Shown here: piece by piece, positions 1-64,000 of the stretch
How the letters are laid out: each line of letters starts with the position of its first letter
Numbering within the stretch: the first letter of the stretch is position 1
NCBI GenBank assembly: GCA_000703065.1
Contig: JNLK01000001.1
Coordinates: 3,680,001 to 3,744,000, forward strand
Length of the DNA: 64,000 nucleotides
Direction: 5' to 3'
Source: Lachnospiraceae bacterium AC2029
GTDB taxonomy: Bacteria; Bacillota; Clostridia; Lachnospirales; Lachnospiraceae
Notes under the pieces: generated by a model
The model's input: the letters and a program-made list of their open reading frames with translations, nothing else
Database searches by the model: none
What the model was told of the DNA's origin: nothing
Translations under genes and position numbers: made by a program

Positions 1-1
1 T

Positions 2-205
2 GTCCATATGGCATCGCTCCGTCATCCGATCCTGGGGGATCCGGTTTACGGACCGAAGAAATGTCCCTTCAACCTTCCGGGGCAGATGCTGCATGCGGGA
101 GAGTTGGGATTTATCCATCCAGTCACAGGCGAAATGATGAGCTTCCGGAAGGGACTTCCGGAGGAGTTTGAACGAATACTGAAGCACTTATCAGCGGAGA
201 CCTGA
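2..205 (+). CDS. RluA-family pseudouridine synthase, C-terminal fragment (5' end outside window)
   Basis: This is the last 67 residues of a protein that begins upstream of the window. The reading frame is open from base 2 and ends in TGA at 203-205. The visible part has the C-terminal RluA/RluD pattern: a VHMASLRHPILGDPVYG stretch, which follows the RNA-binding QIRVH strand in this family, then LHAGELGFIHP and a PEEF-containing end. The family isomerises uridines in rRNA or tRNA. The catalytic HRLD segment lies outside the window, so the exact subfamily cannot be told. The next gene starts 19 bp downstream and is probably co-transcribed. Confidence 0.85.
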   Translation, partial: VHMASLRHPILGDPVYGPKKCPFNLPGQMLHAGELGFIHPVTGEMMSFRKGLPEEFERILKHLSAET

Positions 206-224
206 ACAGAACAGAGGAAAAGGC

Positions 225-1145
225 ATGAATACGATCAATACATCAGAACTGAATAAGGACGGATCTGATCAGATCACTACGGAGTTCCGCAGGGTTGCGA
301 CCCGGGTCTCCGTGGTCAGCATCATCGGGAATCTAGCACTTACCCTGTTCAAATTTCTGGCGGGTATCCTTGCACATTCCGGAGCCATGATCAGCGACGC
401 CGTGCATTCCGCTTCGGATGTGATCAGCAGTTTTATCGTGATCATCGGTGTCCGGATCTCCGGACATTCCGCAGATAAGGATCATCCCTACGGACATGAG
501 CGTTTTGAATGCGTAGCAGCCTTGCTGCTTGCCATGATCCTGGCCATCGTAGGGGCGGAGATCGGGCTTTCCGCCATTCATACCATCCAGGCGGGTACCG
601 AGACCATTACGATCCCGGGAACCCTTGCACTGATTGCGGCCATCGTATCCATTGTCAGCAAGGAAGCCATGTTCTGGTATACACACGCTGCAGCAAAGAG
701 GATCCGTTCCACCGCATTAAAGGCAGAAGCATGGCATCATAGAAGCGACGCGCTTTCCTCCGTGGGGGCGCTGATCGGAATCGCCGGGGCACGTCTTGGT
801 GCGCCGATCCTTGAGCCTGTTGCAAGTATCGTGATCTGTCTCTTTATTTTCAAGGTGGCGATCGATGTATTCCGTAATGCTATCGACCAGATGGTGGACC
901 ATAGCTGTGATGAGGCCACAGAGACAGACCTTAGGAACTGTGTGATGAAGCAGCCGGGAGTTATTGGGATAGATATGCTTCAGACCCGAATGTTCGGTTC
1001 TCGGATCTATGTGGATCTGGAGATCTGTGTAAACGGAAATCTCAGACTGACAGAGGCACATGCCATCGCGGAATCGGTGCATGATGCCCTGGAACAGACA
1101 TTTCCGCAGGTGAAGCACGTAATGGTGCATGTCAACCCTGCGTAG
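225..1145 (+). CDS. Cation diffusion facilitator (CDF) family metal transporter
   Basis: 306 aa, the usual CDF length. The N-terminal half has six hydrophobic segments and the C-terminal ~90 residues form the soluble cytoplasmic domain of the family. The TM2 metal site is visible as SDAVHSASDV and the TM5 site as HHRSDALSS. These correspond to the paired Asp/His positions that bind Zn, Fe or Mn in FieF/YiiP-type exporters. The DHPYGHERFE loop between TM2 and TM3 is also typical. It should export divalent metal in exchange for protons at the plasma membrane. The metal cannot be read from sequence. A GAGG ribosome binding site precedes the ATG. Confidence 0.9.
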   Translation: MNTINTSELNKDGSDQITTEFRRVATRVSVVSIIGNLALTLFKFLAGILAHSGAMISDAVHSASDVISSFIVIIGVRISGHSADKDHPYGHERFECVAALLLAMILAIVGAEIGLSAIHTIQAGTETITIPGTLALIAAIVSIVSKEAMFWYTHAAAKRIRSTALKAEAWHHRSDALSSVGALIGIAGARLGAPILEPVASIVICLFIFKVAIDVFRNAIDQMVDHSCDEATETDLRNCVMKQPGVIGIDMLQTRMFGSRIYVDLEICVNGNLRLTEAHAIAESVHDALEQTFPQVKHVMVHVNPA

Positions 1146-1172
1146 ACTAAATATAGGAGTAATATATGAACA

Positions 1173-2567
1173 ATGAAAGCGTTAACAAAAAGCCGTTATA
1201 TCGGCAACAGACAATTCTATAAAACCGTCTTCGGAATTGCGATCCCCATCATGATCCAAAACGGGATCACCAATTTCGTAAGCTTACTTGATAATATCAT
1301 GGTAGGACAGATCGGTACGGAACAGATGTCAGGCGTGGCAATCGTGAACCAGCTGATCTTTATTTTCTTTTTATGCATGTTCGGAGGACTGTCCGGAGCC
1401 GGGATCTTCACCGCACAGTACTTCGGCTACAAGGATGACGAAGGAATTCGGCACACCTTCCGTTACAAGCTCTGGCTGGGACTGATCATCGTACTGATCA
1501 CCACCGCGATCCTTCTCATTTTCGGAACACCGCTGATACAGAGCTACCTGTCAGGAACACAGGATGGGGGAGATCCGGTGGCAGCCCTCCATTACGGAGA
1601 GGATTACCTGAAGGTGATCCTGATCTCGCTTCCTGCGATCTATATCGGAATGGTGTACTCCAGTACCCTCAGGGAATGCGGACAGACAAAGGTTCCGATG
1701 TTTGCCAGCGTCATCGCGGTGCTGGTCAACCTGCTGTTCAATTATCTGCTGATCTTCGGAAAAATGGGCTTCCCGAAGCTGGGGGTTGTGGGTGCCGCCA
1801 TTGCCACCGTGATCTCACGTTATGTGGAAATGACCATCGTTGTCACCTGGTGCGTGAAACACCGTCACAGCCATAAATTCTTCAGCGGCATCTACAGGAC
1901 ACTGCGTGTACCGAAGGTTCTGGTGGGCAAGTTCTTCAGAACCGGTATGCCCATTCTGGTAAATGAAGGACTGTGGTCCATAGGCGTTGCGCTGCTTGCT
2001 CTTGCCTACAGTACCAGAGGCATGAACGTTGTAGCCGGTCAGAATATCGCGAATACCATCAACAATCTTTTCAATATCGCCTTTATAGCCATGGGAGATG
2101 CGGTAGCAATCCTGGTTGGACAGGCTCTGGGCTCGGGGGATCTGGAAAGAGCAAAGGACTGGACCCGTAAAATGATCGTGACGGGGATGATGCTCGCTCT
2201 GGTGACAGGAAGTATCCTTTTTGCCACCTCGGGGCTGTTCCCGAATATGTATAACACCAATGACCAGGCAAAACAGATCGCCACGGCATTTCTAATGGTC
2301 CAGGGCATTGCCATGCTGAAGGATTCCTTCCTGCATTGCAGTTATTTTGCCCTGCGTTCCGGAGGAAAAACTATCATCACCTTCCTTTTTGACAGCGTGT
2401 TCATGATGGCGGTTTCCGTTCCCCTGGCCTACGTTCTGAGCGAATTTACGGAGCTTTCGGTGGTATGGATCTTTGCGCTTGTACATGCCGCCGATCTCAT
2501 CAAGTGTATTATCGGATATATCCTTCTGAAGAAGGGAGTCTGGATCAGAAATATCGTGAAAGAGTAG
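1173..2567 (+). CDS. MATE family efflux transporter
   Basis: 464 aa with about twelve membrane segments in two similar halves, as in NorM/DinF-type MATE exporters. The N-terminal PIMIQNGITNFVSLLDN and IGTEQMSGVAI segments are characteristic of the clostridial branch. MATE proteins pump cationic drugs or metabolites out using Na+ or H+. The start is set at 1173 because KSRYIGNRQFYK continues into the conserved first helix. The AGGAGT site at 1155-1160 is 12 bp away, however, and an out-of-frame ATG at 1166 is better spaced; that one opens only an 18-codon ORF. It lies 27 bp after the CDF gene, so the two may form an operon. Confidence 0.92.
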   Translation: MKALTKSRYIGNRQFYKTVFGIAIPIMIQNGITNFVSLLDNIMVGQIGTEQMSGVAIVNQLIFIFFLCMFGGLSGAGIFTAQYFGYKDDEGIRHTFRYKLWLGLIIVLITTAILLIFGTPLIQSYLSGTQDGGDPVAALHYGEDYLKVILISLPAIYIGMVYSSTLRECGQTKVPMFASVIAVLVNLLFNYLLIFGKMGFPKLGVVGAAIATVISRYVEMTIVVTWCVKHRHSHKFFSGIYRTLRVPKVLVGKFFRTGMPILVNEGLWSIGVALLALAYSTRGMNVVAGQNIANTINNLFNIAFIAMGDAVAILVGQALGSGDLERAKDWTRKMIVTGMMLALVTGSILFATSGLFPNMYNTNDQAKQIATAFLMVQGIAMLKDSFLHCSYFALRSGGKTIITFLFDSVFMMAVSVPLAYVLSEFTELSVVWIFALVHAADLIKCIIGYILLKKGVWIRNIVKE

Positions 2568-2577
2568 TGCGAAATCC

Positions 2578-2606
2578 TTGCAAAACATGCCTTTCTAACG
2601 TAAAAT
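2578..2606 (+). promoter_or_regulatory. Sigma-A type promoter for the 2640 gene
   Basis: TTGCAA at 2578-2583 and TAAAAT at 2601-2606 are separated by 17 bp, in the gap after the MATE stop. A GGGAGG site at 2629-2634 follows before the ATG. This suggests a separate transcription unit starts here for the membrane protein, the short protein and perhaps the ABC/FtsX pair. Confidence 0.6.
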
Positions 2607-2639
2607 AGTTATGTAAGTTTTATTCAAGGGAGGTAATCT

Positions 2640-3614
2640 ATGTCCAACAAAGAAATCTACAAACAGACACTTACTTTCTCTTTGAGACGGTTTGTCTTCA
2701 ACACCTGCTGTTTATTTTTTGTCGGAGCACTTGCCGTATTCGGTTTTCTTCTCATCGATAAAATGTATGATAAGGGACTGATCGGCCTTGCGGTCGGAAT
2801 CCTTTTCGGTATTATTGTGGTTGCGATCGTCTCTCATTTCGTCTCATACATCTACAAGGCCGGACACATCGTTATGATGATGAAGGCTGTAACGGAAGGA
2901 TCTCTTCCGGCGGATGTATATCATGAAGGTAAGAGACTGGTAAAAGCACGCTTTACAACCGTTGCCCTGTACTATGCTGCAACCAGCGCCATCAAAGGTA
3001 TCTTTAATGAGATCGGGCGTCTGATCACCAGGGGTGCCGAAGCCATCGGCGGTGATACGGGAAATGCCATCGGCAGCGCTATCAGCATCGGTATCAATGT
3101 GGTTGTCGGCTTCCTTTGCGACTGCTGCCTCGGCTGGGTATTTTACCGTAGCGACAAGGGTGCGGTAAAGGCAACCCTGGAGGGTGGTGTTATCTTCTTT
3201 AAGAACGGTAAGGCCCTTCTTCGGAATCTCGGCCGTATCTTCGGTATGGGAATCGCATCCCTGATCGCCATCGGCGGTGCATTTACGGGAGTCTTCTATC
3301 TGATCTTCTCCAATATGACCTCGACCTTCGAGGCCCTGAGAGACGAGATCATGGATGCCGCAACGAGAAACAGCTGGAATATTCCGGAATTCTTCAACAA
3401 TCCGGCCAATCTTGCACTGATCACGGCAGTCATCGTTGCTTTGATCATCTGGGGTATCATTCATGGTACATTTATCCGTCCGTTCATTCTGGTAGGTGTT
3501 ATCCGGAATTACATGGAAGCAGGTATCAAGAGCCAGATCACCGAAGCAGACATGAAGGACCTTGATAAGAAATCCAAGAAGTTCAAGAAGCTTCGTGAAC
3601 AAGAAGGAGCATAG
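2640..3614 (+). CDS. Uncharacterised polytopic membrane protein
   Basis: 324 aa; I do not recognise a named family. Hydrophobic stretches lie at roughly residues 18-39, 46-71, 147-175, 200-226 and 257-290, separated by a soluble loop (75-145) and ending in a Lys-rich cytoplasmic tail (about 300-324). The layout, with Gly-rich helices and a charged tail, resembles bacterial proteins of the general 'membrane protein' class found beside ABC exporters. It has its own promoter and a strong GGGAGG site 5 bp before the ATG. The next gene follows after 18 bp. No catalytic motif is visible and no function is proposed. Confidence 0.8.
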   Translation: MSNKEIYKQTLTFSLRRFVFNTCCLFFVGALAVFGFLLIDKMYDKGLIGLAVGILFGIIVVAIVSHFVSYIYKAGHIVMMMKAVTEGSLPADVYHEGKRLVKARFTTVALYYAATSAIKGIFNEIGRLITRGAEAIGGDTGNAIGSAISIGINVVVGFLCDCCLGWVFYRSDKGAVKATLEGGVIFFKNGKALLRNLGRIFGMGIASLIAIGGAFTGVFYLIFSNMTSTFEALRDEIMDAATRNSWNIPEFFNNPANLALITAVIVALIIWGIIHGTFIRPFILVGVIRNYMEAGIKSQITEADMKDLDKKSKKFKKLREQEGA

Positions 3615-3632
3615 TATTCAGAGGTGACGTAA

Positions 3633-4049
3633 ATGGAATGGAAGATTATTTTGATCGTCGGTATAGTTCTTATTGTCATCGTCCTTGCTATCGTAATTTA
3701 TAACTTTTCCATCGGCAAAAAGGACGGCCATATATCCGATCCGATTTATGCGAAGATCGCATATGCATCCAAGCCGGCCGGCAATATCCTGAAGAATCTG
3801 AAGACTGAGAACCAATTGGCCGTCTGCACCGTGACCAGAAATTATTCAGGGATCCGTATCGAGGTGGCCTCTTCAGGGGAGCCTCCGATCCGCTATGAGA
3901 AGGATATCCCCGGAGAAGAACGCTCACAGGAGGAGATATCATCGCTGCTGGAATATACAGCAAAGGATATCGCTCATTTTGCCGGACCGGAGTTCTCTGT
4001 CACCAAAGAATCCGTGGACAGCTTCCGCGTGGACTACGTTCGTTACTGA
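3633..4049 (+). CDS. Small single-pass membrane-anchored protein, unknown function
   Basis: 138 aa. Residues 4-25 form one strongly hydrophobic helix (Ile/Val-rich) directly after MEWK, with no signal-peptidase or lipobox motif, so it is probably an N-in anchor. The remaining ~110 residues are soluble and mixed alpha/beta in character, with several acidic patches. I do not recognise the domain. It has an AGAGGTG site and sits 18 bp after the polytopic membrane protein and 30 bp before the ABC ATPase, so it could belong to that transport unit. That is inference from position only. Confidence 0.7.
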   Translation: MEWKIILIVGIVLIVIVLAIVIYNFSIGKKDGHISDPIYAKIAYASKPAGNILKNLKTENQLAVCTVTRNYSGIRIEVASSGEPPIRYEKDIPGEERSQEEISSLLEYTAKDIAHFAGPEFSVTKESVDSFRVDYVRY

Positions 4050-4079
4050 TCTGTACATCAAATCACACGGGGATAATCT

Positions 4080-4781
4080 ATGGCATATGTGGAATTTCAG
4101 GATGTAAAAAAAATCTACAGGAGCGGGGAGATCGAGATCCCCGCTCTTTCAGGTGCATCCTTTTCGGTAGAGAAGGGTGAATTCTGTGTGATCGTCGGTG
4201 CCTCCGGCGCCGGCAAGACCACGATCTTAAATATACTCGGCGGCATGGATCAGCTGACCGGCGGCCGTGTACTGATCGACGGAGAGGAGATCTCCGGCTA
4301 CGATAAGAAGGCCCTCACTACGTACAGACGCGTGGATGTGGGTTTTGTTTTTCAGTTTTACAACCTCGTCCAGAATCTGACGGCTTTGGAAAATGTGGAG
4401 CTGGCCGTTCAGATCTGTAAGGATCCGCTTCCTCCGGCCGAGGTTCTGCAGGAGGTGGGCCTGGGGGATCGTATGAAGAACTTCCCTTCCCAGCTGTCCG
4501 GAGGAGAGCAGCAGCGCGTTGCCATCGCACGTGCCCTTGCCAAGAATCCGAAGCTTCTTCTCTGTGACGAGCCTACGGGTGCGCTGGATTACCAGACGGG
4601 AAAATCCGTACTGAAGCTGTTACAGGATACCTGCAGAAATACAGGGACCACTGTTATAGTGATCACACATAACTCCGCACTGACCGCAATGGCCGACAGG
4701 GTGATCACGGTTAAGAACGGTCGGATAGAGAAGGAATACATGAATCCGGACAAGGTGGATGTGGAAACCATCGAGTGGTAA
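4080..4781 (+). CDS. ABC transporter ATP-binding protein (MacB/LolD type)
   Basis: 233 aa, one complete ATPase domain. Walker A is GASGAGKTT near residue 41, the Q-loop lies in FVFQFYNL, the signature is [15 protein letters not shown], Walker B is [12 protein letters not shown], and the H-loop is VITHN. The DEPTGALD form and the ~230-residue size are typical of the MacB/LolD/SalX branch that partners FtsX-like permeases. The permease gene starts 4 bp after this stop codon. Together they probably form an exporter or mechanotransmission complex (ATPase in the cytoplasm, permease in the membrane). The substrate is unknown. Confidence 0.95.
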
Positions 4782-4785
4782 GGAT

Positions 4786-7269
4786 ATGAGTCAACCGAAG
4801 AAGAAAGCTTTACAACGATCGATCCTGCGGGATATCCGCGGATCCTTTGGCCGATTCTTTGCTATCTTTGCGATCATCGCATTGGGAGTCGGCTTTTTTT
4901 CGGGTCTTCGGATCACGACTCCGGCCATGGTCCATACCTTCGATACCTTTCTGAAGGAGCATAACTTCTTTGATCTGAAGCTGGCTTCCACCATCGGATG
5001 GGATGACACGGATCTTCAGTCCGTTGTAAAAAGGGAAGGGGTTCAATCCGCAGAAGGAGCCATCCAGTACGATATGATCTGTCGGCTGCCGGACGGAGAG
5101 GATGTGGTCTTTAAGGCTCATTCGATCACAACCGACCTTAACCGGCTTCGTATTACAGAGGGCCGGCTTCCCGAAACGAAATATGAGGTGGTTCTGGACA
5201 GCAAGAACAAATATGACATGGTGATCGGAGATACCCTTAAGCTTTCCGATTCCAACTCAAAGAGTACCTTCAATCACTTTTATGAGAAGGAATACACGGT
5301 GGTTGGATTTGTGGATTCTCCGCTGTATATCAACTTTGAACGGGGAACCACTTCTCTGGGGAACGGTCTGGTGAGCGGATTCATCTATCTTTCGAAGGAA
5401 GCCTTCCGCGAGACCACCTATACTGAGATTTACGTGGATCTTGATCTTCCCGGAGAGATCTACTCCGATGAATACAATGATGCACTGGATGCCGTTCTTC
5501 CGGATTGGGAGGAGTTCCTGCCGAAGCTGGCTGAGAAGAGACTCCGTCGGATCTCCACGGATCCGGACAACCTGCTTATGACGCTCTGGTCCATGGTGAC
5601 CGCAGATGAATCCTCCATGGAGCCTGATACCTATGTCATGACCCGGAATACCAATCTGGGATATGCCTGCTTCGAAAGCGACTCCAAGATCGTTGAACAG
5701 GTGGCTCAGGTCTTCCCTGTATTCTTTATCCTGGTGGCCGGCCTGGTATGCATGACCACCATGACCCGCATGGTGGAAGAGCAGAGAGGCCAGATCGGTG
5801 TACTGAAGGCCCTGGGTTATTCAAACCGGGATATTCTCTGGAAATATACTTCCTATTCCGGCTCCGCATCCCTTCTGGGCTGCGTTGTCGGTTACTCGGT
5901 AGGTATTTTCTCGTTCCCCGGTGTGATCTGGATCGCATATCATATCATGTACATCAAGCTTCCGATGATCTTTATCTTTGATCCCACACTGGCGGTCATT
6001 GCATTCCTTGTGGCTGTCACCTGTTCCATCGGGATCACCGTTATTTCCTGCAGATACGAGCTGACCGAGAGTGCAGCCGGCCTGATGCGCCCGAAGGCGC
6101 CCAAACCGGGCAAAAGAGTCTTTCTGGAACGTCTGCCCTTCATCTGGAACAATATGAAATTCCTTCATAAGGTATCTGCACGAAACATTCTCCGGTATAA
6201 AGGAAGGTTCTTCATGATGGTCCTGGGGATCAGCGGGTGTACGGCGTTACTTCTTACCGGCTTCGGCCTCAGGGATTCCATCAACGGCTTCACGGATACT
6301 CAGTTCGGTCAGATCCAGACTGCCGACCTTGAGGTCAATTTCAAGGACGGTACCAACGAGGAGCTGCCGGAAAGTCTGAACGAAGAGTTGAAGCAGGGAA
6401 ATGCCTCCTATGTTCCCTACCGAAGCTGTTCCATGGATCTTATCAAGGGTAAGACCACCAAGGCGGTTCAGGTTCTGGTTCCCAAACGGGATTCCTCCTT
6501 TGATTCCTTCTTTACCCTGGAGACGGAAGAGGGTGAGGCAGTGGCAGTTCCCGGGCCGGGCGAAATTGTGATCAGTATCGCCGTTTCCGAGCGGAATCAT
6601 ATTTACGTCGGAGATACGGTTTCCCTTCGCGGAGATGATCTGAAGGAGGTCAGCGTCAGGGTCACCGGTGTCTTCTGGAACCATATCTATAATTACGTGA
6701 TCGCCTCTCCGGAGGATCTTCCGGGCGATCTGAATGCCGCTTACGTGACGTATCCGGAGGGTACCGATATCTACCGTGCCCAGACGGAGCTTTCGGATTG
6801 CGACGAAGTAACATATGTAAATGTCTACCAGGCCACGAAGGAACGTTTTACGAAGATCCTGGCCAGCATCAACTACATCGTGGTGATCGTCATTCTCAGT
6901 GCGGCAGGACTTGCATTTGTGGTCCTTTTCAACCTGACAAATATCAATATCACCGAACGCATCCGGGAGATCGCCACCATCAAGGTCCTCGGTTTCTATC
7001 CCGGAGAAACGGCACAGTATATCTTCCGTGAGAACTTCGTTCTGACGCTGATCGGCATGCTGGCCGGTCTCGGACTTGGTGTATTATTACATCGATTTGT
7101 AATGGCGCAGATCGTGGTGGATATGATATATTTTAAATGTGTGATCAATCCGCTTAGCTTTGTTCTGTCGATCATACTTACATTTGTCTTTACCATTCTG
7201 GTCAGTCTGTTCATGCGAAAGAAGCTGGACCGGATCAATATGGCGGAATCGCTGAAATCCGTCGAATAA
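4786..7269 (+). CDS. FtsX-like ABC permease (large, two-module)
   Basis: 827 aa from the ATG at 4786. An upstream in-frame ATG at 4759 lies inside the ATPase gene and is less likely. One helix near residues 22-42 is followed by a ~260-residue extracytoplasmic domain, then three helices at about 305-420. The pattern repeats: a helix near 470-492, a second extracytoplasmic domain, and three C-terminal helices at about 695-815. The helical triplets contain the FtsX-type cytoplasmic loop motifs RGQIGVLKALGYS and REIATIKVLGF. This is the typical architecture of Firmicute MacB-like permeases encoded next to a lone ATPase. Substrate not predictable. Confidence 0.92.
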   Translation: MSQPKKKALQRSILRDIRGSFGRFFAIFAIIALGVGFFSGLRITTPAMVHTFDTFLKEHNFFDLKLASTIGWDDTDLQSVVKREGVQSAEGAIQYDMICRLPDGEDVVFKAHSITTDLNRLRITEGRLPETKYEVVLDSKNKYDMVIGDTLKLSDSNSKSTFNHFYEKEYTVVGFVDSPLYINFERGTTSLGNGLVSGFIYLSKEAFRETTYTEIYVDLDLPGEIYSDEYNDALDAVLPDWEEFLPKLAEKRLRRISTDPDNLLMTLWSMVTADESSMEPDTYVMTRNTNLGYACFESDSKIVEQVAQVFPVFFILVAGLVCMTTMTRMVEEQRGQIGVLKALGYSNRDILWKYTSYSGSASLLGCVVGYSVGIFSFPGVIWIAYHIMYIKLPMIFIFDPTLAVIAFLVAVTCSIGITVISCRYELTESAAGLMRPKAPKPGKRVFLERLPFIWNNMKFLHKVSARNILRYKGRFFMMVLGISGCTALLLTGFGLRDSINGFTDTQFGQIQTADLEVNFKDGTNEELPESLNEELKQGNASYVPYRSCSMDLIKGKTTKAVQVLVPKRDSSFDSFFTLETEEGEAVAVPGPGEIVISIAVSERNHIYVGDTVSLRGDDLKEVSVRVTGVFWNHIYNYVIASPEDLPGDLNAAYVTYPEGTDIYRAQTELSDCDEVTYVNVYQATKERFTKILASINYIVVIVILSAAGLAFVVLFNLTNINITERIREIATIKVLGFYPGETAQYIFRENFVLTLIGMLAGLGLGVLLHRFVMAQIVVDMIYFKCVINPLSFVLSIILTFVFTILVSLFMRKKLDRINMAESLKSVE

Positions 7270-7291
7270 AATACAGAAAGAAGGGATACCT

Positions 7292-8014
7292 ATGACACCT
7301 CATAACAACGCAAACCCCGGCGATTTTGCCAAAACCGTTCTGATGCCGGGAGATCCGCTCCGTGCAAGATATATAGCGGAAACCTATCTGGAAGCGGCTC
7401 ATCTGGTAAATGACGTCCGCGGAGTTCAGGGCTACACCGGTTATTATAAGTTTATCCCTGTATCTGTCATGGCCAGCGGAATGGGGATCCCTTCCATTTC
7501 CATCTATGCCCATGAGCTTTTCACGGAATACGGAGTGGAGAATATCATCCGTGTCGGAACAGCGGGCGCACTGGACCCGGAAATGAAGGTTGGAACCGTG
7601 GTTGCCGGGATGGGGGCCTGTACAGATTCCAATGTAATATCTCAATTCGGGCTTGGGGTCAATTTTGCACCCATCGCGGATTTCCGACTTCTTTCGGCTG
7701 CCGTAGAGCAGGCCAAAGCCATGAATGTGGAGCTGCAGGTCGGAAACCTGTATTCCAGCGACCTTTTCTATGATGAGGCCGGTCGTGCCATAAAGCTGGA
7801 AAAGCTGGGAGTACTTGCCATAGAAATGGAGGCTGCAGGCCTTTACATTGAGGCAGCAAGATGTAAAAAGCATGCATTGGCGATCTGCTCCATTTCCGAC
7901 AATGTCATAACCGGGGAAGCTCTGGATGCGGATTCCCGCGTGACCCGATTCAATGAAATGATCATCACTGCACTGGATACCGCCGTTGCCGTTACAAGAA
8001 ACTCCATGGAGTGA
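7292..8014 (+). CDS. deoD: Purine nucleoside phosphorylase, DeoD type
   Basis: 240 aa, matching the ~235-residue hexameric DeoD class. Visible landmarks are GDPLRARYIAE (phosphate binding), GMGIPSISIYAHEL, RVGTAGAL, AIEMEAAGLY (the Met-Glu pair that binds ribose) and SDNVITGE, where the Asp is the catalytic acid acting on the base. The enzyme cleaves purine (deoxy)nucleosides with phosphate, releasing base and (deoxy)ribose 1-phosphate for salvage. An AAGAAGGG site lies just before the ATG. It is 22 bp after the FtsX-like permease and 21 bp before the HAD gene, so it probably belongs to a run of co-oriented genes. Confidence 0.96.
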   Translation: MTPHNNANPGDFAKTVLMPGDPLRARYIAETYLEAAHLVNDVRGVQGYTGYYKFIPVSVMASGMGIPSISIYAHELFTEYGVENIIRVGTAGALDPEMKVGTVVAGMGACTDSNVISQFGLGVNFAPIADFRLLSAAVEQAKAMNVELQVGNLYSSDLFYDEAGRAIKLEKLGVLAIEMEAAGLYIEAARCKKHALAICSISDNVITGEALDADSRVTRFNEMIITALDTAVAVTRNSME

Positions 8015-8035
8015 CCGGTCAGAAGAGGAGTGTGC

Positions 8036-8971
8036 ATGGGAGACAAAAAAAAGAAGACTGAAAAAGCTCATATAATTGAAAAAGCGAAAAGAACAGAGAA
8101 AGAGATCGTTCTGGCTGTCTGCTATGACTTTGATAAGACCCTGTCACCAACTGACATGCAGGCCCAAGGCTATATCCAGTCCGTCGGTTATGATGTGGAG
8201 GAATTCTGGAAGAAGACCAATGAACTGGGCGAAAAGAACGAAATGGACAGCAACCTGGCCTATATGTACGTCATGAAGGATGAGGCCCGGGGCAGGCTGA
8301 TCTTCAGTAAGGAGAAGCTTCTGGAGTACGGAAGCCGTGTAACCCTTTTCCCCGGCGTTGATACCTGGTTCGACCGTGTAAATGCCTATGGACGGGAGCG
8401 TGGCATCACCGTGGAGCATTACATCATTTCCTCCGGATTAAAGGAGATGATCGAAGGAACAGAAATCGCGAAACGCGGTGTCTTCAGGAAGATCTACGCC
8501 AGCTCCTTCTTCTATGATGACCGTGGCGAAGCCATCTGGCCCGCTCAGGTGATCAATTACACCAACAAGACCCAGTTCCTGTTCCGGATCGAAAAGGGCG
8601 TTCTGGACATCAATGACGACAACGTAAATACCTATTTCCCGCCGGAGGAGCTTCGGGTTCCCTTCCGTAACATGGTCTATATCGGAGACAGCGATACGGA
8701 TATCCCCTGCATGAAGCTGGTGAACGTCAACGGAGGACACTCCATCGGCGTCTACAACCCGGAGAAGGGCCGGGAGCGTGTCTCCAGAATGATGCTGGAC
8801 AGAAGGACACGTTACACGGCTCCGGCAGACTACACTGAAGGCTCCGAGCTGGAGACTCTTCTGAAGGGAATCATTGATAAGACCGCCAGCTACGAGTACC
8901 TGGAGCAGAAGCATATCCGGGATCTGAAGACTTCCGAGGATACACTGAAAGCCAGAGAAATGAACGTATAG
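8036..8971 (+). CDS. HAD-superfamily hydrolase (phosphoserine-phosphatase-like)
   Basis: 311 aa. HAD motif I is YDFDKTLSP near residue 32 (nucleophile Asp and acid/base Asp), motif II is the Ser of IISSGLKEMI, and motif IV is IGDSDTDIPCM. The long insertion between motifs I and II is a C1-type cap. It is probably a cytosolic phosphatase on a small phosphorylated metabolite; the substrate is unknown. ATG 8036 is chosen because AGGAG at 8026-8030 is 5 bp away; a GTG two codons earlier overlaps that site. The first ~25 residues are very Lys-rich. It follows deoD by 21 bp, but a nucleotide-linked role is only a guess. Confidence 0.85.
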   Translation: MGDKKKKTEKAHIIEKAKRTEKEIVLAVCYDFDKTLSPTDMQAQGYIQSVGYDVEEFWKKTNELGEKNEMDSNLAYMYVMKDEARGRLIFSKEKLLEYGSRVTLFPGVDTWFDRVNAYGRERGITVEHYIISSGLKEMIEGTEIAKRGVFRKIYASSFFYDDRGEAIWPAQVINYTNKTQFLFRIEKGVLDINDDNVNTYFPPEELRVPFRNMVYIGDSDTDIPCMKLVNVNGGHSIGVYNPEKGRERVSRMMLDRRTRYTAPADYTEGSELETLLKGIIDKTASYEYLEQKHIRDLKTSEDTLKAREMNV

Positions 8972-9027
8972 TAAGTACATTATAAAGTGCGGTATATGAG
9001 AAGAAGTACTAATTCTGAGGAAATGAT

Positions 9028-9882
9028 ATGCAGAGTATCAAAGTTTATCAAGACATGACCTTCGATGAAGAACGGGCATTATATGGAAGCAACGGAGTTC
9101 AGCTGATCAACTGCCGTGTAGAAGGACCTGCAGACGGAGAGAGCTTTCTGAAGGAGAGTAAAAACATCCGTGTGGAAAGCTGTCATTTCAGCCTGCGTTA
9201 TCCCTTCTGGCATGATGATCACCTGGTCATCGAGGACAGTGCAATGACCGAAACCTGCCGCGCAGCCATCTGGTATTCGCAGGATGTCACCATCAACGGC
9301 TCCCGGCTGCACGGGATCAAGGCACTTCGTGAATGCACCGATGTCACCATCAAGAACTGTGACATTCAATCCCCTGAATTCGGCTGGTCCGTAAAGCGGC
9401 TGAATCTGCGGGATTCCAGGGTAGAAGGAGAGTATTTGCTCCTTCGTTCCAAGGCGGTTCGTTTCCAAAATGTAAAAATGAAAGGAAAATATTCCTTCCA
9501 ATACATTAAAAATTCTGAATTTGAGAATTGCTATTTTGATACAAAGGATGCCTTCTGGCATGCCAAAAATGTGGTCGTAAAGGATTGTATCATCAAAGGA
9601 GAATATCTGGCCTGGTACAGTGAGAATATCATTTTCGATCATTGTACCATCATCGGAACCCAGCCTTTATGTTATTGCAAGGGACTTGTCATGAAGGATT
9701 GTAAAATGCAGGACGCGGATCTGGCCTTTGAGCGATCCATGATCGCAGATGCAACGATCCTGACAAAGGTTGACAGCATCAAGAATCCCAGATCCGGGTT
9801 TTTACGTGTAAAGGATGTAGGCGAAGTGATCCTTACAGATCCGCTGGCAAAAGCCGAAATTCAAATTGAATCCTCGAAATGA
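9028..9882 (+). CDS. DUF3737 family protein, right-handed beta-helix
   Basis: 284 aa made of short repeated units such as NCRVEG, ESCHFS, NCDIQ and DCIIKGEY. These have the Asn/Asp-Cys-x-Ile/Phe pattern of parallel beta-helix rungs. The N-terminal QDMTFDEERALYGSNG segment is the conserved opening of the DUF3737 family, as I remember it. No signal peptide is visible, so it is probably cytosolic. Members are widespread in gut Firmicutes and Bacteroidetes and have no assigned activity. The start has a TGAGGAAA site. The gene is preceded by a 56-bp gap and followed by the dif-like region. Confidence 0.8.
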   Translation: MQSIKVYQDMTFDEERALYGSNGVQLINCRVEGPADGESFLKESKNIRVESCHFSLRYPFWHDDHLVIEDSAMTETCRAAIWYSQDVTINGSRLHGIKALRECTDVTIKNCDIQSPEFGWSVKRLNLRDSRVEGEYLLLRSKAVRFQNVKMKGKYSFQYIKNSEFENCYFDTKDAFWHAKNVVVKDCIIKGEYLAWYSENIIFDHCTIIGTQPLCYCKGLVMKDCKMQDADLAFERSMIADATILTKVDSIKNPRSGFLRVKDVGEVILTDPLAKAEIQIESSK

Positions 9883-9904
9883 GAGTGTGATTTACCGATA
9901 TGGA

Positions 9905-9936
9905 TTATTTCGTGAAACCATAGTTTTGCGAAATAA
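9905..9936. other. dif: Candidate dif site (chromosome dimer resolution)
   Basis: The left arm TTATTTCGTGAAA (9905-9917) and right arm TTTTGCGAAATAA (9924-9936) are inverted with 11 of 13 positions matching, around a 6-bp centre CCATAG. Xer sites have two ~11-bp arms around 6-8 bp. Read on the other strand the centre gives AAAACTATGGTTTC, which resembles the core of the streptococcal difSL site as I remember it (AAAACTATAATTTTC). The site lies 176 bp upstream of a XerS-like recombinase gene, the same gene/site arrangement as XerS/difSL, and near a switch in gene orientation. Activity is inferred, not shown. Confidence 0.65.
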
Positions 9937-9941
9937 AAGTG

Positions 9942-9971
9942 TTGATTTTTACCTGGGAGCAGTGGTATACT
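9942..9971 (+). promoter_or_regulatory. Promoter of the Xer-like recombinase gene
   Basis: TTGATT at 9942-9947 and TATACT at 9966-9971 are 18 bp apart. The -35 lies 5 bp from the right end of the dif-like palindrome, so recombinase bound at the site could affect transcription. The transcript would start near 9978, inside the nested inverted repeats that follow. Confidence 0.6.
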
Positions 9972-10026
9972 GATCATGTGGGAAATCCCCGTATTATAAG
10001 GGATTTCGGACATTTTACATGATCAG
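9970..10026 (+). promoter_or_regulatory. Nested inverted repeats in the xer leader
   Basis: Outer arms CTGATCATGT (9970-9979) and ACATGATCAG (10017-10026) match perfectly over 10 bp. Inside them GAAATCCC (9982-9989) and GGGATTTC (10000-10007) match over 8 bp with a 10-base loop. The structure overlaps the -10 box and the first transcribed bases. It could be an operator at DNA level or a leader hairpin. There is no T-run, so it is not a simple terminator. Confidence 0.55.
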
Positions 10027-10062
10027 TGTGTCACTGTTTTTCATTTTGGTTTATAACCGGTT

Positions 10063-10081
10063 TTATTTCGTTATTATTTCG
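10063..10081 (+). repeat. Two direct TTATTTCG repeats spaced 11 bp
   Basis: TTATTTCG occurs at 10063-10070 and again at 10074-10081, one helical turn apart, 32 bp before the recombinase start. The same 8-mer is the outer part of the left dif-like arm at 9905-9912. They may be extra recombinase half-sites used in autoregulation; this is inference. Confidence 0.35.
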
Positions 10082-10112
10082 TTTTGCATTTCTGTTCCGG
10101 AGGTTTTTACAA

Positions 10113-11204
10113 ATGGATTATCATAAAGAATTTGCCAGGGATCAGCAGGCGCGTCTTCGTGCGGTGACCGCCGAGCTTCCTCCATATGTACGCGAATATT
10201 TTCGCAGCATTTCCGAATCCACACAGCCAAGAACCCGTACGGCCTATGCCTATGATATCAAGATGTTCTTCGAGTTTCTGATCGAAACAAATCCTTCTCT
10301 TAAGGATAAATCCCCCGCTGATATCGATCTTACGGTCTTAAACAGCCTTACGGCCGCCGATTTTGAGGAATATCTGGATTATCTGTCCCTTTATACGAGA
10401 AACGGCCGGGAATATTCCAATGATGCATCCGCAAAAAAAAGAAAGCTCGTGGCACTCAGAGCTTTCTTCCGGTATCTCTATCAGACCGAAAAGATCGACC
10501 AGAACGTGACGGAAAAGGTAAAAACTCCGAAGATCCGCGAGAAAAACATCATTCGTATGGAATCCGATGAAGTGGCCAATTTCCTTGATACTGTCGAGTT
10601 TGGAAACCGTTTAACGAAAAATCAGATGAGGTTTCACGAAAAAAACAAGATCCGTGACCTTGCCATGCTGACTCTCATGCTTTCCACCGGCATCCGTGTA
10701 TCCGAATGTGTGGGGATCAACATTTCCGACGTGGATTTTGACCGGACCAGCGTCCGTGTGGTCCGAAAAGGCGGAAATGAGGATCTGGTCTACTTCTCCG
10801 ATGAAGCCGCCGAGATCCTGCAGGAATACATGACAGAACGGGAAAAGATCGATGCGGAGCCCGGCTCCGAGGATGCACTGTTCCTCTCCTCTCGCAGGTC
10901 CCGTATGACCCAGAGAAATGTGGAATATCTTGTAAAAAAGTATGCCCGGGTCTCTACCCCGCTGAAAAAGATCACGCCCCATAAGCTACGCAGCACCTAC
11001 GGCACGGCCCTGTATCAGGAAACCGGCGATATCTATCTGGTTGCCTCGGTTTTGGGACATAAGGACGTAAATACCACCCGGAAACACTATGCCGCCATGG
11101 ATGATCATAAGAAATGGCAGTCCAGAAACGAGGTACAGCTCCGGGAAACCGACCGTTCCACGGCACATGTGCCTAAAAACACTACTGTGGATGATGAAGA
11201 CTGA
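10113..11204 (+). CDS. xerS: Tyrosine recombinase, XerS-like
   Basis: 363 aa from ATG 10113, which has CGGAGG 9 bp upstream; a longer ORF from 10026 runs through the leader and is unlikely. The N-terminal SAM-like DNA-binding domain covers about 1-155 and the catalytic domain about 170-350. Catalytic residues are visible in order: Arg in TGIRVSE (~196), Lys in RKGGNE (~218), His and Arg in PHKLRSTYG (~290/293), His in LGHKD (~316) and the Tyr nucleophile in RKHYAA (~326). Length and sequence resemble the single-recombinase XerS system better than XerC/XerD, which are nearer 300 aa. It would resolve chromosome dimers at dif. No other recombinase or mobile-element gene is nearby, which favours a housekeeping role. 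Confidence 0.85.
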   Translation: MDYHKEFARDQQARLRAVTAELPPYVREYFRSISESTQPRTRTAYAYDIKMFFEFLIETNPSLKDKSPADIDLTVLNSLTAADFEEYLDYLSLYTRNGREYSNDASAKKRKLVALRAFFRYLYQTEKIDQNVTEKVKTPKIREKNIIRMESDEVANFLDTVEFGNRLTKNQMRFHEKNKIRDLAMLTLMLSTGIRVSECVGINISDVDFDRTSVRVVRKGGNEDLVYFSDEAAEILQEYMTEREKIDAEPGSEDALFLSSRRSRMTQRNVEYLVKKYARVSTPLKKITPHKLRSTYGTALYQETGDIYLVASVLGHKDVNTTRKHYAAMDDHKKWQSRNEVQLRETDRSTAHVPKNTTVDDED

Positions 11205-11241
11205 ACTCCCTTATGATCGAACTCCATTACTGCCGAACTCC
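11203..11241. repeat. Three GAACTCC direct repeats at 16-bp spacing
   Basis: GAACTCC starts at 11203, 11219 and 11235, in the convergent gap after the recombinase stop codon. No clear hairpin terminator is seen in this gap. The meaning is unknown and chance is possible. Confidence 0.3.
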
Positions 11242-11283
11242 TCAGGAAACCGCAGCCCTTCTTCACAATGTATGGAAACCTTG

Positions 11284-11754
11284 TTATGATGCCTCCAGCT
11301 CCCGGTTGATATCCGATACATTTCGTTTCAGCTCCCTGTACTGCGTGATAAACATGATCATGTAGGTTACCGCATAGCCGGCAATTGTCGGGATCAGCGC
11401 CTGGGGATGCCTGTGCAGCTGCCAGAGGAATATGGTGATGACCACAAGGACGATCGCGGTGGAGATAAAATACAGGATCCCCTGGATCAGGAAACCAAGA
11501 CGGTCGATCTCAAAGAGAAATGTCATGATCGCAAAGGTTCCGCCGATGGCTCCGTATAGCAGTACATTTATGTAAGCGGCTATTGCAGGTGTCGGGAACA
11601 ATTCTCTGGCTTCCGGAGAAATGGAGATAAAGCCTGTATTTCCTGCAGTATTGACTATCACATCCACCATTAGATTCACCAGGAGTCCGATAATGGCTGA
11701 AATGGCAAAGCTGACAGCTCCTCTTTTCAGTATCATTTTTACAGATTCACTCAT
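11284..11754 (-). CDS. DUF3021 family membrane protein (partner of LytTR regulator)
   Basis: 156 aa with four hydrophobic helices at roughly 13-33, 59-83, 91-112 and 118-140, and a short charged tail. The arrangement fits DUF3021, small membrane proteins usually encoded directly after a LytTR DNA-binding protein. The start codon shares one base with the end of the LytTR gene, so the two are translationally coupled. In the better known LytTR regulatory systems of streptococci, the paired membrane protein restrains the regulator. A similar role here is inference. Confidence 0.85.
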   Translation of the reverse strand: MSESVKMILKRGAVSFAISAIIGLLVNLMVDVIVNTAGNTGFISISPEARELFPTPAIAAYINVLLYGAIGGTFAIMTFLFEIDRLGFLIQGILYFISTAIVLVVITIFLWQLHRHPQALIPTIAGYAVTYMIMFITQYRELKRNVSDINRELEAS

Positions 11755-12209
11755 TACCGGTTTCCTCCATTCTGCAGTATTTCCTTCAGCTTTGAAACAT
11801 TTCGTCTGGATGTATAGGTTTCATAACCGTTCTTCATGATGACCCGGATGGTTCCGGTCACACTCATATCCAGACTCTTTATCTTTCGGATATTCACAAG
11901 CTCCGATTTGGAGATCCGTACAAAGCCCGAGATCTCCAGTTCCTTTTCCAGCTCCTGCAGCGTTCTCGACACCGTATATTTCCGACTCTGATCCAGTGCA
12001 AAAACCTTCTGCTTCTCAGCATAGAACGAGACCAGTTCTCCCGGGGTCAGAACACATTTATTACCCACCTCATCCGTACCGGTAAGAGAAGGATCGTATA
12101 AGGCGTGTAATTCTCCTACGATCCTTCTTACCTCTTCGTCTGCTATATCCTTACAGACATGTAATTCCGTTTCTTTATACTTTTCGTTGATAACCGTCCT
12201 GATCTGCAT
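11754..12209 (-). CDS. LytTR-type DNA-binding transcriptional regulator
   Basis: 151 aa with no receiver domain. Residues ~1-50 are an uncharacterised N-terminal part. The C-terminal ~100 residues form a LytTR domain with the typical VSRTLQELEKEL, FVRISKSELVNI and YETYTSRRNVSKLKEIL segments. LytTR domains bind paired 9-bp direct repeats. A matching pair occurs upstream of the ABC genes of this operon (13859-13888), so the likely target is its own transcription unit. The ATG has a GGAGGAG site. It follows the ABC permease by 76 bp and overlaps the DUF3021 gene. Confidence 0.92.
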   Translation of the reverse strand: MQIRTVINEKYKETELHVCKDIADEEVRRIVGELHALYDPSLTGTDEVGNKCVLTPGELVSFYAEKQKVFALDQSRKYTVSRTLQELEKELEISGFVRISKSELVNIRKIKSLDMSVTGTIRVIMKNGYETYTSRRNVSKLKEILQNGGNR

Positions 12210-12285
12210 GATTCACTCCTCCGAAATACAGTATATTGGATTTCACAGGGGTTTTCAATGCCAACTCATCAATCCCGGACATTCT

Positions 12286-13053
12286 TTACGAAAGATCTGC
12301 CTTCATCTTTCTGCGGAACAACGAAACTGCCAGGAGCATCAGAACTGCCGCACTTCCGATCACAACGATCATGGGGATCACAAAATGATCGACCGAGAAG
12401 TCCATGGCTATGGTTGCCCGTGAGACCTTCGTGCAGTAGATCAGGGGCAGGAATTTGCAGATGGTATAAAGCACGCCGCCGGTCTGCTCTGCATCAAACC
12501 AGATCCCGCCCAGAAATGAGCCAAGAGAAATAATAACGGAGCAGATACCGGGAGCGGATTTTTCATTAAATATGGTTCCGAAGATCAGTCCGATGGCCGT
12601 AAACATGGCTGCGGAAGGGATCGAGGTAACGATCACCAGCAGAAGTCCCGGAATACTCATGGGATTTCCAACGATCAGTGAGATCACAAATCCAACTGTA
12701 CAGGTCAGGAAGGACTGAACCACTGCGATAAGCAGCATCGGAAGGATATATCCGTTGGTGAAGTTGCTGCTCTTCATCGGGGAAGCAAACAGACGGGTCA
12801 GGAAGGAACCTGAACGGTCCGTAGCTACACTTAAACCCGTGAACAGCATGACAAAGGACTGTCCGAAAATGATCACTCCTCCTGTCAGTTTATCGATCTG
12901 AAAGATCGTTACGCCTCCCTTGGGAATGCTTTCATTGACCAGCGTCATGATCACAAGCATTACGATGGGAAATGCCACGCAGAAGATATAGCTGAGCGGA
13001 TCTCTTGTCATTTCCAGTAGATTTCTTTTTGCAAAACTGATGGTCTTATTCAT
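12286..13053 (-). CDS. ABC-2 type transporter permease
   Basis: 255 aa with six hydrophobic helices and the ABC-2 permease pattern: an N-terminal amphipathic segment (KRNLLEMTRDPLSYIF), then helices to residue ~245 and a short charged tail. The ATG at 13053 has AAGGAAGG 8 bp away; a GTG three codons upstream is less likely. The start overlaps the end of the ATPase gene by 8 bp, so translation is coupled. With the ATPase it forms a half-size exporter, probably working as a dimer. Drug or peptide export is the usual role of such pairs next to LytTR genes; the substrate is unknown. Confidence 0.9.
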   Translation of the reverse strand: MNKTISFAKRNLLEMTRDPLSYIFCVAFPIVMLVIMTLVNESIPKGGVTIFQIDKLTGGVIIFGQSFVMLFTGLSVATDRSGSFLTRLFASPMKSSNFTNGYILPMLLIAVVQSFLTCTVGFVISLIVGNPMSIPGLLLVIVTSIPSAAMFTAIGLIFGTIFNEKSAPGICSVIISLGSFLGGIWFDAEQTGGVLYTICKFLPLIYCTKVSRATIAMDFSVDHFVIPMIVVIGSAAVLMLLAVSLFRRKMKADLS

Positions 13054-13777
13054 GGTATACACCTTCCTTTTCCGCTACCGAAATAAATACTTCCTCAAGT
13101 CCCTTCTTGCCGGTCTCCGCTTCCAGTTCCTCCAGCGTTCCGAGACGGACCATTTCTCCTTCGATCATAATACCGATCCTGTCGGAAAGTGCCTCTGCCT
13201 CTTCCATATAGTGTGTGGTGAGAATGATCGTGGTATTCTTCTTCAACTGCTCGATCACCTTCCAAAGTTCTCTTCTGGCAAGCACATCCAGCCCCAGTGT
13301 AGGTTCATCCAGGAAGAGGATCCTGGGCTTTCCGATGACCGCCATGGCGATGGAGAGTCTTCTCTTCCATCCTCCGGAAAGTGTCTTTGCTTTCTTCCTG
13401 CGAACCTCCTCCAGTCCGAAGGTCCGGATCACTTCGTCCGCAGCGGCCGTGTCCTTATCATAGATCTCAGCCATGAACCGGAGGTTCTCTTCCACGGTCA
13501 GTTTTTCCGCTACGGCCGTATCCTGTGTGGAGATTCCCACCAGCTGCTTTACGGAATCCGCTTCCTTCGTTACATCATGTCCGAAGATCTCGGCTTTCCC
13601 GCCGGTAGGTGTGGAAAGGCAGGTCAGCATACGGATCGTTGTGGTCTTTCCGGCTCCGTTCACACCGAGAAGTGAGAACAGCTCGCCCTCCTGAACCGTC
13701 AGACAAAGGTCCTTTACCGCTGTCTTGTCCTTATATTCTTTTCTCAGGTTTTCAGTTCTGATCGCTGTCTTATTCAT
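13046..13777 (-). CDS. ABC transporter ATP-binding protein, LytTR operon
   Basis: 243 aa from ATG 13777, which is 7 bp from GGGAGG (13790-13785); an upstream in-frame ATG at 13801 lies within the leader hairpin. Walker A is GVNGAGKTT, Walker B ILFLDEPTLGLD and the H-loop LTTHY. The signature reads LSGGWKRRLSIAMAV, with Trp replacing the usual Gln or Met after LSGG, a variant also found in the CcmA/DrrA branch. The C-terminal ~35 residues extend past the core, as in the DrrA-type exporters. It is the first gene of the operon ATPase, permease, LytTR regulator, DUF3021. Confidence 0.93.
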   Translation of the reverse strand: MNKTAIRTENLRKEYKDKTAVKDLCLTVQEGELFSLLGVNGAGKTTTIRMLTCLSTPTGGKAEIFGHDVTKEADSVKQLVGISTQDTAVAEKLTVEENLRFMAEIYDKDTAAADEVIRTFGLEEVRRKKAKTLSGGWKRRLSIAMAVIGKPRILFLDEPTLGLDVLARRELWKVIEQLKKNTTIILTTHYMEEAEALSDRIGIMIEGEMVRLGTLEELEAETGKKGLEEVFISVAEKEGVYHE

Positions 13778-13783
13778 AATAAA

Positions 13784-13837
13784 ACCTCCCTTTGGTTTCA
13801 CATCTCCTGTCTTGATGTGAGAATACCAAAGGGAGGT
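13784..13837 (-). promoter_or_regulatory. 5' leader hairpin enclosing the ribosome binding site of the ABC operon
   Basis: In transcript sense, ACCTCCCTTTGGT (13837-13825) pairs perfectly with ACCAAAGGGAGGT (13796-13784). A second stem inside is TCACATC (13820-13814) with GATGTGA (13804-13798). The GGGAGG ribosome binding site (13790-13785) lies in the 3' arm, so its pairing partner is an anti-Shine-Dalgarno CCTCCC. The predicted transcription start falls at the base of the hairpin. The structure should block translation unless opened. What opens it is not visible. Confidence 0.75.
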
Positions 13838-13844
13838 CTCTATG

Positions 13845-13888
13845 TATATATTTCTGACATGAACGGTAGAAAACCACCGATGAATGGT
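13845..13888 (-). promoter_or_regulatory. LytTR box and promoter of the ABC-LytTR operon
   Basis: In transcript sense there are two 9-bp direct repeats, ACCATTCAT (13888-13880) and ACCGTTCAT (13867-13859), separated by 12 bp. The second matches the published LytTR half-site pattern (W-M-M-GTT-N-R-K) exactly and the first differs only at the G. A weak -35 (TTTTCT, 13873-13868) lies in the 12-bp spacer and TATATA (13850-13845) follows 17 bp later. The box therefore surrounds the -35 element. Confidence 0.7.
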
Positions 13889-15781
13889 CTATGGGAACAT
13901 GATGTAGCCCATAAGCGTCAGGTTTCGGATCTGTTTTGTGGCCGGGTTGTACCTGAAGGAAATGGAGGTTATGGTATATACGCCTCCGTCCACGGGGATC
14001 TGATACATCTGCTCCATATCATCTACGGAGATCTCCTTGGCGGCCTCCGTGGAGTTCGTTGCAGTATTATTTCGGGGTGTCTCCGTGCTGTCCGGCTCCT
14101 CATCATCGGATCCGAGCTGTCTGGCAACCGCTTCCTCATATAAGTCCGTCATCCGGTCCACGCAGTTTGTGATATCAACCGTGACCGTCTGTTCCAGGCC
14201 ATACTGCAGCTGGATCGTCCGAAGTTCGGACCATTCCATGGGAAGGTCCACTGCCGAATACATGGTTGCTTCGTAGAGTCGACTATAATTCTCGATCTTC
14301 AGACCATCCGTCAGAATATCCATTCCGCCGCTCAGATACTGGCTGACACTCCATTCATCCACGATAGGCTCCTGCTCCGGAACGACGATCTCCTCGGATT
14401 TCCACCAGGTATCATCCATACTGAGAGCCTCTTCCAATTCGGCTTCGTTATAGTTTAATCTCAGGTACTGCACTCCGTAAATGTTCACCTCCAGCACTCT
14501 GCGGATACTTTTTCCGGAATACTGAAGACGGGCCACCTCCTGATATTCATCCGGGGTGAGTTCCCGATCGATCTCCCGCATCTTCTGCATGGCGGCCCAG
14601 TTTTCTTCAAATCGTGCCTCCTGGGAATTCGCTTCGATATAGACGAAGCTGGTCCAGGGAATAATAGTCGCAAATACATAGATGCCCAGGATCACATACA
14701 GCAGCCATTCATAATGCTCGGCATAATGCACCTTCGGAAGCCGGAAGATACGCCGGATCAGGAAGATAATGGGCTCCCAGGCCATGTAGATCACCTGCAG
14801 CACAATAAAGGCGATTCCGGCAAGACGCGGGATCGTATATCCATAATCATGGATCCGGACAGCGATGGCATAGATCTCAAGAATGATCAGCGGCGCATAG
14901 AAATACTTCATATACCGGATGATCTTGTTGTAGATGGGCGTGCGATCCCTTCGGGTATAGGCATATGCCATGGTCCAGATAAGCCAGCCGATAAAGCACA
15001 GCCCCGCACAGATCATAAATACCTGATTTGAAGGAATATCCCGGGTGATCACGATCTTTCCGATGTAAATATAAACGATACCGGTTGCGGCGATCAGTAG
15101 GGGCATCAGCGCATAAAGCACAAGCCCGCGGGCAAATTTTGTCTGCTCTGGTTCCGACTGGTTGATGAGACAGCTGAGGCCATAAGGAATATAGACCAGT
15201 GCCACCAGCATGATCTCCACATAACCGAGCCAGGTAAAGATATAGATCTTTGCGATCAGGGCATCGATGAGCCACAGGATCAGAAGAACCCCCAGGTTCA
15301 GGATCAGAAGGATCAGTAACAGCTTCAGTACGGAGATCACGATCCTGAGAAGATATTGTTCAAAGGCCAGATTGCTGTCCTTGACCAACGCCAGGAAAGA
15401 CAGACTCACAAAGACCAGAACATAGAAACCGGCTGCAACCAGAATATAATACTTCGTGATATCGGACACATCCGACTGAGCGATCACATCCAGAATAACC
15501 CACAGGAAGGCGCCGAGTCCTGAGAAAATATATCCGGTGATCGCCACCTCCTTGCTCTTCCTTCCCCGAAGTACACTCTCGGTAAAGAAGGTTCCCACGA
15601 TGGACATGCCTAGAAATATCAGGATATATTCCTCATTTCGGTTAATGGTCGTATCCGAGATCAGAAGGAAATCATAAAAAGCACACAAAAGAAAGGTCAG
15701 ACAGAGTGTGGCGAGATACTTCTTTCCCACTCCTCCGATCCGATGCTTCTGTGTGCTGAACCATTCCTTGATCTTTCGCAT
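13889..15781 (-). CDS. DUF4153-like polytopic membrane protein with extracellular C-terminal region
   Basis: 630 aa. The first ~410 residues contain about eleven to twelve hydrophobic helices. They include the segment RIHDYGYTIPRLAGIAF, which resembles the conserved RI-x-x-YG-x-T-x-x-R signature of DUF4153 proteins. The last ~220 residues are soluble, acidic and Thr/Asn-rich near 585-600, and probably extracellular. DUF4153 proteins have no established function. The gene ends exactly where the LytTR box of the next operon begins (13888/13889). It starts 21 bp downstream of the cytidylate kinase-like gene, so the three genes back to the patatin may be one transcript. Confidence 0.65.
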   Translation of the reverse strand: MRKIKEWFSTQKHRIGGVGKKYLATLCLTFLLCAFYDFLLISDTTINRNEEYILIFLGMSIVGTFFTESVLRGRKSKEVAITGYIFSGLGAFLWVILDVIAQSDVSDITKYYILVAAGFYVLVFVSLSFLALVKDSNLAFEQYLLRIVISVLKLLLILLILNLGVLLILWLIDALIAKIYIFTWLGYVEIMLVALVYIPYGLSCLINQSEPEQTKFARGLVLYALMPLLIAATGIVYIYIGKIVITRDIPSNQVFMICAGLCFIGWLIWTMAYAYTRRDRTPIYNKIIRYMKYFYAPLIILEIYAIAVRIHDYGYTIPRLAGIAFIVLQVIYMAWEPIIFLIRRIFRLPKVHYAEHYEWLLYVILGIYVFATIIPWTSFVYIEANSQEARFEENWAAMQKMREIDRELTPDEYQEVARLQYSGKSIRRVLEVNIYGVQYLRLNYNEAELEEALSMDDTWWKSEEIVVPEQEPIVDEWSVSQYLSGGMDILTDGLKIENYSRLYEATMYSAVDLPMEWSELRTIQLQYGLEQTVTVDITNCVDRMTDLYEEAVARQLGSDDEEPDSTETPRNNTATNSTEAAKEISVDDMEQMYQIPVDGGVYTITSISFRYNPATKQIRNLTLMGYIMFP

Positions 15782-15802
15782 AATTCCCCCACAGAGCCTG
15801 TA

Positions 15803-16423
15803 TTACAGACTCTCTGCAAACTCTATGATCCGGTCGGCTGTCTTCTCCGGACCGAGTAATGCACTGTTGATGCAGAGGTCATAGCTCTCCATCCTGCCCC
15901 ATTTAGCCGAAGTGTAATAGTTGAAGTAGGAAGCTCTTGCCTTGTCCTCCTTCATGATCACTTCCTTTGCCTGCTTCTCCGAAAGCTCGAACCGTTTCAT
16001 GACCGTCTCTATCCTTGTTTCCAGAGGCGCATAGATAAAAAGGTTCAGGACCCGTTCCATATTACGGAGAACGTAATTGGAGCAGCGGCCGATGAAGACA
16101 CCCTCGCCCTGCTCTTTCGCGATCTTCTCAATGGTATTGTAGGTTGCCATGAACGCTCTCTGATTCAAGTTCATGCCATATCCCTGATTCTCAAAGGAAT
16201 AGGCAAAGGAATAGGGATCCATGACAACGGAATAGAGAAAGCTGTTGGTACGCTTCTCATCCAGTTCATCCAGAAGATTCTCCCAAAGTCCGCTTTCCTT
16301 CGCAACCTGCTTGATGAGCTTCTTGTCATAGCAGGTGATCCCCAGCTTTTCGGCAACGATCTCCCCTATGATCCTTCCGTTACTTCCGAACTGACGTCCG
16401 ATGGTGATAAGCTTCTTCTCCAT
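15803..16423 (-). CDS. Cytidylate kinase-like family protein
   Basis: 206 aa. The N-terminus ITIGRQFGSNGRIIGEIVAEKLG is the modified P-loop of the cytidylate-kinase-like family, usually annotated beside but distinct from Cmk. YDKKLIKQVAKESG and the Arg-rich GRCSNYVL and ETRIETVMKRF segments also fit. Its substrate is not established; a nucleoside-monophosphate kinase-type phosphotransfer is likely. It lies 18 bp after the patatin gene and 21 bp before the DUF4153 gene. Confidence 0.85.
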   Translation of the reverse strand: MEKKLITIGRQFGSNGRIIGEIVAEKLGITCYDKKLIKQVAKESGLWENLLDELDEKRTNSFLYSVVMDPYSFAYSFENQGYGMNLNQRAFMATYNTIEKIAKEQGEGVFIGRCSNYVLRNMERVLNLFIYAPLETRIETVMKRFELSEKQAKEVIMKEDKARASYFNYYTSAKWGRMESYDLCINSALLGPEKTADRIIEFAESL

Positions 16424-16441
16424 AACGACACCCCCGTTTCG

Positions 16442-17737
16442 TTACTGATACTTCTTCTCCAGTTCTGCGATATAATCGAAGCTGCTGTTGACACTGGATT
16501 CCAGTGCTGCCACACGCTGCAGTCGTTCATACTCCCGGACGGTCTCTTCATAATCTCTGGCCGCCAGTGCCGGAGCCATGGAAATGTATGCCGGATCCTT
16601 CTCGATCAGAACCTTGATGGCACGTTTTCCATCCTTATACCCAATGGTTCTCTTGATCTCTTTATCACCCTTACTGAAATTCAGCGTTCCGCTGAAGATA
16701 TCACCCAGATCCCTGCTGGGATCGATGATGATGAACTCTGCTCCCGGGAACTGATCCTTATGAAATACTCTGGAATAATCCAGGTTCACCAGAATAAACT
16801 TCCGAAGACCGGCGTCATAGAGCGGACGAACCGGCTCATTGTCAACAACTCCGCCGTCCCGGTAATGCTTTCCGTTGATGACGACCGTATCATATACCAC
16901 CGGCAAAGCCGTGGAAGCCATCAGAATATTCTGGATCTCACTGACACTCTTTCCGTTCAGTTTCATGTATTCAGCCCGGTAACCACTGCCTGTTTCCTCG
17001 GCAACGCCACAGTAGATCTCATATTTGCTGGCTGCCAGGGCGGAATAATCGATATACTGATTCATCAACCGGTTCATTTCATCCCGGGAAAAACAGATCT
17101 TTCCCTGTGCCAGAAGCGCCGGATCGAGATCAAAGAGAACTCCCATATCGATGTCGTCCCAGGTCTTATATGCCTTCTCGAAATCTCCCTGTACGTAGAG
17201 CACAGCGTTTATTGCTCCGATGGATGTCCCTGCAACGGCAGCCACATGATCCAGCTGTCCTTCCTCTGCCAGTGCACGGAGGACACCGATCTGATATGCT
17301 CCCTTTCCGCCGCCTCCGGACAGAACCAGTCCCACATCGTCAGGTCCGTAGGTTTTCTTCTCCTCAGTCGGGATCACCACGGGAACCTCGGAGTAATCCA
17401 CTGAAGCAGCAGGATCTCCGCTTTCCGTCGGAACCTCGGAATATGTATCGTCATTTATATTCACTGTCGGCACCTCGGTATATGCATTGTCATCTGTTTT
17501 AGCTGCCGGACCCTCTGCATAAGCATCATCGCCGGTATTTGCTGCCGGCACTTCGGAAAAACCGGCTTCATTCATTTTTCTTAGAAAAGCCTCCTGCTCC
17601 ATGCCTGCTTTCGCGGCAGCTACGGAAAGCTCCAGCGTTCCGTCCTCCACCAGGCTGAACAGCATCAGCAGACCGCCCTCCCTCTGGGCAGCCGCTCTCT
17701 TATCAAAAAGGTTCATTCCGTCTTTCTCATCAGCCAT
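16442..17737 (-). CDS. Patatin-like phospholipase with repeat-bearing N-terminal linker
   Basis: 431 aa. The patatin core starts near residue 127: the oxyanion hole is LSGGGGKGAYQIG, the nucleophile elbow GTSIGA, and the catalytic Asp is in DGGVVDNEP. It should hydrolyse acyl ester bonds in lipids. Residues ~55-115 form an unusual linker with five imperfect 13-16-residue repeats around (Y)-x-EVP, such as AYTEVPTVN and TYSEVPTES. The N-terminal ~50 residues look like a short helical domain. No signal peptide is present, so it is cytosolic or membrane-peripheral. Confidence 0.9.
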   Translation of the reverse strand: MADEKDGMNLFDKRAAAQREGGLLMLFSLVEDGTLELSVAAAKAGMEQEAFLRKMNEAGFSEVPAANTGDDAYAEGPAAKTDDNAYTEVPTVNINDDTYSEVPTESGDPAASVDYSEVPVVIPTEEKKTYGPDDVGLVLSGGGGKGAYQIGVLRALAEEGQLDHVAAVAGTSIGAINAVLYVQGDFEKAYKTWDDIDMGVLFDLDPALLAQGKICFSRDEMNRLMNQYIDYSALAASKYEIYCGVAEETGSGYRAEYMKLNGKSVSEIQNILMASTALPVVYDTVVINGKHYRDGGVVDNEPVRPLYDAGLRKFILVNLDYSRVFHKDQFPGAEFIIIDPSRDLGDIFSGTLNFSKGDKEIKRTIGYKDGKRAIKVLIEKDPAYISMAPALAARDYEETVREYERLQRVAALESSVNSSFDYIAELEKKYQ

Positions 17738-17805
17738 TATTGTGTACCCCCTTATACACCTTCATGGAAACCCTCACAGAATAACCGGACATGGATGAAC
17801 GGCTG

Positions 17806-19053
17806 TTACGGACGGATCTGTCCGTCGCCGTAGATCACATACTTGGTGGATGTCAGAGCCAGCAGACCCATGGGTCCTCTGGCATGCAGCTTCTGCGTGG
17901 AAATACCGATCTCCGCACCGAAACCGAATTCAAATCCGTCAGTGAATCGTGTGGATGCATTTACATAGACAGCGGCAGAATCGATCTCCCGAAGGAATCT
18001 CTGTGCAGATATATAATCCTTGGTCAGGATTGCTTCCGAATGACCGGTGCTGTACTTGTTGATGTGAGCAATGGCTTCATCCAGATCATTTACGATCTTG
18101 GCGGAAATGATCTTCGCCAAATACTCCGTTCCGTAATCCTCTTCCGTTGCAGGAACCACCAGATTGCTGATGGCCTGCGCTCTCTCATCTCCACGGATCT
18201 CACATTCCTCACTGGCAAGATCGGCTGCAATGAGCGGAAGTGCCTGTTCTGCGATATCCTTATGAATGACCAGAGATTCTGCCGCATTGCATACGCCGAG
18301 GCGCTGCAGCTTGGCATTCCGTACGATCTGTACCGCCTGATCCAGGTCAGCAGTCTTGTCGATATAAATATGGCAGTTTCCGGTACCGGTCTCGATCACG
18401 GGAACCGTTGCATTTTCCACTACACTCCGGATGAGTCCTGCACCTCCTCTGGGGATCAGGAGATCCAGATACTGATTCATTCTCATCAGCTCGGTAGCAA
18501 CGGCTCTGTCCGTATTCTCCACCAGCTGAACGGCGTCAACGGGAACACCTGCCTCAGCAAGCGCATCACGGATCACCCGGATCAGCACCAGGTTGGAGTG
18601 AATGCAGTCGCTTCCGCCACGCAGGATCGTAGCATTTCCTGCCTTAAAGGTCAGGGCGAAGGAATCCACGGTAACGTTCGGACGGGATTCATAAATAATG
18701 CCGATCACACCGATGGGAACACGCATCTGCCCGATCTCAAGTCCGTTGGGACGGCGCTTCATGGAAAGGATCTCACCGATAGGATCATCAAGTGCAGCCA
18801 CCTGACGAACGCCCTCGGCAATACCGCCGATACGCTCCTCCGTCAGTCTGAGCCGGTCCATCAGTGCCGGTGACATACCGTTTGTTTCGCCGTTCTCCAG
18901 ATCCACCTTATTTCCCTTCAGGATCTCTCCGGCATGCTCCACCAAGGCATCTGCCACCTTGAGCAGCGCCTCATTTTTCTTATCCGTTCCAAGACGGCTC
19001 ATTTCAAATGCGGCAGCCTTGGCCTTCTTTCCCATCTCCTGTAATTCTGACAT
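17806..19053 (-). CDS. proA: Glutamate-5-semialdehyde dehydrogenase (gamma-glutamyl phosphate reductase)
   Basis: 415 aa, the standard ProA length. Family landmarks are [19 protein letters not shown] in two blocks ([20 protein letters not shown]), [11 protein letters not shown], the catalytic Cys in [11 protein letters not shown], and the C-terminal HARGPMGL segment. ProA reduces gamma-glutamyl phosphate with NADPH to glutamate semialdehyde, the second step of proline synthesis. proB lies two genes upstream on the same strand with only the folate enzyme between. The three form a tight run with gaps of about 26-35 bp. Confidence 0.97.
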
Positions 19054-19088
19054 AGTTGTACCCTTTCTTCAATAATCCTCAATGTTCA

Positions 19089-19694
19089 TCATATCAGCTC
19101 ATCAATGATGATCTGCGGAATGATATCCGTTTCCTCATATGGAAAAACATTCTCATGATCGATCAGTATGGAATAGGCCGGAGCCACGGTGGTAAGTGAA
19201 TACCTGTCACCGAATCCTGAAAGATAACGGTCATAATATCCGCCTCCGTAGCCCAGTCGGTGACGGAACCTGTCATAGGCAAGACCCGGCATGATCATAA
19301 GGATCTTACTGCCCTCCGGCATAACACTGCCGAGGGACGGGAACGCCGGATCCGGTTCTTCAATGCCGAGAGAATTTCTACTCAGCGGCTCTCCCTGCTC
19401 CACCAGATGAAATTCCATCTCCTCTCCTTCCATCCTCGGAAGGAACACTTTCTTACCCGTCTCCCATGCGGTTGACATAATCATTTTACAGTTAACTTCA
19501 TTCCGAAACGCCATATATGCAAGGACTGCATCGGCCTCTTGGAATTCGGAAAGCATCATGATCTTTCTGCCGATCACCTCAGAGTAAGCCTCCACTTCTT
19601 CCGCGGAAAGCCGGTCCCGAAGTGTTCTGAAATGCTTACGATACTCCTTCTTCGCTCTTCGGATCTCGTCACTCTCTTCGATTCTTTCGTTCAT
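19089..19694 (-). CDS. 5-formyltetrahydrofolate cyclo-ligase
   Basis: 201 aa. The ATP/folate-binding signature RFRHRLGYGGGYYDRYL is seen as RLGYGGGYYDRYL near residue 145, and the N-terminal KKEYRKHFRTLRDRLSAEE helix is typical. The enzyme converts 5-formyl-THF to 5,10-methenyl-THF using ATP, returning folate to the one-carbon pool. Its place between proB and proA has no metabolic logic that I can see; it is probably just operon packing. Confidence 0.92.
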   Translation of the reverse strand: MNERIEESDEIRRAKKEYRKHFRTLRDRLSAEEVEAYSEVIGRKIMMLSEFQEADAVLAYMAFRNEVNCKMIMSTAWETGKKVFLPRMEGEEMEFHLVEQGEPLSRNSLGIEEPDPAFPSLGSVMPEGSKILMIMPGLAYDRFRHRLGYGGGYYDRYLSGFGDRYSLTTVAPAYSILIDHENVFPYEETDIIPQIIIDELI

Positions 19695-19720
19695 ACTTCC
19701 GTTCCCTGATATCCGATGCC

Positions 19721-20575
19721 TTACCGCTCCAGATATCGTTTATTTACGATAAATTCCGTGGTGTCGAAGGAGTCATCCTCATGTGCAAGGAACAGGGTTC
19801 CCACATCCTCTCCTTCCAGAAGCTCCGTGATGATATTCAGGTCTGAGGAATCAAGGATCGCCATGTCAGCACCGCTGTCCGTAGCGATCTTGCCTGCGGA
19901 AAGCTTTGTGAACATGCCCCCGGTTCCCATTCCGGTCCCGGTTCCCTTCGCCATCTTCATCATCCTGTTATCGATCTCTTCCACTATGGAGATCTTCTTT
20001 GCATCCGGATTCTTCCGCGGATCATCCGTATAGAGTCCGTCGATATCCGTAAGAAGCACCAGAAGATCCGCCCCGATCAGAGAAGCAACAATGGCTGACA
20101 GTGTATCGTTGTCACCGAACTCGATCTCTTCGGTTGCCACCGTATCATTTTCATTGACCACAGGGATCACATCCAGATCCAGCAGCTGCTTCAGAGTGTT
20201 GGTCGCATTGATACGACGTACCTCGGAAGTGATAACGTCAAAGGTCAGAAGTACCTGAGCCGCACGGTGATTGTACTCAAGGAAGAGCTTCTGATACAGC
20301 ATCATCAGCTCCAGCTGTCCCAGTGCCGCGCAGGCCTGGGTCATGGACAGCACCTCCGGTCGTTTCTTCAGTCCCAGTGCCTTACATCCTACGACAATGG
20401 CTCCCGAGGATACGAGGACCACATCCTTGCCCTGATTCTTAAGGTCACTGAGGATGCGGATCAGCTTCTCGATCCGGAGGAAATCCAGCTCGCCGGTCTC
20501 CTTATGAACCAGGGAACTGGAACCGATCTTGATTACGATCCTTCTTTTCTCTTTCAAAAACTCACGTGGGTTCAT
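19721..20575 (-). CDS. proB: Glutamate 5-kinase (short form without PUA domain)
   Basis: 284 aa, an amino-acid-kinase domain only; the C-terminal PUA domain of the longer (~367 aa) bacterial form is missing. Landmarks are VIKIGSSSLV, VLVSSGAIVVG, PVVNENDTVATEE (glutamate site), DNDTLSAIVASLIGAD, LLTDIDGLYT and GTGTGMGTGGM (ATP site). It phosphorylates glutamate as the first committed step of proline synthesis. Short ProB proteins are common in Clostridia. It starts 15 bp after the COG2509-like flavoprotein. Confidence 0.95.
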   Translation of the reverse strand: MNPREFLKEKRRIVIKIGSSSLVHKETGELDFLRIEKLIRILSDLKNQGKDVVLVSSGAIVVGCKALGLKKRPEVLSMTQACAALGQLELMMLYQKLFLEYNHRAAQVLLTFDVITSEVRRINATNTLKQLLDLDVIPVVNENDTVATEEIEFGDNDTLSAIVASLIGADLLVLLTDIDGLYTDDPRKNPDAKKISIVEEIDNRMMKMAKGTGTGMGTGGMFTKLSAGKIATDSGADMAILDSSDLNIITELLEGEDVGTLFLAHEDDSFDTTEFIVNKRYLER

Positions 20576-20589
20576 TGGTGGTTCCTTCC

Positions 20590-22191
20590 TTACAGTTGTA
20601 ATAAATATGCCGCAGCCTTTTCAGCCGTATGGATTCCGTCCACGGCCGCGGACATGATGCCGCCTGCATATCCCGCGCCTTCCCCGCAGGGGAAAAGCCC
20701 CGGATGCTCATCGGCGCTCCCGTCATCTCCCCGAAGGATCCGAACGGGCGAGGAGGTTCTGCTTTCGATCCCCGAAAGTACGGCGTCCTCCCTTGCAAAG
20801 CCGGGAATCTCCCGGTCAAAAGTTTGCATCACTTCTATTATAGCACGGGACAGGTCTTCGGGCAAATACTGCCTGATATTTGCGGGCTTTATCTTCCCTT
20901 TGATGCAGGGAGTTACGGCTCCCGTCTCCGTAGTGGCTCTGTTCTCCCTGAAATCGCCGTAGCACTGAACGGGAATGCAGCCCTCTCCGGCCCGGTACAT
21001 GGCCTGCTCCAGCCCTCTCTGAAAAGCTACAGCATCCATGGGATCATCCCCCGGAATGTCCTCTGGCAGGATATTGACCACGATGGCGCTGTTGGAATTC
21101 GGCCCGGATCGGCCGCTGTAGCTCATCCCGTTGACAACGATCCCGCCTTCCTCCGTGGACGCATTTACCACATAGCCTCCCGGACACATACAGAAGGAAA
21201 AGACCGCCCGGTCCTCCGAGGTATGTGCCACCAGCTTGTAATCCGCCGCAGGAAGCGTGCCGGCCGGTTCACCGTATCGTGCAAGATCGATCATCTCTCT
21301 CGGATGCTCGATCCGAAGTCCCACGGCAAATGGCTTCTGCTCCATGGCGATCCCCTTCTCATGCAGCATGGCAAATGTATCTCTTGCACTGTGTCCGATG
21401 GCCAGGATCACGACCGGTGTACAGATCTCCATCTCTCCGGAGGGGGTCTGTACCCTAAGACGATATCCGCCGGACTCATGACTGATCTCACGTACACAGT
21501 GTGAGAAAAGGATCTCTCCCCCGGCTTCCGTCACCGCAGAGCGGAGCTTCTGCATGATCCGGTACAGCACGTCGGTTCCGATATGGGGCTTTGCGTCATA
21601 AACGATCTCCTCCGGTGCACCGAAACGATGGAAGGTTTCCAGTACGAACTGCTGGGCACCGTCCTTGTCCTTATTTCCTGTGTAAAGCTTTCCGTCCGAG
21701 AAGGTTCCTGCCCCTCCTTCTCCGAAGGATACATTGCTCTCCGTATCAAGAACCCCGCCTTCCCAGAAGCCTTGAACATCCCGGGCCCGTTCTTCCACTG
21801 CCTTGCCACGTTCCAGAAGGATCGGACGGAAGCCGGCATTTGCAAGTACATATCCGGCAAAATATCCCGCCGGACCTGTACCGATGATGACCGGTCGGCC
21901 CTCCCGCTCTTCTTCCGATTTCCGGAACGGAAACAGGTATTTCTTCTCTTTAGTTAACGTAATATTATTATGTTTACTATTCCGGACGACAGCATGTTCT
22001 TCCTTCTCCGAAAGACCGGTCACACCTGCGGAGATCACATAGTGGATCCGGTCCTGCTTCCTGCAATCCAGGGAGCGACGCAGGATCCTTACCTCCGGAA
22101 GCCCTTTTCTCCGGAGTGCCTTCTCACAGGCCCGAATCAGGTCCTCCTTTGTATAGCCAACCGGTAGTTTGATCTGATTGATACGGATCAT
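20590..22191 (-). CDS. FAD-dependent dehydrogenase of the COG2509 type
   Basis: 533 aa. A ~90-residue N-terminal domain (starting MIRINQIKLPVGYT) precedes an FAD-binding fold with VIIGTGPAGYFAGYVLANAG near residue 102. Other family marks are SFGEGGAGTFSDGKLYTG, KPHIGTDVLYRIM and the C-terminal CGEGAGYAGGIMSAAVDG, which contacts FAD. It is a cytosolic flavoprotein widely conserved in Firmicutes with no confirmed substrate. Its ATG overlaps the stop of the preceding flavoprotein by 4 bp. Confidence 0.9.
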   Translation of the reverse strand: MIRINQIKLPVGYTKEDLIRACEKALRRKGLPEVRILRRSLDCRKQDRIHYVISAGVTGLSEKEEHAVVRNSKHNNITLTKEKKYLFPFRKSEEEREGRPVIIGTGPAGYFAGYVLANAGFRPILLERGKAVEERARDVQGFWEGGVLDTESNVSFGEGGAGTFSDGKLYTGNKDKDGAQQFVLETFHRFGAPEEIVYDAKPHIGTDVLYRIMQKLRSAVTEAGGEILFSHCVREISHESGGYRLRVQTPSGEMEICTPVVILAIGHSARDTFAMLHEKGIAMEQKPFAVGLRIEHPREMIDLARYGEPAGTLPAADYKLVAHTSEDRAVFSFCMCPGGYVVNASTEEGGIVVNGMSYSGRSGPNSNSAIVVNILPEDIPGDDPMDAVAFQRGLEQAMYRAGEGCIPVQCYGDFRENRATTETGAVTPCIKGKIKPANIRQYLPEDLSRAIIEVMQTFDREIPGFAREDAVLSGIESRTSSPVRILRGDDGSADEHPGLFPCGEGAGYAGGIMSAAVDGIHTAEKAAAYLLQL

Positions 22192-23435
22192 AGGCTTCTC
22201 CCTGCCTTTCTGCCGCTGATCATTGCAAACATCAGATTATATCCTCCGCAGCGGCCCACTACATCCAGAAGTTCGCCCGTCACGGCAAGGCCGGGCAGCG
22301 CCGGATACTCTCCTCCGTCTCCACGAACCGTGAAATCCTTCGGATCCATCACCGTCGTCAGTACGCCGCCGGCACAGGCCTGTCCCATATCTCCTCTTTT
22401 CCCGCTTACGGTCACCTTCCAGTGCTTCATCCCGTGCAGCAGCTTCCCCAGTTCCTTCTCCGAAAATGAGGCAGCCACGGACTTTCGACCGTCCGCACCG
22501 AGACACTCCTCCAGGAAGTAACCGCAAAGCTTCTCATGAAGGATACAGTTCAGAACGCCCATAAGACGGCGTTCCTGCTTCTGTTTCCTGATAAACGATA
22601 ATAGCTCTCCCTCCGAATGATCCGGAAGCAGATCGATCTCTATCTGATCCCCGACGGACATGACCGTGGACAGATTAAAGGTCACGATACCGGAGATCCC
22701 ATATTCCGTCAGCTGAAGCTCCCCTTCCTCCGACTCATCACCAAATGTCAGTCTCGCATGGGTCCGGACACCGGCCAGGGAGGACATATCCTCCTTCGTT
22801 TCCAAAGGACAGAGGGCAGGTTCAAATGCACGGAAGGGAAGTCCCAGATCCTTCAGAAGCCCATAGATCGCATCGGCAGGTGCCGCACCCAGCTTCGGAG
22901 CAGCCGGACTGCCCATAGCCAGGACCAGCCGTTCTGTCCGGATCACTCCTCCGTCCGAGGTATGGAGCAGATAGGTGCATCCATATCCCTCAGCATTCTC
23001 GCATTTCCTTCTTTCGATCCGGCAAACCTTCGTATCATACAGGAATTCCGTTCCCGCCATAGACGCCGCGTCCGTCAGGGCCCAGACCACGGAGGACGCC
23101 TGCAGACTGGAGGGATAAAGATAATCTCCCCTGCCGGTCAGCAGGATACCGACTTCCTCCAGACCGCGCTTCATTTCCTCTGCCGCTCCTTCAGTCACCA
23201 CGGATGCTGCAAAGTTGTTCCCATAGTAGGCAGAATCAGAAAGAACGGCATTTGCAAGATTGCATCTGCCGTTTCCTGTCGCATAAAGCTTCCGTCCGCT
23301 TTTCTTATTCTGTTCCACGAGCAGCGTTCGGAGCCCGCGTTTGGCCATCTCCGCAGCACAAACGAGGCCGGATGCTCCGGCCCCGATGATCACTGCATCA
23401 TAGCTTGTATTTCTACTACTCAAATGACACTCCAT
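22188..23435 (-). CDS. BaiN/RdsA-like NAD(P)/FAD-dependent oxidoreductase (HI0933 family)
   Basis: 415 aa. The Rossmann FAD motif AVIIGAGASGLVCAAEMAKRG is near residue 15, followed by KLYATGNGRCNLAN, the HI0933-family signature. The C-terminus has CGGYNLMFAMISGRKAG, which closes the FAD site. The middle ~180 residues are the family's substrate-side domain. BaiN is one member, linked to bile-acid metabolism, but family membership alone does not show that role. The ATG at 23435 overlaps the upstream gene by 20 bp and is only 1 bp from AAGG. An in-frame TTG at 23423, better spaced from AAGGATGGAG, may be the real start. Confidence 0.9.
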   Translation of the reverse strand: MECHLSSRNTSYDAVIIGAGASGLVCAAEMAKRGLRTLLVEQNKKSGRKLYATGNGRCNLANAVLSDSAYYGNNFAASVVTEGAAEEMKRGLEEVGILLTGRGDYLYPSSLQASSVVWALTDAASMAGTEFLYDTKVCRIERRKCENAEGYGCTYLLHTSDGGVIRTERLVLAMGSPAAPKLGAAPADAIYGLLKDLGLPFRAFEPALCPLETKEDMSSLAGVRTHARLTFGDESEEGELQLTEYGISGIVTFNLSTVMSVGDQIEIDLLPDHSEGELLSFIRKQKQERRLMGVLNCILHEKLCGYFLEECLGADGRKSVAASFSEKELGKLLHGMKHWKVTVSGKRGDMGQACAGGVLTTVMDPKDFTVRGDGGEYPALPGLAVTGELLDVVGRCGGYNLMFAMISGRKAGRSL

Positions 23436-24519
23436 CCTTATTGTTGTAAACTGAGATCCAGGTCTTTCCGGGATTCATCTTCAGTTCCTCGCCGTCAATG
23501 GTATACCACTTGGTAGCGACGGATCCCTTCTTCCATGTAACGGGGATCACCTTTCCGCCTGTGCAGTAGTAACCCTCGCCCGAACCGGACCAGTCCATAT
23601 CCTGGCTGCCCTGTGCCTCATAGCCTGCAAGATCCCAGTAGGAATTGATCTGGATCAGCACATTTGTGAAGGTCAGCTGCTCGTCGGTCTGACCGTCCAC
23701 CTGCTTGCCCTCAAACTGGAAACGGTCGTAGGTCTTGGTCTCCTCATTGTACTCGAACCAGGGACTGTTGTTCCGGAAATTGATGGTGATCTTCTTCGCC
23801 GGATTGCCGTCAATCTCGGTGAACTCCGAATTGAAGCTGTGAGCCTTCGTATAATACTCTCTGTGTGTCCGGCTGAGCCCCTTGGACTCCATGCGGGACA
23901 GAAGCGCTTCACCTGTGGTATAGGCATTGTGCGGCATTACACGTGTATCGTCACGGAATCCGCCCGGCTCCTTGATCAGGTCGATGAACTCCAGGTTCGG
24001 ATAATGTCCGCCGTAGAGGTCATTGTTATTTGCAAAGTCGGATGCGCCCCAGAATACATGGACCGTATCATACTCGGTCGCCTTCCGGTCATAGTAATGA
24101 CGGTTGGAACGGATGGGCTCCAGACGCTCGATATCCTCGAACTCCGTGATGATGCACATGAGACGTGTGATACCGCCCTCAACATACATCTCGTAGATGA
24201 TATCCGCCTTGGAGATTCCGTACTGCGGGATCGCAGCATAGGTATTCTCGATCTGGATGGAAATGGGACGCTTGTTCTCATAATATTCATCGATCCAGCA
24301 TCCGGTCAGGGGATTCAGCACCAGCCCGTCCTTGGAAAGGGAAACGGCGTCGGTACCCTTGATCATGGAGGTCTCACCTACGGTAAGGGTAGCCGCCTTC
24401 GCCTGGGTTGCAGCCTCTGTGGTTTCGGTGGATGCGTCATCCTTGCTTCCGCAGCCCGTAAAGAGCATGGATAAGGCAAGTGTGATGGCAGCGATCCGAT
24501 AGGTCCGTCTCTTACTCAT
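23416..24519 (-). CDS. DUF3048 (YerB-like) lipoprotein
   Basis: 367 aa from ATG 24519, which overlaps the ybeY stop (ATGAGTAA). The N-terminus is a lipoprotein signal: Lys/Arg-rich start, a hydrophobic helix, then LFTGC, with Cys acylated. A Ser/Thr/Ala linker follows. The main domain has the DUF3048 pattern IQIENTYAAIPQYGISKADI, then SNRHYYDRKATEYD. The C-terminal part has DGEELKMNPGKTWI, the end of the YerB C-terminal domain. The protein sits on the outside of the membrane; its function is unknown. A longer start at 24546 is possible but has no good site. Confidence 0.9.
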   Translation of the reverse strand: MSKRRTYRIAAITLALSMLFTGCGSKDDASTETTEAATQAKAATLTVGETSMIKGTDAVSLSKDGLVLNPLTGCWIDEYYENKRPISIQIENTYAAIPQYGISKADIIYEMYVEGGITRLMCIITEFEDIERLEPIRSNRHYYDRKATEYDTVHVFWGASDFANNNDLYGGHYPNLEFIDLIKEPGGFRDDTRVMPHNAYTTGEALLSRMESKGLSRTHREYYTKAHSFNSEFTEIDGNPAKKITINFRNNSPWFEYNEETKTYDRFQFEGKQVDGQTDEQLTFTNVLIQINSYWDLAGYEAQGSQDMDWSGSGEGYYCTGGKVIPVTWKKGSVATKWYTIDGEELKMNPGKTWISVYNNKDGVSFE

Positions 24520-25030
24520 AATCTCTGGTATATCCTTTCTGTTCAAGAATCTCTTCCTGCATCCGCTCCATTACAGAGCGTTCCGCATCTTCTACATGAT
24601 CGTAACCGAAAAGATGCAGCATGCTGTGGGCGGTGAGGAAAGCCACCTCCCGTTTCAGGCTGTGACCATATTCCGCGGCCTGTTCCATGGCTCTGTCCAG
24701 GGAAATGACGATATCCCCCAGGAGAAGCTCCCCGCTGTCCGGTTCAAAGGCATCCACGCCGGCCTCCTCCAAGAAGGAGAAATCTGCAGGCGAGGGATAC
24801 TCCAGAAGCGGAAATGACAGCACATCCGTAGGTGCGTCGATCTCCCTCTGCTCCCGGTTGATCTGATGAATGGTTTCATCATCCGTAAGCGTTACTTCCA
24901 CGGTACAGGCATACGGACAGTCGACGAAGCTTACCGCACCGTCGATCACATCCCGGATGATCGAAGAAAGTATCTCTCTTTGCTCCTCCAGAAAGTCCTT
25001 CTCATACTCATCTGTGATAAATACAGACAT
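24512..25030 (-). CDS. ybeY: Endoribonuclease YbeY
   Basis: 172 aa. The zinc site HSMLHLFGYDH (His-x3-His-x5-His) lies near residue 134. The preceding ISLDRAMEQAAEYGHS and RQREIDAPTDVLSFP-type segments are conserved; here they read REQREIDAPTDVLSFP. YbeY acts in 16S rRNA 3'-end maturation and ribosome quality control. It follows phoH by 79 bp, the usual gene order in bacteria. Confidence 0.96.
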   Translation of the reverse strand: MSVFITDEYEKDFLEEQREILSSIIRDVIDGAVSFVDCPYACTVEVTLTDDETIHQINREQREIDAPTDVLSFPLLEYPSPADFSFLEEAGVDAFEPDSGELLLGDIVISLDRAMEQAAEYGHSLKREVAFLTAHSMLHLFGYDHVEDAERSVMERMQEEILEQKGYTRDYE

Positions 25031-25109
25031 ATCAGCCCTCGTAAATATAGATTACCCAACCATTTTACTACATTTAGTAGGATTTGTGAAGTATTTCCAC
25101 AAGATTTCG

Positions 25110-26084
25110 CTATCTTTTTCGGATGTTCTGCTTCCTGTCATAGGCCTCGTAGGCTTCCACGATCTTCTGAACCAGAGGATGCCGTACCACATCCTTTGAA
25201 GTCAGCTCACAGATCTCGATCCCTTCGATCCCCTTCACTACCCGAAGGGCCATGTCCAACCCGCTGGTCATACCGGCAGCCAGGTCCTTCTGGCTTGCAT
25301 CTCCTGTGATGATGGCCTTGGAACCGAAGCCGATACGGGTAAGGAACATTTTCATCTGAGCAGGCGTGGTGTTCTGTGCTTCATCCAGTACGATAAATGC
25401 GTTGTCCAGTGTCCGTCCGCGCATGTAGGCCAGCGGAGCCACCTCGATCAGCCCCTTCTCCATATTCTTGGTGAACTGCTCACCGCCCATGATATCATAA
25501 AGGGCATCATATAGCGGCCGAAGATACGGATCGATCTTGCTCTGCAGATCACCCGGAAGAAAGCCCAGCCGTTCTCCCGCTTCAATGGCCGGACGGGTCA
25601 GGATGATCCGTTCCACCTCATTTTTCTTAAAAGCGGTAATGGCCTTGGCCATGGCGAGGTAGGTCTTTCCGGTACCGGCCGGTCCGGTTCCGAATACGAT
25701 CATATTCTTATCGATGGCTTCCACATACCTGCGCTGCCCATAGGTCTTCGGCTTCACGGGTCTTCCGCTGATGCTGTGGCAGATCACGTCCCGGTCCAGG
25801 TCGCTGACCCTTTCCGACCGTTCATCCATCACCAGGGAAATGGCATAGTCCACAGCCTGTTCCGTGATCTCCGACTTGGAGCCGGCCATGCCCGCCAGAT
25901 CCTGCAGGACGCGGCAGGCCTGGTCCACTCTGTACTCTTCTCCCGAGATCAGCAGACGGTCTTCCCGTACCACATAGCTGATGTCAAAGGCACGTTCCAA
26001 CTTCCTGACGTTCCTGTCAAACTGCCCGAATACGATCTGCATGCTTCCGGCGGGAAGCGCAACTTCTTTCTCCGTATACCCCAT
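25110..26084 (-). CDS. phoH: PhoH family ATPase
   Basis: 324 aa. An N-terminal domain of ~110 residues precedes the PhoH domain. Walker A is GTGPAGTGKTYLAMA near residue 136 and Walker B is AFIVLDEAQNTTPAQMK. It also has LTRPAIEAGERLGFLPGDL, a block diagnostic of the family. PhoH-like proteins are cytosolic P-loop NTPases with suspected roles in RNA metabolism. The neighbouring ybeY and rpsU genes support an RNA or ribosome link. A terminator separates it from rpsU. Confidence 0.94.
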   Translation of the reverse strand: MGYTEKEVALPAGSMQIVFGQFDRNVRKLERAFDISYVVREDRLLISGEEYRVDQACRVLQDLAGMAGSKSEITEQAVDYAISLVMDERSERVSDLDRDVICHSISGRPVKPKTYGQRRYVEAIDKNMIVFGTGPAGTGKTYLAMAKAITAFKKNEVERIILTRPAIEAGERLGFLPGDLQSKIDPYLRPLYDALYDIMGGEQFTKNMEKGLIEVAPLAYMRGRTLDNAFIVLDEAQNTTPAQMKMFLTRIGFGSKAIITGDASQKDLAAGMTSGLDMALRVVKGIEGIEICELTSKDVVRHPLVQKIVEAYEAYDRKQNIRKR

Positions 26085-26110
26085 ATACTGTCCTTTCTTC
26101 TGCCTCTTAT

Positions 26111-26142
26111 AAAAAAAGCACCTCAGGATACTCCCGAGGTGC
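26111..26142 (-). terminator. Intrinsic terminator after rpsU
   Basis: In transcript sense GCACCTC (26142-26136) pairs with GAGGTGC (26124-26118), followed at once by seven T (26117-26111). It lies 14 bp after the rpsU stop and before phoH. Confidence 0.9.
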
Positions 26143-26155
26143 CGATGAATCTTAA

Positions 26156-26335
26156 TTATTTGTTGAACTTACGCTTTCTTGCAGCCTCAGATTTCTTCTT
26201 ACGCCGAACTGAAGGCTTCTCGTAATGCTCTCTCTTACGAATCTCCTGCTGAATGCCGGCCTTTGCACAGTTTCTCTTGAAACGGCGAAGTGCACTATCC
26301 AGAGTCTCGTTCTCCTTAACAATTACGCTTGACAA
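26156..26335 (-). CDS. rpsU: 30S ribosomal protein S21
   Basis: 59 aa, with the TTG start at 26335. The sequence opens [20 protein letters not shown], the S21 core, then [16 protein letters not shown] and a Lys/Arg-rich tail ending RKRKFNK. TTG is the only start codon in frame at the conserved N-terminus. It is preceded by a GGAGGGGGG stretch about 7-11 bp away. S21 binds the 30S platform and helps initiation. It has a strong promoter upstream and a terminator downstream, so it can be made independently of phoH. Confidence 0.95.
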
Positions 26336-26386
26336 TCTTTATCCCCCCCTCCGGTCGTGGAATAGCGTGCGAAAAGCACATTTGAA

Positions 26387-26414
26387 ATTATATCACAGAT
26401 GCCCTTTTTGTCAA
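26387..26414 (-). promoter_or_regulatory. Strong promoter of rpsU
   Basis: TTGACA (26414-26409) and TATAAT (26392-26387) are both consensus hexamers, with a 16-bp spacer. They lie 51 bp upstream of the rpsU start codon. Confidence 0.8.
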
Positions 26415-26467
26415 GGAATTTCTTTGCTTTCGTGAGGCACATTTTCCTATATCCTGTAAGCGCCCCT

Positions 26468-27463
26468 TTATTTATATTCGGACAGAGCCGCGATCATATC
26501 CTCATATGCAAAGTATGACTGATAATCCGAATCCTGTGACTTTGTACTGTCAAACAGTTCCATGATCCTGGACTCATATTCTCCTTCATCCATCGATTTG
26601 CCGTTCCACTCATATTCATACTCGTCCATGTAGATGTCCTTAGCGACCTTGGAACCGTCCCCGATGACCCTAAGCATTCCCTTATCCAGCTTGCTGATCA
26701 CATCGTGATAGACTCCCTGCCGTCCATATGAATTATAGACAAGTGCCGAATGCGGAATGAACTGAACACTTCCGTCCTTACCGAGGCCTTCGAAAGCTTT
26801 GCATTTTCCGCCATAATAGGTAACGATATCCGTCTCAAGGCCCGAATCATCATGCCGTACCAGAAGCTCCGGTGTGGAATCATCATCCACATAGAGCAGA
26901 TCAAAGGAAAGGTTCTCGAAGTTGGTGGTATACTCCGTCTTGTCCTTATAATGCTGATCCATATAGGAAATGTAGGCCTTAGCCCAGGCAGTAGAGGCAT
27001 TCTTAACCCATGCGCCGTCAGCTCCCAGGCAGTATCCGTCGATCCACTCATTCATGACAACATAGCCCCTGGCATTGAAATAATACCACTTGCCGTCCAC
27101 CTGAAGCCATTCATTCTTCGGATACCATTTGGTCTTGTCGGTGTACCACCAGCCATTGGCGTCCTTCTTCCAACGCCCCCCGCTGTATTTCAGGTTTGCG
27201 GCACCGCTTTTGGAGATCCAGTAACCATCCCGATAACCGTTCGTCTCCATGTAGCCGCTGTTCAGGAAATAATACCATTTCCCACCGTAGAGGACCCACT
27301 CGTTCTTCGCATAGGTTCCGTCGGAATAGCTGTACCACCAGCCTCTCTTGTCGTGCTTCCAGGTTCCCTTCTTTCCGGCCGCCATTACAGTACCGGAGAA
27401 AGCCATCAGGAACAGCATGCAAAGGACAAGCATACCCGAGATACGTTTCTTCATTCTTCTCAT
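26468..27463 (-). CDS. Secreted cell-wall-binding repeat protein
   Basis: 331 aa from ATG 27463, which follows GGAGGTG. A signal peptide (about 1-26, ending VMAAGKK) is followed by four or five choline-binding-like repeats with the GGKWYYF / GWWYSYSDG / DGKWYYFNARGY pattern to residue ~150. The C-terminal ~175 residues form an acidic globular domain with Asp-rich segments (DLLYVDDDSTPELL, a short EF-hand-like or dockerin-like acidic loop). I do not recognise the domain. The protein should be exported and bind wall polymers through the Trp/Tyr repeats. The same domain order recurs in other genes of this window. Confidence 0.85.
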   Translation of the reverse strand: MRRMKKRISGMLVLCMLFLMAFSGTVMAAGKKGTWKHDKRGWWYSYSDGTYAKNEWVLYGGKWYYFLNSGYMETNGYRDGYWISKSGAANLKYSGGRWKKDANGWWYTDKTKWYPKNEWLQVDGKWYYFNARGYVVMNEWIDGYCLGADGAWVKNASTAWAKAYISYMDQHYKDKTEYTTNFENLSFDLLYVDDDSTPELLVRHDDSGLETDIVTYYGGKCKAFEGLGKDGSVQFIPHSALVYNSYGRQGVYHDVISKLDKGMLRVIGDGSKVAKDIYMDEYEYEWNGKSMDEGEYESRIMELFDSTKSQDSDYQSYFAYEDMIAALSEYK

Positions 27464-27496
27464 GTTCACCTCCACTTGATTCCTAACTGAACATCA

Positions 27497-28144
27497 TCAC
27501 TTGGTTATCTTTTTCCATGATTTCTGCAGGTTATCAATATTTGCCTGTGAAGTGGCCGAAATAGAAATACAGGCCACATCCGTATCCGTAAATATATAGA
27601 ACTGCCGGGTAAAGAATGTAGAATCACGGGCCTGGATCGCATAGCTGAAATATGTGTCTTCCCCCACCGGACTTCCGGTCTTTACATCAAATTCCTTAAT
27701 TGAAATGCTGTTATCCTTCTCCAGAATCCCCTTCACGGATGCTGCCGCATCCTCTACGAACTTCTTATGGTCTGTCCCCTTTTCAATCTTGGAAAGCACC
27801 AATGAGACGCTGGAGCCCGTATTTCCGTCACCGCCGTACATGGGCATGTAGTCCTTGCCGGAGGCCAGGATCTCGGGAACCCTCTTATTGCTGTAGCCCT
27901 CTTCCTGAATATCATTGGCAGTCAGGATCTCGTCCAGGAGCGCAAATTCAAATTCCCTGGAGGGAGTTGTGAACTTGATCCCATAGCGTTCGTTGGTATA
28001 TGTGTTCTCCGTGTAGCTGCCCAGGTAGTCATCGGCCCCGTGGCCGACCACGTCCTCTTCCTTTACGGTCTGTTCCGAACCGCAGGCAGTACAGAGAACG
28101 ATCACAAGGATCAGGGACAGGACCTTTAACAATCTCTTCTTCAT
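27497..28144 (-). CDS. Putative lipoprotein, unknown function
   Basis: 215 aa. The N-terminus MKKRLLKVLSLILVIVLCTAC is a lipoprotein signal peptide with lipobox CTAC, so it should be anchored outside the membrane. The rest is a single soluble domain of ~180 residues with an alternating strand pattern (NERYGIKFTTPS, DTYFSYAIQARDS, FYIFTDTDVACISISA). This is reminiscent of small extracellular ligand- or PsbP-like folds, but I cannot name the family. It lies 14 bp after alaS and 33 bp before the wall-binding protein, probably co-transcribed. Confidence 0.75.
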   Translation of the reverse strand: MKKRLLKVLSLILVIVLCTACGSEQTVKEEDVVGHGADDYLGSYTENTYTNERYGIKFTTPSREFEFALLDEILTANDIQEEGYSNKRVPEILASGKDYMPMYGGDGNTGSSVSLVLSKIEKGTDHKKFVEDAAASVKGILEKDNSISIKEFDVKTGSPVGEDTYFSYAIQARDSTFFTRQFYIFTDTDVACISISATSQANIDNLQKSWKKITK

Positions 28145-28158
28145 CTTATCCCCTTATC

Positions 28159-30806
<2,648 letters not shown>

Positions 30807-30810
<4 letters not shown>

Positions 30811-30968
30811 TGTTTGTTTTCCTCCATTGTCTCCTGTGTCATTTTGGCTGTCTTATTGTCCTTGGCCTTGCGCCATTTGGTGCCTGCGATGAAGCCCAGA
30901 ACGGCAAGGATCAGGAAGACGCCGTATTTTATCAGATATGTGCCGAATTCGGTCAAAAAATCAGGCAT
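30807..30968 (-). CDS. Small membrane protein encoded directly before alaS
   Basis: 53 aa. It starts MPDFLTEFG, has one hydrophobic helix at about 10-29 ending in a Gly (LGFIAGTKW), and a charged tail rich in Lys and Glu. AGAGG lies 7 bp before the ATG at 30968. The stop codon overlaps the GTG of alaS, so translation is coupled. I do not recognise it. The overlap, good ribosome binding site and clear helix support a real gene. A structured repeat region lies immediately upstream. Confidence 0.7.
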
Positions 30969-31010
30969 GATGATTCCTCTCTTTCATATAGTGGGGTGTG
31001 CGATTCCATA

Positions 31011-31240
31011 TGACTATTCGCGCCCTCCGCCGACCGCGGCGTCTCCATGCTACGCATGTAGATCGCGTCTTCGACGCTCATGCCGCGGTGGTGGCGGAGG
31101 CTCCTGCTTCGCAGGACAGATGCTCTACACTGACTATTCACCGACCTCCGCCGACCGCGGCCCCTCCATGCTGCGCATGTAGGGCGCGTCTTCGACGCTC
31201 ATTGCCGCGGTGGTGGCGGAGGCTCCTGCTTCGCAGGGCA
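31011..31240. repeat. Tandem 120-bp hairpin-rich repeat (two copies)
   Basis: Copy 1 starts at TGACTATTC (31011) and copy 2 at TGACTATTC (31131). Each has an outer stem CCTCCGCC plus CCGCGG paired with CCGCGG plus GGCGGAGG (31024-31039 with 31083-31100; 31145-31160 with 31205-31222). Each encloses two mini-hairpins, CATGC/GCATG and GCGTC-TTC-GACGC, and is followed by a CCTGC-TTC-GCAGG hairpin. Changes between copies fall mostly in loops. This folding pattern suggests a REP- or MITE-like element. Confidence 0.75.
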
Positions 31241-31312
31241 TCCCCCCGAATCCATCGCTTAGCATGCAAGCATGCAGCGTTGGATTCGCGTGTATGCTCC
31301 GGTGAATAGTCA
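31131..31312. mobile_element. MITE-like element with 13-bp terminal inverted repeats
   Basis: TGACTATTCACCG (31131-31143) and its exact inverse CGGTGAATAGTCA (31300-31312) bound 182 bp with no gene. The right end supplies the TGA stop codon of the HisIE fusion gene. Inside are repeat copy 2 and a second hairpin (GAATCCA 31248-31254 with TGGATTC 31281-31287, enclosing GCATGC twice). No transposase is present, so movement would need one elsewhere. Confidence 0.5.
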
Positions 31313-32572
31313 CCTGCGTTCTGCCAGCTCCCTTATAACCTCCGTCCAGGTGGTATCTCTTTCCGCCATCAGTACCATCAGGTGGTACAGCAGATCGGAG
31401 ATCTCGTATTTCAGCTCGTCCTTATCCGGGTTCTTGGCTGCGATCACCACCTCGGTGCATTCCTCTCCCACCTTCTTCAGGATCTTGTCGATTCCCTTAT
31501 CGAAGAGGTAATTGGTGTAGGAACCCTCCTTCGGGTGTTCCTTCCGGTCCTGGATCACGTTCATTACATCCTGGAATACCGTAAGGGGATTGGTGTCGTC
31601 ATACTCCTTCTCAACCAGCGGTGTGTAGAAGCAGCTGCGGTTGCCGGTATGGCAGGCAGCGCCCACCTGGGAAACCTTTGCAAGGATCGTATCCTTATCG
31701 CAGTCGATGGACAGGGACTTCACATACTGGAAATGCCCGCTGGTCTCACCCTTCACCCAAAGCTGGTTTCTGCTTCGTGAAAAATAAGTCATCCGGCCGG
31801 TCTCAAGGGTTTTCTCAAAGGACTCCGCGTTCATATAAGCCATCATCAGGACGTCCTTTGTCTTATAATCCTGTACGATACAGGGAACCAGTCCCTTATC
31901 ATCGGTCTTAAACTCGGAGAACGGTACCGCACTTTCAAAAAGGTTTACCGGAACTCCGGCAGCGGCGCAGACCTGCTTGATCTGCATCACATCGTGCTGC
32001 TGCAGATTGTAAAGACTGACGGTTTCCGCCTCCGTATCCTTCAGAAGCTCCGCGATCTCCTGTCCGTCGGTGCTGAAGGAGGATACGATGATGGGAAGTC
32101 CCACCTCCTTCTTTATCTCCTTCACATATTCGTTATAGCGGTTCAGCTTACCGTAATGAACCAGGATCAGTTCTCCCGCTCCTGCTTCCTTCAGGGCCTT
32201 TCCGTAGGTAACCGGATCCTCGCAGTCCGTAAGATCGATGGTAACGATGATACGGTCGGAACCGAAACGGTCGGAAGCCTCCTTCACTATGGAAATGTCA
32301 TCCAGCGGCGCCGATTTCATGCAGACCTTGGATGCTCCCGCATAGAGCAGCTTCTTCACATCCTCCAACCGACGTACTCCGCCGCAGGCAATGATGGGAA
32401 TATCAACCTCACGGGCGATCTCCTTGATCACGGGGATATTCTTCTCCAGCCCTTCCCGGGATGCACCGCTGTCAAAAAATGCAATGGCGTCCGCGCCGGT
32501 GTCATTATAATACTTTGCCTCAGCCACCGGATTATCCATGGTGACACAGGGTATGATCCGCTTTCCGTCCAT
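31310..32572 (-). CDS. hisI: HisF-like domain fused to HisI and HisE (PR-AMP cyclohydrolase / PR-ATP pyrophosphatase)
   Basis: 420 aa. Residues ~1-205 are a shortened TIM barrel of the HisA/HisF type ([35 protein letters not shown]). Residues ~215-315 are HisI with [12 protein letters not shown] and the metal site DCDKD plus CHTGNRSC. Residues ~320-420 are HisE with [14 protein letters not shown]. HisIE carries out steps 2 and 3 of histidine synthesis. In the barrel, the catalytic Asp of HisF (CLDV) is replaced (CVTM) and the following loop is deleted, so the domain is probably not an active cyclase. The stop lies in the right end of the MITE-like element. It is the last gene of the his run. 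Confidence 0.9.
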
Positions 32573-32589
32573 ACTGTTCCTCCTATTCT

Positions 32590-33183
32590 TTACAGAGATC
32601 CCTTGGTCGAGAGGATCTCGCCATCGAGCCGCGGGTCAATGCGGGTTGCCAGATTCAGCGCATTTGCAAAGGCCTTGAATGCCGCCTCGATGATATGATG
32701 ATTATTGGTTCCGGACAACTGACGCAGGTGCAGATTCATTTCTCCTGCATAGGAAACGGCATAGAAGAATTCCTTTACCATTTCCGTATCCATATAACCC
32801 ACCTTCGGTACGGTGAGGTCCAGATCATAGCTAAGATACGGACGTCCGGACAGGTCAACCGCGCAAAGGACCAGTGCATCATCCATGGGCATGGTGAAGG
32901 ATGCATAGCGACGGATACCCGCCTTGTCTCCTACCGCCTCCTTGATGGCCTTTCCGAGAACGATACCCGTATCCTCAATGGTGTGGTGGCTGTCCACGTA
33001 AAGATCACCCTTTGCCACAAGGCTCATATCGAAGAAGCCGTGCTTTGCAAAGCTCTTCAGCATGTGATCGAAGAAGCCGATACCCGTATCCACCGTGGCA
33101 ACGCCTGCACCGTCCAGATTCAGTGCCAGGGAAATGTCGGTTTCGCTCGTAGTACGTACCTGGGAACTCTTTCTTTCTTCCAT
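32590..33183 (-). CDS. hisB: Imidazoleglycerol-phosphate dehydratase
   Basis: 197 aa, the monofunctional HisB length. The metal-binding histidines are visible in [23 protein letters not shown] and [16 protein letters not shown]. It removes water from imidazoleglycerol phosphate, step 6 of histidine synthesis. ATG 33183 is preferred: it has AAGGA upstream and gives the standard N-terminus [17 protein letters not shown] further ATG at 33222 overlaps hisD. It lies 17 bp before the HisIE fusion gene. Confidence 0.96.
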
Positions 33184-33211
33184 ATCCTCGTCCTTTCCGA
33201 AAATGTAACTG

Positions 33212-34504
33212 TCAGTCTTCAAAACGCACTCTGATGGAGTTGGCGTGAGCGGTCAGTCCCTCGGACTCCGCAAACTTTACGATATCCTTATATACAGGTG
33301 CCAGCGCATCCCTTGAATAGGAAATGATACTGGATTTCTTTACAAAGTCATCTACGCCCAGCGGCGAGAAGAACCGCGCAGTCCCATTTGTAGGAAGTAC
33401 ATGGTTCGGGCCGGCGAAGTAGTCGCCCAGCGGTTCCGAGGAATACTCTCCCAGGAACATGGCTCCGGCATTCTTGATCTTCGTCATGGTCTGGAAGGGA
33501 TCCTTCGTCAGGATCTCCATATGCTCGGGTGCCAGAAGATTTGCCGTCTCGATGGCGTCCTCCAGACAATCCGCAACCAGGATATAACCGAAGTTGTCCA
33601 GAGACTTCCGGATGATCTCCTTACGCTCCAGCTCTTCGGTGAAACGGTCGGTCCAGTCGGATACCTCCTCTGCCAGCTTCTCACTGGTGGTTACCAGGAT
33701 GGCAGAAGCCAGCTCGTCATGCTCTGCCTGTGACAGAAGATCTGCCGCCACATACTTCGGATTCGGCGTATCATCCGCAAGCACCAGGATCTCACTGGGG
33801 CCGGCGATGGAATCGATACTGACATGTCCGAACACCACACGCTTTGCGATGGCCACGAAGATATTACCGGGACCTACGATCTTGTCCACCTTCGGAATGG
33901 TTTCCGTTCCATAGGCAAGAGCCGCGATGGCCTGTGCGCCGCCACATTTATAAATTTCTGTCACTCCTGCCTCATGTGCAGCCACAAGGGTATTGGGATA
34001 TACCTCGCCTGCCGCATTGCAGGGAGTGGTCATTACGATATTCGGAACGCCAGCAACCTTTGCGGGGATCACGTTCATGAGAACCGTGGAAGGATAAGCA
34101 GCCTTACCCCCCGGCACATACACTCCGGCATACTCTACCGGTGCGATCTTCTGCCCCAGGATCGAGCCGTCCGGCTTCGTTGTGATCCAGCTGTTTCTCT
34201 TCTGCAGTTCATGATACTCTTCTATATTTTTAATGGCCTTGCGGATCACATCCAGAAGTCCGGGATCCACTGCATCATATGCAGCCCTGATCTCCTCCTC
34301 GGTCACACGCATGGTCTCGGGAGTCAGTTCTGCCTTGTCGAACTTCGCAGTATATTCAAGAAGTGCGGCATCCCCTCTTTCATGGACTGCTGCAACGATC
34401 TCCTTGACGGTTGCTTCATACGGACCGTAATCGTCCGGACTCCGCTTGATCAGGTCCTTCAGCAGGTTCTGCCTTGTCTCCTCTGTAAGCTTTATGATCT
34501 TCAT
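33212..34504 (-). CDS. hisD: Histidinol dehydrogenase
   Basis: 430 aa, the typical length. Landmarks are YVPGGKAAYPSTVLMNVIPA in part (VPGGKAAYPSTVLM), YKCGGAQAIAALAYGTE, VGPGNIFVAIAKR and the catalytic region SQAEHDELASAILVT, where Glu and His act in catalysis and Zn binding. The C-terminus has GPNHVLPTNGTARF. It oxidises histidinol to histidine in two NAD+-dependent steps. It sits between hisG and hisB. Confidence 0.97.
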   Translation of the reverse strand: MKIIKLTEETRQNLLKDLIKRSPDDYGPYEATVKEIVAAVHERGDAALLEYTAKFDKAELTPETMRVTEEEIRAAYDAVDPGLLDVIRKAIKNIEEYHELQKRNSWITTKPDGSILGQKIAPVEYAGVYVPGGKAAYPSTVLMNVIPAKVAGVPNIVMTTPCNAAGEVYPNTLVAAHEAGVTEIYKCGGAQAIAALAYGTETIPKVDKIVGPGNIFVAIAKRVVFGHVSIDSIAGPSEILVLADDTPNPKYVAADLLSQAEHDELASAILVTTSEKLAEEVSDWTDRFTEELERKEIIRKSLDNFGYILVADCLEDAIETANLLAPEHMEILTKDPFQTMTKIKNAGAMFLGEYSSEPLGDYFAGPNHVLPTNGTARFFSPLGVDDFVKKSSIISYSRDALAPVYKDIVKFAESEGLTAHANSIRVRFED

Positions 34505-34553
34505 TTCTGTCTCCTTTTATTCGAATGATGTCGGGATCGGATCTGCCCCGTCA

Positions 34554-35192
34554 TCACTTTAATGCAGTTGCTACATCTGTCAGGAACTGACGGATCCTCT
34601 CGTGCTCCATTTTCAGGCTCACCTGATTTACCACGATCCGCGCTGACAGCGGGCAAACCTCTTCCAGCACGGCAAGTCCGTTCTCCTTCAGGGTGGAACC
34701 GGTCTCCACGATATCCACGATCACATCGGCAAGTCCCACGATGGGTGCCAGCTCCACGGAACCGTTCAGCTTGATCACTTCCACGCTCTGATTCTTCTTG
34801 TTCCGGAAATAATTCTGCGCGATATTCGGATATTTGGAAGCTACACGGATGATCTCATTTCTCTTCAGCAGCTCCTTTGCGCTTTCGGGTCCGCATACAC
34901 ACATGCGGCAGGCACCGAAGCCCAGATCCAGAACCTCATAGAGATTCCGGTTCTCCTCCAGCAGAGTATCCTTACCCACGACTCCGATATCCGCAACTCC
35001 GTACTCCACATAGGTCGGCACATCACTGGGCTTGGCCAGGAAGAACCGAAGTCCCAGCTCCTCATTTGTAAAGATCAGCTTCCTTGTGGAAGGATCCTTC
35101 ATTTCCTCGCAGGTGATCCCTATCTCTTCAAAGAGGGCCATGGATTGTTTCGCAAGTCTGCCCTTCGCAAGGGCAAATGTAAGATATCTCAC
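34554..35192 (-). CDS. hisG: ATP phosphoribosyltransferase, short form
   Basis: 212 aa from the GTG at 35192, the standard start [21 protein letters not shown] lies 9 bp upstream and the hisZ stop is two bases before. It has the PRPP-binding segment [23 protein letters not shown] (seen as [13 protein letters not shown]) and lacks the C-terminal regulatory ACT-like domain. Such short HisG proteins need HisZ, which is the gene just upstream. It starts histidine synthesis by joining ATP and PRPP. Confidence 0.96.
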
Positions 35193-35193
35193 T

Positions 35194-36462
35194 TTAGAAA
35201 TCCTCCTCTTTGATGTCACTGAAGTTCATTTCCTTCTCCACATGCTTCAGCCGGTCGGAAACCAGCACACGATCATTGGACAGGAAGAAATATACGGTCT
35301 TTACGCGGTTCCGGTCTGCATAGGAAAGGTACTCCGTCAGGGCATGACGGGTGGACTTCCGGATCAGCTCGGTTTTGATCCCTTCATTTCTAAGGCGCTT
35401 GCCCAGCATAACGGCAGGCTCCTGATTCTCGATGGGATAGATCACCAGAACCCGGTCGATGGGGCTGTCCGGAAGGATCTGCTGACTGGAAAGAGCCGTC
35501 ATCAGTTCATCGATCACGATACCGAAACCGATGGAGGGCGCATCCTTTCCGAACTGCTGCAGCAGAGTATTGTATCTTCCTCCGCGAACCACGGCATCTC
35601 CGGTTCCATAGGTATAACCACAGAACACAATGCCTGTATAATAATCATATTTATTCAGCATACCAAGATCGATGCTGATATACTTCTCATAGCCATAATA
35701 GCTGACCGCCGCATAAACCTTGCGAAGCCGCTCGATGGCCTCCAGCGAACGCCGGTTCCGGGTAAAGGTCTCCGCCAGATCCAGAGCCTCAAGTCCGCCG
35801 AAGAGATGGTCGAACTTGTGCAGAGCTTCACGGATATTTGCGGGGATGTCCAGATGCTCGGCATACTCGCTGAGTCCGAAGAAATTTCTTGCCTGAATGA
35901 AATCACGGATGGTCTCTTCTTCCTCACGGGAAGCTCCTGCCTCTTCCATCAGTCCCTTGAAATATTCAATCTGACCGATCACCACCTGGAACTCCGTCAG
36001 TCCCGAAGCCTTCAGCGCATCGATCACACAGGAGATCATTTCCGCATCCGCAGCAGAGCTGTCATCATTGATCAGCTCACATCCGATCTGCAGCGTCTCA
36101 TTTCTCTTGCCCTGATGCTGGAGAACATTCTTGTAGGTCAGGCCCTCGTAGCAAAGCCGGATCGGAAGCTCCTCTTCCACATAATACTTGGCTACACAGC
36201 GTGCGACACTGGGAGTAAAGTCCGGCCGCATGACGAGAGTGTTGTTGTTCCGGTCGAAGAACTTGTACATCTCGTTGGAGTGGGCGGAACCCTTATCCAT
36301 ATTAAAGATATTAAAATACTCAAAGCTGGGAGTCTCGATATCATGATAGCTGTAAAGATGCAGCACATGGTGAATGTTGCGGAGCAGCTGGTTTCGCTGT
36401 CTGCACTCATCTCCGTAGATATCCCGTACGCCCTCCGGCGTGTGAAGCAGTGTCTCTTTCAT
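35194..36462 (-). CDS. hisZ: ATP phosphoribosyltransferase regulatory subunit
   Basis: 422 aa, a HisRS-like catalytic fold. ATG 36462 ([15 protein letters not shown]) gives the normal N-terminus, with AAGGA 10 bp upstream; the ORF runs further to 36516 without a better site. Class II motif regions are present ([24 protein letters not shown]). Its place directly before a short hisG identifies it as HisZ and not HisRS. It forms the hetero-octamer with HisG and carries histidine feedback. Confidence 0.9.
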
Positions 36463-36526
36463 ACTGATTGTATCCTTTGTATTCCATTTCCCGGGCAGCC
36501 GAAAACGCCGCCACATAGATATCTAT

Positions 36527-36555
36527 ATAATATAGCAACGCCCCCCATGTTTCAA
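36527..36555 (-). promoter_or_regulatory. Promoter of the his operon
   Basis: In transcript sense TTGAAA (36555-36550) and TATTAT (36532-36527) are 17 bp apart, about 65 bp before the hisZ start. No T-box or leader peptide rich in histidine is visible between them. Confidence 0.6.
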
Positions 36556-36601
36556 GTAATTCTTTCACGATTTAAGCAGGAAAATGTACCGCACTTCGGC
36601 G

Positions 36602-36641
36602 CGAACATTTGTTTGCATTTTCGAAAGTATTGTGCTATAAT
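36602..36641 (+). promoter_or_regulatory. lexA promoter with SOS box
   Basis: The LexA site CGAACATTTGTTTG (36602-36615) matches the Firmicute pattern CGAAC-N4-GTTYG. It overlaps the -35 TTGCAT (36613-36618), which is 17 bp from TATAAT (36636-36641). LexA should therefore repress its own gene. Confidence 0.85.
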
Positions 36642-36658
36642 AGGCGAAGGAGGATCCC

Positions 36659-36691
36659 ATGATACCAAAGGGATTCACAATGCGAGCATAG
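36659..36691 (+). CDS. Possible 10-codon leader peptide upstream of lexA
   Basis: ATG 36659 is 5 bp from AAGGAGG (36647-36653) and opens a 10-codon ORF (MIPKGFTMRA) that stops at 36691. Hairpins follow before lexA: CATCT/AGATG and TTTTGC-GCA-GCAAAA, within 36700-36740. The ribosome binding site is stronger than many in the window. It could be a leader peptide or chance. Confidence 0.35.
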   Translation: MIPKGFTMRA

Positions 36692-36776
36692 CGAGCAGCG
36701 TCCATCTACGAAGCAGATGCATGATTTTGCGCAGCAAAAGTATGGAACATAGCCATAAATCGTCAGGAGGTTTTCC

Positions 36777-37406
36777 ATGAGCAGTTTTAACAGACCGGCA
36801 TTGACCGCCAAACAGACCCAGATCCTGGAATATATCAAGCAGACCATTCTGTCCAAGGGCTATCCCCCTTCGGTACGTGAGATCTGCGAAGCGGTAGGAC
36901 TCAGCTCCACCTCTTCTGTCCACTCCCAGCTGAACACGCTGGAGAGCAAGGGCTATATCCGCAGGGATCCCACAAAACCCAGAACTCTTGAGATCCTGGA
37001 TGACGACAATTTCAACCTTGCCCGCCGCGAGATCGTAAATGTTCCGCTGATCGGTCAGGTTGCCGCCGGACAGCCCATTCTTGCAGAGGAAAATATCGAG
37101 AATTATATTCCTCTTCTTCCGGAGTACCTTCCGAAGGGACCGTCCTTCATGCTCCGGGTCAAGGGCGACAGCATGATCAATGTGGGCATCTTTGACAGGG
37201 ATCTTCTGATCGTTGAGCAGACCTCCGTTGCAAGAAACGGGGACATCGTTGTTGCCATGATCGATGACAGTGCCACTGTAAAAACCTTCTATAAGGAAAT
37301 GAATCATATCCGTCTTCAGCCCGAGAATGATACCATGGATCCCATTATCGTTCCGGATTGCACGATCCTCGGACGTGTCGTGGGGGTATTCCGCATCCTC
37401 CGTTAA
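36777..37406 (+). CDS. lexA: LexA repressor
   Basis: 209 aa, normal length. The N-terminal winged helix-turn-helix has [17 protein letters not shown] and [16 protein letters not shown]. The self-cleavage site is Ala-Gly in VAAGQP (~97/98), the catalytic Ser is in GDSMIN (~131) and the Lys in ATVKTFYK (~169). It represses SOS genes and is cleaved with RecA. It is the only + strand gene right of 11.2 kb. It is flanked by its own SOS promoter and a terminator. CAGGAGG precedes the start. Confidence 0.97.
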
Positions 37407-37452
37407 GACAAGGGCTGCACGCTTTTTTTCAACCGAATCATCAGATTATCAA

Positions 37453-37501
37453 AGAGAGTCTCTAACAGCATTTGATCCGCTGTCAGAGACCCTCTTTTTT
37501 T
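37453..37501 (+). terminator. Intrinsic terminator after lexA
   Basis: AGAGAGTCTCTAACAGC (37453-37469) pairs with GCTGTCAGAGACCCTCT (37479-37495), with minor mismatches, followed by a run of T to 37501. Confidence 0.85.
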
Positions 37502-37505
37502 ACGT

Positions 37506-38282
37506 TCAATTATTCGCATATATTCCGCTAACTATCGCTATATCTGTAGCGCGATTATTATCATAATATATCCAAAGCTCTGTTCCGTTCTTTAATTTAT
37601 AGTCTTTCCTGAATGGTTTGTTATATGAGATGTAACTCAGTTTAGATCCGAGAGCGGATTTTACCTGCGCCGGTGTCATTCCCAAACTTGTGCCTGCTAT
37701 TGCATGTTTACTATTATTACATATACTAATATAACAAATCTTATTGTTAAACCATCCATCTTCTACAACCATATTTGCATTACAATATCCCTTTGCTGAA
37801 GTAGCATGTTCATCTTTAAGATTTGTAGTATGCCGGACAAAAATGCCCAAATCGGTGTTACAATAAATACTTAGTTCCTTATTCAGCTTCTGGATCAGTT
37901 CTCCTGAAGACTTAAAATTACACATGATCCCACCGATTTTTACTTTACCCGTTTTCATTTTTCCGTCTATTCCACTCAGAAAATACCAATTCCCGGACCA
38001 CTTCAGCCATCCTTTCTTCATGGACCCATCTTTATTAAAATAATACCAATATCCGGATATCTTCTTCCAGCCGGTGGTTTTCTTCCCATTTACATAGTAG
38101 TACTTCTTCCCGGAGATGGTTTTCCATCCGTTTTGTGTTGCAGTAACCGAATACAACACACTGCTCGAGGTCGAAGTATTCACAGCGGACACAGTCTGAG
38201 CCTCAGTTTTAAATGAAATAAATGACGTCAGCATAACCGGCACCAACAGTGTAACCAGCTTTTTTTTCATTCTTTTCATCAT
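37506..38282 (-). CDS. Secreted cell-wall-repeat protein with unknown C-terminal domain (AT-rich)
   Basis: 258 aa. A signal peptide (about 1-30) is followed by three or four wall-binding repeats (GKKTTGWKKISGYWYYF, GWLKWSGNWYFLSG) to residue ~125. The C-terminal ~130 residues form a separate domain. It contains SLGMTPAQVKSALGSK, a pattern seen in SmpA/BLIP-type folds, and ends in a beta strand-rich tail. The base composition is clearly AT-richer than neighbouring genes, so recent transfer is possible. AAAGGAG precedes the ATG. The last gene of the HD-GYP run on the - strand, it may be co-transcribed with 38335-38664. Confidence 0.8.
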   Translation of the reverse strand: MMKRMKKKLVTLLVPVMLTSFISFKTEAQTVSAVNTSTSSSVLYSVTATQNGWKTISGKKYYYVNGKKTTGWKKISGYWYYFNKDGSMKKGWLKWSGNWYFLSGIDGKMKTGKVKIGGIMCNFKSSGELIQKLNKELSIYCNTDLGIFVRHTTNLKDEHATSAKGYCNANMVVEDGWFNNKICYISICNNSKHAIAGTSLGMTPAQVKSALGSKLSYISYNKPFRKDYKLKNGTELWIYYDNNRATDIAIVSGIYANN

Positions 38283-38334
38283 GAATTATCTCCTTTCGTT
38301 TAAACAAATGCAATTTCTCATTGTGATGCCTGAA

Positions 38335-38664
38335 TCAGGACAGCACCAGATCCATATAAAATGCTTTCTTTGTTTCATCGCAGGTTACAAAACGATATCT
38401 CACCTGCTCTCCTTCATTGTAACGAAGAGACATATGCGAATAAGGGAATGCCACCTGCGAAGCCAGATCACAGAACATCTTGTCTGCCGCCTCGATGGAG
38501 AACTTCTTCAGATGAACATCCACAACATATTTATTATAACTGATATTGATGCAGTACTTGACCACATCCTTCCGGTCTGACAGGAAGAGATCCACCTTCT
38601 GTGAGAACCGTTCATCTATCTCAAGGCGAACCTTCGCCAGATATTCGTTCATGACTCGAAACAT
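38335..38664 (-). CDS. Small conserved-looking cytosolic protein, unknown function
   Basis: 109 aa, no signal peptide or membrane helix. It is a compact alpha/beta sequence (DERFSQKVDLFLSDRKDV, KYVVDVHLKKFSIEAADKM, YSHMSLRYNEGEQVRYRF). I do not recognise the family. It lies 26 bp after the HD-GYP gene and 52 bp before the wall-repeat gene on the same strand. The position would allow it to act with the HD-GYP protein, but nothing in the sequence shows this. Confidence 0.65.
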   Translation of the reverse strand: MFRVMNEYLAKVRLEIDERFSQKVDLFLSDRKDVVKYCINISYNKYVVDVHLKKFSIEAADKMFCDLASQVAFPYSHMSLRYNEGEQVRYRFVTCDETKKAFYMDLVLS

Positions 38665-38690
38665 TACTACTCCTTCCGACGGGCAAAAAC

Positions 38691-39878
38691 TTAGTAGATA
38701 TTCTTGTCCGGAATCTTCTTATGAATTTCCTTGAATTTGTCAAAGTTGGCTATGAAGAGACGTACCACCGCCGGATCAAACTGAGTTCCGCTGTTCTTCA
38801 CGATCTCCTCGTAGGCATTCTCCACGGTCCATCCCTTCTTGTAGGACCTGGTGGTGGTAAGCGCATCAAAAACATCGCATACGGCGATCATCCGGGCAAT
38901 GTATGCGATCTCCTTTCCCTTCATCCCGAGATACCCTTTTCCATCCCAGCGTTCATGATGCTCCTTTGCCAGAATGGATGCGATCCGCATGATCTCTCCG
39001 GGGCAGTCCTTCAGGAGAGCCTCACCGTAAAGAACATGATTCTTCATGATCTGGTATTCATCATCCGTCAGCTTGGAGGGCTTATCCAGGATCTCCTCCG
39101 GGATCATCAGCTTACCGATATCATGCATCATAGCACCGGCCGCAAGCTTCTCGCAATACTCCGCATCAAAACTGGATGCACGTCCGAGGACCTTCATATA
39201 CTCTGCAACTCTTCGGATATGCTCACCGGTTTCCTTGGACTTGGACTCACTGATCTCCGAGAAGGCATAGATCAGGTAGTTCTCATTTTCCTGCATGGTC
39301 GCGGCAGTATCGATATACTTGTCGATCATCAGAGAATTACGTCCCACGATGTAGTATGCCACAAAAGACATCACCACCTCGATCATGATGAGGGGGATGA
39401 TCATTTCCGCGAACTGTCCGTCAAAGGCTGTGAACTGCGGATCCAGACATAACTTAGGGAAGTAGATCTGGAACATGGCCGAACCGAGGATTCCCGCACT
39501 CATCAGCAGTGATGTATACAGAACGAAGGTTCGGTTATAGTACAGAGATGCCAGCAGCAGCGGGAACAGGATAAACGGATATCCGATATAGTTCAGCTGT
39601 GTGATCATTATGGTTGAGATCAGTACCGTACACCACAGGATCACGTGCTGCATATAGGGCCGGCCTTCCCGCTTGAACAGGCTGACCAGAAATCCGGGGA
39701 TCAGTGCCAGGATCGCAGCGATCCCAAAGCTGACGGAAAGGATCCCGATATCATACTCCTTCAGGACAAGAAGATAGGCATAATAAAGCAGCAGAAAATA
39801 TACAACCACACGAAGGCACCGGGCGGATACCCGGTTGATATCGGCTCTATTTCTGCTGCGCATGTATTTCTTGTCCAT
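38691..39878 (-). CDS. Membrane-bound HD-GYP domain phosphodiesterase (putative c-di-GMP hydrolase)
   Basis: 395 aa. The N-terminal ~190 residues hold about six membrane helices with no recognised sensor domain. The HD-GYP domain follows: EHIRRVAEYMKVLG, the HD pair in MMHDIGKLMIP (~251), HVLYGEALL, and HHERWDGKGYLG (~303). The GYP triplet is GYL here, while the preceding HHERWDG and the Lys/His metal residues are kept. IAVCDVFDALTT closes the site. It probably degrades c-di-GMP at the membrane. A c-di-GMP riboswitch lies 2.6 kb away on the same strand and a GGDEF protein lies 14 kb away. Confidence 0.9.
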   Translation of the reverse strand: MDKKYMRSRNRADINRVSARCLRVVVYFLLLYYAYLLVLKEYDIGILSVSFGIAAILALIPGFLVSLFKREGRPYMQHVILWCTVLISTIMITQLNYIGYPFILFPLLLASLYYNRTFVLYTSLLMSAGILGSAMFQIYFPKLCLDPQFTAFDGQFAEMIIPLIMIEVVMSFVAYYIVGRNSLMIDKYIDTAATMQENENYLIYAFSEISESKSKETGEHIRRVAEYMKVLGRASSFDAEYCEKLAAGAMMHDIGKLMIPEEILDKPSKLTDDEYQIMKNHVLYGEALLKDCPGEIMRIASILAKEHHERWDGKGYLGMKGKEIAYIARMIAVCDVFDALTTTRSYKKGWTVENAYEEIVKNSGTQFDPAVVRLFIANFDKFKEIHKKIPDKNIY

Positions 39879-40018
39879 ATTATCCCCTGATCATGCAACT
39901 TATCTCATTTATTGTATCACCTAAACGATATAAATGCAATTCCGGAACAGACGGAACCCGGTCAGGTTCAATTCATCCCCCCGTCTGAGAAGATGTGGTT
40001 TTCCCGCTTAAAGATGGT

Positions 40019-40046
40019 AAAAGGGACGATCCCGAAGGACCGTCCC
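40019..40046 (-). terminator. Intrinsic terminator after the 40055 gene
   Basis: In transcript sense GGGACGGTCC (40046-40037) pairs with GGATCGTCCC (40032-40023), one G-T pair, followed by TTTT. A near-identical terminator follows the paralogous gene at 42692. Confidence 0.75.
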
Positions 40047-40054
40047 GAGCGTTT

Positions 40055-41089
40055 TTAATATGAACCAGCCGCCCAACAATAAGTGGTATACAGCTTATTG
40101 CTGTCCAATAATTCCGCATAAAGTCCCCCACCAACACCAGTTTCATCCGCAGTTCTATATTCCAAATACAGGTAATACGTCTTTCCCTTCTTAAGAACCG
40201 GGTGATCCGCAGCTGTAACGAACTTGTTATAAGCACTGTTATAATATAGTTTTCCATTGGCGTAGGCTTTATCAAACTCCGTAAGCTTCACGGAAATCAG
40301 GAGTTGATACCCATTACCTGAATTATAGTATCCATCCACAAGCATAACGGATGTGAATTTCCCCGTGTATTTACAACCTGATCCGTCATTTCCGGCATAA
40401 TTTCCGGAGATTGTATTGTTAGGACCAAATACCAGTTCATCTTGTCCGGAAGGATAATCTCCATTCATATGGAAATAGTGAGAGTTTTCCTGTCCGTAGT
40501 ATATTGCTTCTGAAGTTATTTCATTAATCTTAATCGTTACCGGAAATGAACTGCTGATATTTCCGTCTTTGGAGCTGTCGTAGGCACCGCCGGCCCACTT
40601 AAAGAAATACCATTTTCCACCAATCTTCTTCCATCCGGTCTGCATAGCCCCGTCAGTGAAGTAATACCACTTTCCACCAATCTTCTTCCAGCCGGTACGC
40701 ATGAAACCTTCAGAACCGAAGTAGTACCATTTCCCGCTGATCTTCTTCCAGCCGGTACGCATAAAACCATCGCCGCCGAAATAGTACCATTTCCCGCTGA
40801 TCTTCCTCCAACCGGTCTGCATAACCCCGTTGCTACCGAAGAAATACCATTTCCCGGATACCTTCTTCCATCCGGTAACCTTTTTCCCCTTCGAGTAGAA
40901 ATACCATTTCCCGCCGGACTTCACCCATCCGTCTTTCGTAGCCGCAAGTACGACGGTATCAGAGACTTCCGTTATTCCATTTCCGGGATCCTTTACCGCA
41001 GCCTCAACTCCGGTATCCATCGGAAGCAAAGATCCTGCAACGATGGATACGGAAAGCATTATCGATAAAACTTGTTTTTTGATTCTCAT
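40055..41089 (-). CDS. Secreted cell-wall-repeat protein with novel C-terminal domain (paralog A)
   Basis: 344 aa. A signal peptide (about 1-31, ending VEAAV) precedes six or seven wall-binding repeats of the GWKKISGKWYYFGSEGFMRT type (residues ~55-180). The C-terminal ~160 residues form an unrecognised beta-rich domain beginning SFPVTIKINEI and ending AELLDSNKLYTTYCWAAGSY, shown here only as the last block LDSNKLYTTYCWA. The same domain ends the 42692 gene with high identity even at DNA level. The start follows AAGGAGTGACG, 15 bp after the upstream gene, so it is in the riboswitch-controlled transcript. Confidence 0.85.
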   Translation of the reverse strand: MRIKKQVLSIMLSVSIVAGSLLPMDTGVEAAVKDPGNGITEVSDTVVLAATKDGWVKSGGKWYFYSKGKKVTGWKKVSGKWYFFGSNGVMQTGWRKISGKWYYFGGDGFMRTGWKKISGKWYYFGSEGFMRTGWKKIGGKWYYFTDGAMQTGWKKIGGKWYFFKWAGGAYDSSKDGNISSSFPVTIKINEITSEAIYYGQENSHYFHMNGDYPSGQDELVFGPNNTISGNYAGNDGSGCKYTGKFTSVMLVDGYYNSGNGYQLLISVKLTEFDKAYANGKLYYNSAYNKFVTAADHPVLKKGKTYYLYLEYRTADETGVGGGLYAELLDSNKLYTTYCWAAGSY

Positions 41090-41104
41090 TTTACGTCACT
41101 CCTT

Positions 41105-42289
41105 CTATGGATTCATACATACACCATCCGTAGAGAATTTGTATGATTTTCCTGAAATCGTTACAGTTCCGGTAACCATGACTCCATCCTTGTTGAAGTA
41201 GTACCATTTTCCGTTCTGTTTCAGCCATCCGGTCTTCATTACTCCGGATGTATTGAAGTAATACCACTTACCGGTAGAATATAGCCAACCAACTTTTCTG
41301 ACGCCAGTAGATTTATCAAAGAAATACCAGTAACTACCTATCTGCTTCCAACCCGTAACCATATATCCGCTGCCATTGAAATAATATACCTTTCCTCCAA
41401 TGGTGGCAAAACGGCCTGCAGGCCAAGTTCCGTCATCGTATTGATACCACCATTTTCCGTTAGTCTTCTTCCAACCGGACGCAGTATCTTTTAATAAAAA
41501 ACTGTAATTTGCAGAAGTATCTCCGTCAGCAACAAGATAATATGATCCTTTATTCAAGGTCATGGTTTCTTTTAGATCGGTCCCCCCGGTAGATGAGTTT
41601 CGATAACTATAGTAACCCATCAAATATTCTCCTTCTCCATCATACAATACAAAATGTAAACGATCCTCATTACCGGACGCCGTAAGAACAATATTAGACC
41701 TCTTGTTTAACGTGAATTTGTAATAATCAGACATTTCATTTTCGGCAAAATGTCCCCTGTAGGTCTTTCCGAGTGAAATCTTATTTGCAGTCTGCCTTGT
41801 ATCATCCTGATGATATTTTCCAGATGTATCTGTTCCGTTCAAAAAGGTTTCACCTGAGCTCTTGAAACTTACGGTAAAATTATAATTACCGGTGTAATCC
41901 TCTTCCTCAACGAAGAAATAATATGTTCCTGCAATCGCTTCATAAGTAAACGTTTTATTCTTGATCTTTGTTGTATTATTCAATGGATAACATTCATCAA
42001 TATGACAAAAATCAACATCAAGAGTATCATAACAATTAACATATACATGCTTCATTTCCGACTGAAACCTAATCGTCAGTTGTCCGGAAGAAGGTAACAC
42101 GATCTTATACCAATCTTCCGTGTTTCTACTGGTTATTCTTCCATAGTATTTAGTCCCAAATGTCACTTTTGTAGCTGTCCGTTCATTATTTCCAGCAGCC
42201 TCTGCTCTCATTGGAAGGAAGACCGAGATCAATGCCAATGCCATTGCCAGCACCATTAGTATCAGTTTCTTATTCATCCTGCTTTTCAT
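41105..42289 (-). CDS. Secreted protein with two PPC-like domains and cell-wall repeats, under c-di-GMP riboswitch
   Basis: 394 aa from ATG 42289 (GGAGG 5 bp away); the ORF reaches 42355 but that start lies in the leader terminator. After a signal peptide ending RAEAAG come two beta-sandwich domains of the bacterial pre-peptidase C-terminal type (DWYKIVLPSSGQLTIRF; DYYKFTLNKRSNIVL), each ~105 residues. Five wall-binding repeats follow (GSGYMVTGWKQIGSYWYFF, TGKWYYFNTSG), ending near the C-terminus. It has no protease domain, so it is likely a surface-attached binding protein. A riboswitch and terminator directly upstream make expression depend on c-di-GMP. Confidence 0.85.
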   Translation of the reverse strand: MKSRMNKKLILMVLAMALALISVFLPMRAEAAGNNERTATKVTFGTKYYGRITSRNTEDWYKIVLPSSGQLTIRFQSEMKHVYVNCYDTLDVDFCHIDECYPLNNTTKIKNKTFTYEAIAGTYYFFVEEEDYTGNYNFTVSFKSSGETFLNGTDTSGKYHQDDTRQTANKISLGKTYRGHFAENEMSDYYKFTLNKRSNIVLTASGNEDRLHFVLYDGEGEYLMGYYSYRNSSTGGTDLKETMTLNKGSYYLVADGDTSANYSFLLKDTASGWKKTNGKWWYQYDDGTWPAGRFATIGGKVYYFNGSGYMVTGWKQIGSYWYFFDKSTGVRKVGWLYSTGKWYYFNTSGVMKTGWLKQNGKWYYFNKDGVMVTGTVTISGKSYKFSTDGVCMNP

Positions 42290-42340
42290 CCTCTCCTCCA
42301 TTTCATTCAACTGTTCTCCGATCATCCATCCATCTGCCCC

Positions 42341-42406
42341 GAAAAGAAAATCCATCCTTTGGATACGATCTATAACTCCCGATATAGACCATATCCAAAG
42401 GATGGA
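42341..42406 (-). terminator. Riboswitch expression-platform terminator
   Basis: In transcript sense TCCATCCTTTGGATA (42406-42392) pairs perfectly with TATCCAAAGGATGGA (42365-42351) over 15 bp. An inner stem TCTATA (42388-42383) pairs with TATAGA (42374-42369). The tract TTTTCTTTTC (42350-42341) follows. It lies between the aptamer and the gene start, where a switchable terminator is expected. Confidence 0.85.
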
Positions 42407-42413
42407 TAAAAAA

Positions 42414-42495
42414 GCAACTGGCTATCATACTCTATCGAGGTTAGATCCTTTAGCTTTGCGTCACAAGATTTCTCCTGTTTTGCCAAACATTCCCG
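42414..42495 (-). ncRNA. Cyclic-di-GMP-I (GEMM) riboswitch aptamer
   Basis: In transcript sense the order of conserved blocks is GGCAAAACAGGA, a GAAA tetraloop, TCTTGTGACGCAAAGC, then AAAGGATCTAA, and ATGATAGCCAGTTGC. This matches the GEMM-I pattern: GGCAAA, a GNRA-capped stem, the invariant GACGCAAAGC, the tetraloop receptor CTAA, and the closing TAGCCAG-UUGC. The invariant core lies at 42463-42454. It is followed by a strong terminator and then the PPC/wall-repeat gene. Whether ligand turns transcription on or off cannot be told by eye. Confidence 0.92.
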
Positions 42496-42654
42496 TTTTA
42501 TGTTCCGGTTTCTATACAATAAATCATTTCACATCTATACAATTCATACTATCACAGAAAGGCGTCAAATACAAGCAAGACGAGACTCGTCATTTATGTC
42601 ATTTATGCCATTTCCAGAAATAATTTCAAGTGGTCATTCCATAATGCGTCACCC
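42496..42654. other. Non-coding stretch between riboswitch and the 42692 gene terminator
   Basis: AT-rich and without a plausible gene. It should contain the promoter of the riboswitch transcript, but I find no clearly spaced -35/-10 pair. A TTGACG (42576-42571) on the - strand is a possible -35. The 9-mer GTCATTTAT is directly repeated twice near 42590-42607. Confidence 0.4.
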
Positions 42655-42684
42655 AAAAAAGGGACGGTCCCTCAGGACCGTCCC
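42655..42684 (-). terminator. Intrinsic terminator after the 42692 gene
   Basis: In transcript sense GGGACGGTCC (42684-42675) pairs perfectly with GGACCGTCCC (42670-42661) around a TGAG loop, followed by TTTTTT (42660-42655). Confidence 0.92.
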
Positions 42685-42691
42685 GAGCGTA

Positions 42692-43729
42692 TTAATATGA
42701 ACCTGCTGCCACGCAATAACTGGTATACAGCTTATTGCTGTCCAGTAATTCCGCATAACATCCGCCTCCCATACCATCAGAAAAAGCAGGTCTGTGTTCG
42801 AGATACAGGTAATATGTTTTTCCTTTCTTTAACACCGGATGATCCGCAGCTGTAACGTACTTATTATACTCACTGTTATAGTAACGGCTTCCATTGGAAT
42901 ATGCTTTTTTGAAATCCGTAAGTTTCATGGAGATTAGGAGCTTATAATCATTTTCCGACTTATAGTATCCGTCCACCAGCATAACGGATGTGAATTTCCC
43001 TGTGTATTTGCATCCATTTCCGTTTTTCCCGGCATAATTTCCGGAAATCGTATTGTTGGAACCAAACTTCAGAATGTCCTGTCCGGAGGGATAATTTCCA
43101 TTCTTATGGAAATAGTAATAATTCTCCTGTCCGTACCATATTGAACCTACAGTAAGTTTATTTATGGTGATCGTTACCGGAAATGAGTTGCTGATCTTTC
43201 CATCCTTCGATCTGTCGTAGGCACCGCCGTCCCACTTGAAGAAATACCATTTCCCACTAATCTTCTTCCAACCGGTTCTTCTATAACCGTCACTTCCGAA
43301 ATAGTACTTTTTCCCGCTGATCGTCTTCCAACCGGTACGCATAACACCATCATCACCGAAATAGTACCACTTTCCGCTGATCTTCTGCCAGCCGGTACGC
43401 ATAATACCATCACCGCCGAAATAGTACTTTTTTCCGCTGAAATTCCTCCAGCCGTTCTGCCTGACCCCGTTTTTGCCGAAGTAATACCATTTCCCGGAAA
43501 TCTTTTCCCATCCGGTAACCTTTTTGCCCTTCGAATAGTAATACCATTTTCCGTCGGACTTCACCCATCCGGATTTCGTTGCCGCAAACACGACCGTATC
43601 AGAGACTTCTGATATTCCAGTTCCGGGATCCTTTACAGCAGCCTCAACCCCGGTATTAATCGGGAGCAAAGAACCTGCAACAATGGATACAGAGAGCATT
43701 ATCGCTATAACATGTTTTTTTATCCTCAT
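42692..43729 (-). CDS. Secreted cell-wall-repeat protein with novel C-terminal domain (paralog B)
   Basis: 345 aa from ATG 43729 (AGGAGGGAT upstream); an ORF extension to 43795 has no site. The signal peptide is nearly identical to that of the 40055 protein (SIVAGSLLPINTGVEAA versus SIVAGSLLPMDTGVEAA). Seven wall-binding repeats (KWYYFGDDGVMRTGWKTISG) are followed by the same ~160-residue C-terminal domain (SFPVTITINKL to LDSNKLYTSYC). The two genes and their terminators are clear duplicates, but only the 40055 copy lies downstream of the riboswitch. This copy follows a DUF4190-like gene by 78 bp. Confidence 0.85.
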   Translation of the reverse strand: MRIKKHVIAIMLSVSIVAGSLLPINTGVEAAVKDPGTGISEVSDTVVFAATKSGWVKSDGKWYYYSKGKKVTGWEKISGKWYYFGKNGVRQNGWRNFSGKKYYFGGDGIMRTGWQKISGKWYYFGDDGVMRTGWKTISGKKYYFGSDGYRRTGWKKISGKWYFFKWDGGAYDRSKDGKISNSFPVTITINKLTVGSIWYGQENYYYFHKNGNYPSGQDILKFGSNNTISGNYAGKNGNGCKYTGKFTSVMLVDGYYKSENDYKLLISMKLTDFKKAYSNGSRYYNSEYNKYVTAADHPVLKKGKTYYLYLEHRPAFSDGMGGGCYAELLDSNKLYTSYCVAAGSY

Positions 43730-43807
43730 TTTATATCCCTCCTTGTCCAAGAAAAAATACAATGTATCTGTTCGTCCGTTCGTACAATCTCTCACTTTAC
43801 AAACACC

Positions 43808-44149
43808 CTACAGCATGCTTCGAACCTGATCCCAGAGGATTATAACCTTGGCAAATGTGATCAGTCCCAGAACAAGTCCGGCGATCGCCATTATCATTCC
43901 AAATGCTTTCGGACGTTTGCGAAATGAAATAATGGAGAGGACGATTGCCGTCAATCCCAGAACGATCGGGAAATAAGGGATCGTCAGGATATTCAGCCGG
44001 GTACAGAAAAGCAGGCTGATGATACCAACCACCATGGATACGAGTCCAAATCCAAATGCGCGTTCCTTCTGATAGACGGGTGCATTCGGTGCACAACCCT
44101 GAGTTTCGTAATAGTAAAACTGACTGTTAAACTTATCAAAATTATTCAT
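43808..44149 (-). CDS. DUF4190-like small membrane protein (twin 2)
   Basis: 113 aa from ATG 44149, which follows AAAGGAGGAAC; the ORF extends to 44269 without another site. An N-terminal ~35-residue polar region rich in Asn, Tyr and Gln precedes two membrane helices (LVSMVVGIISLLFC and IVLGLTAIVLSIIS), then a third segment AIAGLVLGLITFAKV. The GLVLG-type helices fit DUF4190. The function of this family is unknown. It is a tandem duplicate of the 44300-44794 gene, including the 51-bp upstream segment. Confidence 0.75.
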   Translation of the reverse strand: MNNFDKFNSQFYYYETQGCAPNAPVYQKERAFGFGLVSMVVGIISLLFCTRLNILTIPYFPIVLGLTAIVLSIISFRKRPKAFGMIMAIAGLVLGLITFAKVIILWDQVRSML

Positions 44150-44189
44150 AACTGTTCCTCCTTTGTTTTGTGTTTGTTTTGTTATCTTG

Positions 44190-44240
44190 GATGATCTTAT
44201 TAAAACACAAAACAAAGAAGGAAAAATTAGGGGGGTGGGA
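44190..44240 (-). repeat. 51-bp duplicated upstream region, copy 2
   Basis: Identical over ~51 bp to 44846-44896. In transcript sense it starts with a C-tract (CCCACCCCCC), then an AT-rich stretch (TTTTAATAAG) and ends at GATCATC about 41 bp before the start codon. Probably the promoter or operator of the twin gene; no standard -35 is evident. Confidence 0.7.
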
Positions 44241-44243
44241 TTT

Positions 44244-44276
44244 AAAAAAACGGGCGGCGCCAGAAGCACCGCCCGT
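44244..44276 (-). terminator. Intrinsic terminator after twin 1
   Basis: In transcript sense ACGGGCGGTGC (44276-44266) pairs with GCGCCGCCCGT (44260-44250) around TTCTG, followed by TTTTTTT. It separates the two DUF4190-like genes, so each needs its own promoter. Confidence 0.88.
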
Positions 44277-44299
44277 ATTCTTGGTACGATATATCTTTT

Positions 44300-44794
44300 C
44301 TAAAACATACTTTCAATCTGACCCCAGAGGAGCACGACTCTGGCAAAAGTGATCAGTCCCAGAACAAGTCCGGCGATCGCCATTCCTCTTCCTCTCGCAT
44401 GTCTGCGGATCGGAGAAATGGAGAAAACGACTGCGAGCAGCGCCATAACGATCAGGAAATAAGGGATCATCAGCATATTCAGCCCGGTAGAGCAAAGCAG
44501 ACCGATGATACCAACGACCATGGATGCGACTGCCAGTCCGGATACCCTTTCCCGCTGAAAGGCGTTTGAGTTAGGTACATAACCCTGTGAGAATGAATTC
44601 GGTACGTAGCCCTGCGCGGATGTGTACGGTACGTAACCCTGTGCGGGTGTACTCTGTACGTAAGTCTGAGCAGGTGTACTCTGTACGTAAGTCTGAGCAG
44701 GTGTGCTCTGTGCGTATGCCTGAACAGGTTTGCTTGATACGCAACTGGGCGCCTGGAAAAAGTAAGACTGAGCATTATTATTAGAATTATTCAT
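44300..44794 (-). CDS. DUF4190-like membrane protein with YVQSTPAQ-type repeats (twin 1)
   Basis: 164 aa from ATG 44794 (AAAGGAGGAAAGG). Residues ~24-82 are six or seven imperfect 9-10-residue repeats of the QTYVQSTPA / QGYVPNSFS kind. Such low-complexity Tyr/Gln/Pro tails often precede the helices in DUF4190 proteins. The helices are LAVASMVVGIIGLLC, YFLIVMALLAVVFSI and MAIAGLVLGLITFA. It is the longer member of the twin pair; the repeat block is absent from the 43808-44149 protein. Confidence 0.75.
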   Translation of the reverse strand: MNNSNNNAQSYFFQAPSCVSSKPVQAYAQSTPAQTYVQSTPAQTYVQSTPAQGYVPYTSAQGYVPNSFSQGYVPNSNAFQRERVSGLAVASMVVGIIGLLCSTGLNMLMIPYFLIVMALLAVVFSISPIRRHARGRGMAIAGLVLGLITFARVVLLWGQIESMF

Positions 44795-44845
44795 AACCTT
44801 TCCTCCTTTTGTTCTGTATTTGTCTGTTTTCGTTTTGTTATCTTT

Positions 44846-44896
44846 GATGATCTTATTAAAACACAAAACAAAGAAGGAAAAATTAGGGGGGTGGGA
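44846..44896 (-). repeat. 51-bp duplicated upstream region, copy 1
   Basis: The matching copy of 44190-44240, placed about 50 bp before the twin 1 start codon and directly after the rsfS stop at 44900. It contains the same CCCACCCCCC tract. Confidence 0.7.
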
Positions 44897-44899
44897 ATT

Positions 44900-45241
44900 T
44901 TAATATGTGGTTCTGCTCACATCTCTCCAGGTATGTTCCAGATCGTAGAATTCTCTCATCTCTCTCAGGAAGATATGAACCACAAGATCAGAATAATCCA
45001 GCAGGATCCATCCGCCGTCTGAGGAACCCTCCCGGTCTCTCAGCCGGTAACCCGCCCGATCCATTGCTTCTTCCACTCCGTCCAGAAGAGCATCCATCTG
45101 GGAATGACTTCCGCCGCTTACGATCAGAAAGTCATCACAGATCACGGACTGTTCCCCGATATGGAGGGATACGATATTCTCCCCCTTCTTGTCCTGCATC
45201 GCCTTTACGGCCACCTCAAGCATTGTAAGTCTTTCTTCCAT
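44900..45241 (-). CDS. rsfS: Ribosome silencing factor RsfS
   Basis: 113 aa, standard length. Landmarks are SVICDDFLIVSGGSHSQMDAL, then WILLDYSDLVVHIF and REFYDLEHTW. RsfS binds L14 on the 50S subunit and blocks joining with 30S when nutrients are scarce. It follows yqeK by 9 bp, the usual nadD-yqeK-rsfS order in Firmicutes. Confidence 0.95.
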   Translation of the reverse strand: MEERLTMLEVAVKAMQDKKGENIVSLHIGEQSVICDDFLIVSGGSHSQMDALLDGVEEAMDRAGYRLRDREGSSDGGWILLDYSDLVVHIFLREMREFYDLEHTWRDVSRTTY

Positions 45242-45250
45242 AGTTCTCCT

Positions 45251-45811
45251 CTATTTCGTATAAAAGTCGTAGGTTTTCTCGGTCAGATCATCGATCGCCA
45301 CGCCCTTGATCGCCAGATACTCCAGGGTATGGCGAAGCACATGGACGATGCATTTGTCCAGATCCGTGAAGGCTTCCTTCCGTATCTCCGGAAGCTGGCT
45401 GATCATCCGCCGGTTCGGCTCGATATAATCCGCCACGAAAATGATCTTCTCCAGCAGAGTCATATCCGGCTTACCGGTAGTGTGGTAGGTGATGGCCGAA
45501 AGGATCTCCTCATCCGTTATCCCGAATTTCTTCCTGGCATAGTAAGCACCCAGCTTCCCATGCAACAGATCCGGATTCTCCTCCTCACAGGCACTGATGG
45601 GCAGCCCGTGTTTGATGGCCTTCTTCAGTTTATCCTCATTTGAAAGGCATTTGGCATTGTCATGAAGAAGCCCTGCGATCCTGGCTCTCTGGACATCCTC
45701 TCCGTAGACGAAAGCCATACACGCCGCGGTATACTCAACACCGATGGAATGAACATAGCGCTTCGGTGTCAGCTTCTTCTTCAGATAAATGAGCATTTCT
45801 TCCCGTTCCAT
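45251..45811 (-). CDS. yqeK: YqeK-type bis(5'-nucleosyl)-tetraphosphatase (HD domain)
   Basis: 186 aa from ATG 45811 (GGAGGAACG upstream). HD-domain residues are visible as YVHSIGVEYTAA, RIAGLLHDNAK, KLGAYYARKKFG and ITYHTTGKPDMT, with EPNRRM near the end. The family hydrolyses diadenosine tetraphosphate symmetrically. It is located between nadD and rsfS. Confidence 0.94.
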   Translation of the reverse strand: MEREEMLIYLKKKLTPKRYVHSIGVEYTAACMAFVYGEDVQRARIAGLLHDNAKCLSNEDKLKKAIKHGLPISACEEENPDLLHGKLGAYYARKKFGITDEEILSAITYHTTGKPDMTLLEKIIFVADYIEPNRRMISQLPEIRKEAFTDLDKCIVHVLRHTLEYLAIKGVAIDDLTEKTYDFYTK

Positions 45812-45825
45812 ATCCGTTCCTCCGA

Positions 45826-46461
45826 TCAATCTTCCCTGTATAAATGCTGCTTCCTGATATATCCTTCCACGGATTCCGGAACCAGTCCTTCCAGCGATCT
45901 GCCCTGCGACGCCTTCTCACGGATCTCCGTGGAAGAAACATCCATGGCGTCCATATTCAGCAGCACGATCCTGGCTCCCGGAAAATCCCGTTCATATCCC
46001 CGGATCAGTTCCTCCGCGCGTTCTCTGTCCACATCGTCCCTGACAGCTGCCGCAAATGTGGCAAGCCGGAACAGTTCCTCCGGTCTTCTCCAGGTACCCA
46101 GATGCTCCAGTGAGTCTCCGCCGATCACAAAGATCAGTTCCGTCTCAGGCAATTTCTCCGTAAGGCGCTGCAGCGTATTTACCGTATAATTTTCCTCCGG
46201 CGGACTGCAAAGCTCCAGATCCGAGAACCGCATATAGTCATACGATGCCGTAGCCAGGGCAAGCATAGCCACCCGGTCATAGGCCGTGGTGGACAGCTTC
46301 GTGGTTTTATAATACCGAAGCTGCGTAGGGATAAAGACCACCTCGTCAACTCCCAGCTGACGATACGCCGCCTCAGCCAGTGCTATATGCCCGTTGTGGA
46401 CCGGATCAAAGGTTCCGCCCAGAAGCGCGATCTTATTTTCTTTTCTTTCCCGGGAATTCAA
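45826..46461 (-). CDS. nadD: Nicotinate-nucleotide adenylyltransferase
   Basis: 211 aa. The nucleotidyltransferase motif is GGTFDPVHNGHIALAEAA, and the C-terminal ISSTEIRE block reads DVSSTEIREKA. It joins ATP to nicotinate mononucleotide, giving deamido-NAD. Its start overlaps the YhbY gene by 29 bp. Confidence 0.95.
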   Translation of the reverse strand: MNSRERKENKIALLGGTFDPVHNGHIALAEAAYRQLGVDEVVFIPTQLRYYKTTKLSTTAYDRVAMLALATASYDYMRFSDLELCSPPEENYTVNTLQRLTEKLPETELIFVIGGDSLEHLGTWRRPEELFRLATFAAAVRDDVDRERAEELIRGYERDFPGARIVLLNMDAMDVSSTEIREKASQGRSLEGLVPESVEGYIRKQHLYRED

Positions 46462-46735
46462 TCTTGCTCTTCTCCTTATTCTGACGGAATAGTACGATCT
46501 TACGTCCGATCACCTGAACCACCTCACTGTGTGTCCGCTCCGCAAGTGTCTGTGCCAGAACGTTGGGGTCGTCCATACAGTTCTTCAGAACATTGATCTT
46601 GATGAGCTCTCTCTTGGTGATTGCTTCATCAACAGCCTGGGTAAACTCCGGTGTAAGACTGGACTTTCCGAGGGACAGGATGGGATCCAGCTCCATGGCC
46701 AGCCCCTTTAAATATGCTCGTTCTTTTGTATTCAT
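46433..46735 (-). CDS. yhbY: YhbY family RNA-binding protein (CRM domain)
   Basis: 100 aa, one CRM domain. Landmarks are RAYLKGLAMELDPILSLGK, then LIKINVLKNC and VVQVIGRKIVLFRQ, which replaces the GxxG-type basic surface region. It associates with pre-50S particles. It lies between obg and nadD, as in many Firmicutes. Confidence 0.92.
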   Translation of the reverse strand: MNTKERAYLKGLAMELDPILSLGKSSLTPEFTQAVDEAITKRELIKINVLKNCMDDPNVLAQTLAERTHSEVVQVIGRKIVLFRQNKEKSKIEFPGKKRK

Positions 46736-46791
46736 ATTCGTTTCCTCTATATACTATATTGCGGGGAATGCCCCATAACCGACGCTCCCTC

Positions 46792-48090
46792 TTACTCGTG
46801 ATAGTAATCGAATTCGTGGCCGTAGACCCGCACGGTCTCTCCGTCCTCGATCCCCAGATCCTCCAGCTGCTGCAGGATCCCATTTTCCTTCATGAAGCGC
46901 TGGAAGAACAGGAAGCCCTTCTCGTCCTCCAGATTCGTATAACCAAGCATTCTCTCGATCTTCGGGCCCTCAACCAGATAGACACCTGCCTCATCCTTGG
47001 ACTTCTCCACGGTAAAGGACAGCTGATCCTCCACACGGAAGGAATCCGGATCGATCTCCTGCTCGAAAATGATCTTCTCCTTCGGAAGATCCTTCAGCAG
47101 ATCGGAAATGGTGTAAAGCAGCTCCTTCACGCCTTCCTTCGTAGCAGCCGAGATCGGAAGGATCTTAACCATCCGGTCGGCATATGCTTCCTGAAGGAAC
47201 TGCATGGTAATGGCCCGTTCCTCCTCGTCCAGCAGATCCATCTTGTTACATGCCAGGATCATGGGGCGGGACGCCAGCTCTGCATTATACTTTTCCAGCT
47301 CCTCATTGATCTGACGCACATCCTCTACGGGATCACGGCCTTCCACGCCTGCCGCATCCACCACATGGACAAGCACACGGGTCCGTTCGATGTGACGGAG
47401 GAAGTCGAAGCCAAGTCCGACGCCCTCGGATGCACCTTCAATGATCCCCGGGATATCCGCCATGACAAAGCCGGGAGCATCCGGCAGATCCACAACTCCC
47501 AGGTTAGGCACCAGGGTCGTAAAATGATAGTCCGCGATCTTCGGTCTTGCATTTGTCGTTACGGAAAGCAGGGTGGACTTTCCCGCACTGGGGAAACCGA
47601 CCAGTCCCACATCCGCGATCATTTTCAGTTCAAGGGACAGGTATTTCTCGATGGCCGGCTGTCCGGGCTGGGCATATTTCGGCGCCTGCATGACACTGGT
47701 CACGTAATGCTGATTGCCCTTGCCGCCACGTCCTCCCTTGAAGAGGACCACCGGCTCGGTCCGATCCGCCATATCCAGGATGACCTTTCCCGTATCGAAG
47801 TCACGGATCACGGTTCCGGGCGGAACCTTCAGCACCACGTCCTTTCCGTTGGCACCGTGGCAGTTCCGCTTTCTGCCCTCCTCACCGTCTTCCGCCTTAT
47901 ATTTCCGTATATTCCGGAAGTCCGTCAGGGTATTCAGTCCCTGATCCACGACGAAGACTACATTTCCGCCGTCACCGCCGTCACCGCCGTCCGGTCCGCC
48001 GTTGGGGACATAGAGCTCCCGACGGAAGGACACATGACCGTCACCGCCCTTGCCGGAACGCACAAAGATTTTCGCTCTGTCTGCAAACAT
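46792..48090 (-). CDS. obgE: GTPase Obg/CgtA
   Basis: 432 aa from ATG 48090 (AGGAGTAG upstream); an ORF extension to 48168 crosses the terminator. The N-terminal Gly-rich Obg fold has SGKGGDGHVSFRRE and NGGPDGGDGGDGGNV. The G domain has GFPSAGKSTLL (G1), the DxxG in VMADIPGIIEG and NKMD (G4). The C-terminal OCT domain ends in ETVRVYGHEFDYY. Obg helps 50S assembly and links to the stringent response. Confidence 0.97.
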   Translation of the reverse strand: MFADRAKIFVRSGKGGDGHVSFRRELYVPNGGPDGGDGGDGGNVVFVVDQGLNTLTDFRNIRKYKAEDGEEGRKRNCHGANGKDVVLKVPPGTVIRDFDTGKVILDMADRTEPVVLFKGGRGGKGNQHYVTSVMQAPKYAQPGQPAIEKYLSLELKMIADVGLVGFPSAGKSTLLSVTTNARPKIADYHFTTLVPNLGVVDLPDAPGFVMADIPGIIEGASEGVGLGFDFLRHIERTRVLVHVVDAAGVEGRDPVEDVRQINEELEKYNAELASRPMILACNKMDLLDEEERAITMQFLQEAYADRMVKILPISAATKEGVKELLYTISDLLKDLPKEKIIFEQEIDPDSFRVEDQLSFTVEKSKDEAGVYLVEGPKIERMLGYTNLEDEKGFLFFQRFMKENGILQQLEDLGIEDGETVRVYGHEFDYYHE

Positions 48091-48141
48091 ATCTACTCCT
48101 GATATCAATACGCTTCTTCGGTCCCGCGACCTCAGAATTAC

Positions 48142-48178
48142 AAAAAAGAGAGCTCTGTGTTTCCACAAAGCTCCCTCT
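48142..48178 (-). terminator. Intrinsic terminator between rpmA and obg
   Basis: In transcript sense AGAGGGAGCTTTGTG (48178-48164) pairs with CACAGAGCTCTCT (48159-48147) around GAAA, followed by TTTTTT (48147-48142 area). It should reduce obg transcription from the L21 promoter. Confidence 0.9.
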
Positions 48179-48187
48179 CAACTCGTC

Positions 48188-48469
48188 TTAAGCAACCGGA
48201 TGAACAGATACCTGCTTCTTATCTCTTCCCAGTCTCTCAAACCGAACAACTCCATCTGTCAATGCGAAAAGGGTGTCGTCTCCGCCACGTCCAACATTGA
48301 GTCCCGGATGAATCTTTGTTCCACGCTGTCTGTATAAAATATTACCAGCTTTTACAAACTGTCCGTCTGCTCTCTTTGCTCCAAGGCGCTTAGCTTCGGA
48401 ATCACGACCGTTCTTCGTGGAACCGACTCCCTTTTTATGAGCGAAGAGCTGTAAATTCATCTTCAGCAC
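48188..48469 (-). CDS. rpmA: 50S ribosomal protein L27 with Prp-cleaved leader
   Basis: 93 aa from the GTG at 48469. This start gives (M)[13 protein letters not shown], the Firmicute leader that Prp removes before the His/Ser-Lys-Lys-Gly end, and it is 9 bp from AAGGAGG. The ATG at 48460 is 18 bp away and would remove part of the leader. The body has [17 protein letters not shown] and [15 protein letters not shown]27 reaches the peptidyl-transferase centre. The GTG begins two bases after the prp stop. Confidence 0.95.
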
Positions 48470-48470
48470 G

Positions 48471-48794
48471 TTAGGATACCTCCTTAAAAAATATTCGAAT
48501 ATACTCGTCTCCGTACTCTTCATAGATCTTGCAGAGACCTACACGAAGAGACTTCAGAAGAGTGTTGGCTGCATCACTTACCTGCCCCCGGATCTTCATT
48601 CTGAGGAATCCGTCCTTCGTCTCAGCCACCATATGATCTTCCGTCAGATCCTCGATGGAATTCACGGTGTTGATGGCAAGTGCGGAAACCGCACTGCAAA
48701 GGATATCCTCGCCCGGCTCAGCGTATTCCGCATGCCCGGTTATGGCAAATCCGAAATAGGTTTTGTCATGCATATAAAACTTTGCTCTGATCAT
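48471..48794 (-). CDS. prp: Ribosomal-processing cysteine protease Prp
   Basis: 107 aa. The catalytic pair is visible as the His in [12 protein letters not shown] and the Cys in [14 protein letters not shown]. Prp cuts the N-terminal leader of L27. It lies between rplU and rpmA, the standard position. Confidence 0.95.
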
Positions 48795-48849
48795 AGCGCA
48801 CCTCGTAAGAAACGATGATCCTTTTTAGAGCATCCCGAAATCGGATCGA

Positions 48850-49158
48850 TTATGCGTTGATAGCATCGATCTTCACTTCCGTGTACGGCTGTCTGTGGCC
48901 ATTCTTCTTATGATATCCGCTCTTACGCTTATATCTGTAAACAATAACCTTTTTTGCCTTGTCAGTCTTTACTACGGTTGCCTTAACAGCTGCATTCTTC
49001 ACAGCGTCGCCAAAGAGAAGCTCTGTGTCATTCTGTACTGCGATTACATCATCAAATGTAACCTCTGCGCCATCCTCTGCGCCGAGCTTTTCAACTCGAA
49101 TGATATCGCCCTCGGCTACCTTGTACTGCTTTCCGCCTGTTGCAATGATTGCGTACAT
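48850..49158 (-). CDS. rplU: 50S ribosomal protein L21
   Basis: 102 aa. It opens MYAIIATGGKQYKVAEGD and ends with KRKSGYHKKNGHRQPYTEV, both L21 signatures. L21 binds 23S rRNA in the large subunit. It is the first gene of rplU-prp-rpmA, with a structured leader and its own promoter. Confidence 0.97.
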   Translation of the reverse strand: MYAIIATGGKQYKVAEGDIIRVEKLGAEDGAEVTFDDVIAVQNDTELLFGDAVKNAAVKATVVKTDKAKKVIVYRYKRKSGYHKKNGHRQPYTEVKIDAINA

Positions 49159-49254
49159 ATGGTTTCCCTCCTATCATTAAAACTCGCCAGCTTCGGTGGT
49201 TCCTGTCAGGAACACTTGCGAAATGACACACTTCTACCCCGCTGTGCGGCATAC
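49159..49254 (-). ncRNA. Probable L21 leader RNA
   Basis: The 5' UTR of rplU is about 96 nt, from the predicted start near 49254. It contains small stems, for example TGTTCCTGACAGGAACA-type pairing (GTTCC with GGAAC near 49209-49196). Firmicute L21 operons usually carry a conserved autoregulatory leader here. I assign it by position and partial structure only. Confidence 0.5.
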
Positions 49255-49260
49255 TCTGAT

Positions 49261-49290
49261 ACTATAACACCATGAATCCACAGATGTCAA
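49261..49290 (-). promoter_or_regulatory. Promoter of rplU-prp-rpmA
   Basis: TTGACA (49290-49285) and TATAGT (49266-49261) are separated by 18 bp. Confidence 0.75.
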
Positions 49291-49340
49291 CCGGTTTTTA
49301 AAATATTTTCATATCTGTTTCTTATTATACATTAAATACG

Positions 49341-49379
49341 ATCAGGACCCTTCCGCGTTTAGAATGAAAGGGTCCTGAT
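49341..49379 (-). terminator. Hairpin after the 49418 gene, probable terminator
   Basis: ATCAGGACCCTT (49341-49352) and AAGGGTCCTGAT (49368-49379) are a perfect 12-bp inverted repeat. The tract after it on the - strand (CGTATTTAATG) is only weakly T-rich, so termination may be partial. It also insulates the L21 promoter from the wall-repeat gene. Confidence 0.6.
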
Positions 49380-49417
49380 GGATTTATTTTCCCCTGCCTT
49401 GCAGGTATCAGTTATGG

Positions 49418-50260
49418 TTATCGGATCAGTGTAGGATTACACATGAGTACACTTGTGCTTGATGCAGGCATCCACGCTCCGTTATTTCCTGCATACATTT
49501 CAATCTTCAGATCCCTTACACCGCTTACATTGACTGTGATGGTTTCGGCGGAATGGGTAGAGCTGATGTTATCTCTTCGAACCACAAGTCTTCCGTCTGC
49601 GTAGATATACAGGCTTCCGGAATAAGGACAGCCCTTGCTGCTTTCCGATACTGCCAGCACAAAGGAGAACTTCTTATACTTCTTTGAAATGCGGTAGGTC
49701 ATGGAACGTTCACCGTCCGCAGAGATCATGCATGCCCGGAAGGCTCTTGCATAGGTTTTGGAGAATACATCTCTTTCATTGATCTCCTCGGCAAAGGGAT
49801 ATGCTCCCAGAGAATGAACAGGAGTCACGGTATAGGGTTCCAGGCTGAAGAGAGATTTCTTCTCAACAAGTGTACCGTCACTGTTAAAGGTATACTTTGT
49901 TCCGTCTATCCTCCAGGTCCCTGTCAGCATCACGCCGTTCTTATTAAAGAAGTACCATCTGCCTGACAGCTTCTTCCATCCGGTCTGCATAACGCCTGAG
50001 CCTGCAAAGAAGTACCACTTTCCGGAGATCTTCTTCCATCCGGTCTGCATGTAACCCTTCGAATTCAGATAATACCACTTACCGCCGGATTTGATCCATG
50101 TATTCTTTGCATAACCGCCGTTGGAGTAACTATAGTACCATCCCCCGGAGTCCTTCTTCCAGGAACCTGCGGCTGCCTCAGCCGTATTTCCGCTGACAAG
50201 GATCTCACCCAGAAGCATTCCTATGATCAATACACAGCTTAACCATTTTTTTATCTTCAT
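49418..50260 (-). CDS. Secreted cell-wall-repeat protein with NPCBM-like C-terminal domain
   Basis: 280 aa. A signal peptide (about 1-30) precedes five wall-binding repeats (GGKWYYLNSKGYMQTGWKK, ISGKWYFFAGSGVM) to residue ~135. The C-terminal ~130 residues resemble NPCBM carbohydrate-binding modules: YKKFSFVLAVSESSKG, SGSLYIYADGRLV and ITVNVSGVRDLKIEMY. It should bind wall polymers and a glycan. It interrupts the usual rng to rplU gene run. Upstream is a GAGGAGGG site and, further away, a C-tract (CCCTCCCCCTAG) similar to that before the DUF4190 twins. Confidence 0.82.
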   Translation of the reverse strand: MKIKKWLSCVLIIGMLLGEILVSGNTAEAAAGSWKKDSGGWYYSYSNGGYAKNTWIKSGGKWYYLNSKGYMQTGWKKISGKWYFFAGSGVMQTGWKKLSGRWYFFNKNGVMLTGTWRIDGTKYTFNSDGTLVEKKSLFSLEPYTVTPVHSLGAYPFAEEINERDVFSKTYARAFRACMISADGERSMTYRISKKYKKFSFVLAVSESSKGCPYSGSLYIYADGRLVVRRDNISSTHSAETITVNVSGVRDLKIEMYAGNNGAWMPASSTSVLMCNPTLIR

Positions 50261-50358
50261 AATATTCCCTCCTCTTCGAAGCCGTTCGTTGTTTACATGT
50301 TAAATGTACCACAAACCACATCTTCGAAATCTAGGGGGAGGGCTGTCCGGGAAGGATC

Positions 50359-51537
50359 TCACTCTCCCAGCTGCTCACTGAGGGGCGGCGCCTTCTTCTC
50401 GCGGGTCACCTCCACGATCCCGAGCTTTGTGATATCCACCACATGTACCCTGCAGTGATCATTTGCCGTGCAGCTCCGAATCTCGGAAAGCATCCTGCGC
50501 TCATTTTCGGAACGCTTCATATTAATGAAATCGATCATGATGATGCCGGAAATGTTCCGCAGGCGAAGAAGCCGTCCGATCTCTCGTGCAGCCTCCAGAT
50601 TCTGCTCCAATGCACCGGTCTCATGATCCTTCCCCCGGATATTCTTCCCGGAATTCACATCGATCACAGTCATGGCTTCGGTGCTCTCAACATAGAGATA
50701 ACCACCGCTCTTCAGGTATACCTTCTTGGCAAGTGCCCTTTCCAGAAGCACCGGGATATTGAAAATGACCAGCGGACTGCCGTCTGCAGGTGTCATGACA
50801 TGAAGTCCGTACCCACCATCTGCACCCTCTTCCCAGGGAAGATCCGTATGCACCGTCACCGATTCATAGATCCCCTTCCCTTTCAGAAGCCGGGCATATT
50901 CCTCCGGAGTTTTGCCTGCGCGGTAGATCCATCGATGCTCCGGAGTGGTCTCTGCCGCCTTCAAAACCGTCTTTAGTTCACATAATAATCTTATGGTAAC
51001 TTTTCTTAAGTTATCGTCAGAAGAATGCTCTGCAGCCGTCCTTGCAATGGCTCCGAACTCCTCCGCAGCCTGCTCCGAAAGGATCTCCTTCAGCAGCACC
51101 TTCAATGCTTCCTTCCGGTCCGGATCCATGATTTTCTTCGAGGTACCCACCTGACCGGTCCGGTTCACGATGACCATATCTGATGTAAGGGAAATGCGGG
51201 ATGTGGCCGCTGCCTGTTTCTTCTTCTGGGCCTCTGCAATGACCTGCACCAGAAGAACATCTCCCGGCCGAAGTCCCGTCCGCCTCTTCTCCTCCCGGTT
51301 TCTCAGGAAGATATGCCTTCCTTCATTTTCCTTCAGGGGATAAAAGAACACCTGTCCCTCCGGCCCATTAAGGAAAGCGGCATCTACCGTCGGAACCACC
51401 TTGTCCACCGTCGCCGTACAGATACTCCCGATCTCCGCTTCACGCGAAAAAAAATGAGCTTCCGTTAAGATCTGATCCTCAAACAAGAAGCCCATTTTCT
51501 TTTCCAGATATGTTGTTACAACAAAATCTGCTTTCAA
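50359..51537 (-). CDS. RNase E/G family ribonuclease
   Basis: 392 aa, a short RNase G-like form. The S1-like N-terminal part has IGSICTATVDKVVPTVDAAFL. The catalytic domain has the two Mg-binding Asp in MTVIDVNSGKN (~289) and IIMIDFINMKR (~333). It ends with the LGIVEVTREK block that replaces the usual GLVEMTRKR, and it lacks the zinc-link Cys pair and long tail of RNase E. It should process rRNA and mRNA at single-stranded AU-rich sites. It follows the zinc-ribbon gene by 30 bp. Confidence 0.92.
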   Translation of the reverse strand: MKADFVVTTYLEKKMGFLFEDQILTEAHFFSREAEIGSICTATVDKVVPTVDAAFLNGPEGQVFFYPLKENEGRHIFLRNREEKRRTGLRPGDVLLVQVIAEAQKKKQAAATSRISLTSDMVIVNRTGQVGTSKKIMDPDRKEALKVLLKEILSEQAAEEFGAIARTAAEHSSDDNLRKVTIRLLCELKTVLKAAETTPEHRWIYRAGKTPEEYARLLKGKGIYESVTVHTDLPWEEGADGGYGLHVMTPADGSPLVIFNIPVLLERALAKKVYLKSGGYLYVESTEAMTVIDVNSGKNIRGKDHETGALEQNLEAAREIGRLLRLRNISGIIMIDFINMKRSENERRMLSEIRSCTANDHCRVHVVDITKLGIVEVTREKKAPPLSEQLGE

Positions 51538-51567
51538 TTCCTACTCCTGTGATCTATACAAGTTCGA

Positions 51568-51741
51568 TCAGGACTGCTTCACATAGAATACACGTCCGCA
51601 ATTATTGCAGAAATAAGGAGTTCCTTCCTCCTGCTTAACGCCTACCAGCTGCTCACCGGTTGCGGGCGATACATCTCTTGCACCGCATGAGGGACACTCG
51701 CGTATTCCACTACTCTTTTTAAATATATCAAAAAGGCCCAT
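51568..51741 (-). CDS. Small zinc-ribbon protein
   Basis: 57 aa. It starts MGLFDIFKKSSG and has two Cys pairs, CPSCG (~16-20) and CNNCG (~45-49), a zinc ribbon. AAAGGAGG precedes the ATG at 51741. I do not know its family. It is transcribed from a good promoter and lies 30 bp before the RNase gene, so the two may be made together. Confidence 0.8.
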   Translation of the reverse strand: MGLFDIFKKSSGIRECPSCGARDVSPATGEQLVGVKQEEGTPYFCNNCGRVFYVKQS

Positions 51742-51781
51742 GATGCACCTCCTTTTCCCCTTAATGTTTTAACCTGTCTTA

Positions 51782-51810
51782 ATTATAGATAATACAACCA
51801 AAAAAATCAA
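51782..51810 (-). promoter_or_regulatory. Promoter of zinc-ribbon/RNase operon
   Basis: TTGATT (51810-51805) and TATAAT (51787-51782) are 17 bp apart. An imperfect dyad TTGG-N9-CCAA lies just upstream near 51817-51833. Confidence 0.7.
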
Positions 51811-51846
51811 TCCAAATTGGCAATATTTTCCAACAAATGATCGTTT

Positions 51847-53112
51847 TTATTCAAAAGGACGTGCCACTGCATACACGGAAGTATGCGGATAGGAATAGAC
51901 TCCATATTTAGCCGTAACAGCCGGCGGCCAGGACTCGATCACCTTACCGTCGCCGAGATAGATGGCGATATGGATGATCACGTTTGTTCCCGGCTTATTG
52001 TAGAAGATCAGGTCTCCTCTCTTCATCTCCGATGCTTTTACATGACGGATATTCACATATTTGTATATGGTCCTGGAATCATATTCGTTCTCAGGCTTTG
52101 CATGATGCTCCGGTGTAGCCGGCGAAGGATCAAATCCCGCAGCATAAAGGCACTGCATGACAAGGCCGCTGCAGTCCGCATACTGTCCCGGCGCCTGGGA
52201 TTTACAGATGGCATATGTGGTTCCCGCATCTCTGTAATCATAGGCTCTTTTGATCATCGCCTCGATCCGCTCCTCGGGCGTATTCAGTGATCCGGCATAC
52301 ATAGGGCTGATATAATATCCCGGCATGGAAACCAGCGGCTGCGGCTTTGTGGTATCCCGGTCGATGACTCCGTCGCTGTCAAAGTGATAGGTGTGTCCGT
52401 CCTTTACCAGCCATCCGTCCTTTGCGTAACCGCCTTCCGGGTAGAGATAGTATTGCTTTCCCTTGGAAGTTACCACTCCTGTAGCCATGGAGCCTTCCTC
52501 GGAGAAGAAATACCATACTCCGCCGATCTCTTCCCATCCGGTCCTCATCATTCCTGACGAACGGAAATAATACCATTGGCCTCTGTTCTGAAGCCAACCG
52601 GTCTTCATGATCCCATTTGCCTTGAAGAAATACCAATGGCCCCTGTATTCCAGCCAGGAGGTCTTCATCCTGCCGGTTGAGGTAAGATAATACCAGTCAT
52701 TACCGTCCTGGACCCAGCCGGTCGCCATGCGGCCGTTCTCCTTCAGATAATACCAGGATCTTCCGTCCTTGATCCAGCCCGTAGCCATGCGACCGTTCGC
52801 GTCCAGATAATACCAGAACTTTCCGTACTGAACCCAGCCGGTCTGCATGATACCATCTTCATTTGTAAAGTACCAGTATCTTCCGGTGGTAAACCATCCG
52901 GTGACCGGAACGCCCTTGGAATCATAATAATACCAGTTCCCATCGATCTCGTTCCAGCCGGTCTTTGTCTGTTCCTCTCCCTGTTCCTCCGACAGATCCG
53001 TTTCATCGGTCGTGTCTGCATAAACTCCTCTGTCTGCCATAATGAAACCTGCACAGATCAGAATCAAAACAAATACCCGAAGGATCAGGCCCCTGCGTTT
53101 TGTCATTTTCAT
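51847..53112 (-). CDS. NlpC/P60 cell-wall hydrolase with ten wall-binding repeats
   Basis: 421 aa. A signal peptide (about 1-32) and a short acidic linker precede about ten wall-binding repeats, for example GRSWYYLKENGRMATGW (residues ~50-255). The C-terminal ~150 residues are an NlpC/P60 peptidase: Cys in YADCSGLVMQC, His in IIHIAIYLGDGK, and the third polar residue shortly after. It should cut peptide stems of peptidoglycan. Its ATG overlaps the GGDEF gene stop (ATGA). A second ATG at 53106 is better spaced from GGGGGAG. Confidence 0.93.
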   Translation of the reverse strand: MKMTKRRGLILRVFVLILICAGFIMADRGVYADTTDETDLSEEQGEEQTKTGWNEIDGNWYYYDSKGVPVTGWFTTGRYWYFTNEDGIMQTGWVQYGKFWYYLDANGRMATGWIKDGRSWYYLKENGRMATGWVQDGNDWYYLTSTGRMKTSWLEYRGHWYFFKANGIMKTGWLQNRGQWYYFRSSGMMRTGWEEIGGVWYFFSEEGSMATGVVTSKGKQYYLYPEGGYAKDGWLVKDGHTYHFDSDGVIDRDTTKPQPLVSMPGYYISPMYAGSLNTPEERIEAMIKRAYDYRDAGTTYAICKSQAPGQYADCSGLVMQCLYAAGFDPSPATPEHHAKPENEYDSRTIYKYVNIRHVKASEMKRGDLIFYNKPGTNVIIHIAIYLGDGKVIESWPPAVTAKYGVYSYPHTSVYAVARPFE

Positions 53113-56100
53113 TTCTCCCCCTTCATTTCTTCTGTTCCTACATGTTCGATCTCATATACAAGCTTTGCCTTATCCGGATGCTCTTCCTCCCACAGTGCCG
53201 AAAGCCTTCCCGCTATGTCCTCGAAGGCCCCTTCCTTTCTTCCGACACAGAGTACATAGAAGCTTCCGGAATACCTGCTGACCACATCGTTCTTTCTCAG
53301 GTTTACGATCAGGAACTCCTCAAGCTCATCCCGAAGCTCATCCGTGACCGCATCCCCCTCCAGCCGGAACCGGAAGAAGCCCGTGGTCGACTCCATCTCC
53401 CGGTCAAACCGGTTCATAAACTTGTAGATGACCTGAAGCTTGTCGAAATTCACCAGATAAGCACCCTTGCCGAGATTCCTCTCTCCAATGATCTGCTTGA
53501 TCTGCTCAAAGCTGTTGTTATCCCGCTCCTCATCATCCCGATCCACGACCTCCCTCTTCTTCTGATAGAAGGAGTAGCCATGCTTTCCGTTCTGCTTTAC
53601 TACATAGAGTGCCTTATCAGCCAACTTCGACAGCTCACCGAATTCGCGTCCTTCCACGGGAACCCGGACCGCACCAATGGATACGCCCAGCGGGATATTC
53701 ATATCCTCTCCCATGTATTCCTTCGCCGACTTCATCATTTCACGGTTCAGGAACCTGGTCACCCGGTCCACATCCTCCTCATCCATGACATTCTTCATGA
53801 AACCGATGAACTCGTCACCGCCGATGCGGCCCGAAACATCATTCGCATCCAGCGCCTCACGGATCAGTTCTGAGAACCGGATCAGGATCCTGTCCCCCAT
53901 ATCATGTCCGTAGAGATCGTTCACCAGTTTGAAGCTGTCCAGGTCGATCATCATCAGAACACCGGTATCCTCGGCGCAGACCTTGGTCAGTGTCTTATGC
54001 GCACCTGCTTTATTCAGAAGTCCGGTCATGGGATCCGTGGATATTTCCTTCTGAAGACCGATGATACTGCTGGTTTTCTTATGAATGGTCAGGAAAAGCC
54101 AACAGAAGTAAAACGCCAGACAGAACAGAACGAATCCCAGATATACCTTGAAATACAGCCGCTCATACATCATGGCCTTCTTGGTGACCGGAACCACCTT
54201 GCTCTTTTCCACACTTCCGTCGGCGGCCAGTACCTCGATATGCATCATATAGTCTCCGGCCGGCAGATCGGTAAAGGACAGGGGCATTACCTCATTCTGC
54301 GCACAGATGATACCCTCATCATTTGAGCCCTCCAGATAATAATGGATCAGCGGATTGGAAAGCGCGTTGTTATTCACCGCAATATGAAAGTTCACACGGC
54401 CGTTTGACGCCGGTATGGTAAATGTACCGTCCTTTTCAAGGATCCTTGCGTTTCCGTTTTCGACATATTTCAACTGAAGCTCATAATCTCCTCCGAGAGC
54501 CGTTGCATCGTCCGCAGCAAGTCTTCTGACACCGTCGGTACAGCAGAGATAGAATACTCCGTCCTTGACGGCCGTCCAGGAATTCGCGGTAAACTTCGTT
54601 CCGAGTCCCCAGTCGGAATTAAGAAGGATGTAGTTATAGGATTCATCCTGAAGAAGCTGTTTCTGATCCACCTTGAACAGCCCGGCACTTGAGGTGATCC
54701 AGCAGTAGTCGTCATCCGTGATCAGTACATCATAGTTATTGGAATACGGGAAATTCACAAGACGCCGCACTTCGTTCCCATCGTCATAATAAAGGGCATT
54801 ACTGGTCACATAAAGGTAACCGCCCTGACATTTGACGATCCTCATGACCACCGATGTCCAAAGGCCCTGCTTTTCATCGATATGACCGCTGACCTTGTCA
54901 TCTTCGATAATATAGATACCGTCACCATCGGAAGCAGCCAGGATGGAGCCGTCCTCCCTTTCCATCATGCAGAGGATCATGGAATTATCCAGGCCGTCCT
55001 TCTGCCCGATGGTCTTCACCACCTCGCCGTCCTTGATAAAGGTCAGACCGTTCTTGGAGGCCGCCAGGATCCTTCCGTCGGAAAGTTCTATAGTGGTCCT
55101 GCACTGCATTCCCAGGAATCCATTGCTTTTCTCATTAAAGAAGGTCAGATGATAACTTGGATCAACACAGATCAGTCCATGCTCACTGTAGGTGCTGAAC
55201 CAGAGATTCCCCTTGGAATCCTTCATGATATTCCGGATCCGCATGGACTCCAGCTCTGCCATGTAGGGCGTACCGACCTGTGTCATGTTCTTCAGGTCGA
55301 TCACCCGAAGCCCGGAATCAGTTCCGATATAGAGCCGGTCATCCGAAACCATCGTTACATTTGTAACATCCGATTCAATATTCGCCTTGAAGAAAAGATT
55401 CCGGAACGAAGTCCTGGAGAATTTGATCAGCCCCTGTTTTGAGGAAACAAACCAGATATTACCCTGATAATCCACGCAGACATCCTCTATGGCTCCGTCA
55501 AAATCATCACGGGACATGTCGAAATAACGATTTGTCGCATTATCCACGAACCCCATACCGTTTTCACAGCAGACGAAGATTCCGCCTTCATTTTCATCAT
55601 AGCTGATCTCATTGATATAGGACGCATTTTGAATCCGGATATAATTCTGATACTGCAGCTTGTCTCCCTCGGTTCGATACCGGTCAATTATATCGGCACT
55701 GGTTCCCACCAGGATCTCCTCATCGTGGATCGTCACATTTCGATAGAAGACACCGTCTTCTCTCCCGAAGGTGATGCTGTCAAGGATCTTGTCATCCCTG
55801 AGACGATAGAACACGCCCGAAGTGGATACTCCGACCATGCTTCCGTCCGGAAGACAGGCAAGAGATTCTGTATTATAGAAATCCTTCCAGTCCGTAAATG
55901 AACTGATCATTCCGTCCCTGTCGATCTTAGACAGGGCAATGGAGGTTCCTATATAGATATTCCCTTCCCGGTCTTCACAGATCGTACGAACAGAATCGGA
56001 AGCCAGACCGTCATAGGAGGTATAGCCCTTGTACTCATAGGTTTCCGTGTCAAAAACATAGACACCGCTGTCATTGGTGGCGATCCAGAGCATTCCTTTA

Positions 56101-57005
56101 CTGTCCACATAGAGGAAGGTCACGTTACTGATCATGGAATCGATATCCGCTTCCTCAAACTTGACCCCGTCATACACATACAGCCCTGAATAGGTACCGA
56201 TCCATATGTATCCGTTCTTAGTCTGTGCCACGGCATTCGACTCCGCGGAAGCAAGACCCTCCTTGGTTCCGTAGATCATCGCCTCGTAATCCGACTCATA
56301 ATCAGCCGCTTCGCACCGACCGCCCGGGATCAGCGACAGCCCAAGAGCAAGGATCAGTATCGCACTGAGCCCTGCCGCATTTTTACTCTTTTTCTCTTTA
56401 TTCTTCTTTCCATGTCTTCTCTTCTTCAGAAAGATCAGCTGCTCCAGATTCATCAGCAGACTGGCCAGGAAGATGGACAGAACCTTGTCCGGAAGGTCAA
56501 GAAATGCACTGGCGAGGAAATTCGTCACCCTCGGATTGGCGACATGACGGTCAAGCATGGCCTCCAGCGCATCTCCCCAGCGACTTCCCGTTTCCCCGTT
56601 GTAGTACAGAAGATTAAAAGGAAGACTGATCGCCGAAGACAGCAGGCCTGCAAAGAGTCCCACCGTGATGATCATGAAAAGGTCATTGGGATTCTTTCTC
56701 GGGAACAGAAATCCCACAAGAATTCCCACTGCGGCACCGACAGCACAGTAGACGACCTGTCCGCCGCTGATAAGATGCACAGTAAAAACAGAGACGGTAC
56801 CCGTAAATGCGCCGGCGATTGGTCCGAACTGGATCGCAACCATCATGGTTCCCACCAAATCCAGCCAAAGCGGAGGATTCAGCATTTCCACGAGATAATG
56901 ACCGCCCATGTCGATCAGGATACCTCCCAGGATCGAGAGAATACTGTACAGATTCAGTTTAAAGAAGACGATATTCCTGATTCCTCTTTTTTCTTGTTTC
57001 CCCAT
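53109..57005 (-). CDS. Large sensor diguanylate cyclase: membrane domain, beta-propeller, Y_Y_Y and GGDEF
   Basis: 1298 aa. Residues ~1-195 hold about six helices, resembling an ECF S-component or MASE-type sensor. A further helix (~212-232) leads into two beta-propeller blocks of Reg_prop repeats (~245-830; NGYIWIGTYSGLYVYDG, KGNLWFSTYSEHG), a Y_Y_Y domain and a helix near 945-970. GGDEF follows: STDPMTGLLNKAG (~990) and SGRIGGDEFIGF (~1058), with the active-site loop intact. The I-site position reads DAND, not RxxD. A second, degenerate GGDEF-like domain fills ~1170-1298 (SRYSGSFYVLC). It probably makes c-di-GMP in response to an external signal. Confidence 0.92.
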   Translation of the reverse strand: MGKQEKRGIRNIVFFKLNLYSILSILGGILIDMGGHYLVEMLNPPLWLDLVGTMMVAIQFGPIAGAFTGTVSVFTVHLISGGQVVYCAVGAAVGILVGFLFPRKNPNDLFMIITVGLFAGLLSSAISLPFNLLYYNGETGSRWGDALEAMLDRHVANPRVTNFLASAFLDLPDKVLSIFLASLLMNLEQLIFLKKRRHGKKNKEKKSKNAAGLSAILILALGLSLIPGGRCEAADYESDYEAMIYGTKEGLASAESNAVAQTKNGYIWIGTYSGLYVYDGVKFEEADIDSMISNVTFLYVDSKGMLWIATNDSGVYVFDTETYEYKGYTSYDGLASDSVRTICEDREGNIYIGTSIALSKIDRDGMISSFTDWKDFYNTESLACLPDGSMVGVSTSGVFYRLRDDKILDSITFGREDGVFYRNVTIHDEEILVGTSADIIDRYRTEGDKLQYQNYIRIQNASYINEISYDENEGGIFVCCENGMGFVDNATNRYFDMSRDDFDGAIEDVCVDYQGNIWFVSSKQGLIKFSRTSFRNLFFKANIESDVTNVTMVSDDRLYIGTDSGLRVIDLKNMTQVGTPYMAELESMRIRNIMKDSKGNLWFSTYSEHGLICVDPSYHLTFFNEKSNGFLGMQCRTTIELSDGRILAASKNGLTFIKDGEVVKTIGQKDGLDNSMILCMMEREDGSILAASDGDGIYIIEDDKVSGHIDEKQGLWTSVVMRIVKCQGGYLYVTSNALYYDDGNEVRRLVNFPYSNNYDVLITDDDYCWITSSAGLFKVDQKQLLQDESYNYILLNSDWGLGTKFTANSWTAVKDGVFYLCCTDGVRRLAADDATALGGDYELQLKYVENGNARILEKDGTFTIPASNGRVNFHIAVNNNALSNPLIHYYLEGSNDEGIICAQNEVMPLSFTDLPAGDYMMHIEVLAADGSVEKSKVVPVTKKAMMYERLYFKVYLGFVLFCLAFYFCWLFLTIHKKTSSIIGLQKEISTDPMTGLLNKAGAHKTLTKVCAEDTGVLMMIDLDSFKLVNDLYGHDMGDRILIRFSELIREALDANDVSGRIGGDEFIGFMKNVMDEEDVDRVTRFLNREMMKSAKEYMGEDMNIPLGVSIGAVRVPVEGREFGELSKLADKALYVVKQNGKHGYSFYQKKREVVDRDDEERDNNSFEQIKQIIGERNLGKGAYLVNFDKLQVIYKFMNRFDREMESTTGFFRFRLEGDAVTDELRDELEEFLIVNLRKNDVVSRYSGSFYVLCVGRKEGAFEDIAGRLSALWEEEHPDKAKLVYEIEHVGTEEMKGEK

Positions 57006-57017
57006 AGCACTTTCTTT

Positions 57018-57734
57018 CTAAAAATCCCTCTGTCCCGCCGCGATCAGCGGAAGGAACCCTTCACCGTCCGGTCCGTCCATATAGGTTTCCGTTCGGAGTA
57101 TATCATAGTGGAACCGGTTGTACTCACAGTCCAGCCTCCTGCAGAGCTCTGACAGGACCTGCTCTGGCCTGAGATTCACCTTACTTCCTGCTGCAAGAAG
57201 CATGGATAACGCCCCCTCTTCCATCTCCATGGAATGGATCATCGGACGGATGTCCGTCGGTTCTTCCTTCTTCTTTGTTTTCTTTACGACTACGATCTCC
57301 GGTTCGGAGAGCAAAGCCGTCACCTCAGCCGGAAATGCCTCCTTCCAAAGAGCTCCCATTTCCTCCACACCGCGCTTCGTCAGCGTCACCCGATAGGAGG
57401 AAGCGGTCACCGCCGCCATGGAATTCAGAGTCTTCTCCGGCAGGACTGCCGCATCCCAGACCCGCATAAGCGGCGTCCCCGCATCATTCAGCCTCCGCAC
57501 AAATTCATCATGGGAAGGCAGGGAGACGAATTCCGCATCAAAGTACTCAGCCTCCGAGGTAAGCATCAGGGGCATGGGTGCCGCGAAGGAAATGATCTGG
57601 TGGGGACTGAGTCCCGTGCTGTAGGCAATATCCAGGCCGGCGCGCCGGATGCTCTTCTGGAAATAACGCATAACATCCAGATGACTGATAAACTTCAGAG
57701 GTCCGGTCTTGGAATACTTTACACGTACCTTCAT
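57018..57734 (-). CDS. TIGR03936 family radical-SAM-associated protein (DUF2344)
   Basis: 238 aa. It opens VRVKYSKTGPLKFISHLDVM and has SIRRAGLDIAYSTGLSPHQ, both characteristic of DUF2344. The start overlaps the end of the radical SAM gene (ATGA), the standard pairing. The function is thought to relate to RNA modification but is not settled. It is followed 13 bp later by the GGDEF gene. Confidence 0.92.
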   Translation of the reverse strand: MKVRVKYSKTGPLKFISHLDVMRYFQKSIRRAGLDIAYSTGLSPHQIISFAAPMPLMLTSEAEYFDAEFVSLPSHDEFVRRLNDAGTPLMRVWDAAVLPEKTLNSMAAVTASSYRVTLTKRGVEEMGALWKEAFPAEVTALLSEPEIVVVKKTKKKEEPTDIRPMIHSMEMEEGALSMLLAAGSKVNLRPEQVLSELCRRLDCEYNRFHYDILRTETYMDGPDGEGFLPLIAAGQRDF

Positions 57735-59650
57735 ACCGTCACCTCCTTTGCTGTATCAGCGGAATCACCTGCGCCCTCACCCGCTGACCGCATAGCCGGA
57801 CAGGGGCCCTCGGTAAAGCAGGCAGCCCCGCAGCCGGAGCACTGCTCTCTGCAGTTGGAGGTAACGATCCCCTGCCTGGCCTTCTCCCATTCCCGCTTCA
57901 AGAAGTTCTTTGATACGCCGCAGTCCAGGTGATCCCATGGAAGGATCTCATCCACGGACCGTTCTCTGGTCAGATAAAACTCCTGATCGATCCCCAGAGC
58001 CTCCAGGGACTCCGTATACCTGTCCATGGAGAAGAACTCCGTCCAGGCATCAAAGATCCCGCCTCTTTTATAAACCTCCATGACCAGGGCAGAAAGCCTT
58101 CTGTCCCCCCTTGCATAGATTCCTTCGATCAGGGAGATATCCTCATCATGGTAGGCAAATTTCATTCTCTTGATATTCCGCATCCGCCGGAAATGATCCT
58201 TCGCATAGCCTGCATGCTCCAGATATTCTGCCCTGGGCATCATCGGCGCCCACTGGAAGGGCGTAAAGGGCTTCGGAACAAAATAGGACGCAGACGCCGT
58301 GATGGAAAGGCTTCCCACCCGTTCCTCCTTCGGAACGGTATCGAAATAAACCTCGGAGATCTTCTCGCAAAGCTCGGGAATCCCTTCCACATCCTCCTTC
58401 GTCTCTGTAGGCAGTCCCATCATGAAGTAAAGCTTCACCTTATTCCAGCCACCGCTGAAGGCCTGGGTGACGCCCTCCAGGATCACCTCTTCCGTCAGTC
58501 CCTTATTGATAACATCACGAAGTCTCTGGGAACCGGCCTCGGGTGCAAAGGTCAGGGACACCTTGTGAATATCCTGCACCTTCTGCATGACATCCAGGGA
58601 AAATGCGTCCACGCGAAGGGACGGCAGCGATACCTGGATATGATCCTTCTCGATCCGGTCCACAAGGAAATCCATCAGCTCCGGCAGTCCTTCATAGTCA
58701 CTGGTGGAAAGAGAACTGATCGATATCTCATCATAACCTGTATTCTTCAGCATGGTACCCACATAGCTCTTCACCAGCTCCACAGGCTTCTGTCTGGTGG
58801 GACGATAGATCATCCCAGCCTGGCAGAACCGGCAGCCTCGGATACAGCCACGCATCACCTCCAGCACCACCCGGTCCTGGGTTGCCCTGAGATACGGCAC
58901 CACCGGCGCCATGGGATAAGGCGCGTCAGCAAAGTCCGTCACCACGACCTTCTTCACCTTTTCGGGAACCCGCGGATCCCCGGGGGTGACGGATGCGATG
59001 GTTCCGTCGGGATGATACTCGATCTCATACAGAGAGGGCACATACATTCCGCCGATCCCGGACACACGGATCAGAAACTCCCTCCGTGTCATATCGGAAT
59101 TCCTGTATTCCTTGTAAAGCTCCAGCAGCTCCGCATATTTCTCTTCTCCTTCTCCGATATAGAAAATGTCGAAGAAGTCCGCGATGGGCTCCGGATTGTA
59201 ACTGCAGGGACCTCCCCCGATCACAAAGGGCTCCCCCTTCTTCCGGTCACGGCTGAGAAGCGGGATCCCGGCAAGGTCCAGGATCTGAAGGATATTGGTA
59301 TAACACATTTCATACTGGATGGTGATCCCCAGGAAATCAAAGTCACGGATCGGACTCTGGCTTTCCAGCGCAAAAAGAGGGATGTTCTGTTCCCTCATGA
59401 CCCGGTCCAGATCCGGCCAGGGACTGTAGACCCGTTCACACCAGGTATCTTCCCTGCGGTTAAACATATCATAGAGGATCTGAATGCCGAGATACGACAT
59501 GCCGATCTCATAAACATCCGGAAAACACATGGCAAAACGGATCTCGACCTGATCGGGATCCTTCACAACCATATTGATCTCATTTCCGATATATCTGGAC
59601 GGCTTGTCCACCGCCATAAGTATCTCATCAGAGAGTGCAAGTTCAGTCAT
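57731..59650 (-). CDS. TIGR03960 family B12-binding-type radical SAM protein
   Basis: 639 aa from ATG 59650, which has GGGAAG 6 bp before it; another ATG at 59656 touches that site. The N-terminal part is a cobalamin-binding-like domain. The radical SAM cluster motif is CIRGCRFCQAG near residue 258. The C-terminus has more Cys (CREQCSGCGAACF). The family, paired with TIGR03936, is common in Clostridia; the reaction is unknown. It starts a four-gene overlapping run that includes GGDEF and P60 genes. Confidence 0.93.
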   Translation of the reverse strand: MTELALSDEILMAVDKPSRYIGNEINMVVKDPDQVEIRFAMCFPDVYEIGMSYLGIQILYDMFNRREDTWCERVYSPWPDLDRVMREQNIPLFALESQSPIRDFDFLGITIQYEMCYTNILQILDLAGIPLLSRDRKKGEPFVIGGGPCSYNPEPIADFFDIFYIGEGEEKYAELLELYKEYRNSDMTRREFLIRVSGIGGMYVPSLYEIEYHPDGTIASVTPGDPRVPEKVKKVVVTDFADAPYPMAPVVPYLRATQDRVVLEVMRGCIRGCRFCQAGMIYRPTRQKPVELVKSYVGTMLKNTGYDEISISSLSTSDYEGLPELMDFLVDRIEKDHIQVSLPSLRVDAFSLDVMQKVQDIHKVSLTFAPEAGSQRLRDVINKGLTEEVILEGVTQAFSGGWNKVKLYFMMGLPTETKEDVEGIPELCEKISEVYFDTVPKEERVGSLSITASASYFVPKPFTPFQWAPMMPRAEYLEHAGYAKDHFRRMRNIKRMKFAYHDEDISLIEGIYARGDRRLSALVMEVYKRGGIFDAWTEFFSMDRYTESLEALGIDQEFYLTRERSVDEILPWDHLDCGVSKNFLKREWEKARQGIVTSNCREQCSGCGAACFTEGPCPAMRSAGEGAGDSADTAKEVTV

Positions 59651-59656
59651 TATCAT

Positions 59657-59852
59657 CTTCCCATCGAATAGATCATCTGGTTTCAGATATCCGAAAATAT
59701 CAAAACATATACATAGTTATTTTACAACGAATCTGCGGTTCATGCCACCTATTTTTCATCCATGATCCAGCTACCGCTGTTCGTCTATACGAACCATATT
59801 GACCTCTCCGATCACTTCACGGCCGTGGATGAAATACTCAATTCTGTGCAAT
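59657..59852. other. Non-coding gap upstream of the radical SAM operon
   Basis: About 196 bp without a plausible gene. It should carry the promoter of the four-gene operon; a weak -35 candidate TTGTAA lies near 59729-59724 on the - strand, without a clean -10 at the right spacing. I see no riboswitch pattern. Confidence 0.4.
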
Positions 59853-59890
59853 CGAAAAGGGAACCGCATCCATTTACAGATACGATTCCC
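59853..59890 (-). terminator. Probable terminator after the PFL gene
   Basis: In transcript sense GGGAATCG (59890-59883) pairs with CGGTTCCC (59866-59859), one G-T pair, followed by TTTTCG. The loop is 16 bases. It is 38 bp after the PFL stop. Confidence 0.6.
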
Positions 59891-59927
59891 ATATTCATTC
59901 TTGTTTTTTTATCCTTAGGGTAAAATC

Positions 59928-61292
59928 TTAGTTTTTAAAGCTGTGAACCGGTGCGGGGATCCTTCCCTTACGGTTGATCAGCGCATCACAGCCATAGGGA
60001 TTTACCGCCATGATGGGCGCAGAGCCAAGCAGTCCGCCGAATTCCACCTCATCTCCCACGGTCTTTCCGATCACGGGGATGATTCTGACAGCCGTTGTCT
60101 TCTGGTTGATCATTCCGATGGCCATTTCATCTGCAATGATACCGGAAATGGTGGTTGCCTTCGTCTCTCCCGGGATTGCGATCATATCCAGACCCACGGA
60201 GCAGACACAGGTCATGGCCTCCAGCTTCTCGATGGAAAGGGCTCCTGCCTTTGCCGCATCGATCATACCCTGATCCTCACTGACCGGAATAAATGCGCCC
60301 GACAGACCTCCCACATAGGAGGATGCCATGATACCACCCTTCTTCACCTGATCGTTGAGAAGTGCCAGTGCAGCGGTGGTTCCGGGTGCTCCGGCCATAT
60401 CAACACCGATCTCCTGCAGGATATCTGCTACGGAATCGCCGATCGCAGGTGTGGGTGCCAGGGACAGATCCACGATACCGAAGGGAACTCCCAGACGCTG
60501 GGAAGCTTCCTTTGCTACCAGCTGACCCACACGGGTGATCTTAAAGGCTGTTTTCTTGATGGTCTCACAGAGAACCTCAAAGGATTCTCCCCGGATATCG
60601 GAAAGAACACTTCTCATAACGCCGGGACCGCTGACCCCCACATTGATGACACAGTCACCCTCGGTTACGCCGTGGAAGGCCCCTGCCATGAAAGGATTAT
60701 CGTCCGGTGCGTTGCAGAATACCACCAGCTTTGCACAGCCGATGGAATCCTTATCCTTTGTATACTCTGCCGCTTCCTTGATGATCTCGCCCATCAGACG
60801 GACCGCATCCATATTGATACCGGTCTTTGTGGATCCCAGATTCACCGAGCTGCAGACCACATCGGTCTCGGCCAATGCCCTGGGGATGGAACGGATCAGA
60901 AGCTCATCCGCCGTTGTCATATGCTTGGATACCAGTGCGGAGTATCCGCCCAGGAAGTTCACTCCCACTTCCTTACCGGCACGGTTCAGAGTCTTCGCGA
61001 TCTCCACGAAATCATCCGGCGTCTTACATACAGAACCGCCTACCAAAGCGATCGGTGTTACGGATATCCGCTTATGAACGATGGGGATCCCGTACATTTC
61101 CGTGATGGCGGCTCCGGTCTTTACCAGATCCTTGGCACGGGTCGTGATCTTCTGATAGATATTCTCACAGGTCTCAGCCAGATCGGCTCCTACGCAGTCC
61201 AACAGGCTGATCCCCATGGTGATGGTACGGACATCCAGGTTCATCCTGGATATCATTTCATTAGTTTCCAAAACTTCGTTTAATGTGATCAT
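59928..61292 (-). CDS. PFL family protein (DUF711)
   Basis: 454 aa from ATG 61292 (GTGGAGGAAAC); the ORF extends to 61418 across repeats. The sequence shows the family features [27 protein letters not shown] and [14 protein letters not shown], with [17 protein letters not shown] near the C-terminus. It is homologous to the barrel of pyruvate formate-lyase but lacks the glycyl radical motif. Its function is unknown. It is nearly always paired with a small ACT protein, as here. Confidence 0.95.
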
Positions 61293-61328
61293 TGTTTCCT
61301 CCACGTGAACGGAAATGAATAGAGCTTC

Positions 61329-61442
61329 GCGGGCACATCCTTGCGGATGTGGGCTGTACGGATGGAGCCTGCTCACGCGATCAGGGTAATCGCGTTCGCC
61401 CCCGCTACGCGGGCACATCCTTCAGATGTGGGCTATACGGAT
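61329..61442. repeat. Hairpin-rich repeat between ACT and PFL genes
   Basis: A unit GCGGGCACATCC...GGATGTGGGCT-TACGGAT occurs at 61329-61363 and again at 61409-61442, 80 bp apart. Each unit folds as ACATCC/GGATGT (or ACATC/GATGT). Between them is CGCGAT-N7-ATCGCG (61376-61394). It is longer than a normal spacer within this operon. Confidence 0.6.
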
Positions 61443-61462
61443 CTAGTTTTTCTGATGAAAAA

Positions 61463-61735
61463 CTATATCCTGTGCATCATATCGAAAATTTCTTCCTTTT
61501 GGGTTTTGATCTGTACTCCGATCTCGTGACCCACGGAGGTCAGTTCTCTGGCAAGCTCCTCATGGGACTTTACGGCCTTATCGGTGTCCACGATCATCAT
61601 CATGTTGAAATAGCCCTGCATGGTGGTCTGTGTGATGTCGCAGATGTTAATGTTGTTGCTGGCAAGGTAATTACATACCTTTGCGATGATACCCACGGTA
61701 TCCTTTCCGATCACGGTAATGATTGTTCTTGACAT
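61463..61735 (-). CDS. ACT domain protein (UPF0237 type)
   Basis: 90 aa, one ACT domain: ITVIGKDTVGIIAKVCNYLA, then NINICDITQTTMQGYFNMMMIVD. The family is encoded next to PFL-family genes. ACT domains bind amino acids or related ligands, so it may regulate or support the partner protein. AAAGGAGAG precedes the ATG. Confidence 0.94.
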   Translation of the reverse strand: MSRTIITVIGKDTVGIIAKVCNYLASNNINICDITQTTMQGYFNMMMIVDTDKAVKSHEELARELTSVGHEIGVQIKTQKEEIFDMMHRI

Positions 61736-61776
61736 ATCTTTCTCTCCTTTTGTCCTGAGCCTCCTGAAAATACAGA

Positions 61777-61825
61777 GGGCGGGAATGTCCTATCACATTA
61801 TAGTCATTCCCGCCCCCGGTTTCAA
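61777..61825 (-). promoter_or_regulatory. Promoter of ACT-PFL operon inside an 11-bp palindrome
   Basis: TTGAAA (61825-61820) and TATAAT (61802-61797) are 17 bp apart. The perfect inverted repeat GGGCGGGAATG (61815-61805 in transcript sense) and CATTCCCGCCC (61787-61777) flanks the -10 box. This could be an operator. There is no long T-run after it. Confidence 0.7.
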
Positions 61826-61954
61826 TCTATATTTTTCCTATGCCTGCTCATGACCCTTCCGTCCGGTCACAGGCCTTCCGTTCTCTTTGCGTAAATCAGG
61901 TTCAGATCATCCCATAATATACTCCGGACCTGCTTTAACACATGTGACTGCTTC

Positions 61955-62689
61955 TTAGTAGGTTGCGATATCCTTGATATCGGAACACTCCGGATCCCCC
62001 TGAAGCGGAGCATATACCGTCATAAGAGCATACTTCATAGTCGAATTCTCAGTTACATATTCAGACTCGCAGAGAATGAAATAGTTCTTTCCTGCTACGA
62101 CCTGGGTTCCGAGAAGTGCGATTGCCTTGTAATCAGCACCGACCAGAGTCTTTACCGCACCGTCAAATGCCTTCTGTGCGTCATCTGTCATTGCGGGACC
62201 TGCTCCTTCGATACCGCCGGCCAGCTGCTCCTTGTTAAGACCTACTGCCTCAACACCGGAATCGGATACATCTTCGATCTTGGCATTTCCTTCCAGATCT
62301 GCATACAGGGTTACAACTGCGTACTCCGGCTTTGCATCCTGAACCACCTTTGTCTCTGCACAGAGGATACGGTAATTTGTTCCTGCCACAACCTGGGTTC
62401 CGAGTACCAGAAGCGGCTCATAGGTTGCACCGTCCAGGCCTTCGGTTGCCTTCTTCATAAGGTTCTTGATCTCATCGGTAACCTTCATGTCATCCGGTTT
62501 CGACCATCCGCCGACGATCTTCTCTCCTTCTTTTCCTGCTTCGGAAGCTGCTTCGGTCTTTGCTTCTGTAGCTGCTGAAGTAGCCTGCTCGGAAGCAGCT
62601 GCAGTTGTTGCGTTCTCAGACTTACCGCAACCTGCGAACATCAATGACATAGCGAGTGCACATACCACGATCTTTCCAGTTTTCTTCAT
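61955..62689 (-). CDS. Lipoprotein with two cystatin-like repeats
   Basis: 244 aa. The lipoprotein signal ends at FAGC (Cys 21), followed by a low-complexity Ala/Thr/Glu linker to ~57. Two ~90-residue repeats follow. The first begins IVGGWSKPDD (Gly 60-61) and has GTQVVAGTNYRIL (QVVAG at 99-103); the second begins AGGIEG and has GTQVVAGKNYFIL (196-200). The Gly-Gly start, an alpha helix, then QVVAG-x-NY is the cystatin/stefin layout, where this loop enters papain-type active sites. The protein would sit outside the membrane. Inhibitory activity is unproven. Confidence 0.8.
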   Translation of the reverse strand: MKKTGKIVVCALAMSLMFAGCGKSENATTAAASEQATSAATEAKTEAASEAGKEGEKIVGGWSKPDDMKVTDEIKNLMKKATEGLDGATYEPLLVLGTQVVAGTNYRILCAETKVVQDAKPEYAVVTLYADLEGNAKIEDVSDSGVEAVGLNKEQLAGGIEGAGPAMTDDAQKAFDGAVKTLVGADYKAIALLGTQVVAGKNYFILCESEYVTENSTMKYALMTVYAPLQGDPECSDIKDIATY

Positions 62690-62807
62690 AGTCCTTTACC
62701 TCTTTTCTGATAAATATCCTGCTCTTTCAAGCCCTTCAATCTATATACAGATGAAGGATAACAAATGTTGCAAAGTTTTAAAAAAATATTCACGTACCCT
62801 TCAATTC

Positions 62808-62867
62808 GATCATGAACCTTCCGCGCTCTTCGCGTAAGCCGTGCCTCCGGCACCGGTGTTCATGATC
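62808..62867. repeat. Three-way-junction hairpin element after the anti-sigma gene
   Basis: The outer stem GATCATGAAC (62808-62817) pairs perfectly with GTTCATGATC (62858-62867). Inside are CGCG-N5-CGCG (62822-62834) and GTGCC-TCC-GGCAC (62841-62853). A similar 21-nt segment (CCTTCCG, CTCTT, GCGTAA) occurs at 61874-61894. On the - strand a T-run follows about 20 bp later, so it may also help terminate the sigma operon. Confidence 0.6.
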
Positions 62868-62880
62868 ACCATTATTTATA

Positions 62881-63534
62881 TTACTTTATGATCTCATTTG
62901 CAAGAGTTTTTGCATTTGCCTCGGATATCCCCGGAATGCAGTACATGGAATAGGAACAGGTCCCGTCTGTCCAGATCACCAGTGCATACTTGTCGGTTTC
63001 ACCCTTCAGAGTGACGCTGACGCCTTCGATCTCAACCTTCTTCTCCTCTTTAAAGGTTTCATAGACTCCGGAATTATCCTTCGTGCCTTTGGAGACCCGG
63101 TAGCTGATGGTTCCGAAGGATCCTCCGTAGTTGATCTCGGCGATCTCATGGTTGATATCCTGGTAATTTCTCTCAGTCACCTCCCCCGGGAAGGATGTGG
63201 GTTCCTTGATATCATATCCCACAGCTTCGGACAGCTCCTTCACCGAATCATAGGTGGTCAGCTGATAGGTTCCCTGGGGCAGGTAATCCTGTTCGGTTGT
63301 TACCGGCGTTTCCGTTGTCTGCACAGGATCTGTCACCGTTTCCCGTGTCTTCCATGGCTGGAGCAGGATCAGAAGGACCGCTGCCGCAGCCAAAACCCCT
63401 GCAGCCGGAATCCATATCTTCAATTTCTGATTTCTCCTCTTCCGGGCAAAATGTTTCTCCACATTTCCGAGGATGCGGCTCTGCATTTCTTCCGTCATTT
63501 GGATCCGGTCCATTGCTTCTTTATATTTTGCCAA
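62881..63534 (-). CDS. Anti-sigma-factor-like membrane protein with DUF4367-type domain
   Basis: 217 aa. A short cytoplasmic N-terminus (1-40, basic, KHFARKRRNQKLK) precedes one helix (about 41-60) and an extracellular region. After a Thr/Pro linker, the domain SVKELSEAVGYDIKEP to the C-terminus fits DUF4367. Its start overlaps the sigma gene by 14 bp, the usual sigma/anti-sigma arrangement. It probably holds the sigma factor at the membrane until a signal arrives. Confidence 0.8.
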   Translation of the reverse strand: MAKYKEAMDRIQMTEEMQSRILGNVEKHFARKRRNQKLKIWIPAAGVLAAAAVLLILLQPWKTRETVTDPVQTTETPVTTEQDYLPQGTYQLTTYDSVKELSEAVGYDIKEPTSFPGEVTERNYQDINHEIAEINYGGSFGTISYRVSKGTKDNSGVYETFKEEKKVEIEGVSVTLKGETDKYALVIWTDGTCSYSMYCIPGISEANAKTLANEIIK

Positions 63535-64000
63535 AGTCGTATTCCTCCTTCAGTATTTCCTTCAGGTGCTCTCTGGCTCTTTTCAGGTCAGATCGCACCG
63601 TGGATTCCTTTCGTCTCAGGATCTTTGCGATCTCCGCAGTCCGATAGCCCTCCACATAAAACAGATGGATCACTTCCCTGGATTGTTCAGGAAGTCCCCG
63701 GACCGCATCCCATACATATGCCAGATCCTCCCTTTTCTCTGCAACCAGCTCCTCATTCAGTTCATCGGTCTCCCGGTATTTATTATAATCGATCCGGTTC
63801 TTCGCCACATTCGCCGCCGTCCTGAGCAGGTAAGCCTTCTCATGCTCCTCGCTCTTAAACTCCGGATCCGCTTCCAGTACCCGGATCAGCGTATCCTGCA
63901 GCACATCCTCCGCATCTGCCATATTATGCAGGTAGGAATAAGCCAGGCGCAGGATCGAATTTCCGTATTCCTTCATGAAACGCTCCGCGCGCCGTTCCAC
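63521..64000 (-). CDS. ECF sigma factor (5' end probably outside window)
   Basis: 159 codons are visible. Region 2 is YGNSILRLAYSYLHNMADAEDVLQ-type (seen as SYLHNMADAEDVLQD) and region 4 is LPEQSREVIHLFYVEGYRTAEIAKIL. The frame is open to the window edge, where a GTG occurs at 64000-63998; an ATG nine codons in (MKEYGN) is too far inside region 2. The true start is probably a few codons upstream. It should direct transcription of a stress or surface regulon with the anti-sigma gene. Confidence 0.88.
   Translation of the reverse strand: MERRAERFMKEYGNSILRLAYSYLHNMADAEDVLQDTLIRVLEADPEFKSEEHEKAYLLRTAANVAKNRIDYNKYRETDELNEELVAEKREDLAYVWDAVRGLPEQSREVIHLFYVEGYRTAEIAKILRRKESTVRSDLKRAREHLKEILKEEYDFGKI

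What the first reader, a model, noticed from the sequence alone, without database searches (positions are those of the whole stretch)
42341..42495. c-di-GMP-I riboswitch controlling secreted wall-binding proteins
The conserved GEMM-I blocks (GGCAAA, GACGCAAAGC, GGATCTAA, ATGATAGCCAG) are all present in order on the - strand, then a perfect 15-bp terminator stem, then a secreted protein with PPC-like domains and wall repeats and, 15 bp later, a second wall-repeat protein. Riboswitch control of surface proteins is known in Clostridioides difficile; this gene combination is new to me.
Basis: partly seen in the sequence, partly recalled or inferred. Interest (0 to 1): 0.8.

Follow-up and report, generated by a model that had tools for sequence, protein, structure and literature searches.

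The report
c-di-GMP riboswitch before wall-binding secreted proteins
An RNA sensor for the bacterial messenger c-di-GMP sits in front of two genes for secreted, wall-binding proteins in what is probably a gut bacterium, most likely switching them off when the messenger is abundant; the sensor is of a well-known kind, and only its target genes and the details of its switch look new.

Summary
Rfam's c-di-GMP-I model matches 42494-42410 on the minus strand, full length, at 65.1 bits (cut-off 35). Directly behind it lies a 25-bp hairpin (16 outer pairs perfect, not 15) with a U-rich tail, then a secreted protein with PPC-like domains and choline-binding-type wall repeats, and 15 bp later a second wall-repeat protein. 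The base that tunes ligand choice is G, as expected for c-di-GMP. The genome has ten such aptamers and many c-di-GMP enzyme domains. Aptamer and terminator share no strand, and an aptamer segment can pair with the hairpin apex, so I read it as a transcriptional OFF switch, as described for C. difficile class I. That alternative pairing is only modestly better than chance: 65 of 1000 shuffles equal it. One further PPC protein in this genome and one in another species of the genus also follow a c-di-GMP-I aptamer (3 of 19 loci); 0 of 10 loci from eight genomes outside the genus do. The cassette is absent at this spot in the three relatives checked. New member of a known kind; modest interest.

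The parts
42546..42574 (-). possible promoter: TTGTAT, 17 nt, extended -10 TGATAGTAT (weak -35)
   Evidence: read by eye; NOT among the sites listed by the consensus scan
42410..42494 (-). c-di-GMP-I (GEMM-I) aptamer, G at the Vc2 G20 equivalent
   Evidence: Rfam RF01051, 65.1 bits, E 1.8e-10; base
42433..42447 (-). P3 segment GATCTAACCTCGATA, proposed antiterminator strand in the aptamer
   Evidence: pairs with the hairpin apex in folds of transcripts ending at 42375-42365; duplex -14.2 kcal/mol
42367..42384 (-). hairpin apex TATCGGGAGTTATAGATC, proposed partner of the P3 segment
42350..42407 (-). 25-bp terminator hairpin (outer 16 pairs perfect)
   Evidence: stem motif TCCTTTGG-N10-40-CCAAAGGA occurs at two places in the genome, both directly behind a c-di-GMP-I aptamer
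42341..42349 (-). U-rich tail TTTCTTTTC
41105..42289 (-). gene 1: secreted-looking protein, PPC-like domains (one by Pfam just under cut-off, a second from the model) plus choline-binding-type wall repeats, 394 aa
40055..41089 (-). gene 2: secreted-looking choline-binding-repeat protein, 344 aa, likely same transcript
   Evidence: 15-bp gap
40023..40046 (-). terminator-like hairpin GGGACGGTCC-TTCG-GGATCGTCCC then TTTT: likely end of the transcript
   Evidence: read by eye; not listed by the scan

Best explanation
A c-di-GMP-I riboswitch that works as a transcriptional OFF switch. When c-di-GMP is bound, the aptamer (including its P3 helix) holds its fold and the long hairpin right behind it forms and stops transcription. 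When c-di-GMP is low, the P3 strand GAUCUAACCUCGAUA can pair with the hairpin's apex as it emerges, delaying the terminator, and the polymerase reads on into the two wall-protein genes. Both proteins would then be made at low c-di-GMP. Shown: the aptamer, hairpin, gene order and repeat content. Inferred: ligand binding, the switch direction, the antiterminator and co-transcription of the two genes.
For: Full-length Rfam match. G at the Vc2 G20 equivalent, described as a selectivity factor rather than a hard filter (PMC9262584, passages). 40 GGDEF and 17 EAL hits in the genome. Aptamer and terminator share no strand and coexist in the full-length fold, the layout PMC9262584 describes for the OFF switch Cd1, in contrast to the ON switch pilM (passages). 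Folds of transcripts ending at 42375-42365 pair P3 with the apex; the cost of keeping the aptamer folded rises from 3.6 to 7.6 kcal/mol there and is 3.6 again at 42358-42340. The P3-apex duplex (-14.2) is stronger with the window's own aptamer than with any of 69 other c-di-GMP-I aptamers. C. difficile class I riboswitches are described as OFF switches (PMC11477304, passages).
Against: 65 of 1000 dinucleotide shuffles of the apex equal the P3-apex pairing. With three other choices of segment, 133, 138 and 143 of 1000 shuffles and 1, 2 and 6 of 69 other aptamers do as well; I quote the best of four choices. The sister switch with the same stem motif has no comparable pairing to its own apex (-7.5 against -16.5 kcal/mol), and its aptamer pairs with the window's apex at -13.2, though elsewhere in the aptamer. 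The aptamer-keeping cost also rises, to 6.6-7.6, once sequence beyond 42337 is included, with no terminator at stake. The finished terminator is far more stable than the antiterminator, so switching would have to be decided during transcription. No ligand or expression data.
Confidence: 0.66

Rival explanations
1. ON switch: c-di-GMP binding prevents the terminator, so the wall proteins are made at high c-di-GMP, as two adhesins are under class II control in C. difficile.
For: Aptamers of this fold can be ON switches (pilM; PMC9262584, passages). Wall-bound, possibly adhesive proteins fit a sessile state; CD2831 and CD3246 are made at high c-di-GMP (PMC11477304, passages). In the genus at least two riboswitches (L072, L080) have terminator-like hairpins that start inside the aptamer's 3' end.
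Against: Here the terminator's 5' arm (from 42407) starts after the aptamer match ends (42410), and the full-length fold keeps both.
Confidence: 0.18
2. A real aptamer in front of an almost constitutive terminator: the 25-bp hairpin forms whatever the ligand, and the switch is weak or decayed.
For: The hairpin wins in the full-length folds; the antiterminator is only modestly better than shuffles.
Against: The aptamer is complete and the best-scoring of the ten in this genome. The stem motif occurs at two places in the genome and both follow a c-di-GMP-I aptamer, with none for the reversed pattern: a shared working part, or a recent copy.
Confidence: 0.13
3. The aptamer prefers another cyclic dinucleotide (such as cyclic AMP-GMP).
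For: Rare variants of this class sense cyclic AMP-GMP (PMC7266159, passages); 4 of 10 aptamers in this genome carry A at the selectivity position.
Against: This aptamer carries G there, and c-di-GMP enzyme domains abound.
Confidence: 0.03

Closest known systems
c-di-GMP-I riboswitch Cd1 upstream of the flagellar flgB operon, Clostridioides difficile
   Same: Same aptamer class; terminator separate from the aptamer, with an antiterminator that unfolds the aptamer (PMC9262584, passages); OFF logic, proposed here
   Different: In Cd1 the antiterminator takes the 3' end of the binding pocket (G147-C87, C148-G86); here it would take P3. Target genes differ.
Class I c-di-GMP riboswitches of C. difficile before surface or secreted proteins (CD2797 calcium-binding adhesion protein, ppep-1 metalloprotease)
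   Same: Class I switch before a surface or secreted protein gene (PMC11477304, passages)
   Different: As listed there, the targets are not described as PPC plus choline-binding-repeat proteins
c-di-GMP-I aptamer at 3190756-3190837 of the same genome (L006/L012)
   Same: Precedes a PPC-like protein 42% identical to gene 1 over the PPC part
   Different: Different expression platform: the hairpin found there includes the ribosome-binding site
c-di-GMP-I aptamer at 44652-44737 of the same genome (L004/L013)
   Same: TCCTTTGG...CCAAAGGA hairpin directly behind the aptamer
   Different: Different apex without the same pairing; downstream genes are a small membrane protein and what look like zinc-ribbon, vWA, PP2C and kinase genes (by eye)

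Membership tests
c-di-GMP-I (GEMM-I) riboswitch, RF01051 | Covariance-model match over the curated cut-off, full length | tested here: met
   65.1 bits against 35, model 1-87 of 87
c-di-GMP-I (GEMM-I) riboswitch, RF01051 | G at the position equivalent to Vc2 G20 / Cd1 G11 (selectivity for c-di-GMP) | tested here: met
   G at Rfam position 11; role from PMC9262584 passages
c-di-GMP-I (GEMM-I) riboswitch, RF01051 | c-di-GMP turnover enzymes in the same genome | tested here: met
   40 GGDEF and 17 EAL domain hits
c-di-GMP-I (GEMM-I) riboswitch, RF01051 | Binds c-di-GMP | not testable with these tools
   needs in-line probing or ITC
Transcriptional OFF switch (Cd1-like) | Intrinsic terminator between aptamer and gene, compatible with the folded aptamer | tested here: met
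   25-bp hairpin plus U-rich tail; both elements in the full-length fold
Transcriptional OFF switch (Cd1-like) | Alternative pairing of aptamer with terminator strands | tested here: inconclusive
   P3-apex -14.2 kcal/mol: 65 of 1000 shuffles and 0 of 69 other aptamers as good, best of four segment choices
PPC domain (PF04151) | Curated Pfam cut-off | tested here: not met
   24.6 bits against 25.9, E 4.8e-5; hence 'PPC-like'
PPC domain (PF04151) | PPC / collagen-binding-domain fold | tested here: inconclusive
   AlphaFold2 model, mean pLDDT 86.6; Foldseek lists ColG tandem collagen-binding domains s3as3b (5iku) at rank 7, E 8.3e-12, but TM 0.24/0.39, rmsd 15.6, 16% identity
Choline-binding-repeat wall protein (PF01473/PF19127) | Repeats over the curated cut-off | tested here: met
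   genes 1 and 2; gene 1 model matches LytA and CbpF choline-binding structures

The most novel reading that the evidence does not exclude
A lineage-specific cassette in which a c-di-GMP-I OFF switch with a P3-apex antiterminator and a 25-bp terminator represses a wall-anchored protein with collagen-binding-type domains; this protein family has come under c-di-GMP-I control more than once within one Lachnospiraceae genus, through different expression platforms.
Probability: 0.35. Interest if true: 0.42.

Novelty: new member of a known kind. Interest (0 to 1): 0.3.

Why it matters
It extends direct c-di-GMP control of surface proteins, described in detail for C. difficile, to a Lachnospiraceae genus that is probably commensal, and gives a compact locus on which switch direction could be tested. 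The genus survey suggests that these bacteria use this riboswitch class for many surface proteins, pilins and small regulators.

Tried and rejected
1) Feedback loop through the neighbouring HD-domain protein (39878-38691; HD_5): thought unlikely, because a terminator-like hairpin (40046-40023) follows gene 2, and in two relatives this gene stands directly beside RsfS without the cassette. Its motif reads GYL, not GYP (by eye; motif recalled), so activity is uncertain.

2) 5'-arm antiterminator CTAAAGGAT:ATCCTTTGG: 143 of 1000 shuffles and 6 of 69 other aptamers as good, with a slightly different arm, 4 of 59 others. Kept only as a possible helper.

3) The P3-apex pairing in the sister switch (L004): not seen.

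4) Conservation of the hairpin in the genus: the stem motif was found in 3 of 61 genomes: this one (two places), G036 and G046 (one each); the reversed control pattern was found in G024, G038 and G058 (one each), so single finds are at chance level. The G036 and G046 loci have no Rfam match over threshold.

5) PPC homologues under c-di-GMP-I outside the genus: 9 of 299 family genomes had a match, own included; no c-di-GMP-I in 10 of the 14 loci from the other eight genomes. The four loci left out are second matches that, by place and open-frame length, lie in proteins already covered.

6) Close relatives: RF01051 was found in 5 of 6 genomes with HisD 76-92% identical, but none of the matches in G359 or G362 lies on the contig that holds HisD.

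7) Naming the species: the first named-genome scan, with the PPC query, confirmed no relative; a HisD scan gives uncultured Lachnospiraceae (92%, RUG isolates; that RUG means rumen is recalled), and G004's contig length equals that of Lachnospiraceae bacterium AC2031. Exact species not determined.

Full report
WHAT IS THERE. Right behind it, 42407-42350, is a 25-bp hairpin whose outer 16 pairs are perfect, followed by TTTCTTTTC. The gene behind starts best at 42289: 394 aa, signal-peptide-like start, PPC-like and choline-binding-type repeats; 15 bp later comes a second repeat protein. PPC is a single Pfam stretch just short of the cut-off (24.6 against 25.9 bits). An AlphaFold2 model (mean pLDDT 86.6, 10 sequences) shows two beta-sandwich blocks; Foldseek lists the choline-binding proteins CbpF and LytA among the best and the tandem collagen-binding domains of ColG (5iku) at rank 7 with E 8.3e-12 but a poor superposition (TM 0.24/0.39, rmsd 15.6). 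The same list holds repeat regions of clostridial toxins; I take that as the shared repeat fold only. Collagen binding is untested.

GENOME CONTEXT. The genome (3.86 Mb, one contig) has ten c-di-GMP-I matches, the window's scoring highest, 40 GGDEF and 17 EAL domain hits. In the genus, 53 of 61 genomes (own included) have a c-di-GMP-I match at E <= 0.001, 52 over the cut-off. HisD similarity places the organism in the Lachnospiraceae, near uncultured RUG genomes.

RECURRENCE WITH PPC PROTEINS. The PPC part of gene 1 finds 19 matches in 13 of 61 genus genomes. Counting the window, 3 of 19 loci carry a c-di-GMP-I aptamer: the window, a paralogue in the same genome and one in G012. In one of the 19 (G048:C65) only about 330 bases precede the match. 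In this genome 2 of 4 PPC matches follow such an aptamer. In a family-wide draw 9 of 299 genomes (own included) had a match at E <= 1e-8; 10 of the 14 loci from the other eight genomes were scanned and none showed such an aptamer, the other four being second matches in proteins already covered. So the link is confined, as far as seen, to this genus.

THE CASSETTE. In two relatives (HisD 90 and 92% identical) the HD-domain gene sits directly beside RsfS; in the window about 5.0 kb (39879-44899) with three repeat-protein genes, the riboswitch and two DUF4190-like genes lies between. In G004 no HD-gene match was found in the stretch and a neighbouring small gene adjoins RsfS. So the cassette is missing at this place in 3 of 3 relatives checked: gained here or lost there; I cannot tell which.

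MECHANISM. Aptamer and terminator share no strand and coexist in the full-length fold, as PMC9262584 describes for the OFF switch Cd1 and unlike the ON switch pilM (passages). In folds of growing transcripts P3 (42447-42433) pairs with the hairpin apex (42384-42367) when the 3' end is at 42375-42365; the cost of keeping the aptamer folded rises from 3.6 to 7.6 kcal/mol there, is 3.6 again at 42358-42340, and rises once more to 6.6-7.6 beyond 42337. Polymerase footprint, kinetics and tertiary contacts are not modelled. As controls, 65 of 1000 dinucleotide shuffles of the apex pair as well, and 0 of 69 other aptamers do; three other segment choices gave 133-143 of 1000 and 1, 2 and 6 of 69. That is suggestive, not proof. 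The sister switch at 44652, with the same stem motif, does not show the same pairing. The stem motif TCCTTTGG-N10-40-CCAAAGGA occurs at two places in the genome, both directly behind a c-di-GMP-I aptamer, and its reversed control at none; in the other 60 genus genomes motif and control are equally rare, two against three places. I take OFF as the likely direction, also because C. difficile class I riboswitches are described as OFF switches (PMC11477304, passages).

SURVEY OF THE GENUS. I took 70 aptamers: the 10 of this genome and 60 chosen from the higher-scoring matches (itself a capped list), several left out, some of them on short contigs, so not a random sample. 68 of 70 had a downstream open frame by my rule, 33 of them with a signal- or membrane-like start by a crude hydrophobicity rule; two tandem aptamers share one gene. 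Of the 68, 60 were scanned against Pfam (left out: one duplicate, one very long protein, six doubtful frames): HTH_17 in 12, choline-binding repeats in 8, pilin N_methyl in 5, transglutaminase core in 4, PPC in 3 (E <= 0.001). A terminator-like hairpin within 75 nt was found for 60 of 70. Of these, 11 carry GCGTC in the 5' arm, the complement of the aptamer's GACGC core (in one, L121, the core is GGCGC), against a mean of 0.5 and a maximum of 4 in 200 base shuffles; at the next base 8 are T-A, 2 C-G and 1 a C-A mismatch. That fits OFF logic in these genus members, but the window's own hairpin is not of this type.

LITERATURE. Six searches of open-licence PMC papers showed, in the listings returned (capped), no paper whose title or abstract start reports a c-di-GMP-I riboswitch before a PPC plus choline-binding-repeat protein. 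I read passages, not whole papers, of PMC9262584, PMC11477304, PMC3649979, PMC12694794 and PMC7266159. Control of surface proteins by c-di-GMP riboswitches is established in C. difficile.

VERDICT. A genuine member of a well-known riboswitch class in front of what appears to be a new pair of targets; switch direction inferred. New member of a known kind, interest about 0.3.

Noticed in passing
own genome 2286037-2286113, 3431840-3431916, 2832764-2832847, 3583520-3583595 (L007-L010): 4 of 10 aptamers in this genome (16 of 70 surveyed) have A instead of G at the position that tunes choice between cyclic dinucleotides; a possibly altered ligand in a Lachnospiraceae genus (role of the position).
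   Followed up: partly
L008 and L009 (own 2286037, 3431840): Two near-identical, divergent aptamers with AGAAAA and GACTCAAAGC in place of GGCAAA and GACGCAAAGC; L008 is followed by a GAGCA-type repeat tract.
   Followed up: no
genus survey, e.g. L081, L082, L104, L125 and own 3186718: Terminator 5' arms carrying GCGTC, complementary to the aptamer core GACGC, with a matching next base in 10 of 11 cases: a recurrent, probably OFF-type expression platform.
   Followed up: partly
L012:2007-2409 (own 3186406 and 3186718): Two c-di-GMP-I aptamers in tandem before a 1166-aa secreted-looking protein; CHAP-like by eye.
   Followed up: no
L013 (own 44652-44737, minus strand): c-di-GMP-I aptamer before a small membrane protein and genes that look like zinc-ribbon, vWA, PP2C and kinase proteins (by eye).
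   Followed up: no
L017, L069, L075, L084, L086, L087, L089, L094, L100, L101, L118, L124: Recurrent small helix-turn-helix protein as first gene behind c-di-GMP-I aptamers (12 of 60 proteins match HTH_17; loci picked out by eye), in some loci followed by SPFH-like proteins (by eye).
   Followed up: no
L107, L110, L113, L114, L122: Type IV pilin-like genes (N_methyl in 5 of 60; loci by eye) behind c-di-GMP-I aptamers; their terminator 5' arms can pair with the aptamer, which would suggest OFF control, unlike the class II ON control of pili in C. difficile.
   Followed up: partly
window 40023-40046 and 42661-42684: Near-identical terminator hairpins after genes 2 and 3, whose proteins look alike by eye: a likely duplication on both sides of gene 1.
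   Followed up: no
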